DNA of 64,000 nucleotides, from assembly GCF_014695385.1 (NCBI RefSeq), contig NZ_JACJOD010000031.1:186001-250000 (forward strand), written 5' to 3'. The stretch's first letter is position 1, and each line of letters begins with the position of its first letter. The notes under the pieces were generated by a model. It was given only the letters and a program-made list of their open reading frames with translations. It ran no database searches and was not told where the DNA came from. Positions 1 to 64,000 of this stretch are shown in pieces. A program made the position numbers and the translations under genes. Origin of the DNA: Trichocoleus sp. FACHB-46 (GTDB lineage: Bacteria > Cyanobacteriota > Cyanobacteriia > FACHB-46).

Positions 1-704
1 GTCGAGAGTTCCGTTGGTCGCAGATACAGGCGATCGCCCCTAAAATTTGGGAACCTATCGCCCTTAAAGCAGCCTTCACCCTGAATCGTGAAATTCTCAT
101 CCGCACCTTTGTACTGATTTCTACCTTCGCTGTTTTTACCAATCTCAGTTCTACCTTTGGCACCAACGTTTTGGCAACCAATACGGTCCTGCTGCAAGTG
201 GTAACGCTGGCGGCTTACTTTATTGATGGTCTCGCCTTTGCCACCGAGAGCTTGGCAGGAATCTTTCGGGGTCAAGGCACCAACGAGCAATTACGGTTGT
301 TGCTGTGCATCTCTGGTGGAACCAGTTTCGTGTTTGGGTTAGGATTTGCGATCGCCTTTATCCTCAATCCCAATCTCTTTTTTGGACTACTCACCAACCA
401 CAGAGATGTTCTAGAGCGCATCAATCAATATGTGGTGTGGCTGTTACCTGTCCTAGCTTTTGGCTCGATTGCTTATATGCTGGATGGCTATTTTATTGGC
501 TTAACGGAAGGGAAAATACTGCGGCAGTCAGTCGTCGTAGCGACTCTAGTTGGGTTTGCACCTGTGGCGATCGCGGCTTGGTACTTGCAGAACAGTCATT
601 TGTTGTGGCTAGCTTTGGCTTTGTTTATGGTCGTGCGGGCAGTGACATTGGGTCAGCAAGTTCCTGCGTCTCTGCGCTCAGTTGAGAAATTGAAAGGCTG
701 CTGA
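1..704 (+). CDS. MATE/DinF-type multidrug or solute antiporter, 3' part only
   Basis: The reading frame is open from the left edge (first full codon at base 3) to a TGA at 704, so the start lies outside the window. About 233 residues remain, roughly the C-terminal half of a protein that is usually about 450 residues. They contain several long hydrophobic helices and a 'GLAFATESLAG' stretch typical of MATE transporters, the DinF branch in particular. Such proteins export drugs or metabolites across the inner membrane using a sodium or proton gradient. Family-level assignment is good; the substrate cannot be told. It converges with the ribbon-helix-helix gene at 779. Confidence 0.82.
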   Translation, partial: REFRWSQIQAIAPKIWEPIALKAAFTLNREILIRTFVLISTFAVFTNLSSTFGTNVLATNTVLLQVVTLAAYFIDGLAFATESLAGIFRGQGTNEQLRLLLCISGGTSFVFGLGFAIAFILNPNLFFGLLTNHRDVLERINQYVVWLLPVLAFGSIAYMLDGYFIGLTEGKILRQSVVVATLVGFAPVAIAAWYLQNSHLLWLALALFMVVRAVTLGQQVPASLRSVEKLKGC

Positions 705-714
705 TTGTTCGGCA

Positions 715-743
715 GGTTGGATTGAACTTTGCGAAACCCAACC
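715..743. other. Inverted repeat between convergent genes
   Basis: GGTTGG (715-720) and CCAACC (738-743) can pair across 17 bases between the ends of the MATE and ribbon-helix-helix genes. There is no T-run, so factor-independent termination is doubtful. Similar GGTTGG/CCAACC pairs are common in cyanobacterial intergenic DNA. Confidence 0.3.
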
Positions 744-778
744 CACCGAAAGCGATCGCCAATACACCAATATAAAAT

Positions 779-1114
779 TTATCTGGATAAACTTCCTATA
801 CTCAAAGGCACCATCTCTCCTTTGGTGGTAAAGCCTAATAACATTGCTTCTTGCGGTCGAATTACCTTGCCTGTCAGAGCGCAGCGTTCTTCCTGTTGAG
901 CTGTGGCATCGACGCTGGCCCGAATATCTGAGAGTGCAATTTGGGGCTGAGAGTTACCAGATTTCTGCTGGACAAAATCCCACAAAATATCCCGAATCAA
1001 TGCCTGATAGCCTTGATTGCCTGACAATTCTTTCAGGTGCTCTTTTAGCTCCCGTTCCAAACGAATGCTGGTAACTTCCATTTCGGTGGTGGGGGTGCGA
1101 GTAATCGTATGCAT
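779..1114 (-). CDS. Ribbon-helix-helix (CopG/MetJ-like) DNA-binding protein
   Basis: The 111-residue product begins with a short polar leader, then 'EVTSIRLERELKEHLKEL' followed by two helices, the pattern of a ribbon-helix-helix domain (about residues 10-50). The C-terminal part ('ERCALTGKVIRPQEAM') is of unknown role. The start at 1114 was preferred over the ATG at 1141 because TTGGAGGA, a strong ribosome-binding site, lies about eight bases before it. Such proteins are usually small repressors or antitoxins. No toxin-like partner is adjacent, so a stand-alone regulator is more likely. Function is inferred from fold only. Confidence 0.7.
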   Translation of the reverse strand: MHTITRTPTTEMEVTSIRLERELKEHLKELSGNQGYQALIRDILWDFVQQKSGNSQPQIALSDIRASVDATAQQEERCALTGKVIRPQEAMLLGFTTKGEMVPLSIGSLSR

Positions 1115-1545
1115 GATTTTTTTCCTCCAAGATCTGGACATGCTTGTAATACAAGTGTAGTATGTAAACAGTCAAATGCAAATTTATCGGTTGAGCGAGT
1201 CTTCAGTGAGTCTTTTACCCACCACCCACAATCCACGGCATACGGCCAATTGCATCAGCAGTTGGAACCCGAGCAACATGCCCGTGGAATTTTTGTTTGC
1301 GGCAGGCTATGGCCTATCGATAACAGAAACGGGGGTAGGCAAAGGATTGGCAGGATCGCAACGAGCATTTGATGGCATTAATGATCAGCTTGGCCTCCAA
1401 AACGAGGTAGAGCTACGAAGCGGGAGGTACAGGTGAGAGATGCTGTACCCATACAAAACTAGAAAACCCACCAGTAGTGTTTTCCAGCCCCCGCTTCTAC
1501 CCAGCAGAAGTGGGGGTTTTTAGTATGAGGAGTCAAACCGTGAGG
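1115..1545. other. Gene-poor interval before the HNH gene
   Basis: This 431-base stretch has one short open frame (1176-1436) with no recognisable product and no ribosome-binding site. It ends in the hairpin described separately at 1488-1521. I see no tRNA or known structured RNA in it. Confidence 0.4.
1488..1521 (+). terminator. Rho-independent terminator-like hairpin
   Basis: CCCCCGCTTCT (1488-1498) pairs with AGAAGTGGGGG (1506-1516), with one G-U pair and a seven-base loop, followed by TTTTT. It sits just before the HNH start. It could end an unidentified transcript from 1.2-1.5 kb or act as a leader attenuator. Confidence 0.6.
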
Positions 1546-2061
1546 ATGACAACGAGTGTTTTAGATCAATCGGTGGTGGTGTTCTCCAAGAACTACCTCC
1601 CCCTCAGCCGCATCAATATCAAGCGGGCAATTTCCCTCTTGGTCATCGGCAAAGCAGAACCGATGCTCTTAGAAGATACAGCAGAAGATACGGCAGGTTG
1701 GCAAGTTCGTTCTCCCAACGCGATCTTTTATGTACCTAATCACATTCGCCTCACGGTTGCCAGTACAGAACGGCTCTGGAAAATTCCTGCTGTGAGTCGC
1801 AGAGAGATATTGCGGCGAGACCACCACACCTGCCAGTACTGCGGCAGCACAAAGCGTCTGACGATCGACCACATTCTTCCCCGATCAAAAGGCGGAAAAC
1901 ACACTTGGGACAACGTAGTTATAGCCTGCGAACGGTGTAATCAGCACAAAGGAGACCGCACTCCCCATGAAGCAGGCATGACCCTCCGAACTAAACCCAA
2001 AGCGCCTATCCATCCCACAATCGCCTTTGCCGAACAGTTCTGGCAAGCCCACACTGACTAG
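1546..2061 (+). CDS. HNH endonuclease family protein
   Basis: The 171-residue protein has an N-terminal alpha/beta region ('VVFSKNYLPLSRINIKRAI') followed by an HNH module at about residues 90-140: a CQYC zinc knuckle, 'IDHILPRSKGG' with the catalytic His, and a second 'CERCNQHKG' knuckle. This architecture is very common in cyanobacteria, where its physiological role is not settled; most annotated homologues begin near MTTSVL. The ATG at 1525 is an alternative start in the same frame, but it lies only a few bases after a terminator-like T-run. Nuclease activity is predicted because the HNH residues are intact. No methylase or intron surrounds it, so it need not be a homing or restriction enzyme. 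Confidence 0.88.
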   Translation: MTTSVLDQSVVVFSKNYLPLSRINIKRAISLLVIGKAEPMLLEDTAEDTAGWQVRSPNAIFYVPNHIRLTVASTERLWKIPAVSRREILRRDHHTCQYCGSTKRLTIDHILPRSKGGKHTWDNVVIACERCNQHKGDRTPHEAGMTLRTKPKAPIHPTIAFAEQFWQAHTD

Positions 2062-2113
2062 AACAGAGGAATCGCATCCTCGCCCTTAATGGTATGCACC
2101 AGAGGAAACCTCC

Positions 2114-2497
2114 ATGCTGAAACTCACCTACACTGACATGGGTTTGTACTTAGAGCGGCTAGCTCAATCGCCCGAAGAGCTAGTAGCCCGACGTGCCATC
2201 TTAGCGCTACGGATGTCTCAGAACTTGCATCTGGAACCCAGCCGAGCTGCCTTTTTGCTGCCTGCGGATCTCCCTGAGTTACCAATACTAGAAGCTGCAA
2301 TTCGGCGAGAAGGAAAGGCGATCGCGCTCTGCTCAGTCTGTGATGACTACGTTGAGGTCAGCTTGCGCGGTATGTGGATCGCCCCAGAAGTCGATGCTCA
2401 TGAAGGTATCTTCGTTGCCGTAATGAGCGATCGCCTAGAGTTTCTACTCCACAAGCTCTGGCAAGTCAGCCAAACGCAAGTTTCGTTCTTGTTATGA
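2114..2497 (+). CDS. Conserved cyanobacterial hypothetical protein (alr0857-like)
   Basis: This 127-residue soluble protein begins 'MLKLTYTDMGLYLERL'. I recall similar proteins in Nostoc under the locus-style name alr0857, but this rests on memory. It has no signal peptide, membrane segment or catalytic motif that I recognise. Its alternating helix/strand pattern suggests a compact alpha/beta fold. A GAGGAAA sequence shortly upstream of the ATG is a plausible ribosome-binding site. It follows the HNH gene by 52 bases in the same direction and is closed by a clear terminator, so the two may be co-transcribed. Function unknown. Confidence 0.75.
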   Translation: MLKLTYTDMGLYLERLAQSPEELVARRAILALRMSQNLHLEPSRAAFLLPADLPELPILEAAIRREGKAIALCSVCDDYVEVSLRGMWIAPEVDAHEGIFVAVMSDRLEFLLHKLWQVSQTQVSFLL

Positions 2498-2536
2498 GCG
2501 GCTGGTCTAAACCAACAGCAAAGCTAAATTTGTGCG

Positions 2537-2574
2537 ATTAGAGAGGATAGATGGCTACCCTCTCTAATTTTTTG
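2537..2574 (+). terminator. Rho-independent terminator
   Basis: ATTAGAGAGG (2537-2546) pairs with CCTCTCTAAT (2559-2568) over a 12-base loop, followed by a T-rich run. It closes the gene ending at 2497. Confidence 0.8.
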
Positions 2575-2627
2575 CTCTCTTTTTTCAGCTCCTAGAATAT
2601 GCAGTGCCAACTTTGCGATCGCTAATG

Positions 2628-3182
2628 CTACCGAAGCAACGCCAAAATCAAAGCTGCTATTAACAAACTCATCAACATGATCAGAGGGATATAGCTAGAA
2701 TGTTTTGCTGGGTTAGCAGTTGAGAAAAGCTGCTTGTCTAATACAACGCAATCAATCCACTCACCTCCCTCAGCCCGAAAGCCAGCTTTGCGAAGTAGCT
2801 TGTAGCCTCTGGCTTGATAAAAAGCAACAGCTGTGAGCGATGAGATGACCCAAATGGAGGGATATCTTTTTTCGGTCGCGGCTGCTTCTAGTGCTTGTAA
2901 AATTTGAGTTCCAATCCCCTGTCGAGCAAACTGAGGATGGGTATAAACTGCGGTAATTTGTGGTCTCTGCGTTGACAAACCAGAGAAACCGACTAGCTCA
3001 CCTGCGGACTCCGCCAGAAAGATCACCTCATCGCGTCCCCGCCAAGCTGCTTGTCCTGTAACCAATGCCTGAATTTGCTGGGCATTGTAGTTAGCAGAAC
3101 TGAGGATTTCTAGAGCTTGGGTTTGTAACTCAATCACGCGATCGAGGTCTTCTGGTCGAGCTAGACGGATCTGGATGTCCAT
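2628..3182 (-). CDS. GNAT-family N-acetyltransferase with C-terminal membrane anchor
   Basis: The 184-residue protein has a standard GNAT core: 'IQIRLARPEDLDRVIELQ' at the N-terminus, 'ITAVYTHPQFARQGIGTQIL' containing the acetyl-CoA pyrophosphate loop (RQGIGT), and 'ALEAAATEKRYPSIWV' after it. Acetyl-CoA-dependent acetylation of an amine is predicted; the acceptor is unknown. Unusually, the last 20 or so residues form one hydrophobic helix ('IPLIMLMSLLIAALILALLR'), so the enzyme may be tail-anchored to a membrane. No strong ribosome-binding site is visible before the ATG. It is a single gene, not clearly part of an operon. Confidence 0.85.
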   Translation of the reverse strand: MDIQIRLARPEDLDRVIELQTQALEILSSANYNAQQIQALVTGQAAWRGRDEVIFLAESAGELVGFSGLSTQRPQITAVYTHPQFARQGIGTQILQALEAAATEKRYPSIWVISSLTAVAFYQARGYKLLRKAGFRAEGGEWIDCVVLDKQLFSTANPAKHSSYIPLIMLMSLLIAALILALLR

Positions 3183-3373
3183 GCAGTAGTGAGACTGATA
3201 ATATTTGTACTGCCGAGTTTTAGAGGGAGGGTAATAGTCTCATCGGAGGTTGGCGTCGCGACGCGATCGCTGAGTTTTTTAAGTACTATTCAGCACCAAT
3301 TTAGATAGTCACTACCATCTACCTGCGATTGATTGTGGAAGCTCACCCTAAAATTCCCGGAACATTAATGTAA

Positions 3374-3943
3374 CTAGCAATACCACTGAATTGATTTTGT
3401 TTTTTGGCGATCGCTCTCTGTACCAATCCATTGCTGCACGTTGACAGTCGCATCTATTTTGGCTTCTAAATCTGTCAACGTTTGAGGCGCATCCGGTGAG
3501 GCTAGGTAATGATGTACCGTTTTAAACCTACGACCCATTTGGAAAGAAGTAATCGCCGAAGGAGCGTCCGTAGAGCCGCCTTCATATCGATCTTGCAAGT
3601 TGAAGTATTGCATCCGCTGAAATTCCAGCATTAGTTGTCTAGCCTTCAGGGGGCTGATTCGAGTAGTTTTAATTCCCTTAACTTTGACGAACTGATTCCC
3701 TTCATAAATAACTCTGCCATCAGCGTAGATAGTTAGCTTGTACATTGGGCAGAACCCAAAACAAGCGGTTCGCTCTAGAGTAACCACAGATTGCCGAACT
3801 CCACGGCGAGGTTGCGAGAAGAGTTGAGCTGACAAAGTTGAATCGTCAGCTATTAAGAACGGAGACATAGCAGCAGACGTAGCTAAAGCATTGGGGCTTA
3901 AGGCTAGCAGCAAACCCAGACTCAAAAACATTGGGAATCGCAT
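3374..3943 (-). CDS. Secreted DUF6438-domain protein
   Basis: The ATG at 3943 is chosen over upstream codons because GGAGGAA lies just ahead of it and the product then begins with a clean signal peptide (MRFPMFLSLGLLLALSPNALA). The mature part has the pattern of DUF6438: 'SVVTLERTACFGFCPMYKLT' with paired cysteines, 'YADGRVIYEGN', and a later 'LASPDAPQTLTDLEAKID'. The domain is found in many bacteria without an established role. The product is probably periplasmic. About 190 residues. The family call comes from the characteristic CFGxCPxY motif; the function is unknown. Confidence 0.8.
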   Translation of the reverse strand: MRFPMFLSLGLLLALSPNALATSAAMSPFLIADDSTLSAQLFSQPRRGVRQSVVTLERTACFGFCPMYKLTIYADGRVIYEGNQFVKVKGIKTTRISPLKARQLMLEFQRMQYFNLQDRYEGGSTDAPSAITSFQMGRRFKTVHHYLASPDAPQTLTDLEAKIDATVNVQQWIGTESDRQKTKSIQWYC

Positions 3944-4196
3944 TACAGTTCCTCCATTAAAGCGATCGCTACTGATTAAGAATCCGTTTCGCGCTTGCAC
4001 GTTCCGCCCGATAGGCTGCTCTAAATGGATAAATTTGGTAACGAGATTGTGGCCAGCTAATGAAGCGATCGCCCAGCAAGGGCATAGTTCAACCTACTCG
4101 CTTTACTTCAGCTCTTGCTATAAGTAACTAAGTAACCAGGAAGCATCTGCGATCGGCGATGTTTGCTAGCAATTAAGGCGAGGGGAGTAGCAGAGG

Positions 4197-5336
4197 ATGG
4201 CAGCCAACATCAAAGTCGCTTTGGTGCATGACTACCTGCGTGAGTATGGAGATGCAGAGCGGTTGCTCCAGGTTATCCATCGTCTTTATCCAGACGCACC
4301 ACTTTACACGGCTTTTGTGGACTATCAGCAATTAGGCACTGAGGCAAAACGCTTTGCAGGCTGGGATATGCGGACCACATTTGCCCAAAAGCTACCTGGC
4401 ATTGCTCATCCTCATCGCTGGAGGGGCTTGCTTCCCTACCTCTGGGAAAACATAGACCTATCTGAATTTGATTTAGTGATTTCTTCGTCTGGTGATTTCG
4501 TGAGTAAATCAGTCTTGACCAGAGCTGAAACACTACACGTTAGTTATTGCCACACACCGCCTCGCCATCTATGGGAACGCTTGCGATCGCACCCCCAATC
4601 TCTCCACTGGTATGACACTTGGTTGGATACTCGCTTGCGGCAATATGACTTTTATGCATCACAAAGAGTCGATCGCTACATCACCAACTCCCACACTGCC
4701 GCTCGCCGCATTAGTAAGTTCTATAACCGTCCAGCAGAGGTGATTCCACCCCCGATTAAAGTACATGGCGAAGGTCAGGCAGGCGATCGCTACTACCTCT
4801 ATGCCGGCAAGCTAACTCGTCAAATGCAAGTAGAGCTGGTAGTTAGAGCTTGCACGCAGCTAGATCGCCCCCTGTGGATTGTAGGCACAGGCCATGATGC
4901 GGAATATTTAGACTCACTCCGTAGTCTGGCTGGCCCTGAGGTGAAATTTTTAGGAGAAGCTCCCGAAGAGGCTTTGCCCAGCCTCTATGCAGAAGCCAAA
5001 GCTTTAGTTTTTCCTTGTAGCAGTGCTGACTTTAGCCGAGAAGCCGTTGAAGCCATGGGACATGGTATCCCTGTCATTGCGTCCCAGCAAAGTGGACTGC
5101 GAGAAGTGGTGTTAGATTACCGAACTGGAATACTCTTTCCTCAACCCACAGTCGAAAGCTTGGTGGATGCACTCAATGAGTTTGAAGGACTCCGGTTCTC
5201 CTCCGTTGCCTGTATTGAGCGGGCTGAAGAATTTGCCGAATCTGTTTTTGTGGACAGGTTGCAATGGTTTATCGCTCAAGCCCTCGATGCCCACCATGCG
5301 ATCGGAGTCGAGCCAGAACGCGATTCCTTTGCGTAG
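4197..5336 (+). CDS. GT4-family glycosyltransferase (GT-B fold)
   Basis: The 379-residue protein has an N-terminal Rossmann domain beginning 'KVALVHDYLREYGDAERLL', a middle 'HVSYCHTPPRHLWE' segment seen in mannosyltransferase-like GT4 proteins, and a nucleotide-sugar domain with 'FLGEAPEEALPSLYAEAKAL' and 'FSREAVEAMGHGIPVIAS', whose spaced acidic residues bind the donor. It should transfer a sugar from a nucleotide donor onto a lipid-linked or polysaccharide acceptor at the cytoplasmic membrane. The neighbouring GT2 and GT39-like genes suggest surface-glycan assembly. Donor and acceptor cannot be named. The start is supported by a G-rich sequence (GAGGGGAG) just upstream. Confidence 0.88.
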   Translation: MAANIKVALVHDYLREYGDAERLLQVIHRLYPDAPLYTAFVDYQQLGTEAKRFAGWDMRTTFAQKLPGIAHPHRWRGLLPYLWENIDLSEFDLVISSSGDFVSKSVLTRAETLHVSYCHTPPRHLWERLRSHPQSLHWYDTWLDTRLRQYDFYASQRVDRYITNSHTAARRISKFYNRPAEVIPPPIKVHGEGQAGDRYYLYAGKLTRQMQVELVVRACTQLDRPLWIVGTGHDAEYLDSLRSLAGPEVKFLGEAPEEALPSLYAEAKALVFPCSSADFSREAVEAMGHGIPVIASQQSGLREVVLDYRTGILFPQPTVESLVDALNEFEGLRFSSVACIERAEEFAESVFVDRLQWFIAQALDAHHAIGVEPERDSFA

Positions 5337-5349
5337 CGAAATTTTTTGA

Positions 5350-5365
5350 TTTAGCGATCGCTAAA
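5350..5365. repeat. Extended HIP1 palindrome between convergent genes
   Basis: TTTAGCGATCGCTAAA is a perfect 16-base palindrome centred on the HIP1 octamer. It overlaps the 3' end of the GT2 gene on the minus strand and lies just past the GT4 stop. It could form a hairpin in both transcripts. Confidence 0.6.
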
Positions 5366-6377
5366 CAGTTTCTGTCTCTGTGCCTACGACTTCACGCACC
5401 CGGTAGATAGGTCTATTTTGAGATTCATGATAAGTCCGCATCAGCAGTTCTGCGAGCAAACCAAAACTAAATAACTGGATTCCTGCCAGGAACAATACCA
5501 CCGCCAGAATCAGCAACGGGCGATCGCCAATGCTTCGTCCCAAACCTAACTTCAGAAACGTCAAATAGCTGCCCAGCAGTACACCACCTATCATTGATGC
5601 CAGACCAAAGGTGCCGAAGACATGCATTGGGCGAGTCAAAAACTTCTTCATAAAGAAGATGGTAAACAAGTCCATCAGGACTCGTAGGGTCCGACCTAAA
5701 CCATACTTACTCTGACCAAAGCGCCGCGCATGATGACGCACTGGAATTTCAGTGATCCGTGCCCCTTCAATAAAAGCTAAGGCTGGCAAGAAACGGTGTA
5801 GTTCTCCGTAGAGATTCATGTCTGCAACGAGTTCCGCTCGATAGGCTTTAAGCGAGCAGCCGTAGTCGTGCAGTTTCACTCCAGTTACATTGCCAATCAG
5901 CCAGTTAGCAATTTTGGAAGGCAGGAGTCTAGTCAAAGCCGCGTCTTGCCTTGCTTTGCGCCAGCCACTTACCAAGTCATATCCTTCATCTAAACGAGCC
6001 AGCAAGTGAGGAATATCGGCTGGATCGTTCTGCAAATCGCCATCCAATGTAATCAGCACCTTACCAGTAGCATGCTTGAAGCCAGCTGACATCGCTGCTG
6101 TTTGCCCATAGTTACGTCGCAGGATGACAGCCCGCAAATCAGTCCGAGCCTGGGCTAGGTGCTTGAGCAAATCAGTCGAGCCATCACTGGAGCCATCATC
6201 CACGCACACAATTTCATAACTAATCTGGCTCTCAGTGACAGCCGTGGCGATCGCTTCGATTAGGTGAGGGAGACTCTGGACTTCATTGTAAATCGGCACG
6301 ATGACGGACACTTGAGGTGTCGGATTAGAGAAGGCAGGATTCGAAGCTTGAGAGCGGGTGCTAAGTAAGTTGCTCAT
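5361..6377 (-). CDS. GT2-family glycosyltransferase, polyprenyl-phosphate sugar transferase type
   Basis: The catalytic domain starts at 'VSVIVPIYNEVQSLPHLIEA' and contains 'CVDDGSSDGS' and the metal-binding 'TLDGDLQND', as in dolichol-phosphate-mannose synthase and bactoprenol glucosyltransferases. Two C-terminal membrane helices follow ('TFGLASMIGGVLLGSYLTFL' and 'LILAVVLFLAGIQLFSFGLL'). It probably loads a sugar onto undecaprenyl phosphate, giving a membrane donor for a GT-C enzyme such as the one encoded divergently at 6960. The ATG at 6377 is chosen; the open frame extends upstream only with a TTG at 6434. 338 residues, normal for the family. Confidence 0.9.
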   Translation of the reverse strand: MSNLLSTRSQASNPAFSNPTPQVSVIVPIYNEVQSLPHLIEAIATAVTESQISYEIVCVDDGSSDGSTDLLKHLAQARTDLRAVILRRNYGQTAAMSAGFKHATGKVLITLDGDLQNDPADIPHLLARLDEGYDLVSGWRKARQDAALTRLLPSKIANWLIGNVTGVKLHDYGCSLKAYRAELVADMNLYGELHRFLPALAFIEGARITEIPVRHHARRFGQSKYGLGRTLRVLMDLFTIFFMKKFLTRPMHVFGTFGLASMIGGVLLGSYLTFLKLGLGRSIGDRPLLILAVVLFLAGIQLFSFGLLAELLMRTYHESQNRPIYRVREVVGTETETV

Positions 6378-6959
6378 TGTGGTAATTACTAATCCTCTTG
6401 ACTCTTCAAGATACCTAAAGATGGCTTGCGGCAATGCTATCAGTATCCCGGCATTAACTGATTGGCTGTTAGCTTATTCACTACAGTCTCACAAACTTCT
6501 CAGAACGGCTAACTGAGTTAAAGAGTTAATAAAGTCATTGTGAAACTATAGAACCAATTTAATATGTTCGAATAAGATGTTTGCTTAGTTTAGTGTAAAC
6601 AAGCGACTAAAACAAGCAAGAAATTATTAAACAAAATCCGGCCAGAACATATATTGATTCGTAAATCGCATCAATCAATACAAAAACCAGAATAATAACT
6701 ACTATTCTCTTGCAATCTTTAACGCCAAGACAGGAAGTTTTTTTATATCTGAGCATGGATTAAGTTTTGAAATTCAGTTAATTGATAAGCACTCCTCATT
6801 AATGCGATGAAGCTACAATTTATTTCAAGTAAACTGCACGAAGGAGAAGACAGTCAATGCAATCAACTACATTTACTTTTTAATTGACATATTCTGCTTT
6901 CAAGCTTGATAGGCAAAAGAATCACGAAAGACTAATACTCTCTTAAGCAGCCACTCGTT
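6378..6959. other. AT-rich divergent promoter region
   Basis: This 582-base gap separates the divergent GT2 and GT39-like genes. It is markedly richer in A and T than the flanks and has no HIP1 octamer. A TTGACA at 6884-6889 could be a -35 element for the GT39-like gene, but I find no good -10 at the right distance. No open frame or RNA gene was recognised. Confidence 0.45.
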
Positions 6960-8576
6960 ATGACGTTCTCCAAATGGTTTTCATCATTCACTTGGTTTAA
7001 GGCTTTAATTATTCTAACTTTGAGCTTGAGTATTATTTTTCGGTTTATTAAACTTGATCAGAAGGTTTACACTGTTGATGAAGTGCGGGGTATTCTTCGA
7101 ATCGAAGGTTATACTAGCCAAGAATTTACTGACCAAGTTTACAACGGCAAGATTATTAGCAATCAGGAAATCCAACGATATCAATATCCTAGTTTAGAAA
7201 AAAGCTTTTCTGATACTGTCAAGGCTTTGGCGGGTAATCCAGAGCATCCTCCTCTGTACTACTTAATTAGCCGATTTTGGATAGATTGGTTAGATCATCC
7301 TGTTGGTGCTAGAGTTTTGTCTGCTCTCGTCAGTCTCTTTATATTTCCTGCTTTGTACTGGCTTTGTATAGAGTTATTCGAGAGTCCTTTATCGGGTTGG
7401 ATTGCGATCGCCCTTGTTGCAGTTTCTCCTTTTTATTTAATGCTGGCTCAAGAGGCACGTCAGTATAGTTTATGGACGGTTTTTATTCTAATATCTAGTG
7501 CCTCACTGCTTCGGGGACTACGTACTTTATCGAGAAATAGTTGGATAATTTACACAGCAGCGATCGCATTAGGGCTTTATACCCATTTATTTTTTGTTTT
7601 TGTATTATTAACCCACGGATTATACGTTTTACTGACTGAAAAACTCAAAAGCAAACCTACAATATTCTACTTAATTGCTTCTTTCTGTGGCTGTATTACT
7701 TTTACTCCTTGGATTTGGGTGATTTTAAGTAGCTCTAGTCGGGTGAAAACTACGACTAGTTGGGTAGCTTCTTTCAAGATTGGTTTATTTAAACGCTTTA
7801 CTTATTGGCAAGCTAACTTAAGTAGTATTTTTTCGGATTTCAACGATCCTAAAATTAATCAACTTGTTTCTTTTGCTGTTCTGGTTCTAGTTTTATATGC
7901 CATTTATTTTCTTTGCCGCCATGCTCCCAAGAAAGTTTGGCTATTTGTCTTACTACTAATTGGTAGTACAGCTTTAGCCCAAATAATTCCTGACTTGATT
8001 TGGGGAGGGAGGCGATCGATTCTCTCTCGGTATTTAGTACCTTCTTATTTAGGTGTCCATCTAGCGGTTGCTTACTTATTCACTCAACAACTTTTTAGGG
8101 TCCAGGTAAAAGTAAGCCAGCAACGACTATGGCGCTCTATTTTTGCGGTTTTACTCTCTGTTGGCATCATGTCTTGTGCCGCTAGCGCTCAGGCCAAAGA
8201 CTGGTGGAAGGGTTCTAGCTCAATCAACTTACAAGTGGCACCACTAATCAATCAAGCGCCTCAACCCCTGATTATTAGCGATAGCAACCTTACTTTTGTA
8301 TTGCCCTTAAGCTATCTTTTAAAGCCTGAAACTCAATTTCAACTATTTGAGAGGTCAAGACTAGAAGAGCAAAATTTTCAGACTGAGCTAAAAAACTCAG
8401 TCCAGAAATTTAAATATGTTTTTCTATACTCTCCTTCAAAACAATTGCTTCAGTTGCTAGAGCAAATGAACCAGCCAAGCGATTACAAAACTACAGTTGT
8501 AGTAGGACAGTCGCAATGGTTTCAGGATCGCAATTATCTTTACCGCATCCAACTCAACTCTGCGGTTGATAACTAG
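6960..8576 (+). CDS. GT39-like (PMT/ArnT-type) integral membrane glycosyltransferase
   Basis: The 538-residue protein has about ten membrane helices and a long first external loop. 'DQKVYTVDEVRGI' carries the acidic residue expected early in GT-C enzymes, and 'GNPEHPPLYYLISRFWIDWL' is the hallmark HPPLYY motif of the PMT/ArnT superfamily. 'LMLAQEARQYSLW' follows after the next helices. These enzymes take a sugar from a polyprenyl phosphate donor and act on the outer face of the membrane; the divergent GT2 gene could make that donor. Its base composition is clearly more AT-rich than its neighbours. It overlaps the convergent NlpC/P60 gene by 23 bases. Confidence 0.85.
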   Translation: MTFSKWFSSFTWFKALIILTLSLSIIFRFIKLDQKVYTVDEVRGILRIEGYTSQEFTDQVYNGKIISNQEIQRYQYPSLEKSFSDTVKALAGNPEHPPLYYLISRFWIDWLDHPVGARVLSALVSLFIFPALYWLCIELFESPLSGWIAIALVAVSPFYLMLAQEARQYSLWTVFILISSASLLRGLRTLSRNSWIIYTAAIALGLYTHLFFVFVLLTHGLYVLLTEKLKSKPTIFYLIASFCGCITFTPWIWVILSSSSRVKTTTSWVASFKIGLFKRFTYWQANLSSIFSDFNDPKINQLVSFAVLVLVLYAIYFLCRHAPKKVWLFVLLLIGSTALAQIIPDLIWGGRRSILSRYLVPSYLGVHLAVAYLFTQQLFRVQVKVSQQRLWRSIFAVLLSVGIMSCAASAQAKDWWKGSSSINLQVAPLINQAPQPLIISDSNLTFVLPLSYLLKPETQFQLFERSRLEEQNFQTELKNSVQKFKYVFLYSPSKQLLQLLEQMNQPSDYKTTVVVGQSQWFQDRNYLYRIQLNSAVDN

Positions 8577-9285
8577 CCATTACACGGCCTGCACCTCGTA
8601 ATTGTCGATAATAAGTTTGGCTCACAATATCTCCTTGCTCAGACAGGCGATCGATGCCAATACCATTTCGGCCCTGCTCTTTACCTGAGCTATGGATGTA
8701 GGAATGATCCCCAACATATAAGCCCACATGAGTTGCCTTGGCAGGAGAGCCAAAGAAAACTAAATCTCCTGGCTGCAACTCTTCGATCGCCACAGGCTGA
8801 ATAAATGCTTCTTGCTGATAAGCGTCTCTTGGTAGCTGGATACCCACAGAGGTGAAAGCCGCCTGCATTAATCCAGAGCAATCATAATTCGGTCCCACAG
8901 TGCCACCCCAGAGATAATAGTTTGCTTGCTGCATCGCTGCATAGGTAAAGGCAATCGCCTCTGGTAGTCGAGTTTGAATTTCTGCTGCGCTCAAAGCGAT
9001 CGCTTGATACGCTGTGGCTGCAATTGCCAGTTCCGCAACATCTTCAACTCGCAGCCAGCCGGGGTAGTCGTCCTCGCACAAGCGCACTGGGATAGCTGTC
9101 GCACCATTAGAGCTTGTTGCCGTTGGAATCGATAGGATCTGTAAATGCCTGCCTTTGGCCGCTTGGGTGGCTAAGCGATCGCTTTCTGGTCCGTCGTAAA
9201 GGTTTAAGTGAGCTTGGCACTGATACTCTACTGGCTGAGAGGAGCTAGCCTCGAAAGCTGCTTGTAAATCGGTGAGAGAAACCAT
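8554..9285 (-). CDS. NlpC/P60 peptidoglycan endopeptidase with N-terminal SH3b domain
   Basis: The 243-residue protein has an SH3b-like domain (about residues 20-90) followed by an NlpC/P60 cysteine peptidase. Cys136 lies in 'NYDCSGLMQAAF', His186 in 'ATHVGLYVGDHSYIH', with His198 as the likely third residue. It matches the two-domain gamma-D-glutamyl-L-diamino acid endopeptidases whose structures are known from Anabaena and Nostoc, which trim peptidoglycan tripeptides during recycling. No signal peptide is present, so a cytoplasmic recycling role fits. All key residues are intact. The 3' end overlaps the GT39-like gene. Confidence 0.93.
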   Translation of the reverse strand: MVSLTDLQAAFEASSSQPVEYQCQAHLNLYDGPESDRLATQAAKGRHLQILSIPTATSSNGATAIPVRLCEDDYPGWLRVEDVAELAIAATAYQAIALSAAEIQTRLPEAIAFTYAAMQQANYYLWGGTVGPNYDCSGLMQAAFTSVGIQLPRDAYQQEAFIQPVAIEELQPGDLVFFGSPAKATHVGLYVGDHSYIHSSGKEQGRNGIGIDRLSEQGDIVSQTYYRQLRGAGRVMASYQPQS

Positions 9286-9527
9286 GAATCAAAAATTGGG
9301 AGAGAAGCACTTAGTAGTAATCACTTAGTTTTATGCATAATCGGGTCTGAAACCAGAGGCCGCGAAAAACTGCTGATTCGAGCCGCTACCCAGAGTCAGT
9401 CGGACTGGTATAAGTGATACTGCTAGAGCAATCTCAAATGGGTTGTTAGAGGCACACTCCACCAACCTGATAAATCCTTTAGGACTGCTATATCCTATTC
9501 CTCTATTAAGTTACCCATCGAGTCACA

Positions 9528-10478
9528 ATGGCATTTTTCCGTAAAGACGAACAACTTGAAACCCTGGGCGATCGCGTCCTAGAAACGACTTGGGCCGAGT
9601 TTCCCGGATTGGCTCGCAACCAAATCGCGCTTACCTGGGTAGTTTATGATCCCCCAGTCTCCGTCAATACTGGAGGTGCCTTGAGTCCAGATGCCTTCTG
9701 GAACCATGCCGTGAGAGGGTTTAGCTATCGAGGAGTGGAGCGAATCTATCCAGCGAGTGTAGTGAAATTGTTCTACTTGGTGGCAATGCATGAATGGCTA
9801 GAAAAAGGCATGATTCAGCCGTCAGCCGAGTTAGAGCGAGCCGCCCGCGACATGATTGTGGATTCTAGCAATGATGCCACTAGCTTGGTAGTTGATGTTT
9901 TGACTGGCACAACTAGTGGCCCAGAACTACCCCTTGGCCCTTTCGAAACCTGGAAACAGCAGCGCAATCTAGTCAACCGCTATTTTCAATCGTTGGGTTG
10001 GCCAGAACTAGAAACCATCAATCTCAACCAGAAAACTTGGTGTGATGGTGCCTATGGCCGCGAGCGGGCGTTTTTAGGAGAACTGATGGAAAACCGCAAT
10101 ATGCTGACGACAGAAGCATCAGCTCGTCTGGTACACAGCATTGTGGGGGGGGTAGCGGTGTCATCCGAGCGATCGCAAGCCATGATGGCCTTAATGAAGC
10201 GCAGCCTCGACCCGAACGACCTAGCGGCTGATCCAGAAAATCAAGTTACTGGCTTCTTAGGCGGAGGTTTACCTCAGGCAGCCCAGGTTTGGTCAAAAGC
10301 AGGTTTAACCAGTCAAGTGCGGCATGACGCTGCTTATGTTGAGCTTGCTGGGAAGCGGCCTTATCTTCTAGTTGTTTTTACGGAAGGCAAAGCCCATAGC
10401 CAGAACGAAGCGATTCTGCCATTTGTGTCGCAGCAAGTTGCCGCTGCAATCGCTTCTATCGCGGCTGACAGTGCTTAA
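9528..10478 (+). CDS. Serine hydrolase, class A beta-lactamase fold
   Basis: The 316-residue product has the three beta-lactamase motifs: S77-V-V-K80 in 'YPASVVKLFYLV', an SxN-type element in 'VDSSNDATSLV' (near residue 115), and a K-A-G version of the KTG box in 'VWSKAGLTSQ'. There is no obvious signal peptide, which is unusual for a secreted beta-lactamase. It may be a cytoplasmic peptidase or esterase of the same fold. The altered KTG box also argues against a classical antibiotic-resistance role. It stands alone between the NlpC/P60 gene (divergent) and the outer-membrane protein gene. Confidence 0.85.
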   Translation: MAFFRKDEQLETLGDRVLETTWAEFPGLARNQIALTWVVYDPPVSVNTGGALSPDAFWNHAVRGFSYRGVERIYPASVVKLFYLVAMHEWLEKGMIQPSAELERAARDMIVDSSNDATSLVVDVLTGTTSGPELPLGPFETWKQQRNLVNRYFQSLGWPELETINLNQKTWCDGAYGRERAFLGELMENRNMLTTEASARLVHSIVGGVAVSSERSQAMMALMKRSLDPNDLAADPENQVTGFLGGGLPQAAQVWSKAGLTSQVRHDAAYVELAGKRPYLLVVFTEGKAHSQNEAILPFVSQQVAAAIASIAADSA

Positions 10479-10721
10479 GATTATCCCCTAGAAGTTGCTG
10501 GATGCTGGTAAAACTGGCTACAAGCCAGTAATCCTCTCAAAACAAATTAAAACAGAATCTATGTCTTAGGAAGTGGCAAAATTGTTCAAAATTCCCTAAA
10601 TTAGCGGTATGGCGGTCAATTTGCCGATACATTTACCTATAGCGAAAGATAACGAGAGCTAGCTAAAGCTTTAGGTTGGCCTAAGTTTTAGTTCAAGATA
10701 CATTGAGGAGTGCTTGTGAAT

Positions 10722-11657
10722 ATGACTTTTTTTAGACGCGTTTCTTCCCTACTCAGCCTCAGCGCTCTATTGGTGATTTGTGGTACCTTGTCAGCTCAAG
10801 CCGAAACCACTACCTCCCTTGAGGCAACTTTAGCAACGCCGTCTGCTCAGCCAGAAGTAGCGACCCAGCCTGATACGGCTGACACGACAGTTACTGCGAC
10901 GCAAGTTTCTGAGTCTGCCAATACTTATTCTTTCAGCGCCACTGCGCCGACGTTGTTTGCCAACCACACGGAGTCTACTAGTTCTGCTGCCGCTCAAGTA
11001 GAAGCTGCTGCTCCATTGGCAGCGACAGAAGCACTACCAGAAGCATCCGCAGAAATGTCTACGGAGATGTCTCCAGAGATGTCTGTAGAGACGGCTAAGA
11101 CAGCCCCCGTTCCTGGAACCACTGTTACTTCTGCTCAAGTTTTGAACGAGCAACCAGCGATCGCTCCTACCACGGATGAAGCGGCAGTGCCTACCGCCGA
11201 AGCAGAAGCACCAAAAATTGCTCAATCTGTTGAGCCTGGTCGTGGCACTCGTTCTGGTTCTAGCTACGTCGGTGTCGGTCTTAACGTGGGCATTACTGGA
11301 GATACCGCTCTGGGCGATACGAATTTCACAGTCCTCAGCAAAATTGGTTTAACCAGAACCATTTCGGTCAGACCTTCCGTGATGATCGGGGATGATGCAG
11401 ATATCTTGATCCCAGTCACACTAGACTTCCCCAGCTACACCGCTGATGAGATTGGCATCTCAGCCGCTCCTTATGTAGGTGCAGGTGTCGCGATTACAAC
11501 TGGAGATAGTGATGTAGTCAGACTGTTGCTGACTGGCGGTGTTGATGTGCCTCTCACCCCACAATTCACTGCAACTGCTGCTGTCAATGCTGCCGTGTTT
11601 GATGATACGGATATTGGTCTGCTACTAGGCGTTGGCTATAACTTCACTTCTCGCTAA
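10722..11657 (+). CDS. Secreted protein with Ala/Thr/Glu-rich linker and C-terminal outer-membrane-type barrel
   Basis: A signal peptide (cleavage after LSAQA, about residue 27) is followed by roughly 150 residues of low-complexity Ala/Thr/Pro/Glu sequence, including a short EMSxEMSxEMS micro-repeat. The last 130 residues show alternating hydrophobic strands ('SSYVGVGLNVGITGD', 'YVGAGVAITTGD') and end in 'GVGYNFTSR', as in outer-membrane beta-barrels. The barrel is short, about eight strands. The flexible linker may cross the peptidoglycan. GAGGAG at 10705-10710 serves the ATG at 10722 or an in-frame GTG at 10716. A strong terminator follows. Specific function unknown. Confidence 0.75.
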   Translation: MTFFRRVSSLLSLSALLVICGTLSAQAETTTSLEATLATPSAQPEVATQPDTADTTVTATQVSESANTYSFSATAPTLFANHTESTSSAAAQVEAAAPLAATEALPEASAEMSTEMSPEMSVETAKTAPVPGTTVTSAQVLNEQPAIAPTTDEAAVPTAEAEAPKIAQSVEPGRGTRSGSSYVGVGLNVGITGDTALGDTNFTVLSKIGLTRTISVRPSVMIGDDADILIPVTLDFPSYTADEIGISAAPYVGAGVAITTGDSDVVRLLLTGGVDVPLTPQFTATAAVNAAVFDDTDIGLLLGVGYNFTSR

Positions 11658-11689
11658 GGTCTTGCTCGCTGAGTGAGCCTAAGTTAATT

Positions 11690-11733
11690 GAACCCCCTGA
11701 AGCTGTGGTTAGCTGGCAGGGGGTTCCGTTTTA
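11690..11733 (+). terminator. Rho-independent terminator
   Basis: GAACCCCCTG (11690-11699) pairs perfectly with CAGGGGGTTC (11717-11726), followed by a short T-run. It closes the barrel-protein gene. Confidence 0.82.
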
Positions 11734-11795
11734 GGTGCTTGATTTTCTTTCAGGTTGAGGGCGATCGCTTGACTCTCCCTTTCTCTAAGGCTCCC

Positions 11796-13142
11796 TTATT
11801 CAGGCTTCACTTTGCTGATATTGGCTAACGTGCCATCATCTTTGACACTCCAGACATCGTAGCTACCGATGACATCCCCGTTTTCGTCAATATCCACGTT
11901 GCCGCTAGCACCCTGGTAGTTAATATCTTGACCAGTACGCAGTAGCTTCAACCCTTCACAAACATCCGAAACTTCTGTGCCGGGCGCATTAGCTACATCC
12001 CGCAACTTGCTCTGCACCCCTTCCCCCGTATTTGCCTTGGCTGCCTCCGCCGCTAGCATCAACAGCACTGCCGCATCCCAAGAGTGCGGTACGTAGGCGC
12101 TGACGGATTGTCCTTTCTTTTCTTGCCAAAGCTTAGCTAATGCGTCCAGAGACTTGCCATCAGCTCCGGGCACTGTCCCGATCGCGTTGGTAATGATGAA
12201 TTTGCCGTCACTCGTTTTGCCTACCTGTTTCGGAAATTCATCGCTCTTGACGCCGTCGGTCAACATAACCTGGACTCCTTCCGTCAAGCCTTGCTCATAG
12301 GCAGATTTCAGCAGTAGGCTCCCTGTCTCGGCGTAAAGCACAGCCACGACCGCATCGGGTTTACCGCCAAAAGCAGCGGCGGCTTCCGTTTCAAAGGTGG
12401 TGGCTTTAGGGTCGTAACGGGTGGGTTTGGCTTCATTGACTACGGTGCCACCTTGTTTCTTAAAGGCTTCCACAAATTCTTTTTCAAACCCAACGCCGTA
12501 GTCGTTGTTAATCACGACCGTTGAAACTCGCTTGAAGCCGCGATCGCTCGCCAACTTCGCCAAAGCTCTGGCTTGATAGGTATCGGGGGGTGCGGTTCGA
12601 GCCCAATACCCTTGAAAGTCACCTTTTTTCGCCCGTTCTGTAAACACAGGGCTCGTACTTCCCGGTGAAATCAGCATCACCTTGTTGCGAGCCGCTACAT
12701 CCACAGCGGCACTAGAAACGCTACTAGCAAACGAGCCGACTACACCAGCAACTTTATCTGCTTCAGCCAGTTTGGTCATCCCTTCAGCACCTGCGGTGGG
12801 ATCAGTCTGATCATCCTCTGCTACCAGCGTCACAGGTTCACCATTCACGCCCCCACATTGGTTGGCTTGGTCCACGGCCAAGGGCACAGAAGCTAGCATG
12901 GCCTGGCCGATCGGCGCTAAGTCCCCTGTAGCGGGCAGCAAAGAACCAATTTTCAAGCCCTTAGCATTAGCAGTAGAGGCTGCGGGAGTCGAACCCGTCG
13001 AGCTCGTCTGGCCTTGGTTGCCTTGATTGGTGTTGGTAGCATCTTGGCAGGCAGTCGCGAGTAAACCTGTAATTAAAGTTGTGATGGCTAAAGTGATTGC
13101 TAGGCGAGGCCTCAGACCACTTGCTGAAGCAAAATTTTTCAT
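11796..13142 (-). CDS. ABC transporter substrate-binding lipoprotein, branched-chain/neutral amino acid type
   Basis: The 448-residue protein has a lipoprotein signal peptide with lipobox LLATAC (Cys about residue 32) and then a low-complexity Thr/Ser/Gly spacer. The periplasmic-binding fold begins at 'KIGSLLPATGDLAPIGQAM' and continues with 'VVGSFASSVSSAAVDVA' and 'TVVINNDYGVGFEKEFVEAF', typical of LivJ/NatB-type binding proteins for neutral or branched-chain amino acids. No permease or ATPase gene is adjacent, so it must work with a transporter encoded elsewhere or act as a sensor. The start has a modest AGG ribosome-binding site. Confidence 0.88.
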   Translation of the reverse strand: MKNFASASGLRPRLAITLAITTLITGLLATACQDATNTNQGNQGQTSSTGSTPAASTANAKGLKIGSLLPATGDLAPIGQAMLASVPLAVDQANQCGGVNGEPVTLVAEDDQTDPTAGAEGMTKLAEADKVAGVVGSFASSVSSAAVDVAARNKVMLISPGSTSPVFTERAKKGDFQGYWARTAPPDTYQARALAKLASDRGFKRVSTVVINNDYGVGFEKEFVEAFKKQGGTVVNEAKPTRYDPKATTFETEAAAAFGGKPDAVVAVLYAETGSLLLKSAYEQGLTEGVQVMLTDGVKSDEFPKQVGKTSDGKFIITNAIGTVPGADGKSLDALAKLWQEKKGQSVSAYVPHSWDAAVLLMLAAEAAKANTGEGVQSKLRDVANAPGTEVSDVCEGLKLLRTGQDINYQGASGNVDIDENGDVIGSYDVWSVKDDGTLANISKVKPE

Positions 13143-13230
13143 TTGGACCTAGTACTCTTCTATGGTGCAAATGAATCATGACTGAATTGCTGGGGAAACT
13201 CAAGTTTGTTGCGAGCAGAGCGCTACAAAC

Positions 13231-13265
13231 AAAAAAGACCCAGATAGTCCTGAGCCTCAGTCTTG
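13231..13265 (-). terminator. Probable terminator downstream of tRNA-Ser
   Basis: On the minus strand, AAGACT and GGTCTT can close an imperfect hairpin followed by TTTTTT, starting about 15 bases beyond the tRNA 3' end. The stem is imperfect, so the call is moderate. Confidence 0.55.
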
Positions 13266-13280
13266 AATGTTCTTTTTGAA

Positions 13281-13372
13281 CGGAGAGGGAGGGATTCGAA
13301 CCCTCGGTACGGTCTTACGATTCGTACAACAGATTAGCAATCTGCCGCTTTCGACCACTCAGCCACCTCTCC
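13281..13372 (-). tRNA. tRNA-Ser(GCU)
   Basis: Read on the minus strand, a GGAGAGG acceptor arm pairs with CCTCTCC and is followed by discriminator G. The anticodon stem CAGAT/ATCTG encloses the loop with anticodon GCT, which reads AGC and AGU serine codons. A long variable arm, as expected for serine tRNA, precedes the 'GGTTCGAATCC' T-arm. The length is 92 bases and CCA is not encoded. Confidence 0.95.
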
Positions 13373-14114
13373 AGGGTGACGGTAAACTATCATAGCAGAC
13401 TTTTCTCAGAATGAACACAGCAACCTATAACTTTCGGTAGATAGTTTGCTGGCTCTGCGGCAAGCCGTAGCCATGAAGCTCAATCATTCTACCGTACTGT
13501 TGGAATTATTTGACTATTTTTTTGCAGAGAATGTCTAAAAAGTTCATTCTGGTCAGTTACCGGGCATCTGCCAGCAAAACTGGTTGTTGTTGACCTCACT
13601 GCAACTCATGCCGAAGCTAAATGTCTATCGCTCATTGTTCAGAGTGATACAGTTTGGATTTGCTTGGGTGGCTATGCTGCTAAACGCCAGCGATCGCGCC
13701 TTCTATTCCTCAACTCATAATTAGAGTTGACCATGACCTAGCAAATTTAAGCAGTCTAGCGCTAGCCCACTGCATCTTCCAGCACGACTTTTCAGTTGCT
13801 AATAAACATATTTGGCTGCTCAAAAATTAATGTTTTCTTTATTTATCTAAATTCTACTGAGATTATCTCTCGGCTAGCACGGATGGGCTATATTGCACCA
13901 ATAAATCCTGTGTAGGCACAACTCGTTTTCATGGTTAACCAGCTAAAGGTTCGATTATGGCGTGATCCCCGCTGAACTTACTAACTGTAATTCGCTAATA
14001 TGTTGCTTGGATTTAATACGTAATGGTAAAGGCGATCGCTTTTTTAGATAACAGCAATAAAATTTAGATTCAAAATTAATTGAATTTCCATCGCAGCCAG
14101 CAATTTCACTTTTT

Positions 14115-14143
14115 TTGAAAAAAATGAATTAACGTAGTATACT
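14115..14143 (+). promoter_or_regulatory. Sigma-70-type promoter for the sucrose-phosphate-synthase-like gene
   Basis: TTGAAA (14115-14120) and TATACT (14138-14143) are separated by 17 bases, each hexamer differing from consensus at one or two positions. Transcription would begin near 14150 and give a leader of about 380 bases before the ATG at 14529. Confidence 0.6.
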
Positions 14144-14182
14144 ATCGAGCAAACTTAATAAACCTTCTGGTACCGCAATGCT

Positions 14183-14203
14183 GAATCACTCAATCAGTGA
14201 TTC
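14183..14203 (+). promoter_or_regulatory. Perfect inverted repeat in the leader
   Basis: GAATCACT and AGTGATTC are separated by CAATC. The 8-base arms lie about 30-50 bases downstream of the predicted transcription start, where they could be a repressor site or an RNA hairpin. There is no T-run. Confidence 0.45.
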
Positions 14204-14528
14204 CAAGATCTGAGATAGCTCTGTGCTCAATTTGTAGTTTTTATAGGCTACATCAGGTTTTCAAGCAAGAAGTTCATTGAAGTTTAGCGAACGGGAGAGG
14301 TTCCATGCACAAGACAAAACGTGGTTCTCCGGAGCTGTTTTTATAGGAATATCCTCAGTTAGTCTTTCGATTCTATTTGCTATCAAAAGCCTGGATTTAG
14401 CAAGATATATCCTCTGACTGATGCCTTCAGCAGCCGCTAATCCTAGTATTTGAATCGTAAGAGCAAAAGCAATTTTTGAGAGCCATTTCGCTCAGTTTTT
14501 TATTAACTTTAGGTATAAGCTTAAAGCC

Positions 14529-15803
14529 ATGTTTTCTCTGAAAAATCAGCATGTCGCCCTGATTTCCGTCCACGGCGACCCTGCAATCGAGATTGGCAAA
14601 GAAGAGGCTGGGGGACAAAACGTTTACGTACGGCAAGTGGGTGAAGCACTAGCCCGCCAAGGGTGGCAGGTAGATATGTTTACCCGCCAGAGCAGCGCCG
14701 ACCAACCCGCTATTGTGGAGCATGCTCCTAACTGCCGCACCATTCGTTTAGTTGCAGGCCCTGAGGATTTTGTACCTCGGGATGAGATCTTCGAGTTTCT
14801 GCCAGAATTTTTGCAAAAGTTTCTTGATTTTCAGGCAGAGTCTGGGATTGAGTATCCGGTTGTTCACACCAACTACTGGATGTCTTCCTGGGTGGGAATG
14901 GAGCTAAAAAAACGCAAAAAAATTCAACAAGTGCATACATACCACTCCCTAGGAGCGGTGAAGTACAAGTCAATTTCTACAATTCCTCTGATTGCTAGCA
15001 CTCGTCTGGCAACGGAGAAAACTTGTTTGGAAACGGCTGAGCGTATTGTGGCAACTAGCCCTCAAGAGCGAGAGCACATGCGATCGCTGGTTTCCACTCG
15101 CGGCAAAATTGACATTATTCCTTGTGGTACTGATATTCAGCGGTTTGGCTCGTTCTCACAATTAGAAGCACGGGAAAAGCTGGGCCTTAATCCTGAAGAT
15201 AAGGTGGTGTTTTATGTGGGACGATTTGACCCTCGCAAAGGCATTGAAACCTTAGTACGGGCGGTAGGTCGCTCGAAGTTTCGCGATCAAGCGAACCTGA
15301 AGTTGGTGATTGGTGGCGGTAGTCGTCCGGGACAAAGCGATGGCATGGAGCGCGATCGCATTGAGGGGATTGTCAAGGAGCTAGGTCTGAGCGACATGAC
15401 TATTTTCCCTGGTCGTCTGGGTGACGACACGTTACCCGCCTTCTACGCTGCGGCGGATGTGTGTGTGGTGCCTAGCCATTACGAACCGTTCGGTCTGGTA
15501 GCGATTGAGGCAATGGCCAGCGGTACGCCTGTGGTTGCGAGTGATGTGGGTGGTTTGCAGTTTACGGTAGTCCCGGAAGAGACGGGCCTACTGGCACCTG
15601 CTCAAGATGATGCTGCCTTTGCTGAGGCGATCGATCGGATCTTGAGTGATGCAACTTGGCGCAATCAGCTAGGGGTTGCGGCGAGACATCGGGTAGAAAC
15701 TTACTTCAGTTGGGAAGGTGTAGCCTCACAGTTAAGTGAGCTGTACCAGAAGCTGATGAGCCAACCTGCTGCTGAGAAGGAGTTGCAAAAGGTAGGAGCA
15801 TAA
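14529..15803 (+). CDS. Sucrose-phosphate-synthase-like GT4 glycosyltransferase
   Basis: The 424-residue protein opens with 'VALISVHGDPAIEIGKEEAG' and 'GGQNVYVRQVGEALARQGW', the signature of the short cyanobacterial SPS/sucrose-synthase family, followed by 'VHTNYWMSSWVG' and 'VHTYHSLGAVK'. The donor domain has 'FYVGRFDPRKGIETL' and 'HYEPFGLVAIEAMASGTPVV' with the catalytic E-x7-E. It probably makes sucrose-6-phosphate from UDP- or ADP-glucose and fructose-6-phosphate in the cytoplasm, relevant to osmotic or dehydration stress. The C-terminal phosphatase-like domain of the longer Synechocystis enzyme is absent, as in Nostoc SPS. A related GT4 of different specificity cannot be excluded. A strong terminator follows. 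Confidence 0.75.
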   Translation: MFSLKNQHVALISVHGDPAIEIGKEEAGGQNVYVRQVGEALARQGWQVDMFTRQSSADQPAIVEHAPNCRTIRLVAGPEDFVPRDEIFEFLPEFLQKFLDFQAESGIEYPVVHTNYWMSSWVGMELKKRKKIQQVHTYHSLGAVKYKSISTIPLIASTRLATEKTCLETAERIVATSPQEREHMRSLVSTRGKIDIIPCGTDIQRFGSFSQLEAREKLGLNPEDKVVFYVGRFDPRKGIETLVRAVGRSKFRDQANLKLVIGGGSRPGQSDGMERDRIEGIVKELGLSDMTIFPGRLGDDTLPAFYAAADVCVVPSHYEPFGLVAIEAMASGTPVVASDVGGLQFTVVPEETGLLAPAQDDAAFAEAIDRILSDATWRNQLGVAARHRVETYFSWEGVASQLSELYQKLMSQPAAEKELQKVGA

Positions 15804-15834
15804 CCCGCAAATTCTTGAGGTGATAAGTCACTCA

Positions 15835-15874
15835 AACCTGATGGCTGTGCTTTGGTGCAGTTGTCAGGTTTTTT
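15835..15874 (+). terminator. Rho-independent terminator
   Basis: AACCTGA (15835-15841) pairs with TCAGGTT near 15864-15870, with extra pairing inside the loop, followed by TTTTTT. It closes the sucrose-phosphate-synthase-like gene. Confidence 0.82.
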
Positions 15875-15988
15875 ATTGACTCTCTGTACGAGCTACTTGC
15901 CAAAATTGCTACTGAAGACACTGAACTCGAAGCGTTGTTAGGCTGGGTCTGGTTTCCATCAACCTAGATTTAGGTTCAGTTAATTGTG

Positions 15989-17425
15989 ATGAACTTGCAA
16001 CAAGCAGAGCTGTATCAGCGGATTCAAGCCTTTTCACTTGACAACCCCCATGACTCACTCTCTTTTAGCAAACGCTTAGCTCGTGAGAATGATTGGATTC
16101 TGGACTATACCCACCGAGTCATTCAGGAATACAAAAAGTTGGCATTTCTGGCAGTGGTGGCAGGGCATCCAGTCAGCCCTTCACAACAGGTAGACCAAGC
16201 TTGGCATCTCCACTTGGCCTACACTCGCTCTTACTGGGAAGAATTTTGTCCCAAGGTTTTAGGCACCCCACTACACCATGAACCGACTAGGGGTGGTAGG
16301 GCAGAGCAAGCAAAGTTTGATGACTGGTACAACCAAACGCTGAAGAGTTATGCAGATTGGTTTGGTGAACAGCCACCTGTAGATATTTGGCCTCCAGCCC
16401 ATCTTCGCTTTGCTCAAGATGCAGAGTTTATTAGAGTTGATCCACAGCAGTATTGGGTTTTGCCTAAACTACGACTGCCTAAGCCCGCGATCGCACTTCC
16501 GGCATTGCTTCTGGCCCTGGCGGTTGTCGGTTGCACACCACTGATGGCGTTGGAACTGGAGAATCCGCTTAATTTCAGAGGGCCAGAGTTTTTAGAATTC
16601 TATGTGCTGTTGGCAGTGCCAGTGATAGGGCTGGCTAGTTTATTACGCTGGCTGCTGCGCTATCCCAGTCAAGGTGTCGTTGCATCTAGTGATCTCGACT
16701 TGTACGAAACTGCATTTTTAGCAGGAGGACGACAGCAAGCTATCGATACTGCCATTGTTCGCTTAGCACAGCAGCAATACTTACAACCCAAATCTCGGAT
16801 GCAAGCAGTATCCATCACTCAGCCTTTGCCTAGTGGGAGTCATCCTCTAGAACGGGCAGTTGAAACAGCAGTTAAGGTAAACGGAAGCGTACACCACATT
16901 AGGGGAGCCGTAACCGATGTTGCTGAAGCCATTAGCGATCGCTTGCGAGAGAAAGGATTGTTATTGCCTTATTGGCGAGCATTTCTAGGCCAATGGGTTC
17001 CAGCTTTGTTAGTTGTTGCTTTGCTCCTATTAGGGATTAGCAAAGTTAGTGTTGGTCTTGAGCGTCATAGGCCCGTAGGATTTTTGATGATTCTTTGCCT
17101 TTTCACAGGCTTTGCAGCAATTCGCTGCCTGATTCCGATGAGGTTGAGTCGCTATGGTCAGAAAATTTTGCAGAACTTATTGCAGGAGAAGGCCAGTTTG
17201 AAGCAAGCAGTTTTGAATGGCACAGTGGAGCATAGTCCAGTAGGGTTGGCATTTGCTCTCTTTGGAACTGCATCTTTGTCAGGCAAATCTTTCGCGGATT
17301 TACGCTTTGCTCTGGGGCATTCAATCAGTTCTCGTAGCAGTGGTTTTGATGGTGGGGGTGGTTGCGGTAGCAGTGGTTGCGGTAGTAGTGGTTGTGGAGG
17401 TGGTTGTGGAGGCTGTGGCGGTTAA
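15989..17425 (+). CDS. TIGR04222-domain membrane protein with Gly/Cys/Ser-rich tail
   Basis: About 478 residues. The N-terminal third is soluble, with 'VSPSQQVDQAWHLHLAYTRS' as a recognisable conserved block. Two membrane helices follow ('PALLLALAVVGCTPLM' and 'FYVLLAVPVIGLASLLRW'), then a cytoplasmic TIGR04222-like region and two more helices ('WVPALLVVALLLLGI' and 'MILCLFTGFAAIRCL'). The last 27 residues are almost only Gly, Ser and Cys, with about six cysteines. Such tails occur in this family and in DUF2207-type proteins. Function is unknown; metal binding by the tail is a guess. The ATG at 15989 is preferred to an adjacent GTG at 15986. Confidence 0.8.
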   Translation: MNLQQAELYQRIQAFSLDNPHDSLSFSKRLARENDWILDYTHRVIQEYKKLAFLAVVAGHPVSPSQQVDQAWHLHLAYTRSYWEEFCPKVLGTPLHHEPTRGGRAEQAKFDDWYNQTLKSYADWFGEQPPVDIWPPAHLRFAQDAEFIRVDPQQYWVLPKLRLPKPAIALPALLLALAVVGCTPLMALELENPLNFRGPEFLEFYVLLAVPVIGLASLLRWLLRYPSQGVVASSDLDLYETAFLAGGRQQAIDTAIVRLAQQQYLQPKSRMQAVSITQPLPSGSHPLERAVETAVKVNGSVHHIRGAVTDVAEAISDRLREKGLLLPYWRAFLGQWVPALLVVALLLLGISKVSVGLERHRPVGFLMILCLFTGFAAIRCLIPMRLSRYGQKILQNLLQEKASLKQAVLNGTVEHSPVGLAFALFGTASLSGKSFADLRFALGHSISSRSSGFDGGGGCGSSGCGSSGCGGGCGGCGG

Positions 17426-17452
17426 GAAAAGGGTGTAGACTTCAACTCTCTG

Positions 17453-17527
17453 GAAACAGCCTTGGGGGATTCTCCCCCAACCCCTCGATTGAGGGACGGC
17501 TGCGTCCCCCAAACCCCCTCCAGAGCG
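17453..17527 (-). repeat. Dispersed structured repeat, family A, copy 1
   Basis: In minus orientation this copy contains GGGACGCAGCCGTCCC (a 6-bp stem) and TTGGGGGAGAATCCCCCAA (an 8-bp stem). It lies about 75 bases downstream of the MscS stop codon in the sense orientation, between two convergent genes. Three further copies lie at about 28.6, 32.4 and 56.1 kb. Confidence 0.8.
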
Positions 17528-17603
17528 CATGGTGAATATGTCGCCTCGAATTGTCAGGAGGTTGTGGGCTTGGTTTGGTTGTTATGGCTACTGGTCTGTT
17601 TTA

Positions 17604-18440
17604 TTAGTCGATGATTTCGGATTCTGGGTCTGAGGCTATGTCGGGATCGGGTTGTTGTAGGGTTTCTTTCACCATTTGTTGGATTTCCGATCGCACTTGT
17701 TCGTAAGCTTCGGCGGCGCACCAGGGTCGTAGGTACAAGACGGTGGTGGTGGGGGAGACGGAGTGGACGTGGCAGGTGGGTTTGGGGTCGTTGAGGACGA
17801 GGGGATGGGGGAGGACTAGGGCCAGCAGCATGGTGATGGTGGAGTCGATGGAGCGATCGCCGATGTCAATTTCTAGATCGACCCGGCGGGTGCCCAAGGT
17901 GGTCATGTTTTTCAGGGTGCCGCTGAATAGGTTGCTGTTGGGAACGGTAATTTTGACGTTGTCGCGTGTGACCAGGGTGGTGTAGAACAGGCCGATACTA
18001 TCCACGACGCCGAATACGCCTGCGCCTTCTACATAGTCGCCGACTTCAAAGGGACGGAAGGTGATGAGCATGATGCCTGCCGCGAAGTGGGACAAGGTGT
18101 TTTGCAGCGCTAAGCCGATCGCCAAACCTGCGGCACCCACCACAGTGACTAGGGTGGCGGTGGGAATTGCTAGAGCGGTTAAAGCAGCGCTGATGCCTAC
18201 GACTAACGTGATAATTTCGGAGGCTTGCACCAAAAATTTGCGAATGGTGGGTTCGGTGCGGTTGAGGGTCCGACGCATCACCCGTCCCACCAAACCGATC
18301 GCCAAACGAGTCAGGACCAAAATGCCAATGGCCCCAAAGACTCTCGGTACGATGTCAAAAGCCAATTCAATCAGGTTTTGGGCAACCTGCGGCGTGACGG
18401 CAGCTAGCAAAACGGTCATAGGCAATGTCGAGAATGTCAT
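17604..18440 (-). CDS. MscS-family small-conductance mechanosensitive channel
   Basis: The 278-residue protein has three hydrophobic segments ahead of a beta domain. The third is the Ala/Gly-rich pore helix ('VGAAGLAIGLALQNTLSHFA'), and 'ITFRPFEVGDYVEGAG' at the membrane-beta boundary is diagnostic of MscS. The C-terminal region is cytoplasmic and acidic. It opens under membrane tension to release solutes during hypo-osmotic shock, or it may be one of the many cyanobacterial MscS paralogues with signalling roles. The length is close to that of E. coli MscS. It is followed in the same sense by a family A repeat. Confidence 0.92.
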   Translation of the reverse strand: MTFSTLPMTVLLAAVTPQVAQNLIELAFDIVPRVFGAIGILVLTRLAIGLVGRVMRRTLNRTEPTIRKFLVQASEIITLVVGISAALTALAIPTATLVTVVGAAGLAIGLALQNTLSHFAAGIMLITFRPFEVGDYVEGAGVFGVVDSIGLFYTTLVTRDNVKITVPNSNLFSGTLKNMTTLGTRRVDLEIDIGDRSIDSTITMLLALVLPHPLVLNDPKPTCHVHSVSPTTTVLYLRPWCAAEAYEQVRSEIQQMVKETLQQPDPDIASDPESEIID

Positions 18441-18635
18441 GCGGATCTAACGCTCCAAAGTTTAGCGTTTTAGGGGTCTAACTAGATGCGGTCACATGGG
18501 TAGGAAGTGATGGGATCAGGCGATCGCTTCTAGACTCAGTTCGTCACTTCCGACACCGCGATTCGTCAAGAATTTTGAATAATCTATTTCGCAAAACGGA
18601 ATTTAGCGATTCACTAAACACAAAAATTAGTTTCT

Positions 18636-20573
18636 ATGCCAAGCAAGACGCAGCCGAAGATGGTACTACCACGGGAGGCTTACCAGGCGTTGCCTCCAGA
18701 GGAACGTTATACACCTGTGGTGCCCAATGAATCCGAGATGCCTGAGTTGACACCCAAGTCGTTACTGGTGGGGGTGGCGGTAGGGATTCTTTTTGGTGCG
18801 GCGAATGCTTATCTGGGATTGAAGGTAGGGCTGACGGTTTCGGCTTCAATTCCAGCGGCGGTGATCGGGGTAGCAGTGTTTCGGGCGTTGCGGCAAGGCA
18901 GTTTGCTCGAAACCAATATGGTTCAAACCATTGGCTCAACCGGAGAATCTTTAGCGGCTGGGGTAATTTTCACCTTGCCCGTGTTGTATCTTTGGGGCGA
19001 AACACCAGGTTTCTGGCCGATTTTTCCGCTGTCGCTTTCGGGCGGGCTGCTGGGCGTGCTGTTTATGATCCCGCTGCGGCGATTTCTGATCGTGCAGGAA
19101 CATGGACGACTCACCTACCCCGAAGGAACTGCTTGCGCCGAAATTTTAGTGGCATCGCAGGCGGGAGGGCCACAAGCCAAGCTGTTATTCAGTGGTCTAG
19201 GTGTCGGTGCCTTGTACTCGGCTCTAGAGCGGTTCGGGCGGCTCTGGCCTGCGGAACCGGATGTGGCGATCGCCCAAGCGGGCTTTCGGACTTCGATTGG
19301 GGCGAGTGTCACGCCAGAATTGCTAGGGGTGGGTTACATCATCGGCCCTGCGATCGCGGCGGTGATTTTGGCAGGAGGGGCGATCGGTTGGCTGGTAATC
19401 ATGCCCTTGATCTACTTGTTTGGTAGTGGCGTACCGACACCCATTCCACCGGAAACCGTGGCTCGCATTGCCGATATGGATAGCTTCAGCATTTGGAGCC
19501 GCTACATTCGCTATATCGGCGCAGGGGCGGTGGCCTTTGGCGGCTTGTTTAGCTTAGTCAAATCTGCCCCGACGCTATGGGAATCGGTGCGATTAACCGC
19601 GATCGCTCTCAAGCAACGCAGTACTCAGCAAGCTGAGCGGACAGATCGTGATCTGCCCTTGTCCCTAGTGGCAGCCAGCTTAATTGTGATTGGCTTGCTC
19701 GTGGCGTTTTTACCGTTGCGAACCGGAGGAGCGGGCCCGCTAGGACTATTAGCAGGTTTAGCGGTAGTCGTGTTTTCCTTCTTTTTCGTCACGGTCTCCT
19801 CGCGGATTGTTGGCATCATCGGCAGTTCTTCTAACCCAATTTCGGGAATGACGATTGTGACAGTGCTGATTTGTGCGCTGTTGTTTGGCTCAGCCTATAG
19901 TCTCCAAGAAGCTAAAGTCGCTGTGCTCACCATCGGCGCTTTAGTTTGTATTGCGGCGGCTAATGCGGGGGATACTTCTCAAGATTTGAAAACTGGGTTT
20001 TTGATCGGAGCCAGCCCCCGGAATCAACAAATTGGCGAAATTGTTGGGGTCGCTACCACTGGATTGGTGATGAGTGCAGTATTGGAGCTGTTCCGGGCTG
20101 ATATTGTCTCTGGAGCCTTCAAAGCACCCCAAGCCAACTTGATTCGACTTGTGATCGATGGCGTTTTGGGTGGCAACTTACCGTGGGGCTTGGTGTTAGT
20201 TGGTGCAGCTTTAGCCGCTTGTGTGGAAATGATGCGCTTGCCCACGCTCGCGTTTGCGGTGGGGCTGTATCTACCAATTCACCTTTCAGTTCCGATTATG
20301 GTGGGTGGTTTAATTCGACTGGCGGTAGAAGCTTGGTCTCCGCCTCGGAGCTTAGAGCGCCGCCGAGAAGCAGGGGTTTTGTACGCATCAGGACTGATTG
20401 CGGGAGCGGCTTTGCTGGGTGTCGTTGGAGCCGCGATCGCTTTCTTCAACCTACCATTCGCTCAGGCAGAACCTTCAAGTCCAACGAAATGGCAAGGAGC
20501 TGCGATCGCCTTTACTCTCCTGAGCGCCAGTCTCCTTTGGGTTATCTCCCGCTCTCCACGACGACGGAAGTAA
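18636..20573 (+). CDS. OPT-family oligopeptide or metal-chelate transporter
   Basis: The 645-residue protein has 14 or more membrane helices. The N-terminal 'ELTPKSLLVGVAVGILFGAA' and 'NAYLGLKVGLTVSASIPAAV' segments, 'LTYPEGTACAEIL' and the later 'AANAGDTSQDLKTGFLIGAS' are hallmarks of the OPT/YSL superfamily. These carriers move small peptides, or metal complexes in plant YSL members, by proton symport across the plasma membrane. The substrate cannot be told here. It is transcribed divergently from the MscS gene across about 195 bases. The gene appears intact. Confidence 0.93.
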   Translation: MPSKTQPKMVLPREAYQALPPEERYTPVVPNESEMPELTPKSLLVGVAVGILFGAANAYLGLKVGLTVSASIPAAVIGVAVFRALRQGSLLETNMVQTIGSTGESLAAGVIFTLPVLYLWGETPGFWPIFPLSLSGGLLGVLFMIPLRRFLIVQEHGRLTYPEGTACAEILVASQAGGPQAKLLFSGLGVGALYSALERFGRLWPAEPDVAIAQAGFRTSIGASVTPELLGVGYIIGPAIAAVILAGGAIGWLVIMPLIYLFGSGVPTPIPPETVARIADMDSFSIWSRYIRYIGAGAVAFGGLFSLVKSAPTLWESVRLTAIALKQRSTQQAERTDRDLPLSLVAASLIVIGLLVAFLPLRTGGAGPLGLLAGLAVVVFSFFFVTVSSRIVGIIGSSSNPISGMTIVTVLICALLFGSAYSLQEAKVAVLTIGALVCIAAANAGDTSQDLKTGFLIGASPRNQQIGEIVGVATTGLVMSAVLELFRADIVSGAFKAPQANLIRLVIDGVLGGNLPWGLVLVGAALAACVEMMRLPTLAFAVGLYLPIHLSVPIMVGGLIRLAVEAWSPPRSLERRREAGVLYASGLIAGAALLGVVGAAIAFFNLPFAQAEPSSPTKWQGAAIAFTLLSASLLWVISRSPRRRK

Positions 20574-20764
20574 CAGCAGCGCAGGATACGTCGTCCGAAC
20601 TACCTGAATTCCCTCGCAAGGCTCAGGGGACTTGCTGTTGATTTTGTTGCAATGGGGATAGGTGCAATTTTAATAAATCCTGACTTTACGGACCGCTGAT
20701 TTTACAGACCAAACCATTTTTTAACCTGTTTTAGGAGAACCGCCCTGGTTTCAGGGAGGCACTT

Positions 20765-21058
20765 ATGGCACAAATCACAGAATGTCCCAATTGCGGCAAG
20801 AAAGGACTCGTGCAACGCGGTAACGACGTGTTCCAATGCCTGTCTTGTAACTTTAGTCGCGACCTCTCTGAAGCAGAGCGTGGCAATGATATTTCTTGGG
20901 TTCTCATCGTTGGGCTAGGGGTGGCTGTGTTGTTGAAGGTATTGCAAGTATTTGATTCGTCTCAGACTCCCAACTACAACAGCCCTAACTCTAGAGCTGC
21001 GATCGCTCCTCAAGTGCTGGTTTCTAAAGTTGTAACTTCTTCTGACTTTATTACGTAG
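20765..21058 (+). CDS. Small zinc-ribbon membrane protein, unknown function
   Basis: This 97-residue protein has a zinc ribbon with CPNC (residues 8-11) and CLSC (26-29), then one membrane helix ('ISWVLIVGLGVAVLLKVL') and a polar Asn/Ser/Pro-rich tail. A GAGG ribosome-binding site precedes the ATG. The layout suggests a cytoplasmic zinc finger tethered to the membrane. I do not recognise a characterised family. Confidence 0.8.
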   Translation: MAQITECPNCGKKGLVQRGNDVFQCLSCNFSRDLSEAERGNDISWVLIVGLGVAVLLKVLQVFDSSQTPNYNSPNSRAAIAPQVLVSKVVTSSDFIT

Positions 21059-21177
21059 TTGTTGCATTCGGTTCATGCGCCTGTTGAAGACTGCCAGAGG
21101 GTCTTAAGATAAGAGGGGCAAATCTTGGCCTCTACGGAGGTCATTGCTTTCCGTGTGAATTCCGCCGTAGATGAGTT

Positions 21178-21774
21178 ATGCAAGATCAACTCTGGTTTGA
21201 ACCGCTAGTTTGGACAGACTACCGACTGGCCCTTCTGTTTGCTGTCCTCTTTCCTTTAATTCTGCTGATTTGGGCTTTCGTGCAAAAAAATGAAACCATT
21301 CAGCATCTGTTAACCATTTACTGGCGGGTTTCGAGCTTGCTAGCCGTCACGGTCTACTTGATGATTGCAGCAGTGCCCCTCAGTTTTATCTCAGGGCTCA
21401 TGGCGCGGGTACTCATTCCCATTGCACTGTGGTTTTGGGTTGACCTCAACGAAGAGATAAACGATCAATCGCGGACTCCCTTGAAGCTAGCGTTCAATTC
21501 TTGGCGTTGGGCTATGACGGTCTATAGCGCTTTAGGAGCTTTAGCCAGCTTGCCTTTCCTGCAATGTGCGATTTCTCAGACAGCCTTAAATACAAGATTT
21601 TGTCGAGTTTGGTTTGATCCACCGCTGTTGTTCAAGCAGTATTTTCATGCCAACACCAGCGTCCGCTTTCTTGGCTTTCTGGGAGTGGTAGGTCTACTCG
21701 TCTACGTAGCTTGCCTTAGCTATTTCGTCTTGGTGAAGCTGTCCAAGCAAGGCCGCTCTGCCACTCAGCAGTAA
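21178..21774 (+). CDS. DUF3177-family membrane protein
   Basis: The 198-residue protein has five or so membrane helices and matches DUF3177, a family largely restricted to cyanobacteria and plastid-bearing lineages. Recognisable blocks are 'FEPLVWTDYRLALLFAVLFP' at the N-terminus and 'MARVLIPIALWFWVDLNEEI' in the middle. No catalytic residues are evident and its role is unknown. It converges on the DUF2243 gene with only 13 bases between stop codons, so the two transcripts probably overlap. Confidence 0.85.
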   Translation: MQDQLWFEPLVWTDYRLALLFAVLFPLILLIWAFVQKNETIQHLLTIYWRVSSLLAVTVYLMIAAVPLSFISGLMARVLIPIALWFWVDLNEEINDQSRTPLKLAFNSWRWAMTVYSALGALASLPFLQCAISQTALNTRFCRVWFDPPLLFKQYFHANTSVRFLGFLGVVGLLVYVACLSYFVLVKLSKQGRSATQQ

Positions 21775-21787
21775 AGCTAGCGTTGCT

Positions 21788-22324
21788 TTATTTGTAAGTT
21801 GGTTGTTGCTGACCCGCGCGTAGCAGCAGCCAACCCAGAATGGCTAAAGTCGCTCCCAACGCTAGAAACCCCAAATCCCAAGCCAGTTCATTAGGACCTG
21901 ATTTGACGTGGTGGATACCTAGAATGTGGTGATCGATGATGCCCTCTACCACATCAAATGTCCCCGCTCCAATGAGCAAAGCTCCCCCAAATACTTTTGA
22001 CGACCAGGCCAAATTGCCCCGCTCCAAAGCTCGCCACAACACCACTAACCCACTGAGGGTAAAAGCGTAAGTGACGACATGAAACAGTCCGTCGGCTAGG
22101 GTATTCAGCTTCAGGCCCGCCACGGTGGTATCGGCATAGCCTGCACTGGTGAGCATATGATGCCACTGCAAGATTTGGTGCAGAACCACGCCATCAAAAA
22201 ATCCACTAAATCCCAAGCCGAACAAAACTCCAGCGGCAACAACTGATTTGCGATCGCCCTTCTGGCTTGCCCTATCCAATTGGTTTGGGCTATCCAAGGG
22301 AGTTTGGGGAGGATTGGCTGTCAT
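21788..22324 (-). CDS. DUF2243-family membrane protein
   Basis: The 178-residue product has four membrane helices. 'FGLGFSGFFDGVVLHQILQW' followed by 'HHMLTSAGYADTTV' and the later 'FDVVEGIIDHHILGIHHV' are typical DUF2243 motifs, with several conserved histidines that could bind metal or haem. The role is not established. The ATG at 22324 is preferred to a GTG at 22333; AGAGTGAT upstream is a possible ribosome-binding site. Confidence 0.87.
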   Translation of the reverse strand: MTANPPQTPLDSPNQLDRASQKGDRKSVVAAGVLFGLGFSGFFDGVVLHQILQWHHMLTSAGYADTTVAGLKLNTLADGLFHVVTYAFTLSGLVVLWRALERGNLAWSSKVFGGALLIGAGTFDVVEGIIDHHILGIHHVKSGPNELAWDLGFLALGATLAILGWLLLRAGQQQPTYK

Positions 22325-22422
22325 GAATATCACTCTAGACTTATGCTGATCGCCATCAGACTAGCCTCAGGAAATTTGCTTGTTAATCAGCATCAAGAGA
22401 GATTATTGCTAAACTTGGCCTG

Positions 22423-24282
22423 CTAAACTCGGCCTTGTTCTTGCCGATAAGCCCGGATTTCAGCCGTAAACTTTTCGCCATATTGCTCTAGCTTGCGGCT
22501 ACCGACTCCGGAGATTTGGGCGAACTCGGTCAAGGTTTGCGGCTGCTGTTGGGCCATTAGTTTCAAGCTGGAATCGCTGAAAACCACATAGGGTGGAACA
22601 GCTTGCTGATCGGCCAATCGTTTCCGCAGCGATCGCAACCGTTGAAACAGGACTTCTACATCAGCTCTGAAGCCATCGGTATCAGTTTCTTCAGCATAGG
22701 TAGGAGTGGGAGGTACAGCAATCAAGAGCGATCGCTGCTTCTTCAAGATCTCCCAGCTTTGGGCATTGAGTTTGAGTACCGAGTAGCCGTCGCTGGTTTC
22801 TTCAACTAAGCCTTGGTGCAGCAACGCCCGCCCCAAAATTCGCCATGCATCAGCGGTCTTGTCTTTGCCAATGCCGTAGGTGGAGAGTTTGTCGTGATTA
22901 TTTTGTAAAACCTTTTGATTTTTCGAGCCGCGCAACACATCAATAATGTGGTTCATGCCAAAACGCTCTTGGCAGCGAGCAATGCAAGAGAGAAACTTTT
23001 GTGCTTCAATCGTCCAGTCTTCAATCGGTTGTGGGTACAGGCAATGATCACAATTACCACAGTCCCCCGGAAAACCTTCGCCAAAATAGCTGAGTTGAAT
23101 CGTGCGGCGACAGACAGTGCCTTCGGCATACCCCACGACCTGCCGTAGCTGTTGCCGAGCAATTAACTGGTCTTGCGCATCGTTTTTTTGATCAATCAAA
23201 TACTCAACAGTTTTGATGTCACCTAGGCCAAAAAACAGCGTGCAGTGAGCAGGTTCCCCATCTCGCCCAGCACGGCCCGATTCCTGGTAGTAACTCTCGA
23301 TGCTACGCGGCAAGTCGTAGTGAATCACAAACCGCACATCTGGCTTGTTAATGCCCATGCCAAAGGCGATCGTGGCCACCATTACCCGCACATCATCTCG
23401 AATAAACCGAGTTTGATTCGTAGCACGAGCTTCGTCGCTCAACCCCGCATGATAAGGCAACGCCTCTACCCCGTCTTGCTGCAACTTGCTGGCCAATTCT
23501 TCGACTTTGCGACGACTGAGACAGTAAATAATTCCTGAACCATCGGTTTGTTGAACCTGATGTAGCAACTCCTTGTAAGCTTGCTTTGGGCTGGGTTTGG
23601 GCCGTACTTCGTAGTAAAGATTGGGCCGATTGAAGCTGGCGGTGTGAATATAAGGCTCCTGCAGCCACAACTGTTCGATAATGTCTTGCCGCACCCGCTC
23701 TGTAGCTGTGGCGGTCAGAGCCATGATGGATACATCTGGATAGCGCTGCCGCAATCGCTGCAACTGCCGATATTCAGGTCGAAAGTCGTGGCCCCAATCG
23801 GAAACACAGTGAGCCTCGTCGATGGCAAACCCAGCGATGCCCAAGCGCGATCGCACGTAATCTAAAAACGGCAAGCACCGCTCATTCAACAAGCGCTCTG
23901 GAGCCAGATAAAGCAGTTTGATCTCGCCATCTAAAATCGCCACCTCCCGCGATCGCGCCTCCATCGGATGCAAGCTACTGTTGAGGAACGTGGCCCCAAT
24001 GCCGTTGTCTTGCAATGCCTGCACCTGGTCTTGCATCAAGGCGATCAGCGGCGACACCACCACCGTTAAACCGGGTTTGAGCAGGGCGGGCAATTGAAAG
24101 CAGAGGGATTTGCCGCCGCCTGTGGGCATCACAATCAAAGCATCCCGGTTTTCTAAGGCAGACTCCACAATCTCACGCTGGCCCGGACGAAACGTTTCAT
24201 AGCCGAAGAAATGTTTCAGCGCTTGTTCTAGTGAGGAGAATTGAGTTGGTGTGGCTAGGAGGTTCGCTGACATTGATTCCAT
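22423..24282 (-). CDS. recQ: ATP-dependent DNA helicase RecQ
   Basis: The 619-residue protein has the full RecQ architecture: motif 0 ('YETFRPGQREIVES'), Walker A TGGGKS (residues 54-59), a DEAH box in 'FAIDEAHCVSDWGHDF', helicase motifs IV-VI ('YYQESGRAGRDGEPA'), a zinc-binding module ending 'CGNCDHC', a winged-helix region and a C-terminal HRDC domain ('AQISGVGSRKLEQYG'). It unwinds DNA 3' to 5' in recombination and fork repair. All motifs are intact and the length is normal. It is a single gene. Confidence 0.96.
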   Translation of the reverse strand: MESMSANLLATPTQFSSLEQALKHFFGYETFRPGQREIVESALENRDALIVMPTGGGKSLCFQLPALLKPGLTVVVSPLIALMQDQVQALQDNGIGATFLNSSLHPMEARSREVAILDGEIKLLYLAPERLLNERCLPFLDYVRSRLGIAGFAIDEAHCVSDWGHDFRPEYRQLQRLRQRYPDVSIMALTATATERVRQDIIEQLWLQEPYIHTASFNRPNLYYEVRPKPSPKQAYKELLHQVQQTDGSGIIYCLSRRKVEELASKLQQDGVEALPYHAGLSDEARATNQTRFIRDDVRVMVATIAFGMGINKPDVRFVIHYDLPRSIESYYQESGRAGRDGEPAHCTLFFGLGDIKTVEYLIDQKNDAQDQLIARQQLRQVVGYAEGTVCRRTIQLSYFGEGFPGDCGNCDHCLYPQPIEDWTIEAQKFLSCIARCQERFGMNHIIDVLRGSKNQKVLQNNHDKLSTYGIGKDKTADAWRILGRALLHQGLVEETSDGYSVLKLNAQSWEILKKQRSLLIAVPPTPTYAEETDTDGFRADVEVLFQRLRSLRKRLADQQAVPPYVVFSDSSLKLMAQQQPQTLTEFAQISGVGSRKLEQYGEKFTAEIRAYRQEQGRV

Positions 24283-24542
24283 CTTGGCTACCCATTGCCT
24301 CGCTACCCCGCTGATGGCGATCGCAGGTGCAGAGGAGAGAACTTGGTGAGAACTTGAAGGGGCGATCGCGGGTGAGTGCGGCTCCAGAGACTCTTTAGCT
24401 TACCAAAATCTCGGTGGTCGTCTTGCAGCCAATTGGCGGTAGTTGCCAGCCCCTGAGATAGTCTAGAAGAGTTGTGAGTCTTGGCCTGCCTCTTCATAGA
24501 GAATCGCCTGCTACAATCTGCTACGCCTGCTAATTGAACCAG

Positions 24543-25802
24543 ATGAAGATACTTTGCCTAAGTAACGGTCACGGAGAAGATGCGATCGCGGTGCGGATCT
24601 TGCAAGCCTTGCAGCAACAGCCGCAAGCACCAGAAATTCCCGCTCTACCTCTCGTCGGCAAAGGTCAAGCCTACATCAACCACAATATTGCGATCGTTGG
24701 TCCCGTCAAACCCATGCCTTCCGGTGGCTTTGTCTATATGGATGGTCGCCAATTGGTACGGGACGTCAAAGGCGGCTTGCTGCAACTGACGCTAGCGCAG
24801 ATCAAAATCGTGAAAACTTGGGCGAAAGAAGGAGGAGTCATTCTAGCGGTGGGTGACATTGTGCCGCTGTTATTCGCTTGGCTGAGTGGTGCTCCCTACG
24901 CTTTTGTGGGCACGGCCAAGTCAGAATATTATCTGCGCGATGAAGTAGGCCCACTGCCCCGGAATTCCTGGTTTGAGAAAATGGAAGCTTGGTCAGGCTC
25001 GGTTTATTTGCCTTGGGAACGTTGGCTGATGAGCCGCCCTAAATGCCGAGCGGTTTTCCCGAGAGACAACCTAACTACTGCTGGGCTAAAGCGTTGGTCA
25101 ATTCCTGCTTTCGACCTCGGCAACCCGATGATGGACAGCTTGGAGCCTAGTGCCGCCGCGATCGCTACCAAAAGCCAAGAAAACCCACCCCTGACCATTG
25201 CCCTGTTGCCCGGTTCTCGGCCCCCCGAAGCCTACGCCAACTGGCACCAAATCATCCAAGCGATCGCCAGAATACTCGAAACCTTTCCCAATCGCCCCCT
25301 GCTATTTCTAGGCGCGATCGCCCCTGGCTTAGATTTGGATAAGCTGCGCGAACCCTTAGAAGCTCAAGCTTGGCGACTCAGCATCACCAATCATATTTTT
25401 AGCTCTGACCCAACTGCGCTACGTTTCACCCAACGCAAAGCCACGTTAGTCCTTACCCAACAAGCCTTTAATGACTGCTTACACTTAGCAGATTTGGCGA
25501 TCGCGATGGCAGGTACCGCCACCGAGCAATTTGTGGGTTTGGGGAAACCCGCAATCACGCTACCCGGACAAGGGCCGCAATTTACCCCTGCCTTTGCCGA
25601 AGCTCAAACTCGCTTGTTGGGCTGTTCCATCACGCTAGTCCAGCAACCTGCACAAGTGCCAAAAGCGATCGAAGCTTTACTCAGTAACCCCGATCGCCTG
25701 CAAATCATTGCAGATAACGGCCAGCATCGCATGGGTGCTCCTGGGGCTGCTCAGCGTATTGCGACTCAGCTCATCCAGCAGTTCGGGAAACTTCATGTCT
25801 GA
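24543..25802 (+). CDS. Lipid-A-disaccharide-synthase-related protein
   Basis: The 419-residue product resembles the LpxB-related family (TIGR03492) found in cyanobacteria. It begins 'KILCLSNGHGEDAIAVRIL', has 'GGFVYMDGRQLVRDVKGGLL' and 'IVPLLFAWLSGAPYAFVGTA', and in the C-terminal half 'TIALLPGSRPPEAYANWHQI' and 'AIAMAGTATEQFVGLGKPAI'. The GT-B fold implies glycosyl transfer to a lipid, but it is not the canonical LpxB and its substrate is unknown. The ATG at 24543 is chosen; an in-frame TTG at 24534 is weaker. A single gene, divergent from recQ. Confidence 0.87.
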   Translation: MKILCLSNGHGEDAIAVRILQALQQQPQAPEIPALPLVGKGQAYINHNIAIVGPVKPMPSGGFVYMDGRQLVRDVKGGLLQLTLAQIKIVKTWAKEGGVILAVGDIVPLLFAWLSGAPYAFVGTAKSEYYLRDEVGPLPRNSWFEKMEAWSGSVYLPWERWLMSRPKCRAVFPRDNLTTAGLKRWSIPAFDLGNPMMDSLEPSAAAIATKSQENPPLTIALLPGSRPPEAYANWHQIIQAIARILETFPNRPLLFLGAIAPGLDLDKLREPLEAQAWRLSITNHIFSSDPTALRFTQRKATLVLTQQAFNDCLHLADLAIAMAGTATEQFVGLGKPAITLPGQGPQFTPAFAEAQTRLLGCSITLVQQPAQVPKAIEALLSNPDRLQIIADNGQHRMGAPGAAQRIATQLIQQFGKLHV

Positions 25803-25861
25803 CGTTGAATTCCTTAGGAGTAACCTGGGCACGCTGATTAAAGCCAGGCTTCTAAGTAGCC

Positions 25862-26626
25862 ATGAAAGTTGTCAAAGAAACCCCGAATCAATTAACTCTG
25901 TTGCACCGCCCCATCTGGTTATGGCTATTTGGTCTCATATTTGCCGGGGCTGGTTTAGCGGCGATCGCAACTTTTGGCAAGGTCGTCACGCTCAACTGCA
26001 ACCGTACTGCACCCGTACAGAGTAATTGTCAGCTCAAAGCCGCAGGACTACTGGGCTTGGCTGCTCAAGAGACGGCCCTTGATAGCTTGCAGAGCGCCAA
26101 AGTGGAACGGAGTAGCAGTAGCGATGGGGATACCTTTCGAGTCGTGCTGGTAACCAACCAAGGCGAGGTTCCTTTCACCGACTACTACAGCTCTGGAGAA
26201 AATGGCAAGCAAGAAATTGCCACCCAAATCAGTACTTTTCTCAGCAGTCCTCAAGCCTCATCCTTAACGCTTCAACAGGACGACCGCTGGTTCATGTTTA
26301 TGTTCGGCAGCGTTTTTGTCATCGCGGGGCTTGCTGTCGCCATTGGCATGGGTGAAATCGTCGTCTGTGAATTTGACCGAAGCTCAGATAGCCTGATCCT
26401 CAAACGTCATGGCTTGTTTGGGACTAAAGTTTCTGAGCGCCGAATCCACGAGATTGAAGCTGTGCGAGTTGAAGAATCGCGGGATAGTGATGGCAGCACC
26501 TACCGAGTCAGCTTGATGTTTACCGTCGGCGATCGCCTCCTCCCTCTTACTTCGTACTACAGCTCCGGGAGACACTCTAAGCAAGCAATCGCGGATCAGT
26601 TACGAAAGTTTCTTCAGCTCAATTAA
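25862..26626 (+). CDS. Membrane protein with internally duplicated domain, unknown function
   Basis: The 254-residue protein consists of two similar halves. Each has a hydrophobic hairpin or helix ('WLWLFGLIFAGAGLAAIATF' and 'FMFMFGSVFVIAGLAVAIGM'), then a beta-rich region in which 'KVERSSSSDGDTFRVVLV' parallels 'RVEESRDSDGSTYRVSLM', and 'FTDYYSSGENGKQEIATQIS' parallels 'LTSYYSSGRHSKQAIADQLR'. This is a tandem duplication of one membrane-plus-PH-like unit. I do not recognise a named function. It follows the LpxB-related gene by 59 bases in the same direction and may share its transcript. Confidence 0.75.
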   Translation: MKVVKETPNQLTLLHRPIWLWLFGLIFAGAGLAAIATFGKVVTLNCNRTAPVQSNCQLKAAGLLGLAAQETALDSLQSAKVERSSSSDGDTFRVVLVTNQGEVPFTDYYSSGENGKQEIATQISTFLSSPQASSLTLQQDDRWFMFMFGSVFVIAGLAVAIGMGEIVVCEFDRSSDSLILKRHGLFGTKVSERRIHEIEAVRVEESRDSDGSTYRVSLMFTVGDRLLPLTSYYSSGRHSKQAIADQLRKFLQLN

Positions 26627-26663
26627 CAACAAAACCTTGCGGATTGAGTCTAAAGTATTACAA

Positions 26664-26888
26664 CTAGCTCTTGAAGCGAAATCTACAGCGGAAGCTATCA
26701 TCCCAATAGTGCTGAGCAGAGCTGAAGGTAATGGGTAGCGTTTGGACTAAAGCGGTTAGTTCCTCTAGATTGCTGTAGAGCTTGCTGGTAAAATGCGGAC
26801 TCTCTAGCCAGTAAAACTCTTGATCATTAATGGTTTCTGTTTTTAAGAGACAGCCTCTAGATACAACCAAATCAGAAACATTATTCAT
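26664..26888 (-). CDS. Small hypothetical protein
   Basis: A 74-residue product (from ATG 26888) with no signal peptide or membrane segment. It is rich in Thr, Ser and aromatic residues and ends 'CRFRFKS'. An in-frame TTG at 26927 would add 13 residues. Neither start has a clear ribosome-binding site. I do not recognise the family. The coding call rests on an uninterrupted frame in an otherwise empty gap. Confidence 0.5.
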   Translation of the reverse strand: MNNVSDLVVSRGCLLKTETINDQEFYWLESPHFTSKLYSNLEELTALVQTLPITFSSAQHYWDDSFRCRFRFKS

Positions 26889-27106
26889 GGTGGTTCGAAC
26901 CGTCACGTAACCAGTATTGGTTTCCAATTGTCATCATCTAATGACTCATGGGTGCAACTCATCAGCAAAGCAACTGACTTCTCTGCGCTGAATGATGGAT
27001 GTTTGGTTGCTCACCTTTTGATCCTCAACCACTGCCCAAAGCCGATAAATTCGATTGGCAGGCAGTGGCTAGATTGAGCCAGCCCTAGAGCTAGCAGCAG
27101 ATGCAG

Positions 27107-27841
27107 TTACTTGCTAACCAAGACTCCAATCTCTCGCTGAATTGGCAATACATCCAAAATGTCCGTTGTAGCGCAGTACTTCAGATCTTCATGGCAATTG
27201 AGACGGAGGAGACGTTGACCGTGGCTAGCGTGGTGCAGTAGTTCTAGTAAGCGGTCTTGCCATTGCGTATAAAGCGCGATCGCCGCAACCATTTCATCAT
27301 TGCCCGCCAACTCATCCAGCTTGGCTCCACTTTCCGTCCAGACCGTATGCGCGATCGCCCCAGCACAGACCGTATCTTCCAACGAATAACTACCTTCCCA
27401 ACCAGAACCCGCAATCCAGACCGTTTTTGGTTGTTGCGCTAGTAGATAATTAGCCACTGCGCGACGATTGATCAGCGCCCCCGCCAATACCGTCTTCGCC
27501 TTCTGCACCTTTTGCAGACACCGAGTGCCATTAGTCGTGCTGATGAACAACCGTCGCCCCTGAACGCGAGCAGCAGTGCAGTCCAACGGAGAGTTACCCA
27601 TATCGAACCCTTCCACCGTTGCACCGCCCCGCTCCCCAGCACGAATTCGCTGCTCAGCAGGCCATTGCTCACTCACTTGCAGCAACTCTGACAAGTCACT
27701 AAAAACTTGCACCGCCTCCGCACCCTCCGCCAAGGCCGTCGCCATTGTGCTGGTGGCTCGCAAGACATCAATCGCGATCGCGCAATCGGGAATTGCGTCA
27801 GACGGAACCAACTCAGGCGTGTGATAAACAAATAGCTTCAT
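27107..27841 (-). CDS. 2-phosphosulfolactate phosphatase family protein (ComB)
   Basis: The 244-residue protein has ComB hallmarks: '[20 protein letters not shown]' near the N-terminus, '[20 protein letters not shown]', and '[20 protein letters not shown]'. In methanogens ComB removes phosphate from 2-phosphosulfolactate in coenzyme M synthesis. Cyanobacteria do not make coenzyme M, so here the substrate is probably another phosphorylated acid, or sulfolactate metabolism. All signature blocks are intact. The ATG at 27841 is preferred to a TTG two codons upstream. Confidence 0.9.
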
Positions 27842-27987
27842 GATCAATCGGGCTACAAAACAAAGACGACGTGGCTTCTAATTTTTACCGTTTCTCTAGA
27901 GCACATTACAAGCCATTGGCTCAACTTCCCAAGCGAAGGCGTTAAGATGCCAAGGGTGTTCGAGATGAATTGTAAGGAGTTGATCAC

Positions 27988-28569
27988 ATGGCCCGCACCG
28001 CTTCTACCATGCTGGCACTAGGCACCCAAGCCCCAGATTTTCAGTTGCCCGATGTCGTGTCTGGTCAAACCATTTCCTTATCCACCTTTGCTGACAAACA
28101 AGCCCTACTCATCATGTTCATTTGTCAGCACTGCCCCTTTGTCAAGCACATTCAAGATCAACTCGCCCAACTCGGCCAAGACTACGCTACCCAAAACCTC
28201 AGCATCATCGCCATCAGCGCCAACGACGCCGAGAAATACCCCGACGACGGCCCCGACTCCCTCAAAACCATGGCCCAAACCCTTGGGTTCACCTTTCCCC
28301 TGTGCTACGACGAAACCCAAGCCACAGCCAAAGCCTACACCGCCGCCTGCACCCCCGACTTCTTCTTGTTTGACGCCAATCACCAGCTGATCTATCGTGG
28401 TCAACTCGACGACAGCCGCCCCGGAAACAACAAACCCGTCACAGGCCAAGACCTAAGAGCCGCGATCGACGCTGCCCTAGCCAACCAACCCATCAACCCC
28501 GACCAAACACCCAGCATCGGCTGCAACATCAAATGGAAACCAGGTAACGAACCCGCTTATTACGGTTAA
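27988..28569 (+). CDS. Thioredoxin-like / AhpC-TSA family protein
   Basis: The 193-residue protein shows an AhpC/thioredoxin fold: 'LGTQAPDFQLPDVVSGQ', then 'LLIMFICQHCPFVKHIQDQL', where CxxC (CQHC) is the likely redox pair, and 'AACTPDFFLFDANHQLIYRG' carrying the conserved TP of the fold. It is a probable cytoplasmic peroxiredoxin-like or disulfide-handling protein; the exact activity is unknown. A good ribosome-binding site (AAGGAG) precedes the ATG. A family A repeat lies 12 bases beyond the stop in the sense orientation. Confidence 0.9.
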   Translation: MARTASTMLALGTQAPDFQLPDVVSGQTISLSTFADKQALLIMFICQHCPFVKHIQDQLAQLGQDYATQNLSIIAISANDAEKYPDDGPDSLKTMAQTLGFTFPLCYDETQATAKAYTAACTPDFFLFDANHQLIYRGQLDDSRPGNNKPVTGQDLRAAIDAALANQPINPDQTPSIGCNIKWKPGNEPAYYG

Positions 28570-28581
28570 AGTCAAAAAGCC

Positions 28582-28658
28582 ACTTTTGGAGGGGGTCTGG
28601 GGAACGCAACCGTCCCTCAGCGGGGGTTTGGGGGCGCGTGACCCCAAGGGCTTGGATT
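28582..28658 (+). repeat. Dispersed structured repeat, family A, copy 2
   Basis: It starts CTTTTGGAGGGGGTCTGGGG and contains AACGCAACCGTCCC and TTTGGGGGCGCGTGACCCCAA. The first hairpin has one A-C mismatch, and the second retains a TTGGGG/CCCCAA stem. It lies just after the thioredoxin-like gene. Confidence 0.8.
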
Positions 28659-29061
28659 TAGTCAAAGGAATCTCATCAAACCCATTGATCTTTCACGCAG
28701 GGAAACCCCAACAGCCCCTCCATCGTCCACCAAACCATCAAATATTCCTATGAAAAATTATTCCTCAGGGTGCTTCATGAACCTTAGCATTAGACTCTCA
28801 CTCAAGACCCCAACCGCAAGCTGTAACATAGAAGGAACAGGTTAGACAGCGCAAAAATAAGACTTTGTCCCCTAAATCTGCTGCCCAGCGATCGCTAATA
28901 TTACCGAAACTCACTTCTAAGAATCCGTAAATTCCCGCTTTAGCTACATCCACCCGCCCTATCATCGTAGAGAGGAACAGCATCTTCACTGCTCCCTCTA
29001 GAGCCTCGGTTTTCTAGTTTTGAATTGCTGCTAATCCTACGTCCTATCCTAAAGATCCTTC
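28659..29061. other. Intergenic region upstream of the CRP-type regulator
   Basis: About 400 bases with no credible gene; a short minus-strand frame at 28798-28989 has no ribosome-binding site or recognisable product. It presumably carries the promoter of the regulator at 29062, but I could not pick out convincing -35/-10 elements. Confidence 0.35.
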
Positions 29062-29745
29062 ATGCAGACTGAAGCTTTTAACGAGCTTTTTCCTCTCTTT
29101 AACGCCGCCAACCCCGAAACCTTGGAATGGCTCATGTCCATTGCCACAGAACACGACTACCCAGCGGGCCGTGCGGTTTTAATGGAAGACGCTTGGGGTA
29201 ACGCGGTTTACTTTGTGGTTTCCGGTTGGGTGAAAGTGCGTCGTCACGCTGGAGAAGATGTGTTGACCTTGGCAATTTTGGGTCAAGGGGACTTCTTCGG
29301 TGAAATGGCCATCTTGGACGAATCTCCCCGCTCCACCGATGTCATCGCTCTCTCAGCCGTTCAGCTAATGAGCATCTCGGCCCAGCGATTTATCCAAACC
29401 TTATTCAAAGACTCCCAGCTTCACCATCGCATGCTGCAACTGATGGTCCGACGGCTGCGGCAAACCAACATCCGGTTTCAAATGCGGCATCAGCCTCCTG
29501 CCGTCAAACTCGCTAATACCCTTGTTTCTCTAGGCGAAAATTACGGTCAAGCCTCCAACAAAGGCACCGAAATCTTCAATATCCCATTCCAAGACTTGGC
29601 CGACGTAGCTGACATTGGGGTAGAAGAAACCGCCAAGATTATGGAAAAACTCAATGACAAAGGGTGGATCAAAATTGACTCAGCGAACCAAGTGGTTCAT
29701 TTGGTGCATCAGAAACAACTGGCCCATCTAGCTGGCAAAGCCTAA
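29062..29745 (+). CDS. CRP/FNR-family transcriptional regulator
   Basis: The 227-residue protein has an N-terminal cyclic-nucleotide-binding beta-roll containing 'FFGEMAILDESPRSTDVIAL', where the Glu and the Arg-Ser pair match the cAMP phosphate-binding site of CRP. A dimerisation helix and a C-terminal winged helix follow ('FQDLADVADIGVEETAKIME'). It therefore looks able to bind a cyclic nucleotide, unlike NtcA. Targets are unknown. The M61 peptidase lies 117 bases downstream in the same direction. No iron-sulfur cysteines are present, arguing against an FNR-type oxygen sensor. Confidence 0.92.
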   Translation: MQTEAFNELFPLFNAANPETLEWLMSIATEHDYPAGRAVLMEDAWGNAVYFVVSGWVKVRRHAGEDVLTLAILGQGDFFGEMAILDESPRSTDVIALSAVQLMSISAQRFIQTLFKDSQLHHRMLQLMVRRLRQTNIRFQMRHQPPAVKLANTLVSLGENYGQASNKGTEIFNIPFQDLADVADIGVEETAKIMEKLNDKGWIKIDSANQVVHLVHQKQLAHLAGKA

Positions 29746-29862
29746 ACCGCCAAATTTTGCAGAATGACCTACCCTGAAGGGATGGGTTGAGTAATGCCTT
29801 AGGCTCGCTAGAGCTGCTAGCTCAAACCCTTGCTGACACTTCTTGCTGCTTAACTATCCACT

Positions 29863-31650
29863 ATGACTGAAGCGACGCAGACGCGCCCTAGCAACCCACC
29901 CCGCACCAACCTGGAGATTCGCTACCAGGTAGCAATGCCCAACCCTCAAACCCACTTGTTTGAAGTCACCTTGCAAGTACAAGGATGGACCTCAGCAGTT
30001 TTGGACCTGAAGCTACCCGTCTGGACTCCGGGTTCTTACTTGGTGCGTGAGTATGCTAAACATCTGCAAAACTTTAACGCAGCAGGTCAAAACGCTTTAC
30101 CTTGGCGCAAAGTCAGCAAAAACCATTGGCAAGTAGACACCCTAGGACAATCTGAAATCACCGTTCGCTATCGCGTCTTTGCCAACGAGCTATCTGTCCG
30201 CACAAACCATCTAGACAGTACCCACGGCTACTTTAATGGTGCGGCGCTGTTCTTTTACGTCCCTGGGTTTGAGCAACAGCCAATTCAAGTTGCGATCGCC
30301 ACTCCCTATCCCAACTGGCAAGTCACCACGCCACTTCCAAGCGTCCCAGGCCAAGCCAATACCTTCTACGCCGCTGATTTTGACACCTTAGTTGATAGCC
30401 CGTTTGAAATTGGCACCCATACCCTGTACGAATTTGAAGCCCAGGGTAAGCCTCATCAACTCGCGATTTGGGGCCAAGGCAACACAGACCCTGAGCGGAT
30501 TATTCAGGACACACAAAAGATTATCGACGTAGAAGCTAAGCTATTTGGTGGCTTACCTTACGACTCCTACCTGTTTTTGCTGCATTTGTCCCCTCAAGGC
30601 AACGGCGGATTAGAGCACAAAAACGCTTGTTCGCTCAACTATCCTCGCTTTGGCTTCCGCGCGAAAGAGAAGTATCAGCGGTTCATGCAGTTGGTAGCGC
30701 ACGAATTCTTCCATTTGTGGAACGTCAAGCGGATTCGGCCCAAGGCGCTAGAAGTATTTGACTACGAGCAGGAAAACTACACCACCTCGCTCTGGTTTAG
30801 CGAAGGTACCACCAGCTACTACGACCTTAACATTCCCTTCCGTGCAGGCATCTACGACGCCAAGACCCTGCTGGGCAACTTAAGCAAAGAAATTACCCGC
30901 CTGCAAACCACACCTGGTCGGCAAGTACAGCCTGCTAGTGAATCCAGCTTTGATGCCTGGATCAAGCTGTATCGCCCCGATGCCAACAGTGCCAACTCGC
31001 AAATCTCCTATTACCTCAAAGGCGAAATGGTGTCATTCTTGCTGGATCTGCTGATTCGGCAACGGCATGGTAACCAGCGATCGCTCGACGACGTGCTGCG
31101 ACAAATGTGGCAACAGTTTGGCAAAGACGAAATTGGTTTCACACCAGAGCAGCTAAAAGCTACCTTAGAAACCGTCGCCGACACCGATTTATCTGACTTC
31201 TTCACCCGCTACATCGACGGCACCGAAGAACTCCCCTTTGATACCTTCCTAGAACCCTTTGGCCTGCGCCTACAAGCTGAGGGCGACAACGACGATCAAC
31301 CGCCATTCGTAGGGTTAACCGTCAAAACTGAAAATAGCCGCGAACTGATCAAGTTTGTCGAGACAGGTTCACCTGCTCAACAAGCAGGGATTGATGCTGG
31401 AGACGAATTATTGGCGATCAACGGCTTCCGGATTAGCACCGATCAACTGAGCGATCGCCTTAAAGACTATCAACCCGGACAAAGCGTCGAGATTACCCAC
31501 TTCCATCAAGACGAGCTACGCAGCAGCACCGTTACCTTAGCGGCACCCCGCCCTACCCGTTACCAGATTGTCGCAGTTGAAAACCCCTCAGCCACTCAAG
31601 AACAAAACTTTGCGAGTTGGTTAGGAGTTCCACTCAAAGCGATCGCCTAG
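29863..31650 (+). CDS. M61-family metallopeptidase (glycyl aminopeptidase-like) with PDZ domain
   Basis: The 595-residue protein has an N-terminal beta domain, then a gluzincin core with HEFFH (residues 280-284) in 'QLVAHEFFHLWNVKRIRPKA', 'GNGGLEHKN' ahead of it as the exopeptidase-type element, and a downstream Glu in 'WFSEGTTSYYDLN' as the third zinc ligand. A PDZ domain occupies about residues 485-570 ('ETGSPAQQAGIDAGDELLAI'). M61 enzymes remove N-terminal glycine or alanine. There is no signal peptide, so it is probably cytoplasmic. All catalytic residues are intact. Confidence 0.93.
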   Translation: MTEATQTRPSNPPRTNLEIRYQVAMPNPQTHLFEVTLQVQGWTSAVLDLKLPVWTPGSYLVREYAKHLQNFNAAGQNALPWRKVSKNHWQVDTLGQSEITVRYRVFANELSVRTNHLDSTHGYFNGAALFFYVPGFEQQPIQVAIATPYPNWQVTTPLPSVPGQANTFYAADFDTLVDSPFEIGTHTLYEFEAQGKPHQLAIWGQGNTDPERIIQDTQKIIDVEAKLFGGLPYDSYLFLLHLSPQGNGGLEHKNACSLNYPRFGFRAKEKYQRFMQLVAHEFFHLWNVKRIRPKALEVFDYEQENYTTSLWFSEGTTSYYDLNIPFRAGIYDAKTLLGNLSKEITRLQTTPGRQVQPASESSFDAWIKLYRPDANSANSQISYYLKGEMVSFLLDLLIRQRHGNQRSLDDVLRQMWQQFGKDEIGFTPEQLKATLETVADTDLSDFFTRYIDGTEELPFDTFLEPFGLRLQAEGDNDDQPPFVGLTVKTENSRELIKFVETGSPAQQAGIDAGDELLAINGFRISTDQLSDRLKDYQPGQSVEITHFHQDELRSSTVTLAAPRPTRYQIVAVENPSATQEQNFASWLGVPLKAIA

Positions 31651-31774
31651 CTCAATCCCAGAACTCATTAAGAAGCACATCAACTCCTTCAGCGTCTCAG
31701 GAGTTGTATGTTAGCGTGAGGGCAAGCATTTGATGTTTGTCCACTTCTTGACGCTTCCCGATGGGAGGGAAACT

Positions 31775-32254
31775 ATGCCGACTCAACCGCCCCCATCCAT
31801 TACCCCTCGCCAGATGAATCTGTTGCGAGCTGTGGCTTCAATGGCTTGGTCTGACGGCCACCTGGCTACCGAAGAAATTGACCTCATGCTCGACCAATTC
31901 AGCCGCCTGTTTGCCAACGACCCTAAACAGCAGCAGAGATTGCAACAGGAATTGCGAGACTATCTACTTCAAAACATTCCCCTAGAAGAGATCATCCCAA
32001 AACTCGATCGGCAGGAAGAACGCGAATTAGTGCTACGCCTAGGTTACGAAGTCATCCGCTCCAGCGCTCGCACCCCCAACGAACCGGAAATCAACGAAGA
32101 AGAAGCCAAAGCCTACGAACGCCTAAAAAGCCTACTAAACCTGTCACCCGACGCCGTCCAGCGAGTTGAAGCCGAAGCCCAAACCAGCCTCGAAACCCAA
32201 GATGGCATTGTCGAGCTGTTAGTCGTGCAAATTCAGCACTTTATTAATGGGTAA
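31775..32254 (+). CDS. TerB-like all-helical protein
   Basis: The 159-residue product is helical. The segment 'NLLRAVASMAWSDGHLATEE' has the acidic D-G-x-x-x-x-E-E pattern of TerB-family domains, which bind metal or act as scaffolds. The start at 31775 has a strong GGGAGG about seven bases upstream; the frame extends upstream without a better site. TerB proteins are named from tellurite-resistance operons, but single copies like this are widespread in cyanobacteria without a proven role. A family B repeat begins four bases after the stop codon. Confidence 0.82.
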   Translation: MPTQPPPSITPRQMNLLRAVASMAWSDGHLATEEIDLMLDQFSRLFANDPKQQQRLQQELRDYLLQNIPLEEIIPKLDRQEERELVLRLGYEVIRSSARTPNEPEINEEEAKAYERLKSLLNLSPDAVQRVEAEAQTSLETQDGIVELLVVQIQHFING

Positions 32255-32257
32255 AGA

Positions 32258-32304
32258 ACCTAACCCCCCAGCTCCCTTCCCTAGAGGGAAGGGGAGCCAG
32301 AAGT
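32258..32304 (+). repeat. Dispersed hairpin repeat, family B, copy 1
   Basis: AACCTAACCCCCCAGC leads into CTCCCTTCCCT, paired with AGGGAAGGGGAG across a two-base loop with one bulged G. It begins immediately after the TerB-like stop codon and is followed 46 bases later by a family A copy. Confidence 0.78.
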
Positions 32305-32350
32305 TAAGAGGTAAGACCCCAAGCCTCGAAACACTACCGTCACGTTCGTT

Positions 32351-32433
32351 TAGAGAGGGTCTGGGGGACGCAACCGTCCCTCAGCGGGGATTGGGGAGCG
32401 AGTGCCCCCAAGGCGCGGATTTCTCAAAGATAT
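32351..32433 (+). repeat. Dispersed structured repeat, family A, copy 3
   Basis: It contains GGGACGCAACCGTCCC (perfect 6-bp stem) and a TTGGGG/CCCCAA stem. With family B copy 1 it forms a 176-base B-then-A module between the convergent TerB-like and nadA genes. The order and orientation match those at 55974-56138. Confidence 0.8.
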
Positions 32434-32451
32434 TTAACTAAAGAAAGACGT

Positions 32452-33423
32452 TTAACTCATCTCCAGCATCCGCTGAATCGGACGCAGTGCTCTTACCCGC
32501 ACATCTTCCGGTAACGTAATCTCCGGCGATCGCTGCTTCATCGCCAAATACAACTTCTCCAGCGTATTCAACCGCATGTGAGGGCATTCATTGCAGGCAC
32601 AATTATTCATGGGCGGTGCAGGAATAAACCGCTTGTGAGGGGCTTGCTTCTCCATTTGGTGAATAATCCCCGGTTCCGTCGCCACAATAAAAGCTTGGCG
32701 ATCGCTTTGCTCTGCGTACTTCAGCAACGCCGTCGTCGAGCCAATGTATTGAGCACGACGCAGCACCGCAGGTTCACATTCTGGGTGAGCAATCACTTCC
32801 GCGTCGGGATGCGCCATCTGCAACTGCACAATCTTCTTCTCAGAAAAAGTTTCGTGTACCATGCAGCTCCCTTGCCACAACACCAAATCTCGCCCGGTTT
32901 GCTCCATCACATAACGACCTAAGTTGCGATCGGGTGCAAAAATGATCGGTTGGTCTTCCGGGATTTGGCGCACAATCTTGACCGCATTGGAGCTAGTGCA
33001 GATGATGTCGCTCATCGCCTTAATCTCAGCAGTGCAGTTAATGTAAGACACCACCAAATGATTCGGGTGAGCTGCTTTGAACTCGGCAAAAGCTTGGGGT
33101 GGACAACTGTCTGCCAAGGAGCAACCCGCATCTAAGTCGGGCAGCAACACCAACTTGTTAGGGTTGAGAATTTTGGCAGTTTCCGCCATGAAGTGAACGC
33201 CCGCAAACACAATCACATCGGCATCAGTTTGGGCGGCTTGTTGCGAGAGGCCCAGTGAATCCCCTAAGTAGTCGGCGACATCCTGGATGTCTGGGTCTTG
33301 GTAGTAGTGAGCCAGAATAATCGCGTTCAGTTCTTGCTTCAGCGCTTGAATCGCTGCGAACAAGTCTTGGGGAAAAGCGGTGGATGGGTTGGAGCGTTGC
33401 TGAGGAAGGGCAGTGGTAAACAC
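32452..33423 (-). CDS. nadA: Quinolinate synthase NadA
   Basis: The 323-residue enzyme condenses iminoaspartate with dihydroxyacetone phosphate to quinolinate in de novo NAD synthesis. It has three 4Fe-4S ligand regions: '[13 protein letters not shown]', '[15 protein letters not shown]' and '[20 protein letters not shown]'. '[20 protein letters not shown]' is the usual N-terminal core. The GTG at 33423 gives the N-terminus FTTALPQ, similar to other cyanobacterial NadA proteins; an upstream TTG at 33447 is less likely. Its promoter region carries an unusual palindrome (listed separately). nadB is not in the window. Confidence 0.95.
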
Positions 33424-33454
33424 AGTTGCAAGCCGCCTAGAGTGCAAAGAAGTG

Positions 33455-33486
33455 TGAAGTATCCTTCCTATTGTACTTCAATTATA
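33455..33486 (-). promoter_or_regulatory. nadA -10 element and overlapping palindrome
   Basis: On the minus strand, TATAAT (33481-33486) lies about 58 bases before the GTG start. Directly downstream, TGAAGTA and TACTTCA (33455-33461 and 33474-33480) form a 7-base inverted repeat with a 12-base spacer, placed where transcription would begin. This is the position expected of a repressor operator. No good -35 hexamer is seen. Confidence 0.5.
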
Positions 33487-33744
33487 GTGTTTTTCACCAA
33501 AAAGCACAGGATTGTGGCTAAATTTCAGCAATACTGAGAGCAACTTCTATAAAACATCAAGAAAGTTCCCCACTAACAAATAATACTTCTGTTCAAAGAT
33601 AAAAGGTTTTGATGAGGATATCAGGATACATACTTCACCCACCAGGGTAATGTCGCAGTTAAGCCACGTCCAACATACTTGAAGAAGTTTGCTAACGTGC
33701 CGTCTGCTAGAGCAATTAACTGACTTTAAGAGGAGTTACAGTTG

Positions 33745-34809
33745 ATGGAGCCAGCGATTTCTCTCGTTCTACAAGCATTAGCTATTGGTGCTCAAGATGT
33801 TGTCAAAGATGTTGCTAGTAATGAGACGCGGCATCTTTATGATTGGCTAAAATCACGTATTCAGGAGAAATGGGTTGGTAAGCCTGATGCAAAGACTATT
33901 CTGAAGGCATACGAAGAAGACTCTGAGTCGTTATCAAAAGAGGTCCTTGCCCAAAAGTTGAAAGAGTCAGGTATTCATCAAGATAAAGACGTTCGTCGAC
34001 AAGCAGAACTCTTGATTCAGCAAGCAAACTCCTCAACCAACATAGCAGGTTCTCAAATTGAAACGAAAAATGACTATAGTAGACGTAACTCTAATGGGGA
34101 TACTCAAGTTGCAACGGAAGGAGCAAGAGTTTCCAAACATAAAGTACTTAGTCTTGGACGTGCCTCCATTAATGAAGGAACACATTATGAGACGACTCAC
34201 AACTATAAACAAACTAAGCTTGCCGTATTATTTGGGCTTCTTACATTAGCTTTGGCTGGCATCATTTTCTACTTGATTAAAACCGAAAAGATTGAAATAC
34301 CAGGATTAACCACGCCTCCTTCCGAGAAAACGCCTCCAGGCTCTTTGTCTCCCTCTCCTTCAATGCCAGCATATACAAGTTCTTCGCCATCCAGTGCTTT
34401 ATCATCAGCACTAGTATCGGCTTCAGCATCCAATCAGGTTAATGAGTGTAGAGAGCTTTATACTGCTATCAAAAGAATGGAATCCGATCTTAATAGCCTT
34501 AATACAGAGAAAGAAGCAGGCCAGCCCGCTCAGGGAAATCAATTGGCTGACACTTTAGATCAATCCATTGGCTCAATACAATCACTAAGCTTAAGCGATG
34601 AGAAGCTAATAGAATACCAAAGACAGTTTACTACTTTATTCCGAGAAATAAGTCAATCATCCAGAACGTTAGCACAGGCTTCTCAATCATCAAACGCAAT
34701 AGATGCTGCTTATACCATACAGGCTCTCACAAATCTCAATGTGTATTTTCGGGAATATCAATCATTAGCAGTCGAGTATAGTCAATTTTGCCAAAGTATC
34801 GATAAGTGA
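33745..34809 (+). CDS. Single-pass membrane protein with N-terminal helical, effector-associated-like domain
   Basis: 354 residues. Residues 1-93 are helical ('AIGAQDVVKDVASNETRHLY', 'LKESGIHQDKDVRRQAELLI') and resemble, from memory, the N-terminal domain placed ahead of NLR-like, CHAT and other signalling proteins in cyanobacteria and actinobacteria. Residues 95-155 are Asn/Thr/Ser/Gly-rich with short alternating strands, reminiscent of amyloid-like signalling or beta-solenoid stretches. One membrane helix follows (159-178), then a Pro/Ser-rich spacer and a helical C-terminal domain (about 240-354). The ATG has AGGAG upstream. The gene looks more AT-rich than its neighbours. The domain similarity is an impression, not a search result. 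Confidence 0.65.
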   Translation: MEPAISLVLQALAIGAQDVVKDVASNETRHLYDWLKSRIQEKWVGKPDAKTILKAYEEDSESLSKEVLAQKLKESGIHQDKDVRRQAELLIQQANSSTNIAGSQIETKNDYSRRNSNGDTQVATEGARVSKHKVLSLGRASINEGTHYETTHNYKQTKLAVLFGLLTLALAGIIFYLIKTEKIEIPGLTTPPSEKTPPGSLSPSPSMPAYTSSSPSSALSSALVSASASNQVNECRELYTAIKRMESDLNSLNTEKEAGQPAQGNQLADTLDQSIGSIQSLSLSDEKLIEYQRQFTTLFREISQSSRTLAQASQSSNAIDAAYTIQALTNLNVYFREYQSLAVEYSQFCQSIDK

Positions 34810-35105
34810 ATGTGAAAAGCTGCTCATTTGGTGTGTGAGAACGTAAGTTATTAGCGTGTTATCTAGCAAAGCTACAATTTTCTCAAAGCAGATAAGTGAA
34901 AGTCAGAAATCTTAAAACTTAAGTAACTTAAATCTGCAATTCTCTCACTTTTTAATGATCTTGAGAGACTGAGATCATGTTTTTTTGACCTATTTTGACC
35001 TAGATTGTCAGCATTAGGATGAACAGCCAGAGAGTGATGTTGCAGAGGGTAAATTAGAAGCATTAGCTCAAGAGGTGAGTTAAACAGCAGGCTTTCAAAC
35101 TGTCC
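34810..35105. other. Non-coding or decayed sequence
   Basis: No intact gene is visible. From about 35020 a short frame reads 'DEQPESDVAEGKLEALAQEV' before a stop at 35079, which looks like the remnant of a coding sequence. The next short frame follows directly. Confidence 0.35.
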
Positions 35106-35378
35106 GTGAGGGATTGCCCTGCATTGGTGATAAGTGCCATCATTGAATCTTTGCAAAGTTCTCCTAGTCCTTTATCTGAGTGCTCCAGTGCGATTAGGCA
35201 AATGCGAGGTTTACTAAAAACAGACCAGCCAGCACCAACAGATGCAGAAGTGGCTGCAATGCTAGAAGAGAAACGGTCGGAGAAATATCTTCAAGTGAGA
35301 GTTCCGATTTCCCAACTCTGTCCTAAAGTCCTGTTAAAACGCCCAATGCTTGCCTATCCTGGAAAAGGGTTGTTTTAG
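35106..35378 (+). pseudogene. Possible decayed antitoxin-like gene
   Basis: The frame opens at a GTG without a ribosome-binding site. Its middle part, 'MRGLLKTDQPAPTDAEVAAM' followed by 'LEEKRSEKYLQ', resembles the C-terminal end of antitoxin-type proteins common in cyanobacteria, which normally stop at about this point. Here the frame runs on for 26 unrelated residues. No PIN or other toxin gene follows. I read it as the remnant of a lost toxin-antitoxin pair; a real short gene is possible. Confidence 0.35.
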
Positions 35379-35407
35379 TCAACCCCTAGCGACGAAAAGG
35401 AATAGGC

Positions 35408-36337
35408 ATGAGCAGTCAGAGCGATCGCAACCAAACCATCAAAATTGCAGTGATTGGTGATGTCCACGATGCTTGGGAAGCCGAAGATGGGCAAGCCTTG
35501 AAACACTTAGGCGTGGATTTAGCGCTCTTTGTGGGCGACTTTGGCAACGAATCCGTGGAAGTGGTACGCGCGATCGCTGCTGTAGACTTACCCAAAGCCG
35601 CAATCATGGGTAACCACGACGCTTGGTATAGCGCCTCCGACTGGGGTAGAAAAAAGTGTCCCTACGATCGCACCAAAGAAGACTGGGTGCAAGACCAGCT
35701 AGACTTGCTCGGTGAAACCCATGTGGGCTACAGCAAGCTCGACTTTCCTGCCTTTAACTTAACCGTTGTGGGTAGTCGTCCGTTTAGCTGGGGTGGTTCC
35801 TCCTGGAAAAACGAACAGTTTTATCGCGATCGCTATGGCGTGAACGATTTCCAAGAATCAACTGCCAAAATTTTAGAAGCAGTCCATAGTGCAGCTTACG
35901 AAACCGTGATTTTCTTAGGTCACTGCGGCCCCACAGGACTCGGCGATCGCCCAGAAGACCCTTGTGGCCGAGATTGGATGCCGATTGGGGGAGATTATGG
36001 TGATCCTGACTTTGCTGCTGCGATCGCTCAAACTCATCTCCTTGGTAAAGCAGTCCCCTTGGTTACCTTTGGGCACATGCACCATAATCTCCGCCACACC
36101 AAAGAGCGCTTAAGAACGTCTGTCTATGAAGACGTTAAAGGCACCATTTACCTCAACGCCGCCAATGTGCCTCGGATTAAGCAGGTAGAGGGCGCTCGCT
36201 TACGCAATTTCTCTTTGGTTTCTCTGCAAGCGGGAGTGGTAGAGCAAGCGTCTTTGGTTTGGGTGAATCAAGACTTTGAGGTGGTTTCAGAGCAATTGAT
36301 GTACCGCAAAACCAATGCCGTAGCCGAAGCAGTGTAG
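35408..36337 (+). CDS. Calcineurin-type metallophosphoesterase, TIGR04168 family
   Basis: The 309-residue protein has the metal-binding motifs of this superfamily in order: 'IAVIGDVHDAWEAED', 'LALFVGDFGNESVE', 'AAIMGNHDAWYSASDWG', 'VIFLGHCGPTGLGD' and 'TFGHMHHNLRHTKERL'. It matches TIGR04168, found in cyanobacteria and plants with unknown substrate. Phosphodiester or phosphomonoester hydrolysis with two metal ions is expected. All ligands are intact. It is cytoplasmic and a single gene with an AAAAGG-type ribosome-binding site. Confidence 0.92.
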   Translation: MSSQSDRNQTIKIAVIGDVHDAWEAEDGQALKHLGVDLALFVGDFGNESVEVVRAIAAVDLPKAAIMGNHDAWYSASDWGRKKCPYDRTKEDWVQDQLDLLGETHVGYSKLDFPAFNLTVVGSRPFSWGGSSWKNEQFYRDRYGVNDFQESTAKILEAVHSAAYETVIFLGHCGPTGLGDRPEDPCGRDWMPIGGDYGDPDFAAAIAQTHLLGKAVPLVTFGHMHHNLRHTKERLRTSVYEDVKGTIYLNAANVPRIKQVEGARLRNFSLVSLQAGVVEQASLVWVNQDFEVVSEQLMYRKTNAVAEAV

Positions 36338-36444
36338 GAAAAATACCGGATTGCAACAAAAACCTAACAGTTTGCAGCCGAACGGGTTAGAATATTCTTC
36401 GGTTTGGGTTCCTCTAAATGAATTGGCACCTTAACCAAACGCCT

Positions 36445-36529
36445 GGAGAGGTGGCAGAGTGGTCGAATGCGCTCGACTTGAAATCGAGTGTCTCGAAAGA
36501 GACCGTGGGTTCGAATCCCACCCTCTCCG
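36445..36529 (+). tRNA. tRNA-Ser(UGA)
   Basis: Acceptor GGAGAGG pairs with CCTCTCC, discriminator G. The anticodon stem CTCGA/TCGAG encloses TGA, which reads UCN serine codons. A long variable arm (GTGTCTCGAAAGAGAC) and a 'GGTTCGAATCC' T-arm follow. 85 bases; CCA not encoded. The acceptor stem is identical to that of the tRNA-Ser(GCU) at 13281-13372. Confidence 0.95.
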
Positions 36530-36636
36530 TTTTAACTACTTGCTCTAGAAATTCCAGACGCTCCAGGCTTGAAAAGCGAAAATGTGAAGCGGGTCTTAGT
36601 GGAACCGGAGGGAGGTTTCAGTCTAGGATCAAAAAC

Positions 36637-37491
36637 ATGAACTTTTTTCTAGGCTGTGCCGTTTGGGCTTACAAAGATTGGGTGGGTGACTTGTTTCCTG
36701 CCAAGAGTCGTCCTACCGATTTTCTGCAACTTTATAGTCGCCGCTTCACCACGGTTGAAGGCAACACCACGTTTTACTCGGTGCCTGATGCGGAAACAGT
36801 AGCGCGATGGGCGGCTGAAACTCCTCCTGGCTTCGAGTTTTGCCTTAAGTTACCGCGCGACATTACCCATCAAGGCTTGTTAGCACCCCAAATTCCCGCA
36901 GCCTTAGGCTTTCTAGAACACATGCAAGGGTTGGGCGATCGCTTGGGGCCAATGTTTGTGCAGTTGCCACCTAGTTACAGTCCTGCTTGGCTGGACGACC
37001 TCACCGCTTTTCTCCAAGCGTGGCCGCGCGAAACCGCTCTCCTAGCCCTAGAAGTGCGCCACTTGGATTGGTTTAAGTCCACCCACGCCACGCAACTCAC
37101 TGCCCTTCTGGAAGAGTTGGGCGTGGGACGAGTTTTGCTTGACACTCGCGCTGTCTACAATGGCCCTAATGATCCGCAGCTCAACTCGGAACGACGCAAA
37201 CCTAAACTTCCCCTCCAACCCACTGTGACCGCTCCGTTTAGTTTGGTTCGCTTCATCAACCATCCAGAGCGCGAAGTTAATGAGGAATATTGGGCAGAGT
37301 GGGTCACGCATGTAGACCAATGGCTGCGTCAAGGCACTCGTGTTTATTTCTTTATGCACTGCCCTCAAGAAGCGCGATCGCCCGGTTATGCCCGCGCCTT
37401 TCAACACCTACTCGAAAAACAAGGCGTACCCGTCCCTGCCCTACCGTGGGATAGCTTCGATCAGCCGCCCGCCCAACTTAGCTTGTTTTAG
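36637..37491 (+). CDS. DUF72-family protein
   Basis: The 284-residue protein begins 'NFFLGCAVWAYKDWVGDLF' and contains 'FTTVEGNTTFYSVPDAETV', 'GFEFCLKLPRDITHQGLL' and 'RVYFFMHCPQEARSPGYAR', the conserved blocks of DUF72 (YecE-like), a TIM-barrel family of unknown activity. The open frame continues upstream through tRNA-Ser, but that part is not coding. The ATG at 36637 with AGGA nine bases upstream gives the standard N-terminus. Confidence 0.9.
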   Translation: MNFFLGCAVWAYKDWVGDLFPAKSRPTDFLQLYSRRFTTVEGNTTFYSVPDAETVARWAAETPPGFEFCLKLPRDITHQGLLAPQIPAALGFLEHMQGLGDRLGPMFVQLPPSYSPAWLDDLTAFLQAWPRETALLALEVRHLDWFKSTHATQLTALLEELGVGRVLLDTRAVYNGPNDPQLNSERRKPKLPLQPTVTAPFSLVRFINHPEREVNEEYWAEWVTHVDQWLRQGTRVYFFMHCPQEARSPGYARAFQHLLEKQGVPVPALPWDSFDQPPAQLSLF

Positions 37492-37540
37492 CTGGTATCA
37501 GCACTTGCACGATTTAATGAACACGAAGCGGTCACATAGA

Positions 37541-37652
37541 GAACCTAACCCCCTAACCCCCTTCCCTATAGGGGAAGGGGGAACCAGAACCATACGAGGG
37601 ATATGGGGAACCAAAAGCTCCTCCCCGAAACGGAGAGGGGTTGGGGAGGGGT
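37541..37652 (+). repeat. Family B repeat copy 2 plus G-rich extension
   Basis: GAACCTAACCCCCTAACC leads into a CCCCTTCCCT/AGGGGAAGGGG hairpin, then GAACCAGAACC. A second C-rich/G-rich inverted segment follows (CTCCCC near 37620, GGGGAGGGG ending 37652). It fills the gap between DUF72 and cobA-hemD, and its final GGGGAGGGG lies where the ribosome-binding site of the next gene is needed. Confidence 0.7.
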
Positions 37653-37656
37653 GAAG

Positions 37657-39318
37657 ATGATTGAGCAGGGAGGCAAAGTTTATCTAGTGGGTTCGGGGCC
37701 AGGGGATGTGGCTTACCTGACGGTGCGCGGATACCAACTACTGACGCAAGCTGAGGTGTTGATTTACGATGCCTTGGCTGAGGAAGAGTTACTGCAATTC
37801 GTTTCAGAGAAATGCCTGAAGATAAATGTGGGCAAGCGGGGCGGACAACCGAGTACACCCCAAACAGAAATCGATCGCCTGTTGGTGGAGCATTGCCTGC
37901 AAGGAAAACAAGTAGTGCGATTGAAAAGTGGTGATCCGTTTATCTTTGGTCGCTCTACTTCAGAAATTCAGGCTTTGGTTGCAGCTGATTGTGCATTTGA
38001 AGTGGTGCCAGGGATTTCTTCTGCGATCGCCGCTCCTTTATTTGCAGGTATCCCTCTCACCGATGTAACCTTGAGCCGTTGCTTTGCCGTTGCCACTGCT
38101 CACGACCTAGAAGCACTCAATTGGCCCGCGTTAGCTCAGATAGACACGCTCACCTTACTAATGGGCGGCAGAAATTTAGCTGAAATTGTGGCGCGGTTGC
38201 AGCAACAGGGGCGATCGCCCGACACCCCAATCGCGATCGTGCGGTGGGCAGGACGACCCCGGCAGCAGGTTTGGGTGGGCACCTTGGCAACCATTGCGGC
38301 GCAAACAACAGGGGTATCTCTCTCCCCTTGCGTAATTACCATTGGGGAAGTTGTGCAACTACGGGACTACCTGCAATCGCCCACAAACAGGCAGAATGAT
38401 ACACAGCCAAACCCGATGAATGGTTTGGTGCTGCATTCTCTGTTACCTACAACTGAAACTGTGGTTAGCACTCCTGAACAAGCCCTGACAACTCCGCTGC
38501 CCCTCGCAGGTAAAACTGTCTTAGTCACTCGTTCGGTCGGCCAGTCGAGTGAGTTTTGCGATCGCTTGCAAGCCATTGGTGCCCAAGTGGTAGAAATGCC
38601 CGCTTTGGAGATTGGCCCGCCGTCTAGTTGGCAGGAGTTGGATCAAGCGATCGCCCAGCTCTATACCTTTAACTGGCTGGTGCTTACCTCAACCAACGCT
38701 GTAGATTACTTTTTTGAACGCTTAGCCGCTCAAGGCAAAGATGCGCGAGCTTTAGCAGGGGTCAAAATTGCCGTAGTGGGCCAGAAAACCGCCGCTAGCC
38801 TGGGGCAACGTGGCCTGAACGCAGATTTCACTCCGCCTGATTTTGTCGCAGATTCCTTGGTGGCTCACTTTCCCGAAGCTAGTCTGCAAGGTGCAAAAAT
38901 TCTATTTCCTAGAGTTGAGAGTGGGGGGCGAGAAGTCCTAGTGAAAGAATTCACCGCTCAAGGTGCGGAAGTGGTGGAGGTAGCGGCTTACCAGTCGGGT
39001 TGCCCTGGTGCGATCGCCCCTGCTGCTCTCAATGCTTTACAACAGGGTTCTGTGGATATCGTCACCTTCGCTAGCTCCAAAACCGTGAAGCATTTCTGCC
39101 AGCTCGTCGAAGCAGCCCTAGGACATTCATTTCTGATTGATGAACTCAAAAGGGCCTGTATTGCTTCCATTGGTCCCCAAACCTCCAAAACCTGTCTAGA
39201 GCGTTTTGGGCGAGTCGAGGTCGAAGCGCAGGAATACACTTTGCCAGGGCTGACTCAAGCGATCGCTCAATGGGCCAGCAAGGGAGCCACAGAGAGGGCC
39301 AGAGAAAACCAGCCCTAG
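37657..39318 (+). CDS. Fused uroporphyrinogen-III C-methyltransferase and uroporphyrinogen-III synthase (CobA-HemD)
   Basis: The 553-residue protein joins two consecutive tetrapyrrole enzymes. Residues 1 to about 250 are SUMT/CobA: 'VYLVGSGPGDVAYLTVRGYQ', 'IYDALAEEELL', 'VVRLKSGDPFIFGRSTSEI' and 'VPGISSAIAAPLFAGIPLTD'. After a linker, about 285-545 is HemD: 'GKTVLVTRSVGQSSEFCDRL', 'FNWLVLTSTNAVDYFFERL' and 'VDIVTFASSKTVKHFCQLV'. HemD closes hydroxymethylbilane to uroporphyrinogen III and CobA methylates it toward sirohaem and cobalamin. The ATG at 37657 gives the standard CobA N-terminus; its ribosome-binding site is in the preceding repeat. Confidence 0.93.
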   Translation: MIEQGGKVYLVGSGPGDVAYLTVRGYQLLTQAEVLIYDALAEEELLQFVSEKCLKINVGKRGGQPSTPQTEIDRLLVEHCLQGKQVVRLKSGDPFIFGRSTSEIQALVAADCAFEVVPGISSAIAAPLFAGIPLTDVTLSRCFAVATAHDLEALNWPALAQIDTLTLLMGGRNLAEIVARLQQQGRSPDTPIAIVRWAGRPRQQVWVGTLATIAAQTTGVSLSPCVITIGEVVQLRDYLQSPTNRQNDTQPNPMNGLVLHSLLPTTETVVSTPEQALTTPLPLAGKTVLVTRSVGQSSEFCDRLQAIGAQVVEMPALEIGPPSSWQELDQAIAQLYTFNWLVLTSTNAVDYFFERLAAQGKDARALAGVKIAVVGQKTAASLGQRGLNADFTPPDFVADSLVAHFPEASLQGAKILFPRVESGGREVLVKEFTAQGAEVVEVAAYQSGCPGAIAPAALNALQQGSVDIVTFASSKTVKHFCQLVEAALGHSFLIDELKRACIASIGPQTSKTCLERFGRVEVEAQEYTLPGLTQAIAQWASKGATERARENQP

Positions 39319-39326
39319 CTCTATCT

Positions 39327-40892
39327 CTACTTCGCTTTACAAGATTTGCGATCGCGGTCAGATTGGGGTTCTTGCCAGGAATAGGCAAAGTGGCTCACTG
39401 CATTAATTTGCGGAGCAGCTTGGCGAATCGCTTGCATCTGAAGTTCCAGAGACGGACGGTTGCCAAGAGACTGTCCCCACGCTCCTGCGATCGCGGGGGT
39501 AATTCTGGTCCCTGGAGGAGACATACTCACCACCCGCCGCACCAAAGACACCACACAGCTAGGGTCACCACAAACGCCATAGGACATTGGGTGCCACTCG
39601 ATTGAAGTTGGGAAGCGCTCCCACGGCTGCAATCGCGAATCAAACCCTTGCCCAATCGTCTGATTACCATCCGGGAAAAAGACAGCCCCCGACGCAATTC
39701 CTTGCTGTTGCACTTGCGAGATCGCCAGGTTCAAGAAATCTACAATTCCTTGCAGCGCATGAGCGACTGTCAAGAGCCACAACTCTTGTTGCAGCACGGG
39801 TTGGCGTTGGGCTGCGGGCAATGCCTTAAGTAAGCGAGAAGGAGTGCGCCCCTGCCACATCGGCTCTGCCTCTTGGGGGTACAGCTTATCTGCCGCAGCT
39901 ACATCGCCCGCCGTAATATACCCACGACCCAAGAATCGTCGCATTAGCTCTAAACCTTTATTGTTCAAAGCGCGTTGATATAGAGCCTGCTGGGCTGAGT
40001 CGCCATAGATCCATAAGTCTTTAACTTTACTGGAAATCGAAGCGGCACCTGTGCCTCTGGGATAGCGAATGTAGTCAAACAGCACCCCGTCTGGACGGCG
40101 ACGGACTACCGCTTGCACCATTTGGTAGTAATCTTGTTTGGCTTGAATACTATAGGGATCGATAAAAGTTTCATCTGCAATCACCACCCCCGTTTCCCCG
40201 TTAGGGTCAAAAATACTGCGGGTGGTCGTTGTCGTCTCGCCGCTGCCATTGCGAGCGATCGCTTGCTGACGATCGGGACGTTGCGAGTAAGAATAGCCAA
40301 AGTTCATCGTGAACATCCAGGCATAAACTTTCAGCCCCCGCTCACGGCCCTTCTGGATCGCTTGGGCTAGCAAATCAGCTTTTTCAGAACCTGGGACTCG
40401 CACCACTGAAGGCCAAGCTGTGGGATTCTCCGCCATTGGCAACAAGACTTGCCCGTTGTAGAAAACTTCTACATAGACTTGGTTGTAGCCACGATTGATG
40501 ATGCGATCCATGACGCTTTCTAGCGCCCCTGGCTGCAAGTCGCAAGGGTAGAGGCGCAACCAAACGGCTTGTGTTTGCGGCCAAGTACGGCTACGGCACT
40601 GCTGCATTTGCGCTGCATGCTCACGAACTAAGGCTTTGTAACGCTCTTTAGCTTTCTCTTCCCCTTTCATGGCTGCTTGGCGAGCTGCTTCTTTTTGCGC
40701 GATCGCCTCGGCTGAAAGCTGACAGTAGGTTGCTGCTTGTGCTTGAGGGGGTTGGGTCCAGACGGTTTGGCTGATGAGGCTGGTTGTCAAGGCAGCAGTA
40801 GCTACAAAACCGCGGTAGTAGGACTTCCAAGAGGGAGGCTTGGGAATTTGGCTCTGATGACATACAGAGGGCAACAGTCGCGAAAATCTCAT
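39327..40892 (-). CDS. Secreted GH10-like (glycosyl hydrolase-like 10) family protein
   Basis: The 521-residue product has a long N-terminal hydrophobic signal region ('GFVATAALTTSLISQTVWTQ', cleavage probably near residue 50), a short Ala/Lys-rich coiled stretch, and then a TIM-barrel starting 'AVWLRLYPCDLQPGALESVM'. 'YNQVYVEVFYNGQVLLPMAE', 'GLKVYAWMFTMNFGYSYSQR' and 'PDGVLFDYIRYPRGTG' are typical of the GHL10/DUF187 family. It probably cleaves a polysaccharide at the cell surface; the substrate is unknown. The ATG at 40892 is preferred to a GTG at 40907. Its stop lies only eight bases from the convergent cobA-hemD stop. Confidence 0.87.
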   Translation of the reverse strand: MRFSRLLPSVCHQSQIPKPPSWKSYYRGFVATAALTTSLISQTVWTQPPQAQAATYCQLSAEAIAQKEAARQAAMKGEEKAKERYKALVREHAAQMQQCRSRTWPQTQAVWLRLYPCDLQPGALESVMDRIINRGYNQVYVEVFYNGQVLLPMAENPTAWPSVVRVPGSEKADLLAQAIQKGRERGLKVYAWMFTMNFGYSYSQRPDRQQAIARNGSGETTTTTRSIFDPNGETGVVIADETFIDPYSIQAKQDYYQMVQAVVRRRPDGVLFDYIRYPRGTGAASISSKVKDLWIYGDSAQQALYQRALNNKGLELMRRFLGRGYITAGDVAAADKLYPQEAEPMWQGRTPSRLLKALPAAQRQPVLQQELWLLTVAHALQGIVDFLNLAISQVQQQGIASGAVFFPDGNQTIGQGFDSRLQPWERFPTSIEWHPMSYGVCGDPSCVVSLVRRVVSMSPPGTRITPAIAGAWGQSLGNRPSLELQMQAIRQAAPQINAVSHFAYSWQEPQSDRDRKSCKAK

Positions 40893-41397
40893 GGAAAGGT
40901 GGAACACTCCTTCAGACGCACAAGAACAGGACTAAACAAAACTGGCTTGATGCAGCCCACGGCAGTTCAAATTCTTCAACCAATTCACTGATTGAAACAA
41001 AGTATTCCCATAAAGTTCCCTGCTCTAGGCTGAGGCACAACGCCAAGCTTGACGTTAAAAGCAAGTAAATAGAATTGCATCAGCAGACATCTTAAACCAT
41101 CCTGGTTCTGTGAACTGAGAAACTCTACTTTCAGCGCGTCGCGCTCCGGTTTCTAGCTGGCAAAGAATGATCAGGATTGGATAGGGTCAGTGAGCAGTTG
41201 GTGAGCGATCGCCTTAATTCACTTTTCCCGGGCTTTGCCTATTACGGCGTATAACCGTGGGCTGACTCACAGGGTGCAACAGTCTCTCTTTCGCTCGGTG
41301 AACTAGGTGCGTGAGTTCGGTAGATTGGTAAGCAAATAATAAATATTTATCAGACGAGACATCGCAGCGAGCCGATTTTTAGCAAGTGGAGACGACT
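40893..41397. other. Divergent intergenic region
   Basis: About 500 bases separate the GH10-like gene (minus) from the TPR gene (plus). There is one HIP1 octamer near 41206 and an AT-rich tract near 41335-41350 that could be a -10 region. No coding frame with a ribosome-binding site and no known RNA were seen. Confidence 0.4.
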
Positions 41398-42228
41398 ATG
41401 ACTAGCAGTGGCATCCAACCTTTTAACCAACCCTCTGAGGCTGATGACCTCACAACCGCGCCATCCCACTTGGACCATGCAGAAAGTCATACTTTGGCTG
41501 AGCAACTCGGTACAGATCCAGTCACAACGACAGTTGCGGCGGCTGTGAGTGGTGGTGTCGCAGGTGCTGCGATTGGACGCTTATTTGCGGGTCGTGTCGG
41601 AGCCACGATCGGTGCTGTGGTAGGAGGTATTGCTGGGGCGGCCATTAGCAATGACGACAGCCCAAGTACCACCCATGCCATCGAAGGAGTAGTCAGCACT
41701 GTCAAGGATGCTTCTGAGCAAGTTAAGACTTCTGCAACTCATATGGCTGACTCAACTCAGGAGGTTGTTCAGTCATCTCAAGCAAAGCTAGCTGACACGG
41801 CTCAGACAGCTAAACAAAAAGTGCAGGAATCTCAAGCTCAACTCACTAGCGCTGCTAGAAAAGCTGCTGAGCACCTACGCCAGCAACAGCAACCGCAACA
41901 GGCAACCCATGGATCTCATCACTTCAGCTTGGAGCAAACCTACGAGCTTTCGGCTGAAATGCACTATCAGATTGGTGTTGCTCTAGGGCGACAAGGAAAA
42001 CTAGATAAGGCGATCGAGGAATTTCAAGAAGCGCTCGATCTGGCTCCTGACTCTGCGGAAACTCATTACAACCTAGGTGTAGCATTGAGCAAGCAAGGAG
42101 ATGTGGATCAAGGTTTAGATCACTTGCAGCAAGCCGAAGAGCTGTGTTTAGCTCATGGTAATCCTAAGGGAGTCAGGCTGATTAAGCGGGCAATTAAGCG
42201 GATAGACCAGAGTTTGGTGTCGCATTAG
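41398..42228 (+). CDS. Glycine-zipper and TPR-repeat protein
   Basis: The 276-residue protein has an N-terminal polar segment, then a glycine-zipper membrane-interacting stretch ('AAAVSGGVAGAAIGRLFAGR' and 'VGATIGAVVGGIAGAAISND'), a helical Ala/Gln/Thr region resembling late-embryogenesis or apolipoprotein-like repeats (about residues 100-165), and two TPR units ('YQIGVALGRQGKLDKAIEEF', 'YNLGVALSKQGDVDQGLDHL'). The combination suggests a membrane-associated scaffold. A GGAG site eight bases upstream supports ATG 41398; a GTG at 41386 is an alternative. Function unknown. Confidence 0.8.
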   Translation: MTSSGIQPFNQPSEADDLTTAPSHLDHAESHTLAEQLGTDPVTTTVAAAVSGGVAGAAIGRLFAGRVGATIGAVVGGIAGAAISNDDSPSTTHAIEGVVSTVKDASEQVKTSATHMADSTQEVVQSSQAKLADTAQTAKQKVQESQAQLTSAARKAAEHLRQQQQPQQATHGSHHFSLEQTYELSAEMHYQIGVALGRQGKLDKAIEEFQEALDLAPDSAETHYNLGVALSKQGDVDQGLDHLQQAEELCLAHGNPKGVRLIKRAIKRIDQSLVSH

Positions 42229-42246
42229 TCTTGTAGGTTGCTGGCT

Positions 42247-43539
42247 CTATTCAATTGCGCCACGACTTCTGAGAAGGCTGATTTCTCCTTGAAGACCAGC
42301 TTTTTTAGCTAACTGTATCGGTGTATTGCCAGCGCGATCTTTAGCATTAATTTCGGCTCCTGCGGCTAAGAGAAGATCAAAGGCTTTTCTCTTTTCAATG
42401 GCAGGGGTGGCAGCTAAATGATGTAGGGCAGTTTTGCCTTGGTTATCCTCGGCATTTACATCTGCACCTTGGGCCAGCAGCAGTTTGATTTTGTCTCCTT
42501 TCGCGTCTGGAAATTGCGCAGCGATCGCTAGAGGAGTCATGCCATCTTTGCGCTTAACCCGAACATCAGCTTCTCTCGCCAAAACTAGCTTGAGAGCTTC
42601 CACTTGGCTAGATCTCGCTGCCCAATGCACTAGAGTCATGCCATAACCATCTGGCAAATTGACATTAGTTCCTTGGCTCAGCAGCAGTTCTACCATTGCT
42701 GGCGAGGAGAACTCCGCGGCTAAGGAGAGTGGGGTTCTACCATCTCTACGTCTAGCCATTGGGTTAGCTCCTTGGCGTAGTAGTAGGTCTGCCACATCGA
42801 GGCGCATTATGGCGGCTCCATGCAAGGGAGTGTTGCCGTCCTGTGCTTCGGCTCGAGCCTCAGCACCAGAAGCTAGCAGGAGCTTCACAGTTTCTGTATT
42901 TTGGATCGTTGCTGTTGCTGCATGTAATGGCGCTTTGCCTTCGCGATCGCGGGCGTTCACCTCGGCACCTTGTGCTAAAAGTAGCTTAACGATGTTTCTG
43001 GTGGTCGCATCCGTGGCAGCTACATGCAGGGGTGTGCTGTTGTTTAAGTCTTTGGCGTTAATCTCGGCCCCTTTTGTGACTAACAATTGGGCGATCGCTT
43101 GGGTTTTGGCTAGATGCAGGAGCGTCTTGCCGGACTCAAATTTATGATTAACATCAGCTCCTTTTTCGAGAAGCGTTTCTATCGTGAGCTTGCCGCTGTT
43201 GCCACTATAGCGAGACACAGCATCATATAAAGCTTGATACCAATCTAAATCTGGCTGAGCCAGCAACAACTCTGCTACCTGTGGATTGGCACAGCCCAAT
43301 AAAGAGACTTCCTGCTCAGTACTTCCCTGTCCGAGGGTAGTCATTGCATTGGGATTGCCACCACTATTCAGATAACGCCTCATGGCGGCAGCATCTTGGC
43401 AAAGATTGGGATTGGGTTGAGCGCCTAGTTTGCTTAAGAGCAGCCATTGATAAGGATTTGGCACAGCAGCAGTCGCAGCCGTGAAACCGATGAAGGCGAT
43501 CGCCAGCCCTGCTAGAGATACCAAAAACTTATTTCTCAT
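42247..43539 (-). CDS. Exported or membrane-anchored ankyrin-repeat protein
   Basis: The 430-residue protein begins with a hydrophobic signal or anchor segment ('LVSLAGLAIAFIGFTAATAA'), so the repeats are likely outside the cytoplasm. From about residue 130 to the end there are eight or nine ankyrin repeats, with units such as 'LLLAQGAEVNARDREGKAPL' and 'LLAQGADVNAEDNQGKTALH'. The N-terminal part has degenerate repeats. Ankyrin repeats bind proteins; no partner is evident. The ATG at 43539 gives a clean signal; the frame extends upstream to a GTG at 43587. It converges with the TPR gene (18-base gap). Confidence 0.85.
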   Translation of the reverse strand: MRNKFLVSLAGLAIAFIGFTAATAAVPNPYQWLLLSKLGAQPNPNLCQDAAAMRRYLNSGGNPNAMTTLGQGSTEQEVSLLGCANPQVAELLLAQPDLDWYQALYDAVSRYSGNSGKLTIETLLEKGADVNHKFESGKTLLHLAKTQAIAQLLVTKGAEINAKDLNNSTPLHVAATDATTRNIVKLLLAQGAEVNARDREGKAPLHAATATIQNTETVKLLLASGAEARAEAQDGNTPLHGAAIMRLDVADLLLRQGANPMARRRDGRTPLSLAAEFSSPAMVELLLSQGTNVNLPDGYGMTLVHWAARSSQVEALKLVLAREADVRVKRKDGMTPLAIAAQFPDAKGDKIKLLLAQGADVNAEDNQGKTALHHLAATPAIEKRKAFDLLLAAGAEINAKDRAGNTPIQLAKKAGLQGEISLLRSRGAIE

Positions 43540-43652
43540 GACCTGTTCTAGAGCTTGGTAATCCACTGACCCTGCGGGGGTCGCCACTGTATTACCTACG
43601 CTCTAGAGCTTTAGCTTTTCAGGAAAAATCTGCCAATTATGTTAGCAAAGGC

Positions 43653-43847
43653 TTAATAGCTGTCTTCACCGGGAACCGTGTCTGCACCAGGCTCAGAAAA
43701 GTCTTGCTGCATTGAGCCTTCGCAGATGGCTTGCCATTGGCAGAAAAGTTCGTAGCCGTGTAAATCGGTATTCCGATAGCGCTTAATAGCTTGGTCCAAC
43801 TCTTGAGGAGTTCGGGGAACTGGAACTGTGCAGGTAAGCTCAGGCAT
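43653..43847 (-). CDS. Small hypothetical protein
   Basis: A 64-residue soluble protein with 'RTPQELDQAIKRYRNTDLHG' and an acidic C-terminus (GEDSY). GAGG lies nine bases before its ATG, supporting a real gene. It precedes the ankyrin-repeat gene in the same direction. I do not recognise the family. Confidence 0.6.
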   Translation of the reverse strand: MPELTCTVPVPRTPQELDQAIKRYRNTDLHGYELFCQWQAICEGSMQQDFSEPGADTVPGEDSY

Positions 43848-43872
43848 AGTTAAAACCTCGACTGACAGAACT

Positions 43873-43917
43873 AAATGCTGTGACTGGAAATGCTGTGACT
43901 GGAAATGCTGTGACTGG
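43873..43917. repeat. Three perfect tandem copies of a 15-base unit
   Basis: AAATGCTGTGACTGG occurs three times head to tail (43873-43887, 43888-43902, 43903-43917), just upstream of the small gene at 43847. It may be slippage-prone, or it may present repeated protein-binding sites in that gene's leader. Confidence 0.9.
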
Positions 43918-44232
43918 AAAACCGTGGCTGAAATACAGAAGTTGAAATGTCTTCTAACTCCAATTTAATCAAATCAAGACAGGAATGGTATCTAAAGTTA
44001 CAATTTTTAGACTGTGGATAGGGTAAGGGGCAGGAAGCTCATTCTGGCGATCGCATTTGCGACATAGCTGAGACTTCACTTCCTTAGCCCCTGTTGTAAC
44101 ATCGGTTTTTGATTGAGTGGTGAATTTCCTGTGAAGTTATTTCGAATACTGAGTGGTTTTACGTAAAGCTTGCTACAAACTAAAGATCGTTCTTGCAACG
44201 AATTTTCTACAAAGTTAGATTGAACAGGCTTT

Positions 44233-45444
44233 ATGAGAACAGTACTAACAGGAATTTCGGGAGCTGCGATCGCGATCGGCAGCTTGACCTTAATTAGCCA
44301 GCCCAGCACCGCCGCCACCTTAAGCTTCAATCAAGTGTATTTTTTTGGCGATAGTCTGAGCGATCCTGGTAACGCCTATAGAGCATCAGCCGGGTTAGTG
44401 CCCCCTAGCCCTCCTTATGCCCAGCGATTTAGCAATGGCCCTGTTTGGGCGGAATACTTATCAGGTCAATTGGGTCTTAGCCCTGTCCCTAGCACTCAGC
44501 TTTCGGCTCAAAACCCGCCGCTGCAAGGAGCCAATTTTGCTTTTGGGGGTGCCACCTCAGGCACAGCCAATACTGTAGTTCCCCTTTTCCCAGCGCTGCA
44601 ACAGCAAATTGCCCAGTTTCTTAGCTTGCAGGCTCCCGCAAATCCGAATGCGCTCTTTGTGCTGTGGGCTGGTGCGAATGACTATCTACCAACAGAAAGT
44701 ACTTTTCAACCCTTTACCAATCCCAAGCCCTCTGTCACCAACATTACTACAGCAGTTAGTGCGCTAGAGGCGGCTGGAGCACAAAATATTCTGGTGGTGA
44801 ATCTACCAGATTTAGGCACTTTACCGCTAACCCGTATTACCACTGATGCTCCGAGGCTGAATGCCTTATCCAAAGCTCACAATAATTTCCTCTTTCGCCA
44901 AATGAGGCGCTTAGAGCGATCGCCTGGTTTTGATGCCAATATCATTCCGCTTGATGTCAATGCTTTGTTTCAGCAGGTCATCAACCAACCGTCTCAGTTT
45001 GGCTTGACCAATGTCACCGATTCTTGTTTTGTTCAACAACCATTCAGCATTTGTAGTAACCCCAATGAGTATTTGTTTTGGGACAGAATCCATCCCACCA
45101 CAGCCGCTCACCAGTTGATTGGTAATTTCGCCTTCGATAACCTCGTTGCTCTATTTCCACCGACAACCGCAGCAGCTTTCGCCGCACCTGAACCTACCAA
45201 TGCAGATTTGGCAACTTCAACCTTTGCGGCTCTTAAATCTGCGTCAGCTCCAGACTCCGCAACTTTGACAGCACTCCAATCTACCAGCCAGGCTTCAGCT
45301 TCTGTCCCTGAACCCACGACTGCTTGGGGGCTTCTAGCCTTAGCAGGTTTGGGAATCAGTCAAGTGTGGCGGCGTCGAGAAGTTTTGGCCAATGGTCCTG
45401 CTAGCGTTGTCGAGGCGGCTGAAACGCATACACATCTCGGATAA
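44233..45444 (+). CDS. Secreted SGNH/GDSL-type esterase with PEP-CTERM sorting signal
   Basis: The 403-residue protein has a signal peptide (cleavage near residue 28) and an SGNH hydrolase core: nucleophile Ser41 in 'YFFGDSLSDPGNAY', block III in 'LWAGANDYLP', and the Asp-His pair in 'DRIHPTTAAHQL'. Near the C-terminus is a PEP-CTERM signal, 'VPEPTTAWGLLALAGLGISQ' followed by VWRRR, which an exosortase would cleave during surface display. Twenty further residues follow the arginines, which is unusual, and the gene overlaps the convergent creatininase-like gene by 44 bases. It probably hydrolyses esters or lipids at the cell surface. Confidence 0.9.
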   Translation: MRTVLTGISGAAIAIGSLTLISQPSTAATLSFNQVYFFGDSLSDPGNAYRASAGLVPPSPPYAQRFSNGPVWAEYLSGQLGLSPVPSTQLSAQNPPLQGANFAFGGATSGTANTVVPLFPALQQQIAQFLSLQAPANPNALFVLWAGANDYLPTESTFQPFTNPKPSVTNITTAVSALEAAGAQNILVVNLPDLGTLPLTRITTDAPRLNALSKAHNNFLFRQMRRLERSPGFDANIIPLDVNALFQQVINQPSQFGLTNVTDSCFVQQPFSICSNPNEYLFWDRIHPTTAAHQLIGNFAFDNLVALFPPTTAAAFAAPEPTNADLATSTFAALKSASAPDSATLTALQSTSQASASVPEPTTAWGLLALAGLGISQVWRRREVLANGPASVVEAAETHTHLG

Positions 45445-46204
45445 CTTGAACCCAACCTGCTGCCAGCGACTCTAAGAGACGATCGCCCTTTTCGGCGCTG
45501 GCAGTCGTTGGGTCACCAATTACTCCACTTTGGCTCAAGTCTCGCGTAGTCCAAGCAAAAGGTAGTTTACCTTCTATGCTCAAAAGACTGCCTTCAGGCT
45601 GCTCTGGGGGATATTCCGCGATCGCCTTTTCCATCCGAATTTGGTTTGGCAAAATCGCCAGCATCAAGCTGGTTTCCGCATCTCCCGCATGAATGCCCAA
45701 CTTCAGTTCTTGAGGGCTGAGGAGTTCTTTGGCAATGTGTGGAGCTTGCCAAACGAACAAAGGAAAGATACTAAAATCTTCGTACTTGACATGCAAATCC
45801 CGCGCCGCAATTTCCAGTACTTGGGGCTGTCCACCGTGGGAGTTCATCAGCACCAACTTACGGAATCCCGCTCTGTAGACACTTTCGGCAATTTCGCTGA
45901 TTGTTGCCAATAAAGTTTGAGCACTGAGCGTAATTGTGCCCGGAAAATGCCAGTGCTCGTTGGACTTGCCATAGTACAGCGGTGGTAAGGCATAGGCAGG
46001 AACGCTGGCCTCTAGCTGCTGCAACGCTTTACCCAAAACCGCTCCCCCGATCGCCGCATCCACAATTAGCGGCAAATGCGGCCCATGCTGCTCGATCGCG
46101 CCTAGAGGCTGCACTAGCACCACATTGGCTTTATCGGGCATCGCTTGAACTTCTGTCCAAGTGAGATAGGGGAAAAACCGCTCCGGAGGAATAAAGCTAT
46201 GCAT
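45401..46204 (-). CDS. Creatininase-family amidohydrolase
   Basis: The 267-residue protein has the metal-site motifs of the creatininase superfamily: 'QPLGAIEQHGPHLPLIVDAA' with Glu/His ligands, 'SNEHWHFPGTITLSAQTL', 'LVLMNSHGGQPQVLEIAARD' and 'GIHAGDAETSLMLAILPNQI'. In related families these proteins open cyclic amides or act on flavin and mycofactocin precursors; which applies here is unknown. It is cytoplasmic and intact. Its 3' end overlaps the esterase gene. Confidence 0.9.
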   Translation of the reverse strand: MHSFIPPERFFPYLTWTEVQAMPDKANVVLVQPLGAIEQHGPHLPLIVDAAIGGAVLGKALQQLEASVPAYALPPLYYGKSNEHWHFPGTITLSAQTLLATISEIAESVYRAGFRKLVLMNSHGGQPQVLEIAARDLHVKYEDFSIFPLFVWQAPHIAKELLSPQELKLGIHAGDAETSLMLAILPNQIRMEKAIAEYPPEQPEGSLLSIEGKLPFAWTTRDLSQSGVIGDPTTASAEKGDRLLESLAAGWVQVIRDVYAFQPPRQR

Positions 46205-46512
46205 AAATTAAAGTCTTTATTAAAAAAATATCCTGATTCATTCAATACTGTAGTTCACGGATTGCTTTGAGCTAGTTCACAGCCTCTCATAGTCTGGAAT
46301 TCCATTCAGTTCAGTATAAGCACGAAGGTTTGGCTTCAGCGATCGCCCCAAACATCGCTAGCTCAATCACACGCGATCGGCGCTTGATTTAATTCCGACG
46401 CTAACTCGAACCACAGAATCGGTCTTGCAGCGATCGCAGCGTCAAAAATTTCCACTAAATTCTCTCAGCAGAGAGCCGATAGCCGTAGATTCACTGATTT
46501 GCTGGTTTAGGA
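46205..46512. other. Divergent intergenic region
   Basis: The upstream part of the gap between the creatininase-like and transglycosylase genes. It contains several HIP1-related octamers and a small CTCTC/GAGAG hairpin near 46460. No gene was recognised. Confidence 0.4.
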
Positions 46513-46565
46513 GCACAGGCATCGTAAGGAGACTTGAGTTTTGGTCACTCAAGTTATGCCGTGTG
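46513..46565 (+). promoter_or_regulatory. Structured leader RNA before the lytic transglycosylase gene
   Basis: An outer stem (CACAGGCAT at 46514-46522 with ATGCCGTGTG at 46556-46565, one bulge) encloses an inner hairpin (ACTTGAG 46532-46538, CTCAAGT 46548-46554). It ends about 10 bases before the AGGAAGG ribosome-binding site of the TTG start. No T-run follows, so it looks like a translational or stability element. Confidence 0.5.
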
Positions 46566-46590
46566 AAGTTGATTTTAGGAAGGTTAGATT

Positions 46591-47205
46591 TTGCTAAAAC
46601 AGTGGACAAGTTCGCGCTCCCTCACAGCCGTAACCACTCTGGTCGTCCGAGGTTTGTTGATGGGAGGGCTAGCTCTGCCCGTGGTAGTTCCTGCGGCTCA
46701 AGCCAGCACCTATGATTTTCAGGTAGAACCATCATCAACGACCCCCTCGCTTCCTCCTCAAGTGATTGCGCTCCGCCGCGCCATTATTGGACAAGAAAGT
46801 GGCGCTAATTTTCGAGCTGTGAACCGCCATTCAGGAGCCTTGGGCTACGGCCAGGTCATGCCTGCCAACATCCCCAGTTGGACGAAAGAAGCCCTCGGTC
46901 ACTCCATTACAGCTTCAGAATTTCTCAACAGCCCTGAACTCCAACTCCAAGTGATTGACTTCAAACTCAATCAATATTGGCAAGCTGCTTTAGTTGCCAG
47001 TAACGGAGATGAAGCGATCGCCGTTCGTCGGGTGGCTTCTCATTGGTACAGCGGCAAGCCTTATCGCTATAACCACACTACAGCCAGTTATTATGGCGGA
47101 CACCGGTACCCCAGCGTTGCCGAGTACACGCTAGCCATCTTGCAGCGCTATGAACAGCAAAAAGGATTGTTAGGAATCGACCAGCTAGGTTACAGCCCTT
47201 GGTAA
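46591..47205 (+). CDS. Secreted lytic-transglycosylase-like protein
   Basis: The 204-residue protein has a long signal peptide ending PAAQA (near residue 38) and an SLT-type lysozyme-like domain. 'AIIGQESGANFRAVNRHSGA' contains the catalytic Glu in the usual ES motif, followed by 'LGYGQVMPANIPSWTKEALG' and, near the end, 'RVASHWYSGKPYRYNHTTAS'. It should cleave peptidoglycan glycan strands non-hydrolytically in the periplasm. The start is a TTG at 46591 with AGGAAGG at proper spacing; the next in-frame ATG would cut into the signal peptide. A structured leader precedes it. Confidence 0.85.
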   Translation: MLKQWTSSRSLTAVTTLVVRGLLMGGLALPVVVPAAQASTYDFQVEPSSTTPSLPPQVIALRRAIIGQESGANFRAVNRHSGALGYGQVMPANIPSWTKEALGHSITASEFLNSPELQLQVIDFKLNQYWQAALVASNGDEAIAVRRVASHWYSGKPYRYNHTTASYYGGHRYPSVAEYTLAILQRYEQQKGLLGIDQLGYSPW

Positions 47206-47226
47206 ACGGTTGGAGTTATGTGGGGT

Positions 47227-47261
47227 GGGCAAAGCCCGTTCCACAAATCCAGTTTGGTGAA
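47227..47261 (+). repeat. Short dispersed repeat C, copy 1
   Basis: A GGGC-AAA-GCCC mini-hairpin is followed by ACAAATCCAGTTTGGTGAA (47243-47261). The latter matches 18 of 19 bases at 48471-48489. It lies in the leader of the PPK2 gene. Confidence 0.7.
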
Positions 47262-47441
47262 ATATGTATATCTTGAGAAAGCTTGCCAGGTGACAGTGCG
47301 GCTAAATGTGGTCGCTAGAATAAGGCTGAGAGCGATCGCTAGATTGTAAAAGAGAAAGCGATCGCTTCACCTTAGAAAACAGACAGCCTGAAGTGATGCA
47401 CTCACTCAGGTGAGTCAAGCTGGTAAGCCAAGGGAAAACAG

Positions 47442-48404
47442 ATGGGCAAGAAGAAGCAGGCAGCCAAGAAAGCAGCAGCAGAGAACGGCATCAGTACAGA
47501 GATGTATCAGGCTCAAAAAGCCGCCAATCAAGCCACCGATGCAATTGCTGATGTGATGACTCCGGAGGATAATGTCGGCGATCGCCATCCTAGGCCAGAT
47601 TATCCCCGGTATCGCGTCCGTCCTGGGCACCCGATTGTTCTAGCCGATCTCGACCCTAACGAGTCGAATGCTTACCAGAATAAAAAAGATGCAGAACAAG
47701 AATTAGAACGACAAAGGCAACGCCTCCAAGAACTACAAGCCCGCTTATTCGCTGAGCAAAAGCAAAGCCTATTGATCGTGCTGCAAGCCATTGATACTGG
47801 AGGCAAAGACGGCACGATCAAAAGTGTGTTTCAAGGCGTGAATCCCCAAGGTTGCCAAGTTTGGTCATTTAAGCAACCTAGTGTCGAAGAACTCAATCAC
47901 GACTTTCTCTGGCGGTATCATCAACGCACACCGGGACGAGGCATGATCGCCATCTTCAACCGATCGCACTACGAAGATGTGTTGGTGACGCGGGTGAAGC
48001 AGTTGGTGCCAGAACAAATTTGGCGAGGGCGCTACCAGTTGATTAATGAGTTTGAGCATATGTTGGCTCTGAATCACATCACGGTGCTCAAGTTCTTTCT
48101 CCACATCTCCAAAGATGAGCAAAAGCGCCGCCTCGAATCTCGCTTAGCGGAACCCGATAAACGCTGGAAGTTCTCGATCAATGATGTCAAAGAACGTCTC
48201 CTTTGGGACGACTACCAAATAGCATTTCAAGATGCGCTCAATTCTTGCTCGACGGAATATGCGCCTTGGTATGCAATTCCTGCTAACAAGAAGTGGTATC
48301 GCAATCTGGTAGTGGCTCGCACGATTGCAGATACTTTGGAATCCATGAATCCTCAGTATCCTGCTGAACCCCCCGGATTAAATGAGATTGTAATTCCCGA
48401 TTGA
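47442..48404 (+). CDS. Polyphosphate kinase 2 family protein
   Basis: The 320-residue protein has an N-terminal Lys/Ala-rich extension and a PPK2 core. 'LLIVLQAIDTGGKDGTIKSV' is the P-loop, 'SFKQPSVEELNHDFLWRYHQ' and 'GMIAIFNRSHYEDVLVTRV' carry the Walker B and lid elements, and 'DDYQIAFQDALNSCSTEYAP' lies near the end. It transfers phosphate between polyphosphate and nucleotides in the cytoplasm; by pattern it fits the TIGR03709 type, which commonly phosphorylates AMP or ADP. The start codon is uncontested. A single gene. Confidence 0.92.
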   Translation: MGKKKQAAKKAAAENGISTEMYQAQKAANQATDAIADVMTPEDNVGDRHPRPDYPRYRVRPGHPIVLADLDPNESNAYQNKKDAEQELERQRQRLQELQARLFAEQKQSLLIVLQAIDTGGKDGTIKSVFQGVNPQGCQVWSFKQPSVEELNHDFLWRYHQRTPGRGMIAIFNRSHYEDVLVTRVKQLVPEQIWRGRYQLINEFEHMLALNHITVLKFFLHISKDEQKRRLESRLAEPDKRWKFSINDVKERLLWDDYQIAFQDALNSCSTEYAPWYAIPANKKWYRNLVVARTIADTLESMNPQYPAEPPGLNEIVIPD

Positions 48405-48448
48405 GCGATCGCGCCAGATCATCAGGCGCTACTAGTCTTGGGGTTGGA

Positions 48449-48489
48449 TGGGCTTTGCCCACTTAACCTGACAAATCCAATTTGGTGAA
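48449..48489 (+). repeat. Short dispersed repeat C, copy 2
   Basis: A TGGGC-TTT-GCCCA hairpin (48449-48461) is followed by ACAAATCCAATTTGGTGAA (48471-48489), which matches copy 1 at 18 of 19 bases. It lies in the leader of the P450 gene. Confidence 0.7.
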
Positions 48490-48530
48490 TTAGTAGCTCT
48501 AGAAATAGATCAATAATCAGCAGAGAGATT

Positions 48531-49874
48531 ATGCCGAGCCCATTACCAAATCCGGTTAACACACCTGCTTGGTGGCAATTGCTCAATTGGATTGCCGACC
48601 CGATCCAATTTCAACAGAAATACAGCCAGCAGTATGGGGATATGTTCACGTTGCGGCTGGGGAGTCTAGGAAGACCAATCGTGGTAGGCAATCCGCAAGC
48701 GATCCAAGACATCTTTAGCCAAGATGCCAAATTTGATATTGGTCGAGCCAATGCGATCGCAGAACCCCTGATTGGGCGTAACTCTCTGATGTTGATGGAT
48801 GGCGATCGCCACCGTCGCGAACGCAAACTGTTAATGCCGCCTTTTCATGGAGAAAGGCTCCAAACCTACGCCCAACAGATCTGTTTGATCACAGAACAGG
48901 TTGCCAGCCAATGGCACGTGGGGCAAACGTTTGTAGCTCGGACTGCCATGCAGCGAGTGAGTCTAGAGATCATTCTGCAAATCGTCTTTGGCTTGAGTGA
49001 AGGAGAGCGCTACGAGCAACTTAAACCCCTCCTCACGCAATGGCTAGATATGACGGATTCTCCACTCCGCTCTAGCTTCCTATTTCTGAAATTTTTACAA
49101 AAAGATTGGGGAACCTGGAGTCCTTGGGGCCAAATGCGGCAGCGACAACGTCAAGTACATGCTCTCCTTCAGGCAGAAATTGCAGAGAGACGTACACAAG
49201 GAGAAACTGGTCGTAAGGATGTCCTGAGTCTGATGATGGCGGTGCGAGATGAGCAGGGGCAAGCCATGACCGATGAGGAGATCCGAGATGAACTCCTGAC
49301 CATCTTGTTTGCAGGACATGAAACAACAGCAACCACTCTAGCTTGGGCTTTCTATCAAATTCATCGCAACCCTCAGGTGCGAGAAAAATTACTGCATGAA
49401 CTAGACAGCATGGGCGATCGCTCCGCCCCAATGGAGTTGGCTCAGTTGCCTTACCTCAATGCTGTTTGCCAAGAAGCATTGCGGATGTACCCCGTTCTTC
49501 CAGTGGTTTTTCCCCGAGTTGCCAAATCACCTGTGCAAATAGCAGGCCAGGAGTTTGCGCCTGAAACCACCTTTATCCCCAGCATTTATTTGGTGCATTA
49601 CCGAGAAGAGCTGTATCCCAATGCTCAACAGTTCCAGCCAGAACGGTTCCTAGAGCGGCAATACTCCCCTTCAGAATATCTCCCGTTTGGTGGAGGCAGT
49701 CGGCGGTGCTTGGGATACGCCTTAGCGCAGTTAGAAATGAAGTTGGTCTTGGCAACAGTTCTCTCTCAATATCAACTAACCTTGGCAGAGAACGAGCCTG
49801 TGAAACTCCAACGCCGTGGCTTCACCCTCGCTCCTAAAGGTGGGGTACGAATGGTGATGGCTGGGAAAAGATGA
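48531..49874 (+). CDS. Cytochrome P450, CYP110-like
   Basis: The 447-residue monooxygenase has an I-helix oxygen-activation motif in '[16 protein letters not shown]', the ExxR pair in '[16 protein letters not shown]', and the haem-thiolate site '[18 protein letters not shown]' with Cys393. The N-terminal '[20 protein letters not shown]' segment and overall pattern fit the cyanobacterial CYP110 family, which hydroxylates fatty acids, alkanes or terpenoids. No ferredoxin, reductase or terpene synthase is adjacent. The gene is intact and follows PPK2 by 126 bases. Confidence 0.93.
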
Positions 49875-50054
49875 GTTAGGGATGTTGGTTGAATCAAAGA
49901 TGGGGAGGGGCGATCGCATCATTCACATTTTCACCTAAAGGTCGAAAACGAGGGTAATATACGGAAAAACATACATTCCACCTAAGCATCTGGATTGTGT
50001 GAGTAGGCGGAAAAAGTACACCTAATAAATAGTTGACTCACGAGTGAGACCGAT

Positions 50055-50747
50055 ATGGTTTTTTCTCTTCACGAACTATCATCTGAGGAGATTCAGTTAC
50101 TACCCATTGATCGCCTGGGTATTCTCGTCTTGAAGCATCTCGTCGAAACTAGGGAGTGGAATTCATACAACTTCTTGAATTTGGGAAGGGAACAGCGTGT
50201 GCCTGAACCAACCCTTAAATGTTGGTCCGAAGCTCTCAACTGGCTTATATCTAAAAATCTTGTTGCTCGGGGAACACCTGGACAATCAAATTCCGATACG
50301 ATATTTGTTACTCGTCTTGGAATGAAAACTTTGCAAACAGGGCCTGAAGCAATCCAAGCTGCTGAGCGTCTGGATGTGGCACTACATCATCGCCTTGAGC
50401 ACGTAAAGTCACAGTTTTTACTCGGACAATATGAGCTAGCAGCATTTGCAGCGATGCGAGAAGTAGAAATTCGAGTTCGAGAGCTCTCTGATTCTGAATC
50501 GTCTCTGATTGGTGTGAAGCTCATGCGAAAGTCTTTCGGGGAGGGTGGAAAACTAGCCGATCCAGAGCTAGATCCAGGGGAACGAGTTGGCATTATGGAG
50601 CTATTTGCTGGAGCTATAGGTACTTTCAAAAACCCTCCCAGTCACAGGCAAGTTAACTATGCTGACCCTACAGAGGCCTCGGAGGTTGTTCTGCTCGCAG
50701 ACCTTCTAATGAGACTATTGGATCGCACTGCGGCACGAGTCGCCTGA
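50055..50747 (+). CDS. TIGR02391/Ymh-type protein, HEPN-like C-terminal domain
   Basis: The 230-residue protein has an N-terminal helical or winged-helix-like part ('WSEALNWLISKNLVARGTPG') and a C-terminal domain matching TIGR02391 (Ymh): 'YELAAFAAMREVEIRVREL', then 'GIMELFAGAIGTFKNPPSHR'. The last block resembles the R-x4-6-H region of HEPN nuclease-like domains, some of which act in phage defence or toxin systems. It is solitary here, so a defence role is only a possibility. A 5-base inverted repeat (CTCAC-GA-GTGAG, 50037-50048) overlaps the ribosome-binding region. Confidence 0.75.
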   Translation: MVFSLHELSSEEIQLLPIDRLGILVLKHLVETREWNSYNFLNLGREQRVPEPTLKCWSEALNWLISKNLVARGTPGQSNSDTIFVTRLGMKTLQTGPEAIQAAERLDVALHHRLEHVKSQFLLGQYELAAFAAMREVEIRVRELSDSESSLIGVKLMRKSFGEGGKLADPELDPGERVGIMELFAGAIGTFKNPPSHRQVNYADPTEASEVVLLADLLMRLLDRTAARVA

Positions 50748-50877
50748 GCCATGAACTAACAAAAGTACAAAAGCACAGAGACTACACCTCGGATTCATCT
50801 GTGTTATAGAGGGCAACTTAGACTCAAACTTAATTTTTTTGATAATTTCCGACATTTTTTACAGTTGTGCTTAGACT

Positions 50878-52449
50878 GTGGAAAGCTCGTATCAAAAAAT
50901 ACCTCTACTGATGCGTCTTACCCAAGTTTCAGCGATCGCCCTCACGCTTGTCTTTTCTCTTCTACCCGTTCACTTGCCTGGATGGTCGAGTTCGGTAGCA
51001 ATTGCCGAGGGCAAACCCCCTAAAATCGATCGCCGAGAACGAGCAATGCTACTGATCTCTAAAGCAGAGTGGGTATATTCGGCCAGGTTTCCAGAAGCCA
51101 GTCTGCCTCTTTACGAGCAGGGATTTCGACTCCTGCAGGAAGTAGGCGATCGCACTCAAGAAGCCGATGTTTTGATGGAGCTTGCAAATAGGATTCGCTT
51201 CAGAGGACGGCTTCAAGCAGCGCTGCCCTACTATCAAAGAGTTTTGGCACTTCATCAGAAAGGCATTGTGGTTGCCGCTCCGCAGCGTTTGCCGCATCGA
51301 GGGAAAGCATCTGCCATTGCGATCGGCGACATTTATCAGGCAGCAAGACAGTTTGACCAGGCGTTATCTGCCTATGAACAGGCATTAGCCTTCAAACACG
51401 AGATCGAGGGGGAATGGACGGATGCTAACATCGTCACCAAGATGGGGACAGTTCACCATCTAGCTGGACGACCAGAACGAGCGATCGCGGCTTATCAGCA
51501 AGCCCAATCTCTATATCGGCGGACGGGAGACAACTTACCGGGTGTCTTCTTTCAAAAAACCAAACTGCTCAATCGCGTCGGATTGGTGCATCAATCACAA
51601 GGACAGCCCAAGTTAGCGTTAGCCGCTTATCAGCAAGGGTTAGCGGCTCTGAAAAACAAACGCGGAGAGCCTGAAAGAATTGTCGATCGAGTTTTGACGC
51701 TAGAAAATATCCGCGATCTTCATCAGGCACAGGGAGAGAAGGCACAGGTTGCTGCCTATACACAACAAGCAAAAGAGGCGCTATCAGAACCGCTGCCAGC
51801 CCTGGATGTGGGTGGAACCGATCACTTTCGACGAGCGGAGGTGTTGGCAACCATTGGTAGCTTTTACCTGGAAGCGGGACAGCTTAAGCGTGCCAAGCAC
51901 TACTATGATCGGGCAGTGGCGATCGCCCGTGAATCCCCCTTTACGCCTGCCGAAGATAACATCCTGAGCAGGATTAGAACCGATTATCGGCAGCTAGGGC
52001 GGCTGGAACAAACTCTATCTGTGCAACAGCGACAAATGGAGATTTCTCGATCCAAGGGACAGTCGATTAACATTGCTGCATCGCTACGGTTCTTGGGGGA
52101 GACGTATCAGCAATTGCAACAATGGCAAGCTGCCCTGTCAGCCTATCAGCAGGCATTGTCCACCCTTCAGTCCAGCCAAAAGTCTAACCGCGAGCCTCTC
52201 ACAATTGCTCTGTTACGCTTTCGAATTGGCACGGTTTATCAGGCACAGGGGCAACCTGAACAGGCTTTAACTGCCTATCAGCAGGCGTTAGCACTTTATC
52301 AAGAATTTCGGTTTCCTGAAGGACAAGTGCAGGTGCTTCAGCAAATCGGCAAACTTTACGAAGCTCAAGGTAAGGTTGAACTTGCACAACAGCATTATCA
52401 GCAAGCAGAAACGCTCCTCAATCAGCTTCTTTCATTTTTTCGAACATAG
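50878..52449 (+). CDS. Exported TPR-repeat protein
   Basis: The product has a hydrophobic export signal ('VSAIALTLVFSLLPVHLPGW') and then about nine tetratricopeptide repeats to the end, for example 'GDIYQAARQFDQALSAYEQA', 'GLVHQSQGQPKLALAAYQQG' and 'GTVYQAQGQPEQALTAYQQA'. It probably acts as a periplasmic protein-interaction scaffold. The frame opens at a GTG (50878), giving 523 residues; an ATG at 50911, eleven codons later, is an equally good start and keeps the signal. Neither has a clear ribosome-binding site. It resembles the N-terminal half of CHAT-TPR proteins, but no CHAT domain is present. Confidence 0.82.
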   Translation: MESSYQKIPLLMRLTQVSAIALTLVFSLLPVHLPGWSSSVAIAEGKPPKIDRRERAMLLISKAEWVYSARFPEASLPLYEQGFRLLQEVGDRTQEADVLMELANRIRFRGRLQAALPYYQRVLALHQKGIVVAAPQRLPHRGKASAIAIGDIYQAARQFDQALSAYEQALAFKHEIEGEWTDANIVTKMGTVHHLAGRPERAIAAYQQAQSLYRRTGDNLPGVFFQKTKLLNRVGLVHQSQGQPKLALAAYQQGLAALKNKRGEPERIVDRVLTLENIRDLHQAQGEKAQVAAYTQQAKEALSEPLPALDVGGTDHFRRAEVLATIGSFYLEAGQLKRAKHYYDRAVAIARESPFTPAEDNILSRIRTDYRQLGRLEQTLSVQQRQMEISRSKGQSINIAASLRFLGETYQQLQQWQAALSAYQQALSTLQSSQKSNREPLTIALLRFRIGTVYQAQGQPEQALTAYQQALALYQEFRFPEGQVQVLQQIGKLYEAQGKVELAQQHYQQAETLLNQLLSFFRT

Positions 52450-52455
52450 CCGCCT

Positions 52456-53811
52456 TTAGCGTTCTAGCCAAGCTCGCATCTTACCTGGATTGAGCAAGCC
52501 GTAGGGGTCTACCATCTCCTTAAACTTTAGTTGCTCTACGTTAATCGTCTTCATGCCTCCATCTTCCAGGATGTAAGTATGGGGATTGAAAATAAAGGCT
52601 CCCTGCGCTTCGTGGTAGGCAATAATCTCGTTGAGGCGAGCTTCTGTGGTGTAGCGCACCAACTGGAGAGCGGCAGGACGGGCCACGCCACCGACGCGGA
52701 AGAATTCCAGGTGCATCATCAACTCATCAGCGAAATGATGATAGATGTGCTCTACTAATTTGAGGTTTTTGTCATCTGGAAAGAGAGTTTGTAAATAGGT
52801 AAGAGAAGGATCAACACTGCGGGCATGGAGTGTGGTGTGATTCCAGGAAAACTCTCCCAAGGGCATGCCGTGACTGGCTTCCTGGGCTGTTTTTTGCTGG
52901 CAAACAGTACCGCCATATTCTTTAACTAAATCTGCTAGAGATTCCAAGCAGGACTCCGCCACCATTAGCAACGCACAGTGAGAGCCTTCTGGGATGCAGG
53001 AACGGAGCGCTGCAAAGTAGGTAGGAACTGGCCAAGCGTGGATACTAATTAGTTTCTTGATGATGCCATCGGAGTCTGCCAAGGTTTGCCCAAAGCGAGC
53101 CGCCGTCATGAAGTCAGGAAAACTGACAACCCACTCGGCCCAAGGATAAGCAGGCCCCAGAGGAATCTCCAATTCGGTGATAATGCCATTCACGCCATAG
53201 GCATGGTTTACCTTCTGCACCTCATCGCCCCGTAGCTCGATCACACGGGGTTCATCTTCCATTGTCACGACCCGCACTGCCAGGAGATTGCCGCGATCGC
53301 GCAGTTGCCCATAGGTAATTGAGCCAATACCACCACTACCTCCTGCAATAAACCCGCCAATGGTAGCGGTGCGGTAGGTGGAGGGAGCCATGCGAATCTC
53401 CCAACCGATTTCTCGCGTTTTCTTGTCAAGGTTGGCTAGCTTCACCCCTGGTTCTACACAAGCCAATCCCGGTTTGACCCAACGAATCGCTTGCATCGAA
53501 CTCAAATCTAGAATCACCCCACCATTGAGAGGAACACACTGCCCGTAGTTGCCAGTTCCCGCTCCCCGTACCGTTAAGGGAACTCGGAACTTGACACAAG
53601 CTGCGGCCACGCGCAACACTTCTGCCTCACCCGCCGCCCGCACGACTAAATCGCCCTTTTTGCCCGCTAATTGCGGCTGTAGCACTGGGCTGAAGTTGTA
53701 GTAGTCCTGTGACAGCTTCGCGACCTGCGTTGGGTCAGTGATGATTTCTAACCCTACCAGTTCCGCAATCAGGGCATCGAGGTTCATCGTGTTGACAGGG
53801 GTCGTAGTCAT
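52456..53811 (-). CDS. FAD-binding oxidoreductase (GlcD/PCMH type)
   Basis: The 451-residue protein has a PCMH-type FAD domain at the N-terminal half ('VRAAGEAEVLRVAAACVKFR', 'PLTVRGAGTGNYGQCVPLNG', 'ATIGGFIAGGSGGIGSITYG') and a C-terminal cap ending 'EMVDPYGLLNPGKMRAWLER', as in glycolate oxidase subunit D, D-lactate dehydrogenase and cytokinin oxidase. The substrate is probably an alcohol, hydroxy acid or amine. Its ATG directly follows the TAG of the deaminase gene, with GGAG inside that gene's 3' end, so the two are translationally coupled. It ends the five-gene operon. Confidence 0.88.
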   Translation of the reverse strand: MTTTPVNTMNLDALIAELVGLEIITDPTQVAKLSQDYYNFSPVLQPQLAGKKGDLVVRAAGEAEVLRVAAACVKFRVPLTVRGAGTGNYGQCVPLNGGVILDLSSMQAIRWVKPGLACVEPGVKLANLDKKTREIGWEIRMAPSTYRTATIGGFIAGGSGGIGSITYGQLRDRGNLLAVRVVTMEDEPRVIELRGDEVQKVNHAYGVNGIITELEIPLGPAYPWAEWVVSFPDFMTAARFGQTLADSDGIIKKLISIHAWPVPTYFAALRSCIPEGSHCALLMVAESCLESLADLVKEYGGTVCQQKTAQEASHGMPLGEFSWNHTTLHARSVDPSLTYLQTLFPDDKNLKLVEHIYHHFADELMMHLEFFRVGGVARPAALQLVRYTTEARLNEIIAYHEAQGAFIFNPHTYILEDGGMKTINVEQLKFKEMVDPYGLLNPGKMRAWLER

Positions 53812-55149
53812 CTAGCTAATCTCCGTAAAGCCGCGCAGATGATCTAATTCAGCATAATCAGGTGGGGTGGTGTCAATAGCTCGGCCGGTTCGCACAACCA
53901 CTCGATCGTGCTGCGATCGCGACAGTAACTCACTAAAAGTGCGCCCCTTGAACAAAATCAAATCAGCGGGTAGACCCGCGCCAATGCGCCCAATCTCAGG
54001 CAGTTGCATCAAATCAGCGGGGGTTGTGGCGATCGCACGGGGCCAGTCACCATAGGGGCGATCTAAATGAGCAATCTTGGTTGAGAGTGTGAAGACTTCC
54101 AGACAATCATGATCGCCAAAGCCATGAAATGGGTCACGGCAATTGTCACTAGCGATCGCCACGGGAATGCCTTGTTGCCGCAGTTCATGCAGTAGAGTCA
54201 CCCCCCGCCAACGCGGAGTCCGTTGAGGTACACGGTCTTGCAGATACAAATTGCACAGCGGCAAACTGACAATACCGATCTGAGCTTGCCGCACCAAACT
54301 CAACGTCTCCGCCACTTCTTCAGGGTTTTGGACTGACAAACTACAGCAGTGCCCGCAGACAATCTGCCCCGTGAACTCGTGACGCAGGGCTGCTGCTGCC
54401 ACTTGCCTCAGCGTTTTGCTGTCTGGGTCGTCGGTTTCGTCGGTATGGAAATCTAAATTCAGTCCTCGCTCCTGAGCTAAGACGAACACGCGATCCAATT
54501 GAGCATCTAGTTCTGGATGAACAGGCGCAAATCCTCCCAACACTCCTCCCAACTCTGCTATTTTGTCTGCCAGAGCTTCTCCTTCGGGGGTGAGAAACAT
54601 TTCTAGAGGAGCGAGGCAAACGGCTTGCAGTATTAGGCGATCGCGCCACTCCTGCTGGAGCAACCGAAACGCTTCAAAACTCTGCTGGGAAAACTCCCCG
54701 ATCGCATCAATGTGAGTCCGAATAGCTCGCGTGCCGTGGGCGTAGCTGCACTTGAGACCAAACTCCATCCGCCGATACACATCTTCCAAGTCCCAATGTT
54801 GAGTGGCATCCTTCTCGACTGTGGTCAACGCACTGGCAAACGTGCCGTCAGGATTTGTTGCTCGTTCCCAAATATGCCCTTTATCAAGATGTGTGTGAAT
54901 ATCCACAAAGCAAGGCCAAACCTGCCCACCTCGAAGGTCTAAGGAGGGTAAGGGAGATGTTTCCTGATTGGGATTAGGCCGCGATCGCGCCACCTGAATC
55001 GCCTCCACCAACCCAGCCCGAATCTCCAAATTAACTAATGCTAAGCCATCGGCATTCTGTTGAGCCGCAATCTCAGGGCGATCGCCTGCCAGCAAACAAA
55101 CCGGAATATGGGCATTCAGGAGCCAGTAATGATCAGAAGTTGGCAACAT
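53812..55149 (-). CDS. Cytosine-deaminase-like amidohydrolase
   Basis: The 445-residue protein follows the CodA plan: metal ligands in 'PCFVDIHTHLDKGHIW', a later 'RTHIDAIGEF', 'LNLDFHTDETDDPDS', 'IVCGHCCSLSVQN', and the catalytic Asp in 'VAIASDNCRDPFHGFGDHDC'. It should remove an amino group, releasing ammonia, from cytosine or a similar heterocycle. Several positions differ from E. coli CodA (for example GHCCSL for SHTTAM), so the true substrate may not be cytosine. It is cytoplasmic. Fifteen bases separate it from the permease gene, and it abuts the FAD oxidase. Confidence 0.85.
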   Translation of the reverse strand: MLPTSDHYWLLNAHIPVCLLAGDRPEIAAQQNADGLALVNLEIRAGLVEAIQVARSRPNPNQETSPLPSLDLRGGQVWPCFVDIHTHLDKGHIWERATNPDGTFASALTTVEKDATQHWDLEDVYRRMEFGLKCSYAHGTRAIRTHIDAIGEFSQQSFEAFRLLQQEWRDRLILQAVCLAPLEMFLTPEGEALADKIAELGGVLGGFAPVHPELDAQLDRVFVLAQERGLNLDFHTDETDDPDSKTLRQVAAAALRHEFTGQIVCGHCCSLSVQNPEEVAETLSLVRQAQIGIVSLPLCNLYLQDRVPQRTPRWRGVTLLHELRQQGIPVAIASDNCRDPFHGFGDHDCLEVFTLSTKIAHLDRPYGDWPRAIATTPADLMQLPEIGRIGAGLPADLILFKGRTFSELLSRSQHDRVVVRTGRAIDTTPPDYAELDHLRGFTEIS

Positions 55150-55164
55150 GCAAGGGTTAAAGAT

Positions 55165-55965
55165 TTAATTCTCACGCTTTATCGCACTTTCATGCCAGTG
55201 GCGCAGTAAGAAATCAGACAACAACGTCAGTACCACAAAGATCGCCACCCCTAAACCAGTCGTCATCAACAGCGCCGCAAACATGCGCGGAATCTGCAAG
55301 TTATAACTCGCCATCAAAATCTGATAAGCAATTCCCGCACGTGCCCCACCTGTCCCCGCCACAAACTCAGCCACCACTGCTCCAATCAACGCCAACCCGC
55401 CACTAATCCGCAGACCACCGAGAAAATAGGGCAGCGCACTCGGCAAACGCAGATACCACAAAGCTTGCCAGCGGGAAGCTCGGTAAAGCTGAAACAGATT
55501 CAACAAATTATGGTCGGCACTATTTAACCCCAACGTCGTGTTAGCAATGATGGGAAATAGCGCCACCATCCAAGCGCAGACCACCAACGCCGCAAATGTG
55601 TTATTCCGCAACCACACAATGATCAACGGCGCGATCGCCACCACAGGCGTAGTTTGCAACAGCACCGCATAGGGAAATAAACTCCGCTCAATCCACTTAC
55701 TCTGAGCAAACAAAACTGCGATCGCCACCCCAGAAACCACCGCCGCCAGAAAAGCCACCAGCGTAATTTGTAGCGTCACCAACAACGCCGGAAATAACTC
55801 AGGCCAATCCCGAACCAGCGTCCGCAATACCAAAAGCGGCCCAGGCAATAGATAAGGGGGCATCCCTGTCACCCGCACAAAGATATCCCACCCGAATAGA
55901 GCGACTACCGCGATCGCCAACGGTGGCAGAATATCAACGCCCAGTAGCACTTTTAATCTCTGCAT
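55165..55965 (-). CDS. ABC transporter permease, SsuC/TauC/ThiX type
   Basis: The 266-residue inner-membrane protein has about six helices. The 'RASRWQALWYLRLPSALPYF' segment matches the EAA loop that contacts the ATPase, and 'GGLALIGAVVAEFVAGTGGA' follows it. The family imports nitrate, sulfonates, taurine, bicarbonate or thiamine precursors. The gene lies between the deaminase (15-base gap) and the ATPase. A 185-base insert of dispersed repeats separates it from the latter. Confidence 0.9.
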   Translation of the reverse strand: MQRLKVLLGVDILPPLAIAVVALFGWDIFVRVTGMPPYLLPGPLLVLRTLVRDWPELFPALLVTLQITLVAFLAAVVSGVAIAVLFAQSKWIERSLFPYAVLLQTTPVVAIAPLIIVWLRNNTFAALVVCAWMVALFPIIANTTLGLNSADHNLLNLFQLYRASRWQALWYLRLPSALPYFLGGLRISGGLALIGAVVAEFVAGTGGARAGIAYQILMASYNLQIPRMFAALLMTTGLGVAIFVVLTLLSDFLLRHWHESAIKREN

Positions 55966-55973
55966 TTCACTTA

Positions 55974-56021
55974 AAACCTAACCCCCAGCCCCTTCCCTTG
56001 TAGGGAAGGGGAGTCAGATTT
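55974..56021 (+). repeat. Dispersed hairpin repeat, family B, copy 3
   Basis: AAACCTAACCCCCAGC leads into CCCCTTCCCT-TGT-AGGGAAGGGG, a perfect 10-bp stem. It starts just upstream of the permease start codon and is followed 40 bases later by a family A copy. Confidence 0.8.
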
Positions 56022-56060
56022 GTATACCAAGTAGCCCAAAAGGAGAAATAATTGAAAATA

Positions 56061-56138
56061 CCTTTTGGAGGGGGTCTCGGGGACGCAACCGTCCCTCGGC
56101 GGGGGTTTGGGGGCGAGTGCCCCCAAGGCTCGGATTTC
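56061..56138 (+). repeat. Dispersed structured repeat, family A, copy 4
   Basis: It contains GGGACGCAACCGTCCC and TTGGGGGCGAGTGCCCCCAA, both perfect hairpins. It lies between the ATPase and permease genes of the ABC operon and is antisense to that operon's transcript. With family B copy 3 it repeats the B-then-A order seen at 32258-32433. Confidence 0.82.
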
Positions 56139-56150
56139 CAAAAACATAAC

Positions 56151-57026
56151 TCAGAACCCCGCTCCCAAAGATAAAGCCCCCGAAACCTCCCGACAATACT
56201 CATTAAACAGCGACGACAAACGAAACTCCTCCGTGCGGGGATAAGGAACTGCAACCTCCACCTCCGCCACCACCCGCCCTGGACGCGCCGCCATCACTAC
56301 CACCCGATTCGACAAATACACCGCCTCATAAATGTTGTGCGTTACAAACACCACCGTCCAGCGCTTCTGACTCCACAAACTCAGTAAATCACTATTAAGC
56401 TTGCTCCGCGTCATCTCATCTAGCGCTCCAAACGGCTCATCCATCAGCAAAACATCAGGCTGCGTCACCAACGCCCGCGCGATCGAAACCCGCATCTTCA
56501 TGCCGCCCGACAACTCACGGGGATAGGCTTGCTCAAACCCCTTCAGTCCTACCAGCGCGATCGCCTCAGCCACCGCTGCCCTAGCTGCCAGCTTGGACAT
56601 TCCTACCAACTGCAACGGCAACCGCACATTCTCCAGCACCGTCGCCCAGGGCATCAGCGCCGCTTCCTGAAACACAAAGGCTAACTTTGGTGCCAGTTTT
56701 GAACTGAATGGACGCTGCCAAAACTTCCTCGCCGCCTTAACGTCCGCTTGAACTGCGCCCCACGCAATCTCCCCAGAACTCGCCTCCCCCAAGCCTGCCA
56801 TGATCCGCAGCGCTGTGCTTTTACCGCATCCCGAAGGCCCCACCAAACTAATGAACTCAGACTCCGCAATCTTTAAGTTCATCTCCTGCAAGGCGGTCGT
56901 GCCATTGGAGTAGACCTTACTGACTTGGTGGAACGCGATCGCACAAGAATTCTTAGCAAAACGAGACTCAGGCAAGTCTGGCTGGTGGCAGGATTCAGGG
57001 CACTCCTGCGCTGAGGGCGTATCCAT
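56151..57026 (-). CDS. ABC transporter ATP-binding protein, SsuB/TauB/ThiZ type
   Basis: The 291-residue ATPase has Walker A 'SLVGPSGCGKSTALRIM', a Q-loop in 'LAFVFQEAALMPWATVLENV', the signature 'ELSGGMKMRVSIARAL', Walker B 'VLLMDEPFGALDEMTRSKL' and an H-loop in 'TVVFVTHNIYEAVYLSNRVV'. It powers import by the adjacent permease. The ATG at 57026 with AGGAGA upstream is preferred over a TTG at 57035. The last 40 residues extend beyond the usual end by a short tail. All catalytic motifs are intact. Confidence 0.93.
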   Translation of the reverse strand: MDTPSAQECPESCHQPDLPESRFAKNSCAIAFHQVSKVYSNGTTALQEMNLKIAESEFISLVGPSGCGKSTALRIMAGLGEASSGEIAWGAVQADVKAARKFWQRPFSSKLAPKLAFVFQEAALMPWATVLENVRLPLQLVGMSKLAARAAVAEAIALVGLKGFEQAYPRELSGGMKMRVSIARALVTQPDVLLMDEPFGALDEMTRSKLNSDLLSLWSQKRWTVVFVTHNIYEAVYLSNRVVVMAARPGRVVAEVEVAVPYPRTEEFRLSSLFNEYCREVSGALSLGAGF

Positions 57027-57109
57027 TCCCCGCAATCTCCTTATCGTATGACCACAGCCTTAAAGATATCTTGGCAAATATCACTGCTTGTAGGAACAGC
57101 TCAGACTCT

Positions 57110-58165
57110 TTAAGCTTGATAAGCTTGGACTCCCTTATTCACAAACTGAAGCGTATAAGCCTCTTTGTAGTTAGTATTGGGCTGATATACAGACGCCGCT
57201 ACCATGCTGTCAAAAAATACTTTCCAGCGATCGTCTGTCATTGCCCCGATTCCCAACTTCTCAGCATCACCAGACACCACGATGCCATACTGCTTCATTT
57301 TCTCCAAGCTATAAGCCAGCTGAGCATCAGTCATTTCAGGGTTAGCTTTTTTAATTAACTCATTACCCAGCGCCGGATCTTGAAAGTAGCTATACCATCC
57401 CTTGATCGAAGCATCCACAAATCGCTGGACCAAATCAGGCTGCTTCTCCACTAAATCTTTGCGGGTTTCGATCGTAGTGGAGTAAGGTCTGTAGCCGTAG
57501 TCAGCCAGCAAAAATGCGACTGGTTCAAACCCGCCTTCTTGCTTGATTTCAAAGGGTTCAGAGCTTAAATATCCTTGTTGCACCAAGGTTTTATCAACTA
57601 GAAATGGCCCCACATTAAAGTTGTAAGGACGCTTTTGGTCATCTGTGAAGCCATACTTGGACTTGAGAAATGGCCAAAAGGTTGTATTAGCTGCCGCAGA
57701 AATTAGAATAGGAGCGCCTTTGAGTTTTTCTAAAGAGTCACGGCCTGTTCCAGGATGAACCAGCAGCACTTGAGGATCTTTTTGGAAAATGGCAGCCACC
57801 GTTACTTTAGGGATGCCCTCTGCGATCGCTTTAATGGCATCTGACCCATATCCCATAAAAAAGTCAACTGCTCCTCCCATCAACAGTTGAGTCCCGTTGA
57901 CCTGCGGCCCTCCCATTTGAATCGTCACATCCAAGCCATGTGCTTGGTAGATGCCAGCCGCCACGGCTTGATAAAATCCCCCATGCTCGGCTTGGGCAAA
58001 CCAATTTGTTCCGTAGTTGACTTTATCAAGCTGGCCGTTCCCCGCCGCTGAACCTGCACCGCTAGAAGTAGATGGCTGGTTGTTGTTGGCACAAGCGGCC
58101 ACAATACCACTGCCTAGTGCCAGCGTGCTATAGCGAATAAACTTGCGGCGGTTCAGTTGCCCCAT
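57110..58165 (-). CDS. ABC transporter substrate-binding protein, NMT1/THI5-like
   Basis: The 351-residue protein begins 'MGQLNRRKFIRYSTLALGSG' followed by a VAAC lipobox, so it is probably a lipoprotein exported by the twin-arginine system (RRKFIR). The mature part is an NMT1/THI5-like binding fold: 'KVNYGTNWFAQAEHGGFYQA' and 'MGGAVDFFMGYGSDAIKAIA'. Family members bind pyrimidine precursors of thiamine, nitrate, sulfonates or riboflavin. The ATPase gene follows 83 bases downstream. No known riboswitch was recognised in its leader, but a CCCAGG/CCTGGG inverted repeat (58211-58245) precedes it. Confidence 0.9.
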   Translation of the reverse strand: MGQLNRRKFIRYSTLALGSGIVAACANNNQPSTSSGAGSAAGNGQLDKVNYGTNWFAQAEHGGFYQAVAAGIYQAHGLDVTIQMGGPQVNGTQLLMGGAVDFFMGYGSDAIKAIAEGIPKVTVAAIFQKDPQVLLVHPGTGRDSLEKLKGAPILISAAANTTFWPFLKSKYGFTDDQKRPYNFNVGPFLVDKTLVQQGYLSSEPFEIKQEGGFEPVAFLLADYGYRPYSTTIETRKDLVEKQPDLVQRFVDASIKGWYSYFQDPALGNELIKKANPEMTDAQLAYSLEKMKQYGIVVSGDAEKLGIGAMTDDRWKVFFDSMVAASVYQPNTNYKEAYTLQFVNKGVQAYQA

Positions 58166-58255
58166 GATCACCCTACCTTGTCCCCGAAAACTTAAAAATC
58201 AACCTTGACTCCCAGGAGATTAGCATTCCCTGGTTCTAGCCTGGGTTCTGTCAAT

Positions 58256-59035
58256 TTAAGACAGGCTACTGTAACTTTGCCAAGCTTGCCAAAAAATATA
58301 GAGCGATAGAATCCCCAAAAATCCCCGAAAGATCAGGCTGACGATCGCATCTGGTAGTTTAGGGAGAAACCGCGTGCTGATCTGTGCTCCTACTAGCCCC
58401 CCCAGCCCCAAAAGCAAACCTTCCGTTGCTAGTACGTTGCCTGCTAGCGTATGCCCGACGGAAGCTGAGATAGCGGTAAGCACAATGACCCCCAAACTAG
58501 TTTGAATCGCTGTTTTGATCGGCTCTCCCAGCAGCAAGATTTGCAAAGGCACCATAATCACGCCACCCCCGACGCCAAACAAGCCAGCCAAGATGCCAGC
58601 GGCTCCCCCAGTTCCCAAACGCGCCATGAGTGGGTTGATCCGAGTCTGGGTCGCATGAGGCTCCTTGGCAACGAGGCGTTTGCGCAGATCGACCAAGTAA
58701 ATATTCAGTAACAGCAACAGTCCAAAGGCTGCCAGCAAAATGTACGGGGCAATGCGGCTCGCCAAGTAAACCCCAATTTGGGCGGTCGCCAAGGCGGGAA
58801 ACCCCAAGTAAAGCACTTGCTTGGCATTAAAATACCCCATCCGCCAGTTCTGGACAGTTCCAGAAATAGACGTAATCAGAATCGCTAAGCTACTCGTCGC
58901 CACTGCTTGCACTGGGCTATATCCCAAAGCCACTAGCAATGGCACCAAAACAGTGCCGCCGCCAATCCCTAAGAGCCCAGCTAGAATCCCAGAGAACAGA
59001 CCGCCACTGGCAAGAATCAACCAATTTGCTGGCAT
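58256..59035 (-). CDS. TauE/SafE-family sulfite or sulfonate exporter
   Basis: The 259-residue protein has eight membrane helices in two related halves. 'SGILAGLLGIGGGTVLVPLL' near the N-terminus and 'GILAGLFGVGGGVIMVPLQI' in the middle are the paired signature repeats of TauE/SafE. These proteins export sulfite, sulfoacetate or related anions. It lies 90 bases upstream of the NMT1-like binding protein in the same direction and might belong to the same operon, although the inverted repeat between them could weaken read-through. The gene is intact. Confidence 0.9.
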   Translation of the reverse strand: MPANWLILASGGLFSGILAGLLGIGGGTVLVPLLVALGYSPVQAVATSSLAILITSISGTVQNWRMGYFNAKQVLYLGFPALATAQIGVYLASRIAPYILLAAFGLLLLLNIYLVDLRKRLVAKEPHATQTRINPLMARLGTGGAAGILAGLFGVGGGVIMVPLQILLLGEPIKTAIQTSLGVIVLTAISASVGHTLAGNVLATEGLLLGLGGLVGAQISTRFLPKLPDAIVSLIFRGFLGILSLYIFWQAWQSYSSLS

Positions 59036-59187
59036 ATTAACTTAGTTGAACTTACTTTTAATTTATTTTCATATACTCAAAGCTTTATCTATTCAATTGT
59101 GAAATCGAGATATCACTAGGATGTAGGCTACGTAATTATGGTGACCTATATTTTTAAGCTCAAGTTTATTTAAGTGTTCAATGATTC

Positions 59188-60498
59188 ATGACATTCCAGC
59201 AATTCTTTAGCAAATTGAAACCTGTTTTTCAGAAATTTCGGCGATCGCGCTTCATCGCGTTGTGGGTCGCTGGCTTAGTTCTAACCTTGTTGGTCGTCGT
59301 GCCTGCGTTCTCCCAGCCAACCGTTACCCTCAGCTTTCTGATTGGCGCACCAGAGCGACCCACCTGGGAACCGATCATTAAAGACTTTGAGGCGACGCAT
59401 CCAGGGATTCGGCTCAACTTTGTGGAAGGCCCGAACGCTACCAATGCGGTTGAAGATCTATACACATCTTCCTTTCTTTTAGGCAGCTCTCCCTACGACT
59501 TGGTGTACATGGACATTGTCTGGGTACCTAAGTTTGCCGCTGCTGGTTGGTTAACAGATTTGTCGGATAAAGTTGCGGATACTGATCTCGCAGACTTCTT
59601 GGAAGGAGACGTAGCGGGAGGGCGGTATCAAGGTGGGCTGTACCGAATGCCTGTGCGATCGGACGCGGGCATGCTTTACTATCGCAAAGATTTACTAGAT
59701 GCAGCAGGTTTCAAGCCACCAGAAACTTTTACAGAGTTGATGCAAATCTCCCAAGCGCTACAAAAAAGCGGAGCCGTCACTTGGGGCTATGTTTGGCAAG
59801 GTCGCCAATATGAAGGGGCTGCCGCCATGTTTGTAGAAGTGCTTGCGGGTTCTGGTGGTTTCTGGATTGATCCCCAAACCAAAGCCGTTGGCTTAGATCG
59901 GCCCGAATCAGTTCAGGCTGTGAAATTTTTACTAGACACTATTAACACGGGCGTTTCCCCTCGGGGGGTTGTGACTTACCAGGAAGAAGAAACGAGACGA
60001 TTGTTTCAAAGCGGTACCGTCGCCTTTCTGCGAAACTGGCCTTACGCTTGGCCGCTAGCGAATGCCGAAGATTCGTCCATTCGCGGCAAAATCGCTATTA
60101 AGCCAATGGTCCATGCTGTTGGCGCTGAGAGTGCGGCTTGTCAAGGTGGCTGGGGCTGGGGGATCGCCAAAACTACAAGACACCCCAAAGAAGCTTGGGA
60201 AGCAGTGCAATATCTCACCAGCATCCAAACCCAGCGTAAGGTGACGCTTAGCACGGGCTATTTACCATCGCGGCGATCGCTCTACAACGACCCCGAAATT
60301 GTCCGCAAATACAACTTCTTCCCCGCCATGCTAAATGTGATCGACAATGCGGCATTGCGGCCCCCGATCGCTCAATATGCTCAAGCCTCAGATATTTTGC
60401 AGCGCTACTTGAGTTCAGCTTTAACCGGACAAATGACCCCAGAACGAGCCATGCAAGCCGCTGCTAATGAAACTCGTCGATTGCTAGGAACCGCTTGA
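59188..60498 (+). CDS. Sugar/compatible-solute ABC transporter substrate-binding protein
   Basis: The 436-residue protein has an N-terminal basic stretch and export signal ('FIALWVAGLVLTLLVVVPAF', cleavage after FSQ), without a lipobox. The binding fold is of the extracellular family 1 (MalE/UgpB) type: 'PTWEPIIKDFEATHPGIRLN', 'YDLVYMDIVWVPKFAAAGWL' and 'GTVAFLRNWPYAWPLANAED'. The substrate is probably a di- or oligosaccharide or a compatible solute such as glucosylglycerol, trehalose or sucrose. It leads the four-gene importer operon, 22 bases before the first permease. No ribosome-binding site is obvious. Confidence 0.9.
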   Translation: MTFQQFFSKLKPVFQKFRRSRFIALWVAGLVLTLLVVVPAFSQPTVTLSFLIGAPERPTWEPIIKDFEATHPGIRLNFVEGPNATNAVEDLYTSSFLLGSSPYDLVYMDIVWVPKFAAAGWLTDLSDKVADTDLADFLEGDVAGGRYQGGLYRMPVRSDAGMLYYRKDLLDAAGFKPPETFTELMQISQALQKSGAVTWGYVWQGRQYEGAAAMFVEVLAGSGGFWIDPQTKAVGLDRPESVQAVKFLLDTINTGVSPRGVVTYQEEETRRLFQSGTVAFLRNWPYAWPLANAEDSSIRGKIAIKPMVHAVGAESAACQGGWGWGIAKTTRHPKEAWEAVQYLTSIQTQRKVTLSTGYLPSRRSLYNDPEIVRKYNFFPAMLNVIDNAALRPPIAQYAQASDILQRYLSSALTGQMTPERAMQAAANETRRLLGTA

Positions 60499-60520
60499 GC
60501 TGTAGGAGCACCAAGGCCCA

Positions 60521-61435
60521 ATGACGACAGATACAATTCGTCGAAGAGAACAGACGACAGGCTGGATTCTAGCTATTCCTGCACTCCTGTTGTTGCTATT
60601 AGTATTTGCTTATCCGATTGGTCGGGCGTTTTGGGAAAGTTTTTTCACCAAAAACCTCGGCACCGAACTCCAGCCTGTGTTTTCGGGTGTTGAAAACTAC
60701 ACGCGCATGGTGTTTGATGGCCGCTTTTGGGAAAGTTTGCAAAACACAACTATATTTACAGTTGCTTCTGTAATCCTAGAACTGCTGATTGGCATGGGCA
60801 TTGCGCTGGTCTTGAACCAGTCTTTTCGCGGTAGAGGAGCCATCCGCACGATCGCGATTCTGCCTTGGGCGCTACCAACTGCCTTAATTGCCCTTGCTTG
60901 GACCTGGATTTTCAACGATCAGTACGGCGTGGTCAACGACATCCTTCTGCGCTTAGGGCTGATCCAGACGGGAATCAACTGGTTAGGTGAACCGACGCTG
61001 GCTATGATTGCTGTGATTATTGCCGATGTTTGGAAAACCACTCCTTTCATTAGCATTCTGTTGTTGGCTGGGTTGCAATCTATTTCCAATGATTTGTACG
61101 AAGCTCATGCTCTCGATGGAGCTAGCGCTTGGCAAAGCTTTCGGCAAATTACTCTACCGCTGCTAATGCCGCAGATTCTAATCGCTGCGCTGTTCCGATT
61201 TGCTCAAGCCTTTGGGATCTTTGACCTGATTGCCGTCATGACTGGAGGGGGACCGGGAGGGGCAACCGAAACCGTTTCTCTCTATGTCTACTCTACCGTC
61301 ATGCGCTATTTAGACTTTGGTTATGGCGCGGCTTTGGTCGTCGTCACCTTTTTACTGCTGGTGTTGGCAGTCGCGATCGCCAGCTTCTTGCTCAGTAAAC
61401 TCAGAGCCAGAGCGGCAGGAGTGGAATCAAGATGA
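60521..61435 (+). CDS. Sugar ABC transporter permease, MalF type
   Basis: The 304-residue protein has six membrane helices, beginning 'GWILAIPALLLLLLVFAYPI', and the EAA motif near the end: 'YEAHALDGASAWQSFRQITL' followed by PLLMP. 'IWAGGGP'-like 'VMTGGGPGGATETVSLYVYS' is characteristic of sugar permeases. An AGGAG ribosome-binding site precedes its ATG. It pairs with the MalG-type permease encoded next, overlapping it by four bases (ATGA), a sign of translational coupling. Confidence 0.93.
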   Translation: MTTDTIRRREQTTGWILAIPALLLLLLVFAYPIGRAFWESFFTKNLGTELQPVFSGVENYTRMVFDGRFWESLQNTTIFTVASVILELLIGMGIALVLNQSFRGRGAIRTIAILPWALPTALIALAWTWIFNDQYGVVNDILLRLGLIQTGINWLGEPTLAMIAVIIADVWKTTPFISILLLAGLQSISNDLYEAHALDGASAWQSFRQITLPLLMPQILIAALFRFAQAFGIFDLIAVMTGGGPGGATETVSLYVYSTVMRYLDFGYGAALVVVTFLLLVLAVAIASFLLSKLRARAAGVESR

Positions 61436-62331
61436 CAACTACTGATCGTCCTACTGGCACTCCATCCGAGGAAGTAGAAGCCGCAAAGCTACCCCCATCA
61501 GGTTTTTCTCGGCGACGCTTGGGAGTCGCGATCGCCGCAGTTCTGATTGCGCTGTTTTGCTTGGCTCCCATCCTGTGGCAGCTACTCACTTCTGTCAAAG
61601 TTAATGCTGATATTTCAGCCGTACCTACGGTTTATTTCCCCACCCGCTTTACTCTGAATCACTATACAGAACTGTTTACCCGCCGCCCGTTTCTGCAATA
61701 TGTCGGCAACAGTTTTCTGGTCTCGATCCTCTCCACTCTTTTAGCGTTAGGTCTGGGAGCCCCCGCCGCCTATGCCTTAGCACGTCTCCGCATTCCTGGT
61801 GAACGGGTAGTTCTAGCCGCAGTCCTAATCGTGACTCTGTTTCCCTACATTCTGCTGTTCTTAGGTCTGCTAGAAGTAGTTCGGGCTTTAAATCTAGGCA
61901 ACAACTATTTAGCTTTGATCATTCCCTACACCGCCATTAACCTGCCTTTGACCATTCTGGTGATGCGGAGCTTTTTCCAGCAACTCCCCCGTGACCTAGA
62001 AGATGCCGCCAAAGTAGACGGTTTCAACACCTGGCAAATGCTGACCCAGATCGTGCTGCCCATGACCTTGCCTGCCCTCGTCACCACAGGCATTCTCACC
62101 TTCATCTCTGCCTGGAATGAATTTATCTTTGCTCTCACCTTCATCACCCGTGAGGACATGAAAACGATTCCTGTCGCCGCTGCCCAGCTCGGTGGTGCCT
62201 CCATCTTTGAAATTCCCTACGGTCCGATCGCCGCAGCCACCGTTCTCGGCACCTTACCCCTCGTCATTCTAGTGCTGTTGTTCCAACGCAAAATTGTTCA
62301 AGGACTCACTGCGGGAGCGGTGAAAGGATAA
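61432..62331 (+). CDS. Sugar ABC transporter permease, MalG type
   Basis: The 299-residue protein has six membrane helices ('VAIAAVLIALFCLAPILWQL' first) and an EAA loop in 'LEDAAKVDGFNTWQMLTQIV' followed by LPMTLP. 'ILTFISAWNEFIFALTFITR' is the typical MalG WNEF segment. It completes the transmembrane pore with the preceding permease. An Arg-rich, cytosolic N-terminus of about 25 residues precedes the first helix. The ATPase gene follows after 13 bases. Confidence 0.94.
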   Translation: MTTTDRPTGTPSEEVEAAKLPPSGFSRRRLGVAIAAVLIALFCLAPILWQLLTSVKVNADISAVPTVYFPTRFTLNHYTELFTRRPFLQYVGNSFLVSILSTLLALGLGAPAAYALARLRIPGERVVLAAVLIVTLFPYILLFLGLLEVVRALNLGNNYLALIIPYTAINLPLTILVMRSFFQQLPRDLEDAAKVDGFNTWQMLTQIVLPMTLPALVTTGILTFISAWNEFIFALTFITREDMKTIPVAAAQLGGASIFEIPYGPIAAATVLGTLPLVILVLLFQRKIVQGLTAGAVKG

Positions 62332-62344
62332 ATCTGAAATCGTT

Positions 62345-63430
62345 ATGGCTAAACTTGAACTACAAAATTTAAACAAAACCTATACTCCTAAAGTTGTTCC
62401 GGTTAAGGATGTCAGCGTGAGTGTAGAGGATGGTGAATTCTTGACACTCTTGGGGCCGTCGGGTTGCGGCAAATCTACGATTTTGCGGTTGATTGCGGGG
62501 CTAGAAGCACCAACGCGAGGTCGCATCACGATCGCAGGTCGAGATGTCAGTCGCATGAGTCCGGGCGATCGCAATATTGCAATGGTGTTCCAGAGCTACG
62601 CCCTCTACCCGCACCTCAGCGTTTACGACAACATTGCTTCTGGCTTAAAACTCCGGGGCAAGCTCTCTGGTGAGGAAATTCGCCAACGGATTAGTGAGGT
62701 ATCTCATGTGCTGGGTTTGGATGAGTTGATGAGCCGCAAGCCAGGGCAACTCTCTGGGGGCCAGCGACAACGGGTGGCAGTAGGACGAGCCTTGGTGCGC
62801 CGACCGGATGTGTTTTTGTTAGATGAACCGCTGAGTAATTTAGATGCTTTGCTGCGCGAGCATGTGCGAGCTGAGCTGAAGCAACTGTTTGAAGCCCAAA
62901 ACACGCCAGTTGTCTACGTCACCCACGACCAAACAGAAGCCATGACCCTTTCGACCAAGGTTGCCGTACTTTCCAACGGTAGTGTGCAGCAGCTTGCCTC
63001 TCCCCAACGCATCTACACTCATCCCGCCAACCAGTTTGTCGCAGGGTTTGTCGGTAGTCCCCAAATGAACTTGCTGACGCTGCCTTGTCAGGGCCAGTAT
63101 GCCTTGTTAGGAGACACCAAAATTCCTTTACCCGCAGGCATTACTGCCCCCAAGCAAATATCGTTGGGCATCCGACCAGAGCATGTGGCCTTAGTTGGCG
63201 ATGAAGTTCCTCAAGCCGTAACGGTGCAGGGCAAGATTTTTCTAGTGGAGAATCTGGGAATGCAGAATTTGTTAAGTGTCCAGGTGCAGCATCAGCAAGC
63301 CCACCAAATTAAGCTGCGGGCTTTACTACCCGCAGATCATAAGTGGGATGGTGAGGTAGTAAGTCTCGCTTTGCCCTTGGACAGAATTCACTGGTTTGAT
63401 GTGGAAACGGGCGATCGCCTCAATCCTTAA
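62345..63430 (+). CDS. Sugar ABC transporter ATP-binding protein, MalK/UgpC type
   Basis: The 361-residue ATPase has Walker A 'TLLGPSGCGKSTILRLIAGL', Q-loop 'AMVFQSYALYPHLSVYDNIA', signature 'QLSGGQRQRVAVGRAL', Walker B 'VFLLDEPLSNLDALLREHV' and H-loop 'VVYVTHDQTEAMTLSTKVAV'. The C-terminal 120 residues form the TOBE/OB-type regulatory domain of MalK ('LGIRPEHVALVGDEVPQA'). It energises the importer. Being linked to the operon, it is probably dedicated rather than shared. Confidence 0.95.
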   Translation: MAKLELQNLNKTYTPKVVPVKDVSVSVEDGEFLTLLGPSGCGKSTILRLIAGLEAPTRGRITIAGRDVSRMSPGDRNIAMVFQSYALYPHLSVYDNIASGLKLRGKLSGEEIRQRISEVSHVLGLDELMSRKPGQLSGGQRQRVAVGRALVRRPDVFLLDEPLSNLDALLREHVRAELKQLFEAQNTPVVYVTHDQTEAMTLSTKVAVLSNGSVQQLASPQRIYTHPANQFVAGFVGSPQMNLLTLPCQGQYALLGDTKIPLPAGITAPKQISLGIRPEHVALVGDEVPQAVTVQGKIFLVENLGMQNLLSVQVQHQQAHQIKLRALLPADHKWDGEVVSLALPLDRIHWFDVETGDRLNP

Positions 63431-63451
63431 ATTCTCAAACCTAACTTAGGT

Positions 63452-64000
63452 CTAAACAGGTTCCAAAATCCAGTAATACCCCTCATAAATCACTTTGAAG
63501 CCAGCCTCCCGGAAAATTTGCTGATTCGTTTCTTGATTTTCTGGCGAGGCAGGCAGGAGAGGCACACTGGTATATAGCAGGCCTTGGGGCGAAATTGCTT
63601 TTCTGAAGTTACGGAAGAAGTCAGTGATTTGCTCGGGTGAGCTGTAGGTATAGAGAAAATCAGAACGACTAAACAGATGTAGGCAGGCAATGACATCAAA
63701 CTTCTCTTCGGCAGAGGGCAACCAGTCGCCAATCTCCGAGAACTCCATGACTTTGTGCTTGTACGAAAGAGGGTGTGAGTACTCCTGTTTGTTGTGTGGT
63801 CTGGGTTCAATTCCAGTGACTTGTGCCCCTAGAATTTGCAGGATTTCGGCGGCGATCGGTGGGTGATCGTTGTAGAAGTGCACTAGTAAGTCTTCATCAT
63901 CTGGAGAAGGTGCATAAGAGGAGAGGGCACCGCAGCCAATATCTAGAACTTTAAAGCCATACAAAGGGCTGGTGTTCATGTGGTCAAAATTGCCACATAG
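63452..64000 (-). CDS. Class I SAM-dependent methyltransferase, 5' end cut by the window edge
   Basis: On the minus strand the frame is open to the right edge; an internal ATG at 63979 is probably not the true start because only seven residues would precede the SAM motif. 'VLDIGCGALSSYAP' is the glycine-rich motif I, 'VTGIEPRPHNKQEY' carries the acidic ribose-binding residue, and 'FDVIACLHLFSRSDFLYTYS' is motif II. The C-terminal half has 'ISPQGLLYTSVPLLPASPEN', normal for this fold. The methyl acceptor is unknown. It converges with the MalK-type gene (21-base gap). Confidence 0.8.
   Translation of the reverse strand, partial: LCGNFDHMNTSPLYGFKVLDIGCGALSSYAPSPDDEDLLVHFYNDHPPIAAEILQILGAQVTGIEPRPHNKQEYSHPLSYKHKVMEFSEIGDWLPSAEEKFDVIACLHLFSRSDFLYTYSSPEQITDFFRNFRKAISPQGLLYTSVPLLPASPENQETNQQIFREAGFKVIYEGYYWILEPV

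Follow-up and report, generated by a model that had tools for sequence, protein, structure and literature searches.

The PIT/BoxC element (TM_ECO; PMC4666352, and Hoyne et al. cited there) is, like the repeat described here, dispersed, intergenic and G/C-rich, and is built of three tracts (third strand, purine and pyrimidine); Microcystis, Nostoc and Anabaena are reported to be rich in G/C triplex motifs (PMC4666352). BoxC differs in being class II with 9-nt tracts, in standing singly and in lacking the same 3′-end rule (PMC4666352), whereas our repeat has the class I order, two tandem units and only 5-6 good triads, and most of its copies fail the ITxF cut-offs. REPs of the GTAG and CGTC super-families (PMC3733652) are likewise palindromic units of 20-40 bp, present in many copies in convergent or tandem gaps near stop codons, and those of the CGTC super-family are also without a transposase (PMC3733652). 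Like REPs, the repeat forms a palindromic hairpin and occurs many times between genes, close to their 3′ ends; unlike them, it has a purine tract that mirrors the stem, and two different hairpins in a fixed head-to-tail order. The alignment of copies contains no GTAG tag, and its CGTC lies inside the stem of hairpin 1 and not in an unpaired end tag. The short dispersed repeats (SDR) of Nostoc are small, non-coding and dispersed in cyanobacterial genomes. Cyanobacterial MITEs share these traits (PMC3542288); set against either, SDR being compared by description only, the present repeat differs in that neither terminal inverted repeats nor a target duplication was seen.

The window, that is the whole stretch of 64,000 nucleotides from Trichocoleus sp. 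FACHB-46 that was analysed, holds four copies (Table 1). The core, GGGGACGCARCCGTCCCTC, has four matches there (17491 on the minus strand; 28600, 32364 and 56079 on the plus strand) where 0.01 is expected by chance, a number that no shuffle of the window reached, and hairpin 2, at up to three mismatches, matches at 28628, 32392 and 56107 (expected 0.00), with a variant at 17462-17480. The two stems and four dispersed copies of the preliminary description are thus upheld, and both hairpin-2 sequences that it quoted are present: TTGGGGGC-GAGT-GCCCCCAA at 56 kb and TTGGGGGA-GAA-TCCCCCAA at 17 kb. The C-G to A-T pair difference between these, which had been taken for a compensatory change, does exist, but it is fixed between subfamilies and was not seen to arise within one lineage. 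Judged by its Nostoc-like type, its 3-nt loop and its TTTGGGGGAGAATCCCCCAA, the 17-kb copy is a member of a separate sub-lineage. Copies 2 and 3 are kept at the orthologous site in both of the congeners compared, and copy 4 is also kept at an orthologous site. Rfam covariance models, applied to the window at the gathering score, matched two tRNAs only and not the repeat.

Table 1. Copies of the repeat in the window and the genes beside them (gene calls and open reading frames, ORF).
Feature	Position	Strand	Parts or relation	Basis
Copy 1, Nostoc-like subtype	17453-17527	-	hairpin 1 17489-17512; hairpin 2 17462-17480 (loop 17470-17472); T1 17514-17518	
Gene 5′ of copy 1	17604-18440	-	same strand; ends 77 bp before copy 1	gene call, ORF
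Copy 2	28582-28658	+	T1 28591-28595; core of hairpin 1 28600-28618; hairpin 2 28628-28647	
Gene 5′ of copy 2	27988-28569	+	same strand; ends 12 bp before copy 2	ORF, gene call
Copy 3, LONG class	32326-32433	+	upstream module TCGAAACAC...TTCG 32326-32350; T1 32355-32359; core 32364-32382; hairpin 2 32392-32411	
Gene 5′ of copy 3	31730-32254	+	same strand; stop 32254	ORF, gene call
Gene converging on copy 3	32452-33423	-		ORF, gene call
Copy 4	56061-56138	+	T1 56070-56074; core 56079-56097; hairpin 2 56107-56126	
Gene beside copy 4	56151-57035	-	antisense to copy 4; stop codon 13 bp away	ORF, gene call

The repeat family is real, and larger than first described. Across the 6.56 Mb (92 contigs) of the own genome, the core at up to three mismatches gave 80 matches (41+39), against 2 (1+1) for the reversed pattern, and a covariance model gave 83 hits at E <= 0.1, all except one with E below 1e-9; an exact pattern found 52 and 67 copies in two species of the same genus. 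The strict pattern had a single match, in only one of 17 genomes of other families. With a looser pattern, the matches listed come from Nostoc, Calothrix, Tolypothrix, Rivularia, Richelia, Microcoleus, Scytolyngbya, Tildeniella, Plectonema and others, with up to about 79 copies per genome among them; these share the two-unit build TTTTGGAGGGGGTTTGGGGGACGCAACCGTC(A/C)CCCAATCGGGGGTTTGGGGGAGAATCCCCCAA, and it is their Nostoc type that the 17-kb copy of the window resembles. The comparisons below use 199 copies from the three species of the genus and, for the triplex rules, 81 copies from other taxa, and genome-wide statistics were computed on retrieved genome stretches. A text search of papers for the letters of the repeat found none.

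Each copy spans about 60-75 bp and consists of two tandem units with different hairpins, always in the same head-to-tail order. A unit runs from a purine tract (T1) through a 3-nt linker (TCT or TTT) to a second purine tract (T2), a loop and a pyrimidine tract (T2′), so that unit 1 reads GGAGGGGG-TCT-GGGGGACG-CARC-CGTCCCTC and unit 2 GGGGG-TTT-GGGGGC-NNNN-GCCCCC; the 31-nt unit sequence is GGAGGGAGTCTGAGGGACGCAACCGTCCCTC, with relatives that carry GGAGGAGG and GGAGGGGG. The stems covary, as had been claimed: in 71 copies, 97.3% of the cells are paired, with a score higher than that of any of 500 shuffles or of any slid control, although this score is inflated by the kinship of the copies and supports the hairpins without counting independent events. 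Two-sided changes are confined to 4 of the 18 stem pairs, where they mark a few subfamilies. The stem covariation is genuine but rests on few founder changes. The preliminary description had gone on to read it as selection for a structure, a step that these few subfamily markers do not support; in palindromes, matching arms can also arise by template switching in DNA, and the inverted loops and the deleted unit described below show that the repeat does undergo events of this kind. As single-stranded DNA, the window copies fold only moderately better than shuffles do: three of them scored z -2.3 to -2.5 and one -0.2.

The two-stem description also missed a third tract. Throughout the 199 genus copies T1 and T2 covary in mirror register, by way of few independent A-for-G events that were spread by copying; gene conversion over one unbroken stretch would move all three tracts together. 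Unit 1 occurs as GGAGG/GGAGG/CCTTC in 27 copies (GGAGG-TCT-GGAGG..CCTTC) and as GGGAG/GAGGG with CCCTC, CCTTC or CTCTC in 20, and unit 2 as GGGAG/GAGGG/CCCTC in 30 (GGGAG-TTT-GAGGG..CCCTC). With unit 1 in the mirror register, A stands in both tracts 51 times and in one tract 16 times, while in the best direct register these counts are 29 and 60; for unit 2 the mirror counts are 31 and 17. The Watson-Crick arm changes together with the purine tracts in 29 of 29 cases at level 3 of unit 1 and in 31 of 31 at level 2 of unit 2. Three-way mirror changes occur at levels 2 and 3 of unit 1 and at level 2 of unit 2, and the same register also holds an invariant A opposite A (GGA...ACG); were each A placed at random, we estimate the chance that all four would fit one register at about 1 in 1000 (1/5 x 1/5 x 1/5 x 1/8). 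Each of the 30 GAGGGC-N4-GCCCTC hairpins listed for the genus is preceded by GGGAG. A model in which the third tract pairs with the pyrimidine arm was considered and dropped: it needs a direct register and not the mirror one, and the unshifted direct register of unit 2 scores zero. The coupling of a third tract with the 5′ arm of the stem in mirror register is a new observation, and as a pattern in aligned copies it would be the signature of a fold-back, intrastrand-triplex-like structure in DNA. When fixed GAGGGC or GGGAGC stems were sought in 388 cyanobacterial genomes, matches outside the genus were chance matches only, mostly with HIP1-type GCGATCGC loops and without a mirror tract, so that independent A-variants are rare. 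A copy in Nostoc carneum (G390:C1:4966280-4966335) reads GTGGG-TTT-GGGTG..CACCC, with a mirror-symmetric T and the matching A in the third arm; in contrast, CACCC in the usual Nostoc form goes with tracts made of G throughout.

Could the repeat be a true class I DNA intrastrand triplex (PIT), kept by selection as a roadblock to replication or transcription? The three-way mirror changes and the invariant A opposite A speak for this, the mirror GGGAG/GAGGG recurs in two copies from other taxa (L119 and L165), both units have the class I order RH-R-Y, and class I third strands follow the G*G.C and A*A.T rule (Holder et al., PMC4666352). A related G/C-rich motif adopts a triplex in vitro (PMC4666352), and since RNA forms no purine-motif triplexes (PMC4666352), the mirror rule, if structural, is a matter of DNA. 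However, the ITxF rules (6-15 triads, no more than one mismatch above 7, loops of 1-6 nt; PMC4666352) are passed by just 12 of the 199 genus copies and 33 of the 81 others (0 of 199 shuffles), and by none of the four in the window; G*G.T stands at level 2 in 168 of 194 genus copies, and unit 2 has 5 good triads only. We therefore think a selected triplex roadblock rather unlikely, and, although the repeat is triplex-motif-like in its symmetry, we do not file it as a triplex motif. Less probable still, to the point of being improbable, is one intramolecular G-quadruplex made from four G5 tracts, with the T1-T2 match as its tetrad layers. G5-TTT-G5 does occur twice, and the mirror coupling would be compatible with antiparallel G-hairpins too; but A changes in unit 1 seldom share a copy with A changes in unit 2 (both are present in 3 copies; Fisher p 0.012 for mutual avoidance) while the Watson-Crick arms follow their purine tracts, as a four-tract quadruplex does not predict, which disfavours a single structure of this kind.

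Events at the level of DNA are visible between the three species, orthologues being assigned by similarity of their flanks. Loop 2 is inverted in one congener only (G001) in two orthologous sets (L026/L197/L244 and L056/L201/L290) and differs by inversion between L037 and L225, and loop 1 is inverted in L326 relative to L030/L320; among the copies of other cyanobacteria, 61 have GAA as loop 2 and 13 have TTC. Such inversion is hard to reach by point mutation, for which the commonest loop would need four simultaneous changes. The 17.5-kb site is in three states in the three species: GAA (element strand) in the window, an inverted hairpin-2 loop in G001 and, in the other congener (G002), exactly one unit deleted between two CCCCCAAACCCCC direct repeats. 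At L313 the final bases of the element alone remain, beside unrelated DNA. The same subtype is found in 54% of 131 orthologous pairs, against 23% of random paralogues, and the differences between orthologues are often switches of a whole unit (for example in unit 2, where L028 differs from L302); that conserved sites change subtype in this way fits gene conversion between copies. Inversions, one-unit deletion and whole-subtype switches together show that the palindromes act in DNA, during replication or recombination. The arms of a stem may thus match without having been selected to do so.

About five sixths of the parsed copies fall into clusters that span two or three species; most compared copies therefore have orthologues, and recent mobility is low. 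A search of the flanks of 11 copies found only in the own genome gave no clean empty sites or target duplications; the sites were rearranged or partly deleted, and no insertion as such was seen. Five copies without orthologues (L019, L011, L015, L020 and L027) have flanks that map apart in both congeners, and so lie at rearrangement boundaries, a placement that may be set beside the instability that Holder et al. claim for triplex motifs (PMC4666352).

The copies shun divergent (promoter) gaps and concentrate at gene 3′ ends, a preference that REPs share (PMC3733652). With genes called by a simple codon-usage scorer, convergent, tandem and divergent gaps of the own genome number 24/48/7 with a copy and 7/54/41 without (chi-square p about 1.6e-7), and in other taxa 38/50/5 with the element and 60/215/91 without, divergent gaps again being depleted (p about 7e-6); in the orientation of the element, the 199 genus copies include ++ 45, +- 60, -+ 15 and -- 72, with 3 inside a called gene. 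The two outcomes set out in advance as contrary to the preliminary description, stems without covariation and random placement relative to gene ends, were thus not found. Its statement that three copies lie downstream of a gene in sense orientation is true of the window (17.5, 28.6 and 32.35 kb) but does not extend to the genome, where tandem sites are antisense in 31 cases and sense in 17, a weak bias (p 0.06).

This placement raises the question of whether the repeat is a selected transcript 3′-end element, whose transcribed hairpins terminate transcription or protect mRNA from 3′-5′ decay, as E. coli REPs do; the transcribed strand would be mostly the C-rich one, close behind stop codons in this genus. 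Besides the strong bias to 3′ ends and convergent sites, such a role could draw on the stop codon of the antisense neighbour, which in the genus lies mostly 9-45 nt from hairpin 2, on stable RNA hairpins (the C-rich strand of the 56-kb copy folds with z -2.45), on the retention of copies at orthologous sites and on the finding that in Synechococcus elongatus canonical intrinsic terminators account for only 22% of transcription-unit ends (PMC13289151). However, the non-canonical ends of S. elongatus mostly show little structure (PMC13289151), the stop codon is far away in other genera (median 158-200 nt), the loops are freely inverted and the orientation bias is weak. Nor do the hairpins run into a U-tract as intrinsic terminators do: hairpin 2 is followed by AAGGCTCGGATT and, on the other strand, the hairpin-1 side leads into AGACCCCCTCC. 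We consider a selected 3′-end element doubtful and place it second to the following reading, the likelihoods given here not being mutually exclusive.

Of the roles first suggested (3′-end protection, termination or a mobile palindrome) the last has fared best, and the explanation that we favour, with some confidence, is a REP-like, non-autonomous, interspersed DNA palindrome of cyanobacteria, tolerated at 3′ ends, where it may secondarily affect how transcripts end; it is probably a small repeat that spreads itself, and not a dedicated gene switch. We propose that the G-rich strand, when single-stranded at the replication fork, would let each unit fold into a hairpin, on whose purine arm the preceding purine tract could fold back antiparallel (G*G.C and A*A.T; class I intrastrand-triplex-like). 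Hairpins formed in replication might then cause templates to be switched, copies to convert one another and the repeat, now and then, to spread, and if copies are retained at gene 3′ ends this may be chiefly because they are least harmful in that position; transcribed hairpins would at most stabilise or delimit mRNA 3′ ends, as a side effect. Mobilisation by a RAYT was rejected: the own genome has three Y1_Tnp (PF01797) genes, none of them beside a copy. These loci (L190, L191 and L192) are two IS200-like transposases and one fragment, away from the repeat.

Whether intrastrand triplexes exist in cells is an open question; Holder et al. obtained stable triplexes in vitro but no in vivo footprint in E. 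coli (PMC4666352). It is a tentative thought, and one we would not lean on, that the three-way mirror co-variation recorded in repeat variants across the phylum is evidence, from comparative genomics, for an intrastrand triplex or fold-back that both arises and has consequences in vivo; if true, this would supply what footprinting in E. coli could not show. The repeat offers natural mutant pairs at one chromosomal site, and the inverted loops and lost units by which its copies differ among closely related species are a readable record of hairpin-driven replication errors. To our knowledge cyanobacteria are without Rho, and the copies, located as they are at gene ends in such a phylum, are candidates for 3′-end maps.

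An unrelated second palindrome, CCCCCAGCTCCCTTCCCTAGAGGGAAGGGGAG, lies at 32265-32315, between the gene end and copy 3. That the conserved upstream TCGAAACAC module might encode protein was considered and dropped, as by eye it is not obviously coding. The LONG class, with 89 of the 199 copies (in the window 32326-32350; also, for example, L002, L014 and L024), has an extra module, TCGAAACACNCACA..TCG, immediately 5′ of TTTGGAGG, and this module usually has 5′ of it an A/G-rich minisatellite of 50-100 nt (GGATGAGGGATGA, GTGAGGAGTGAG).
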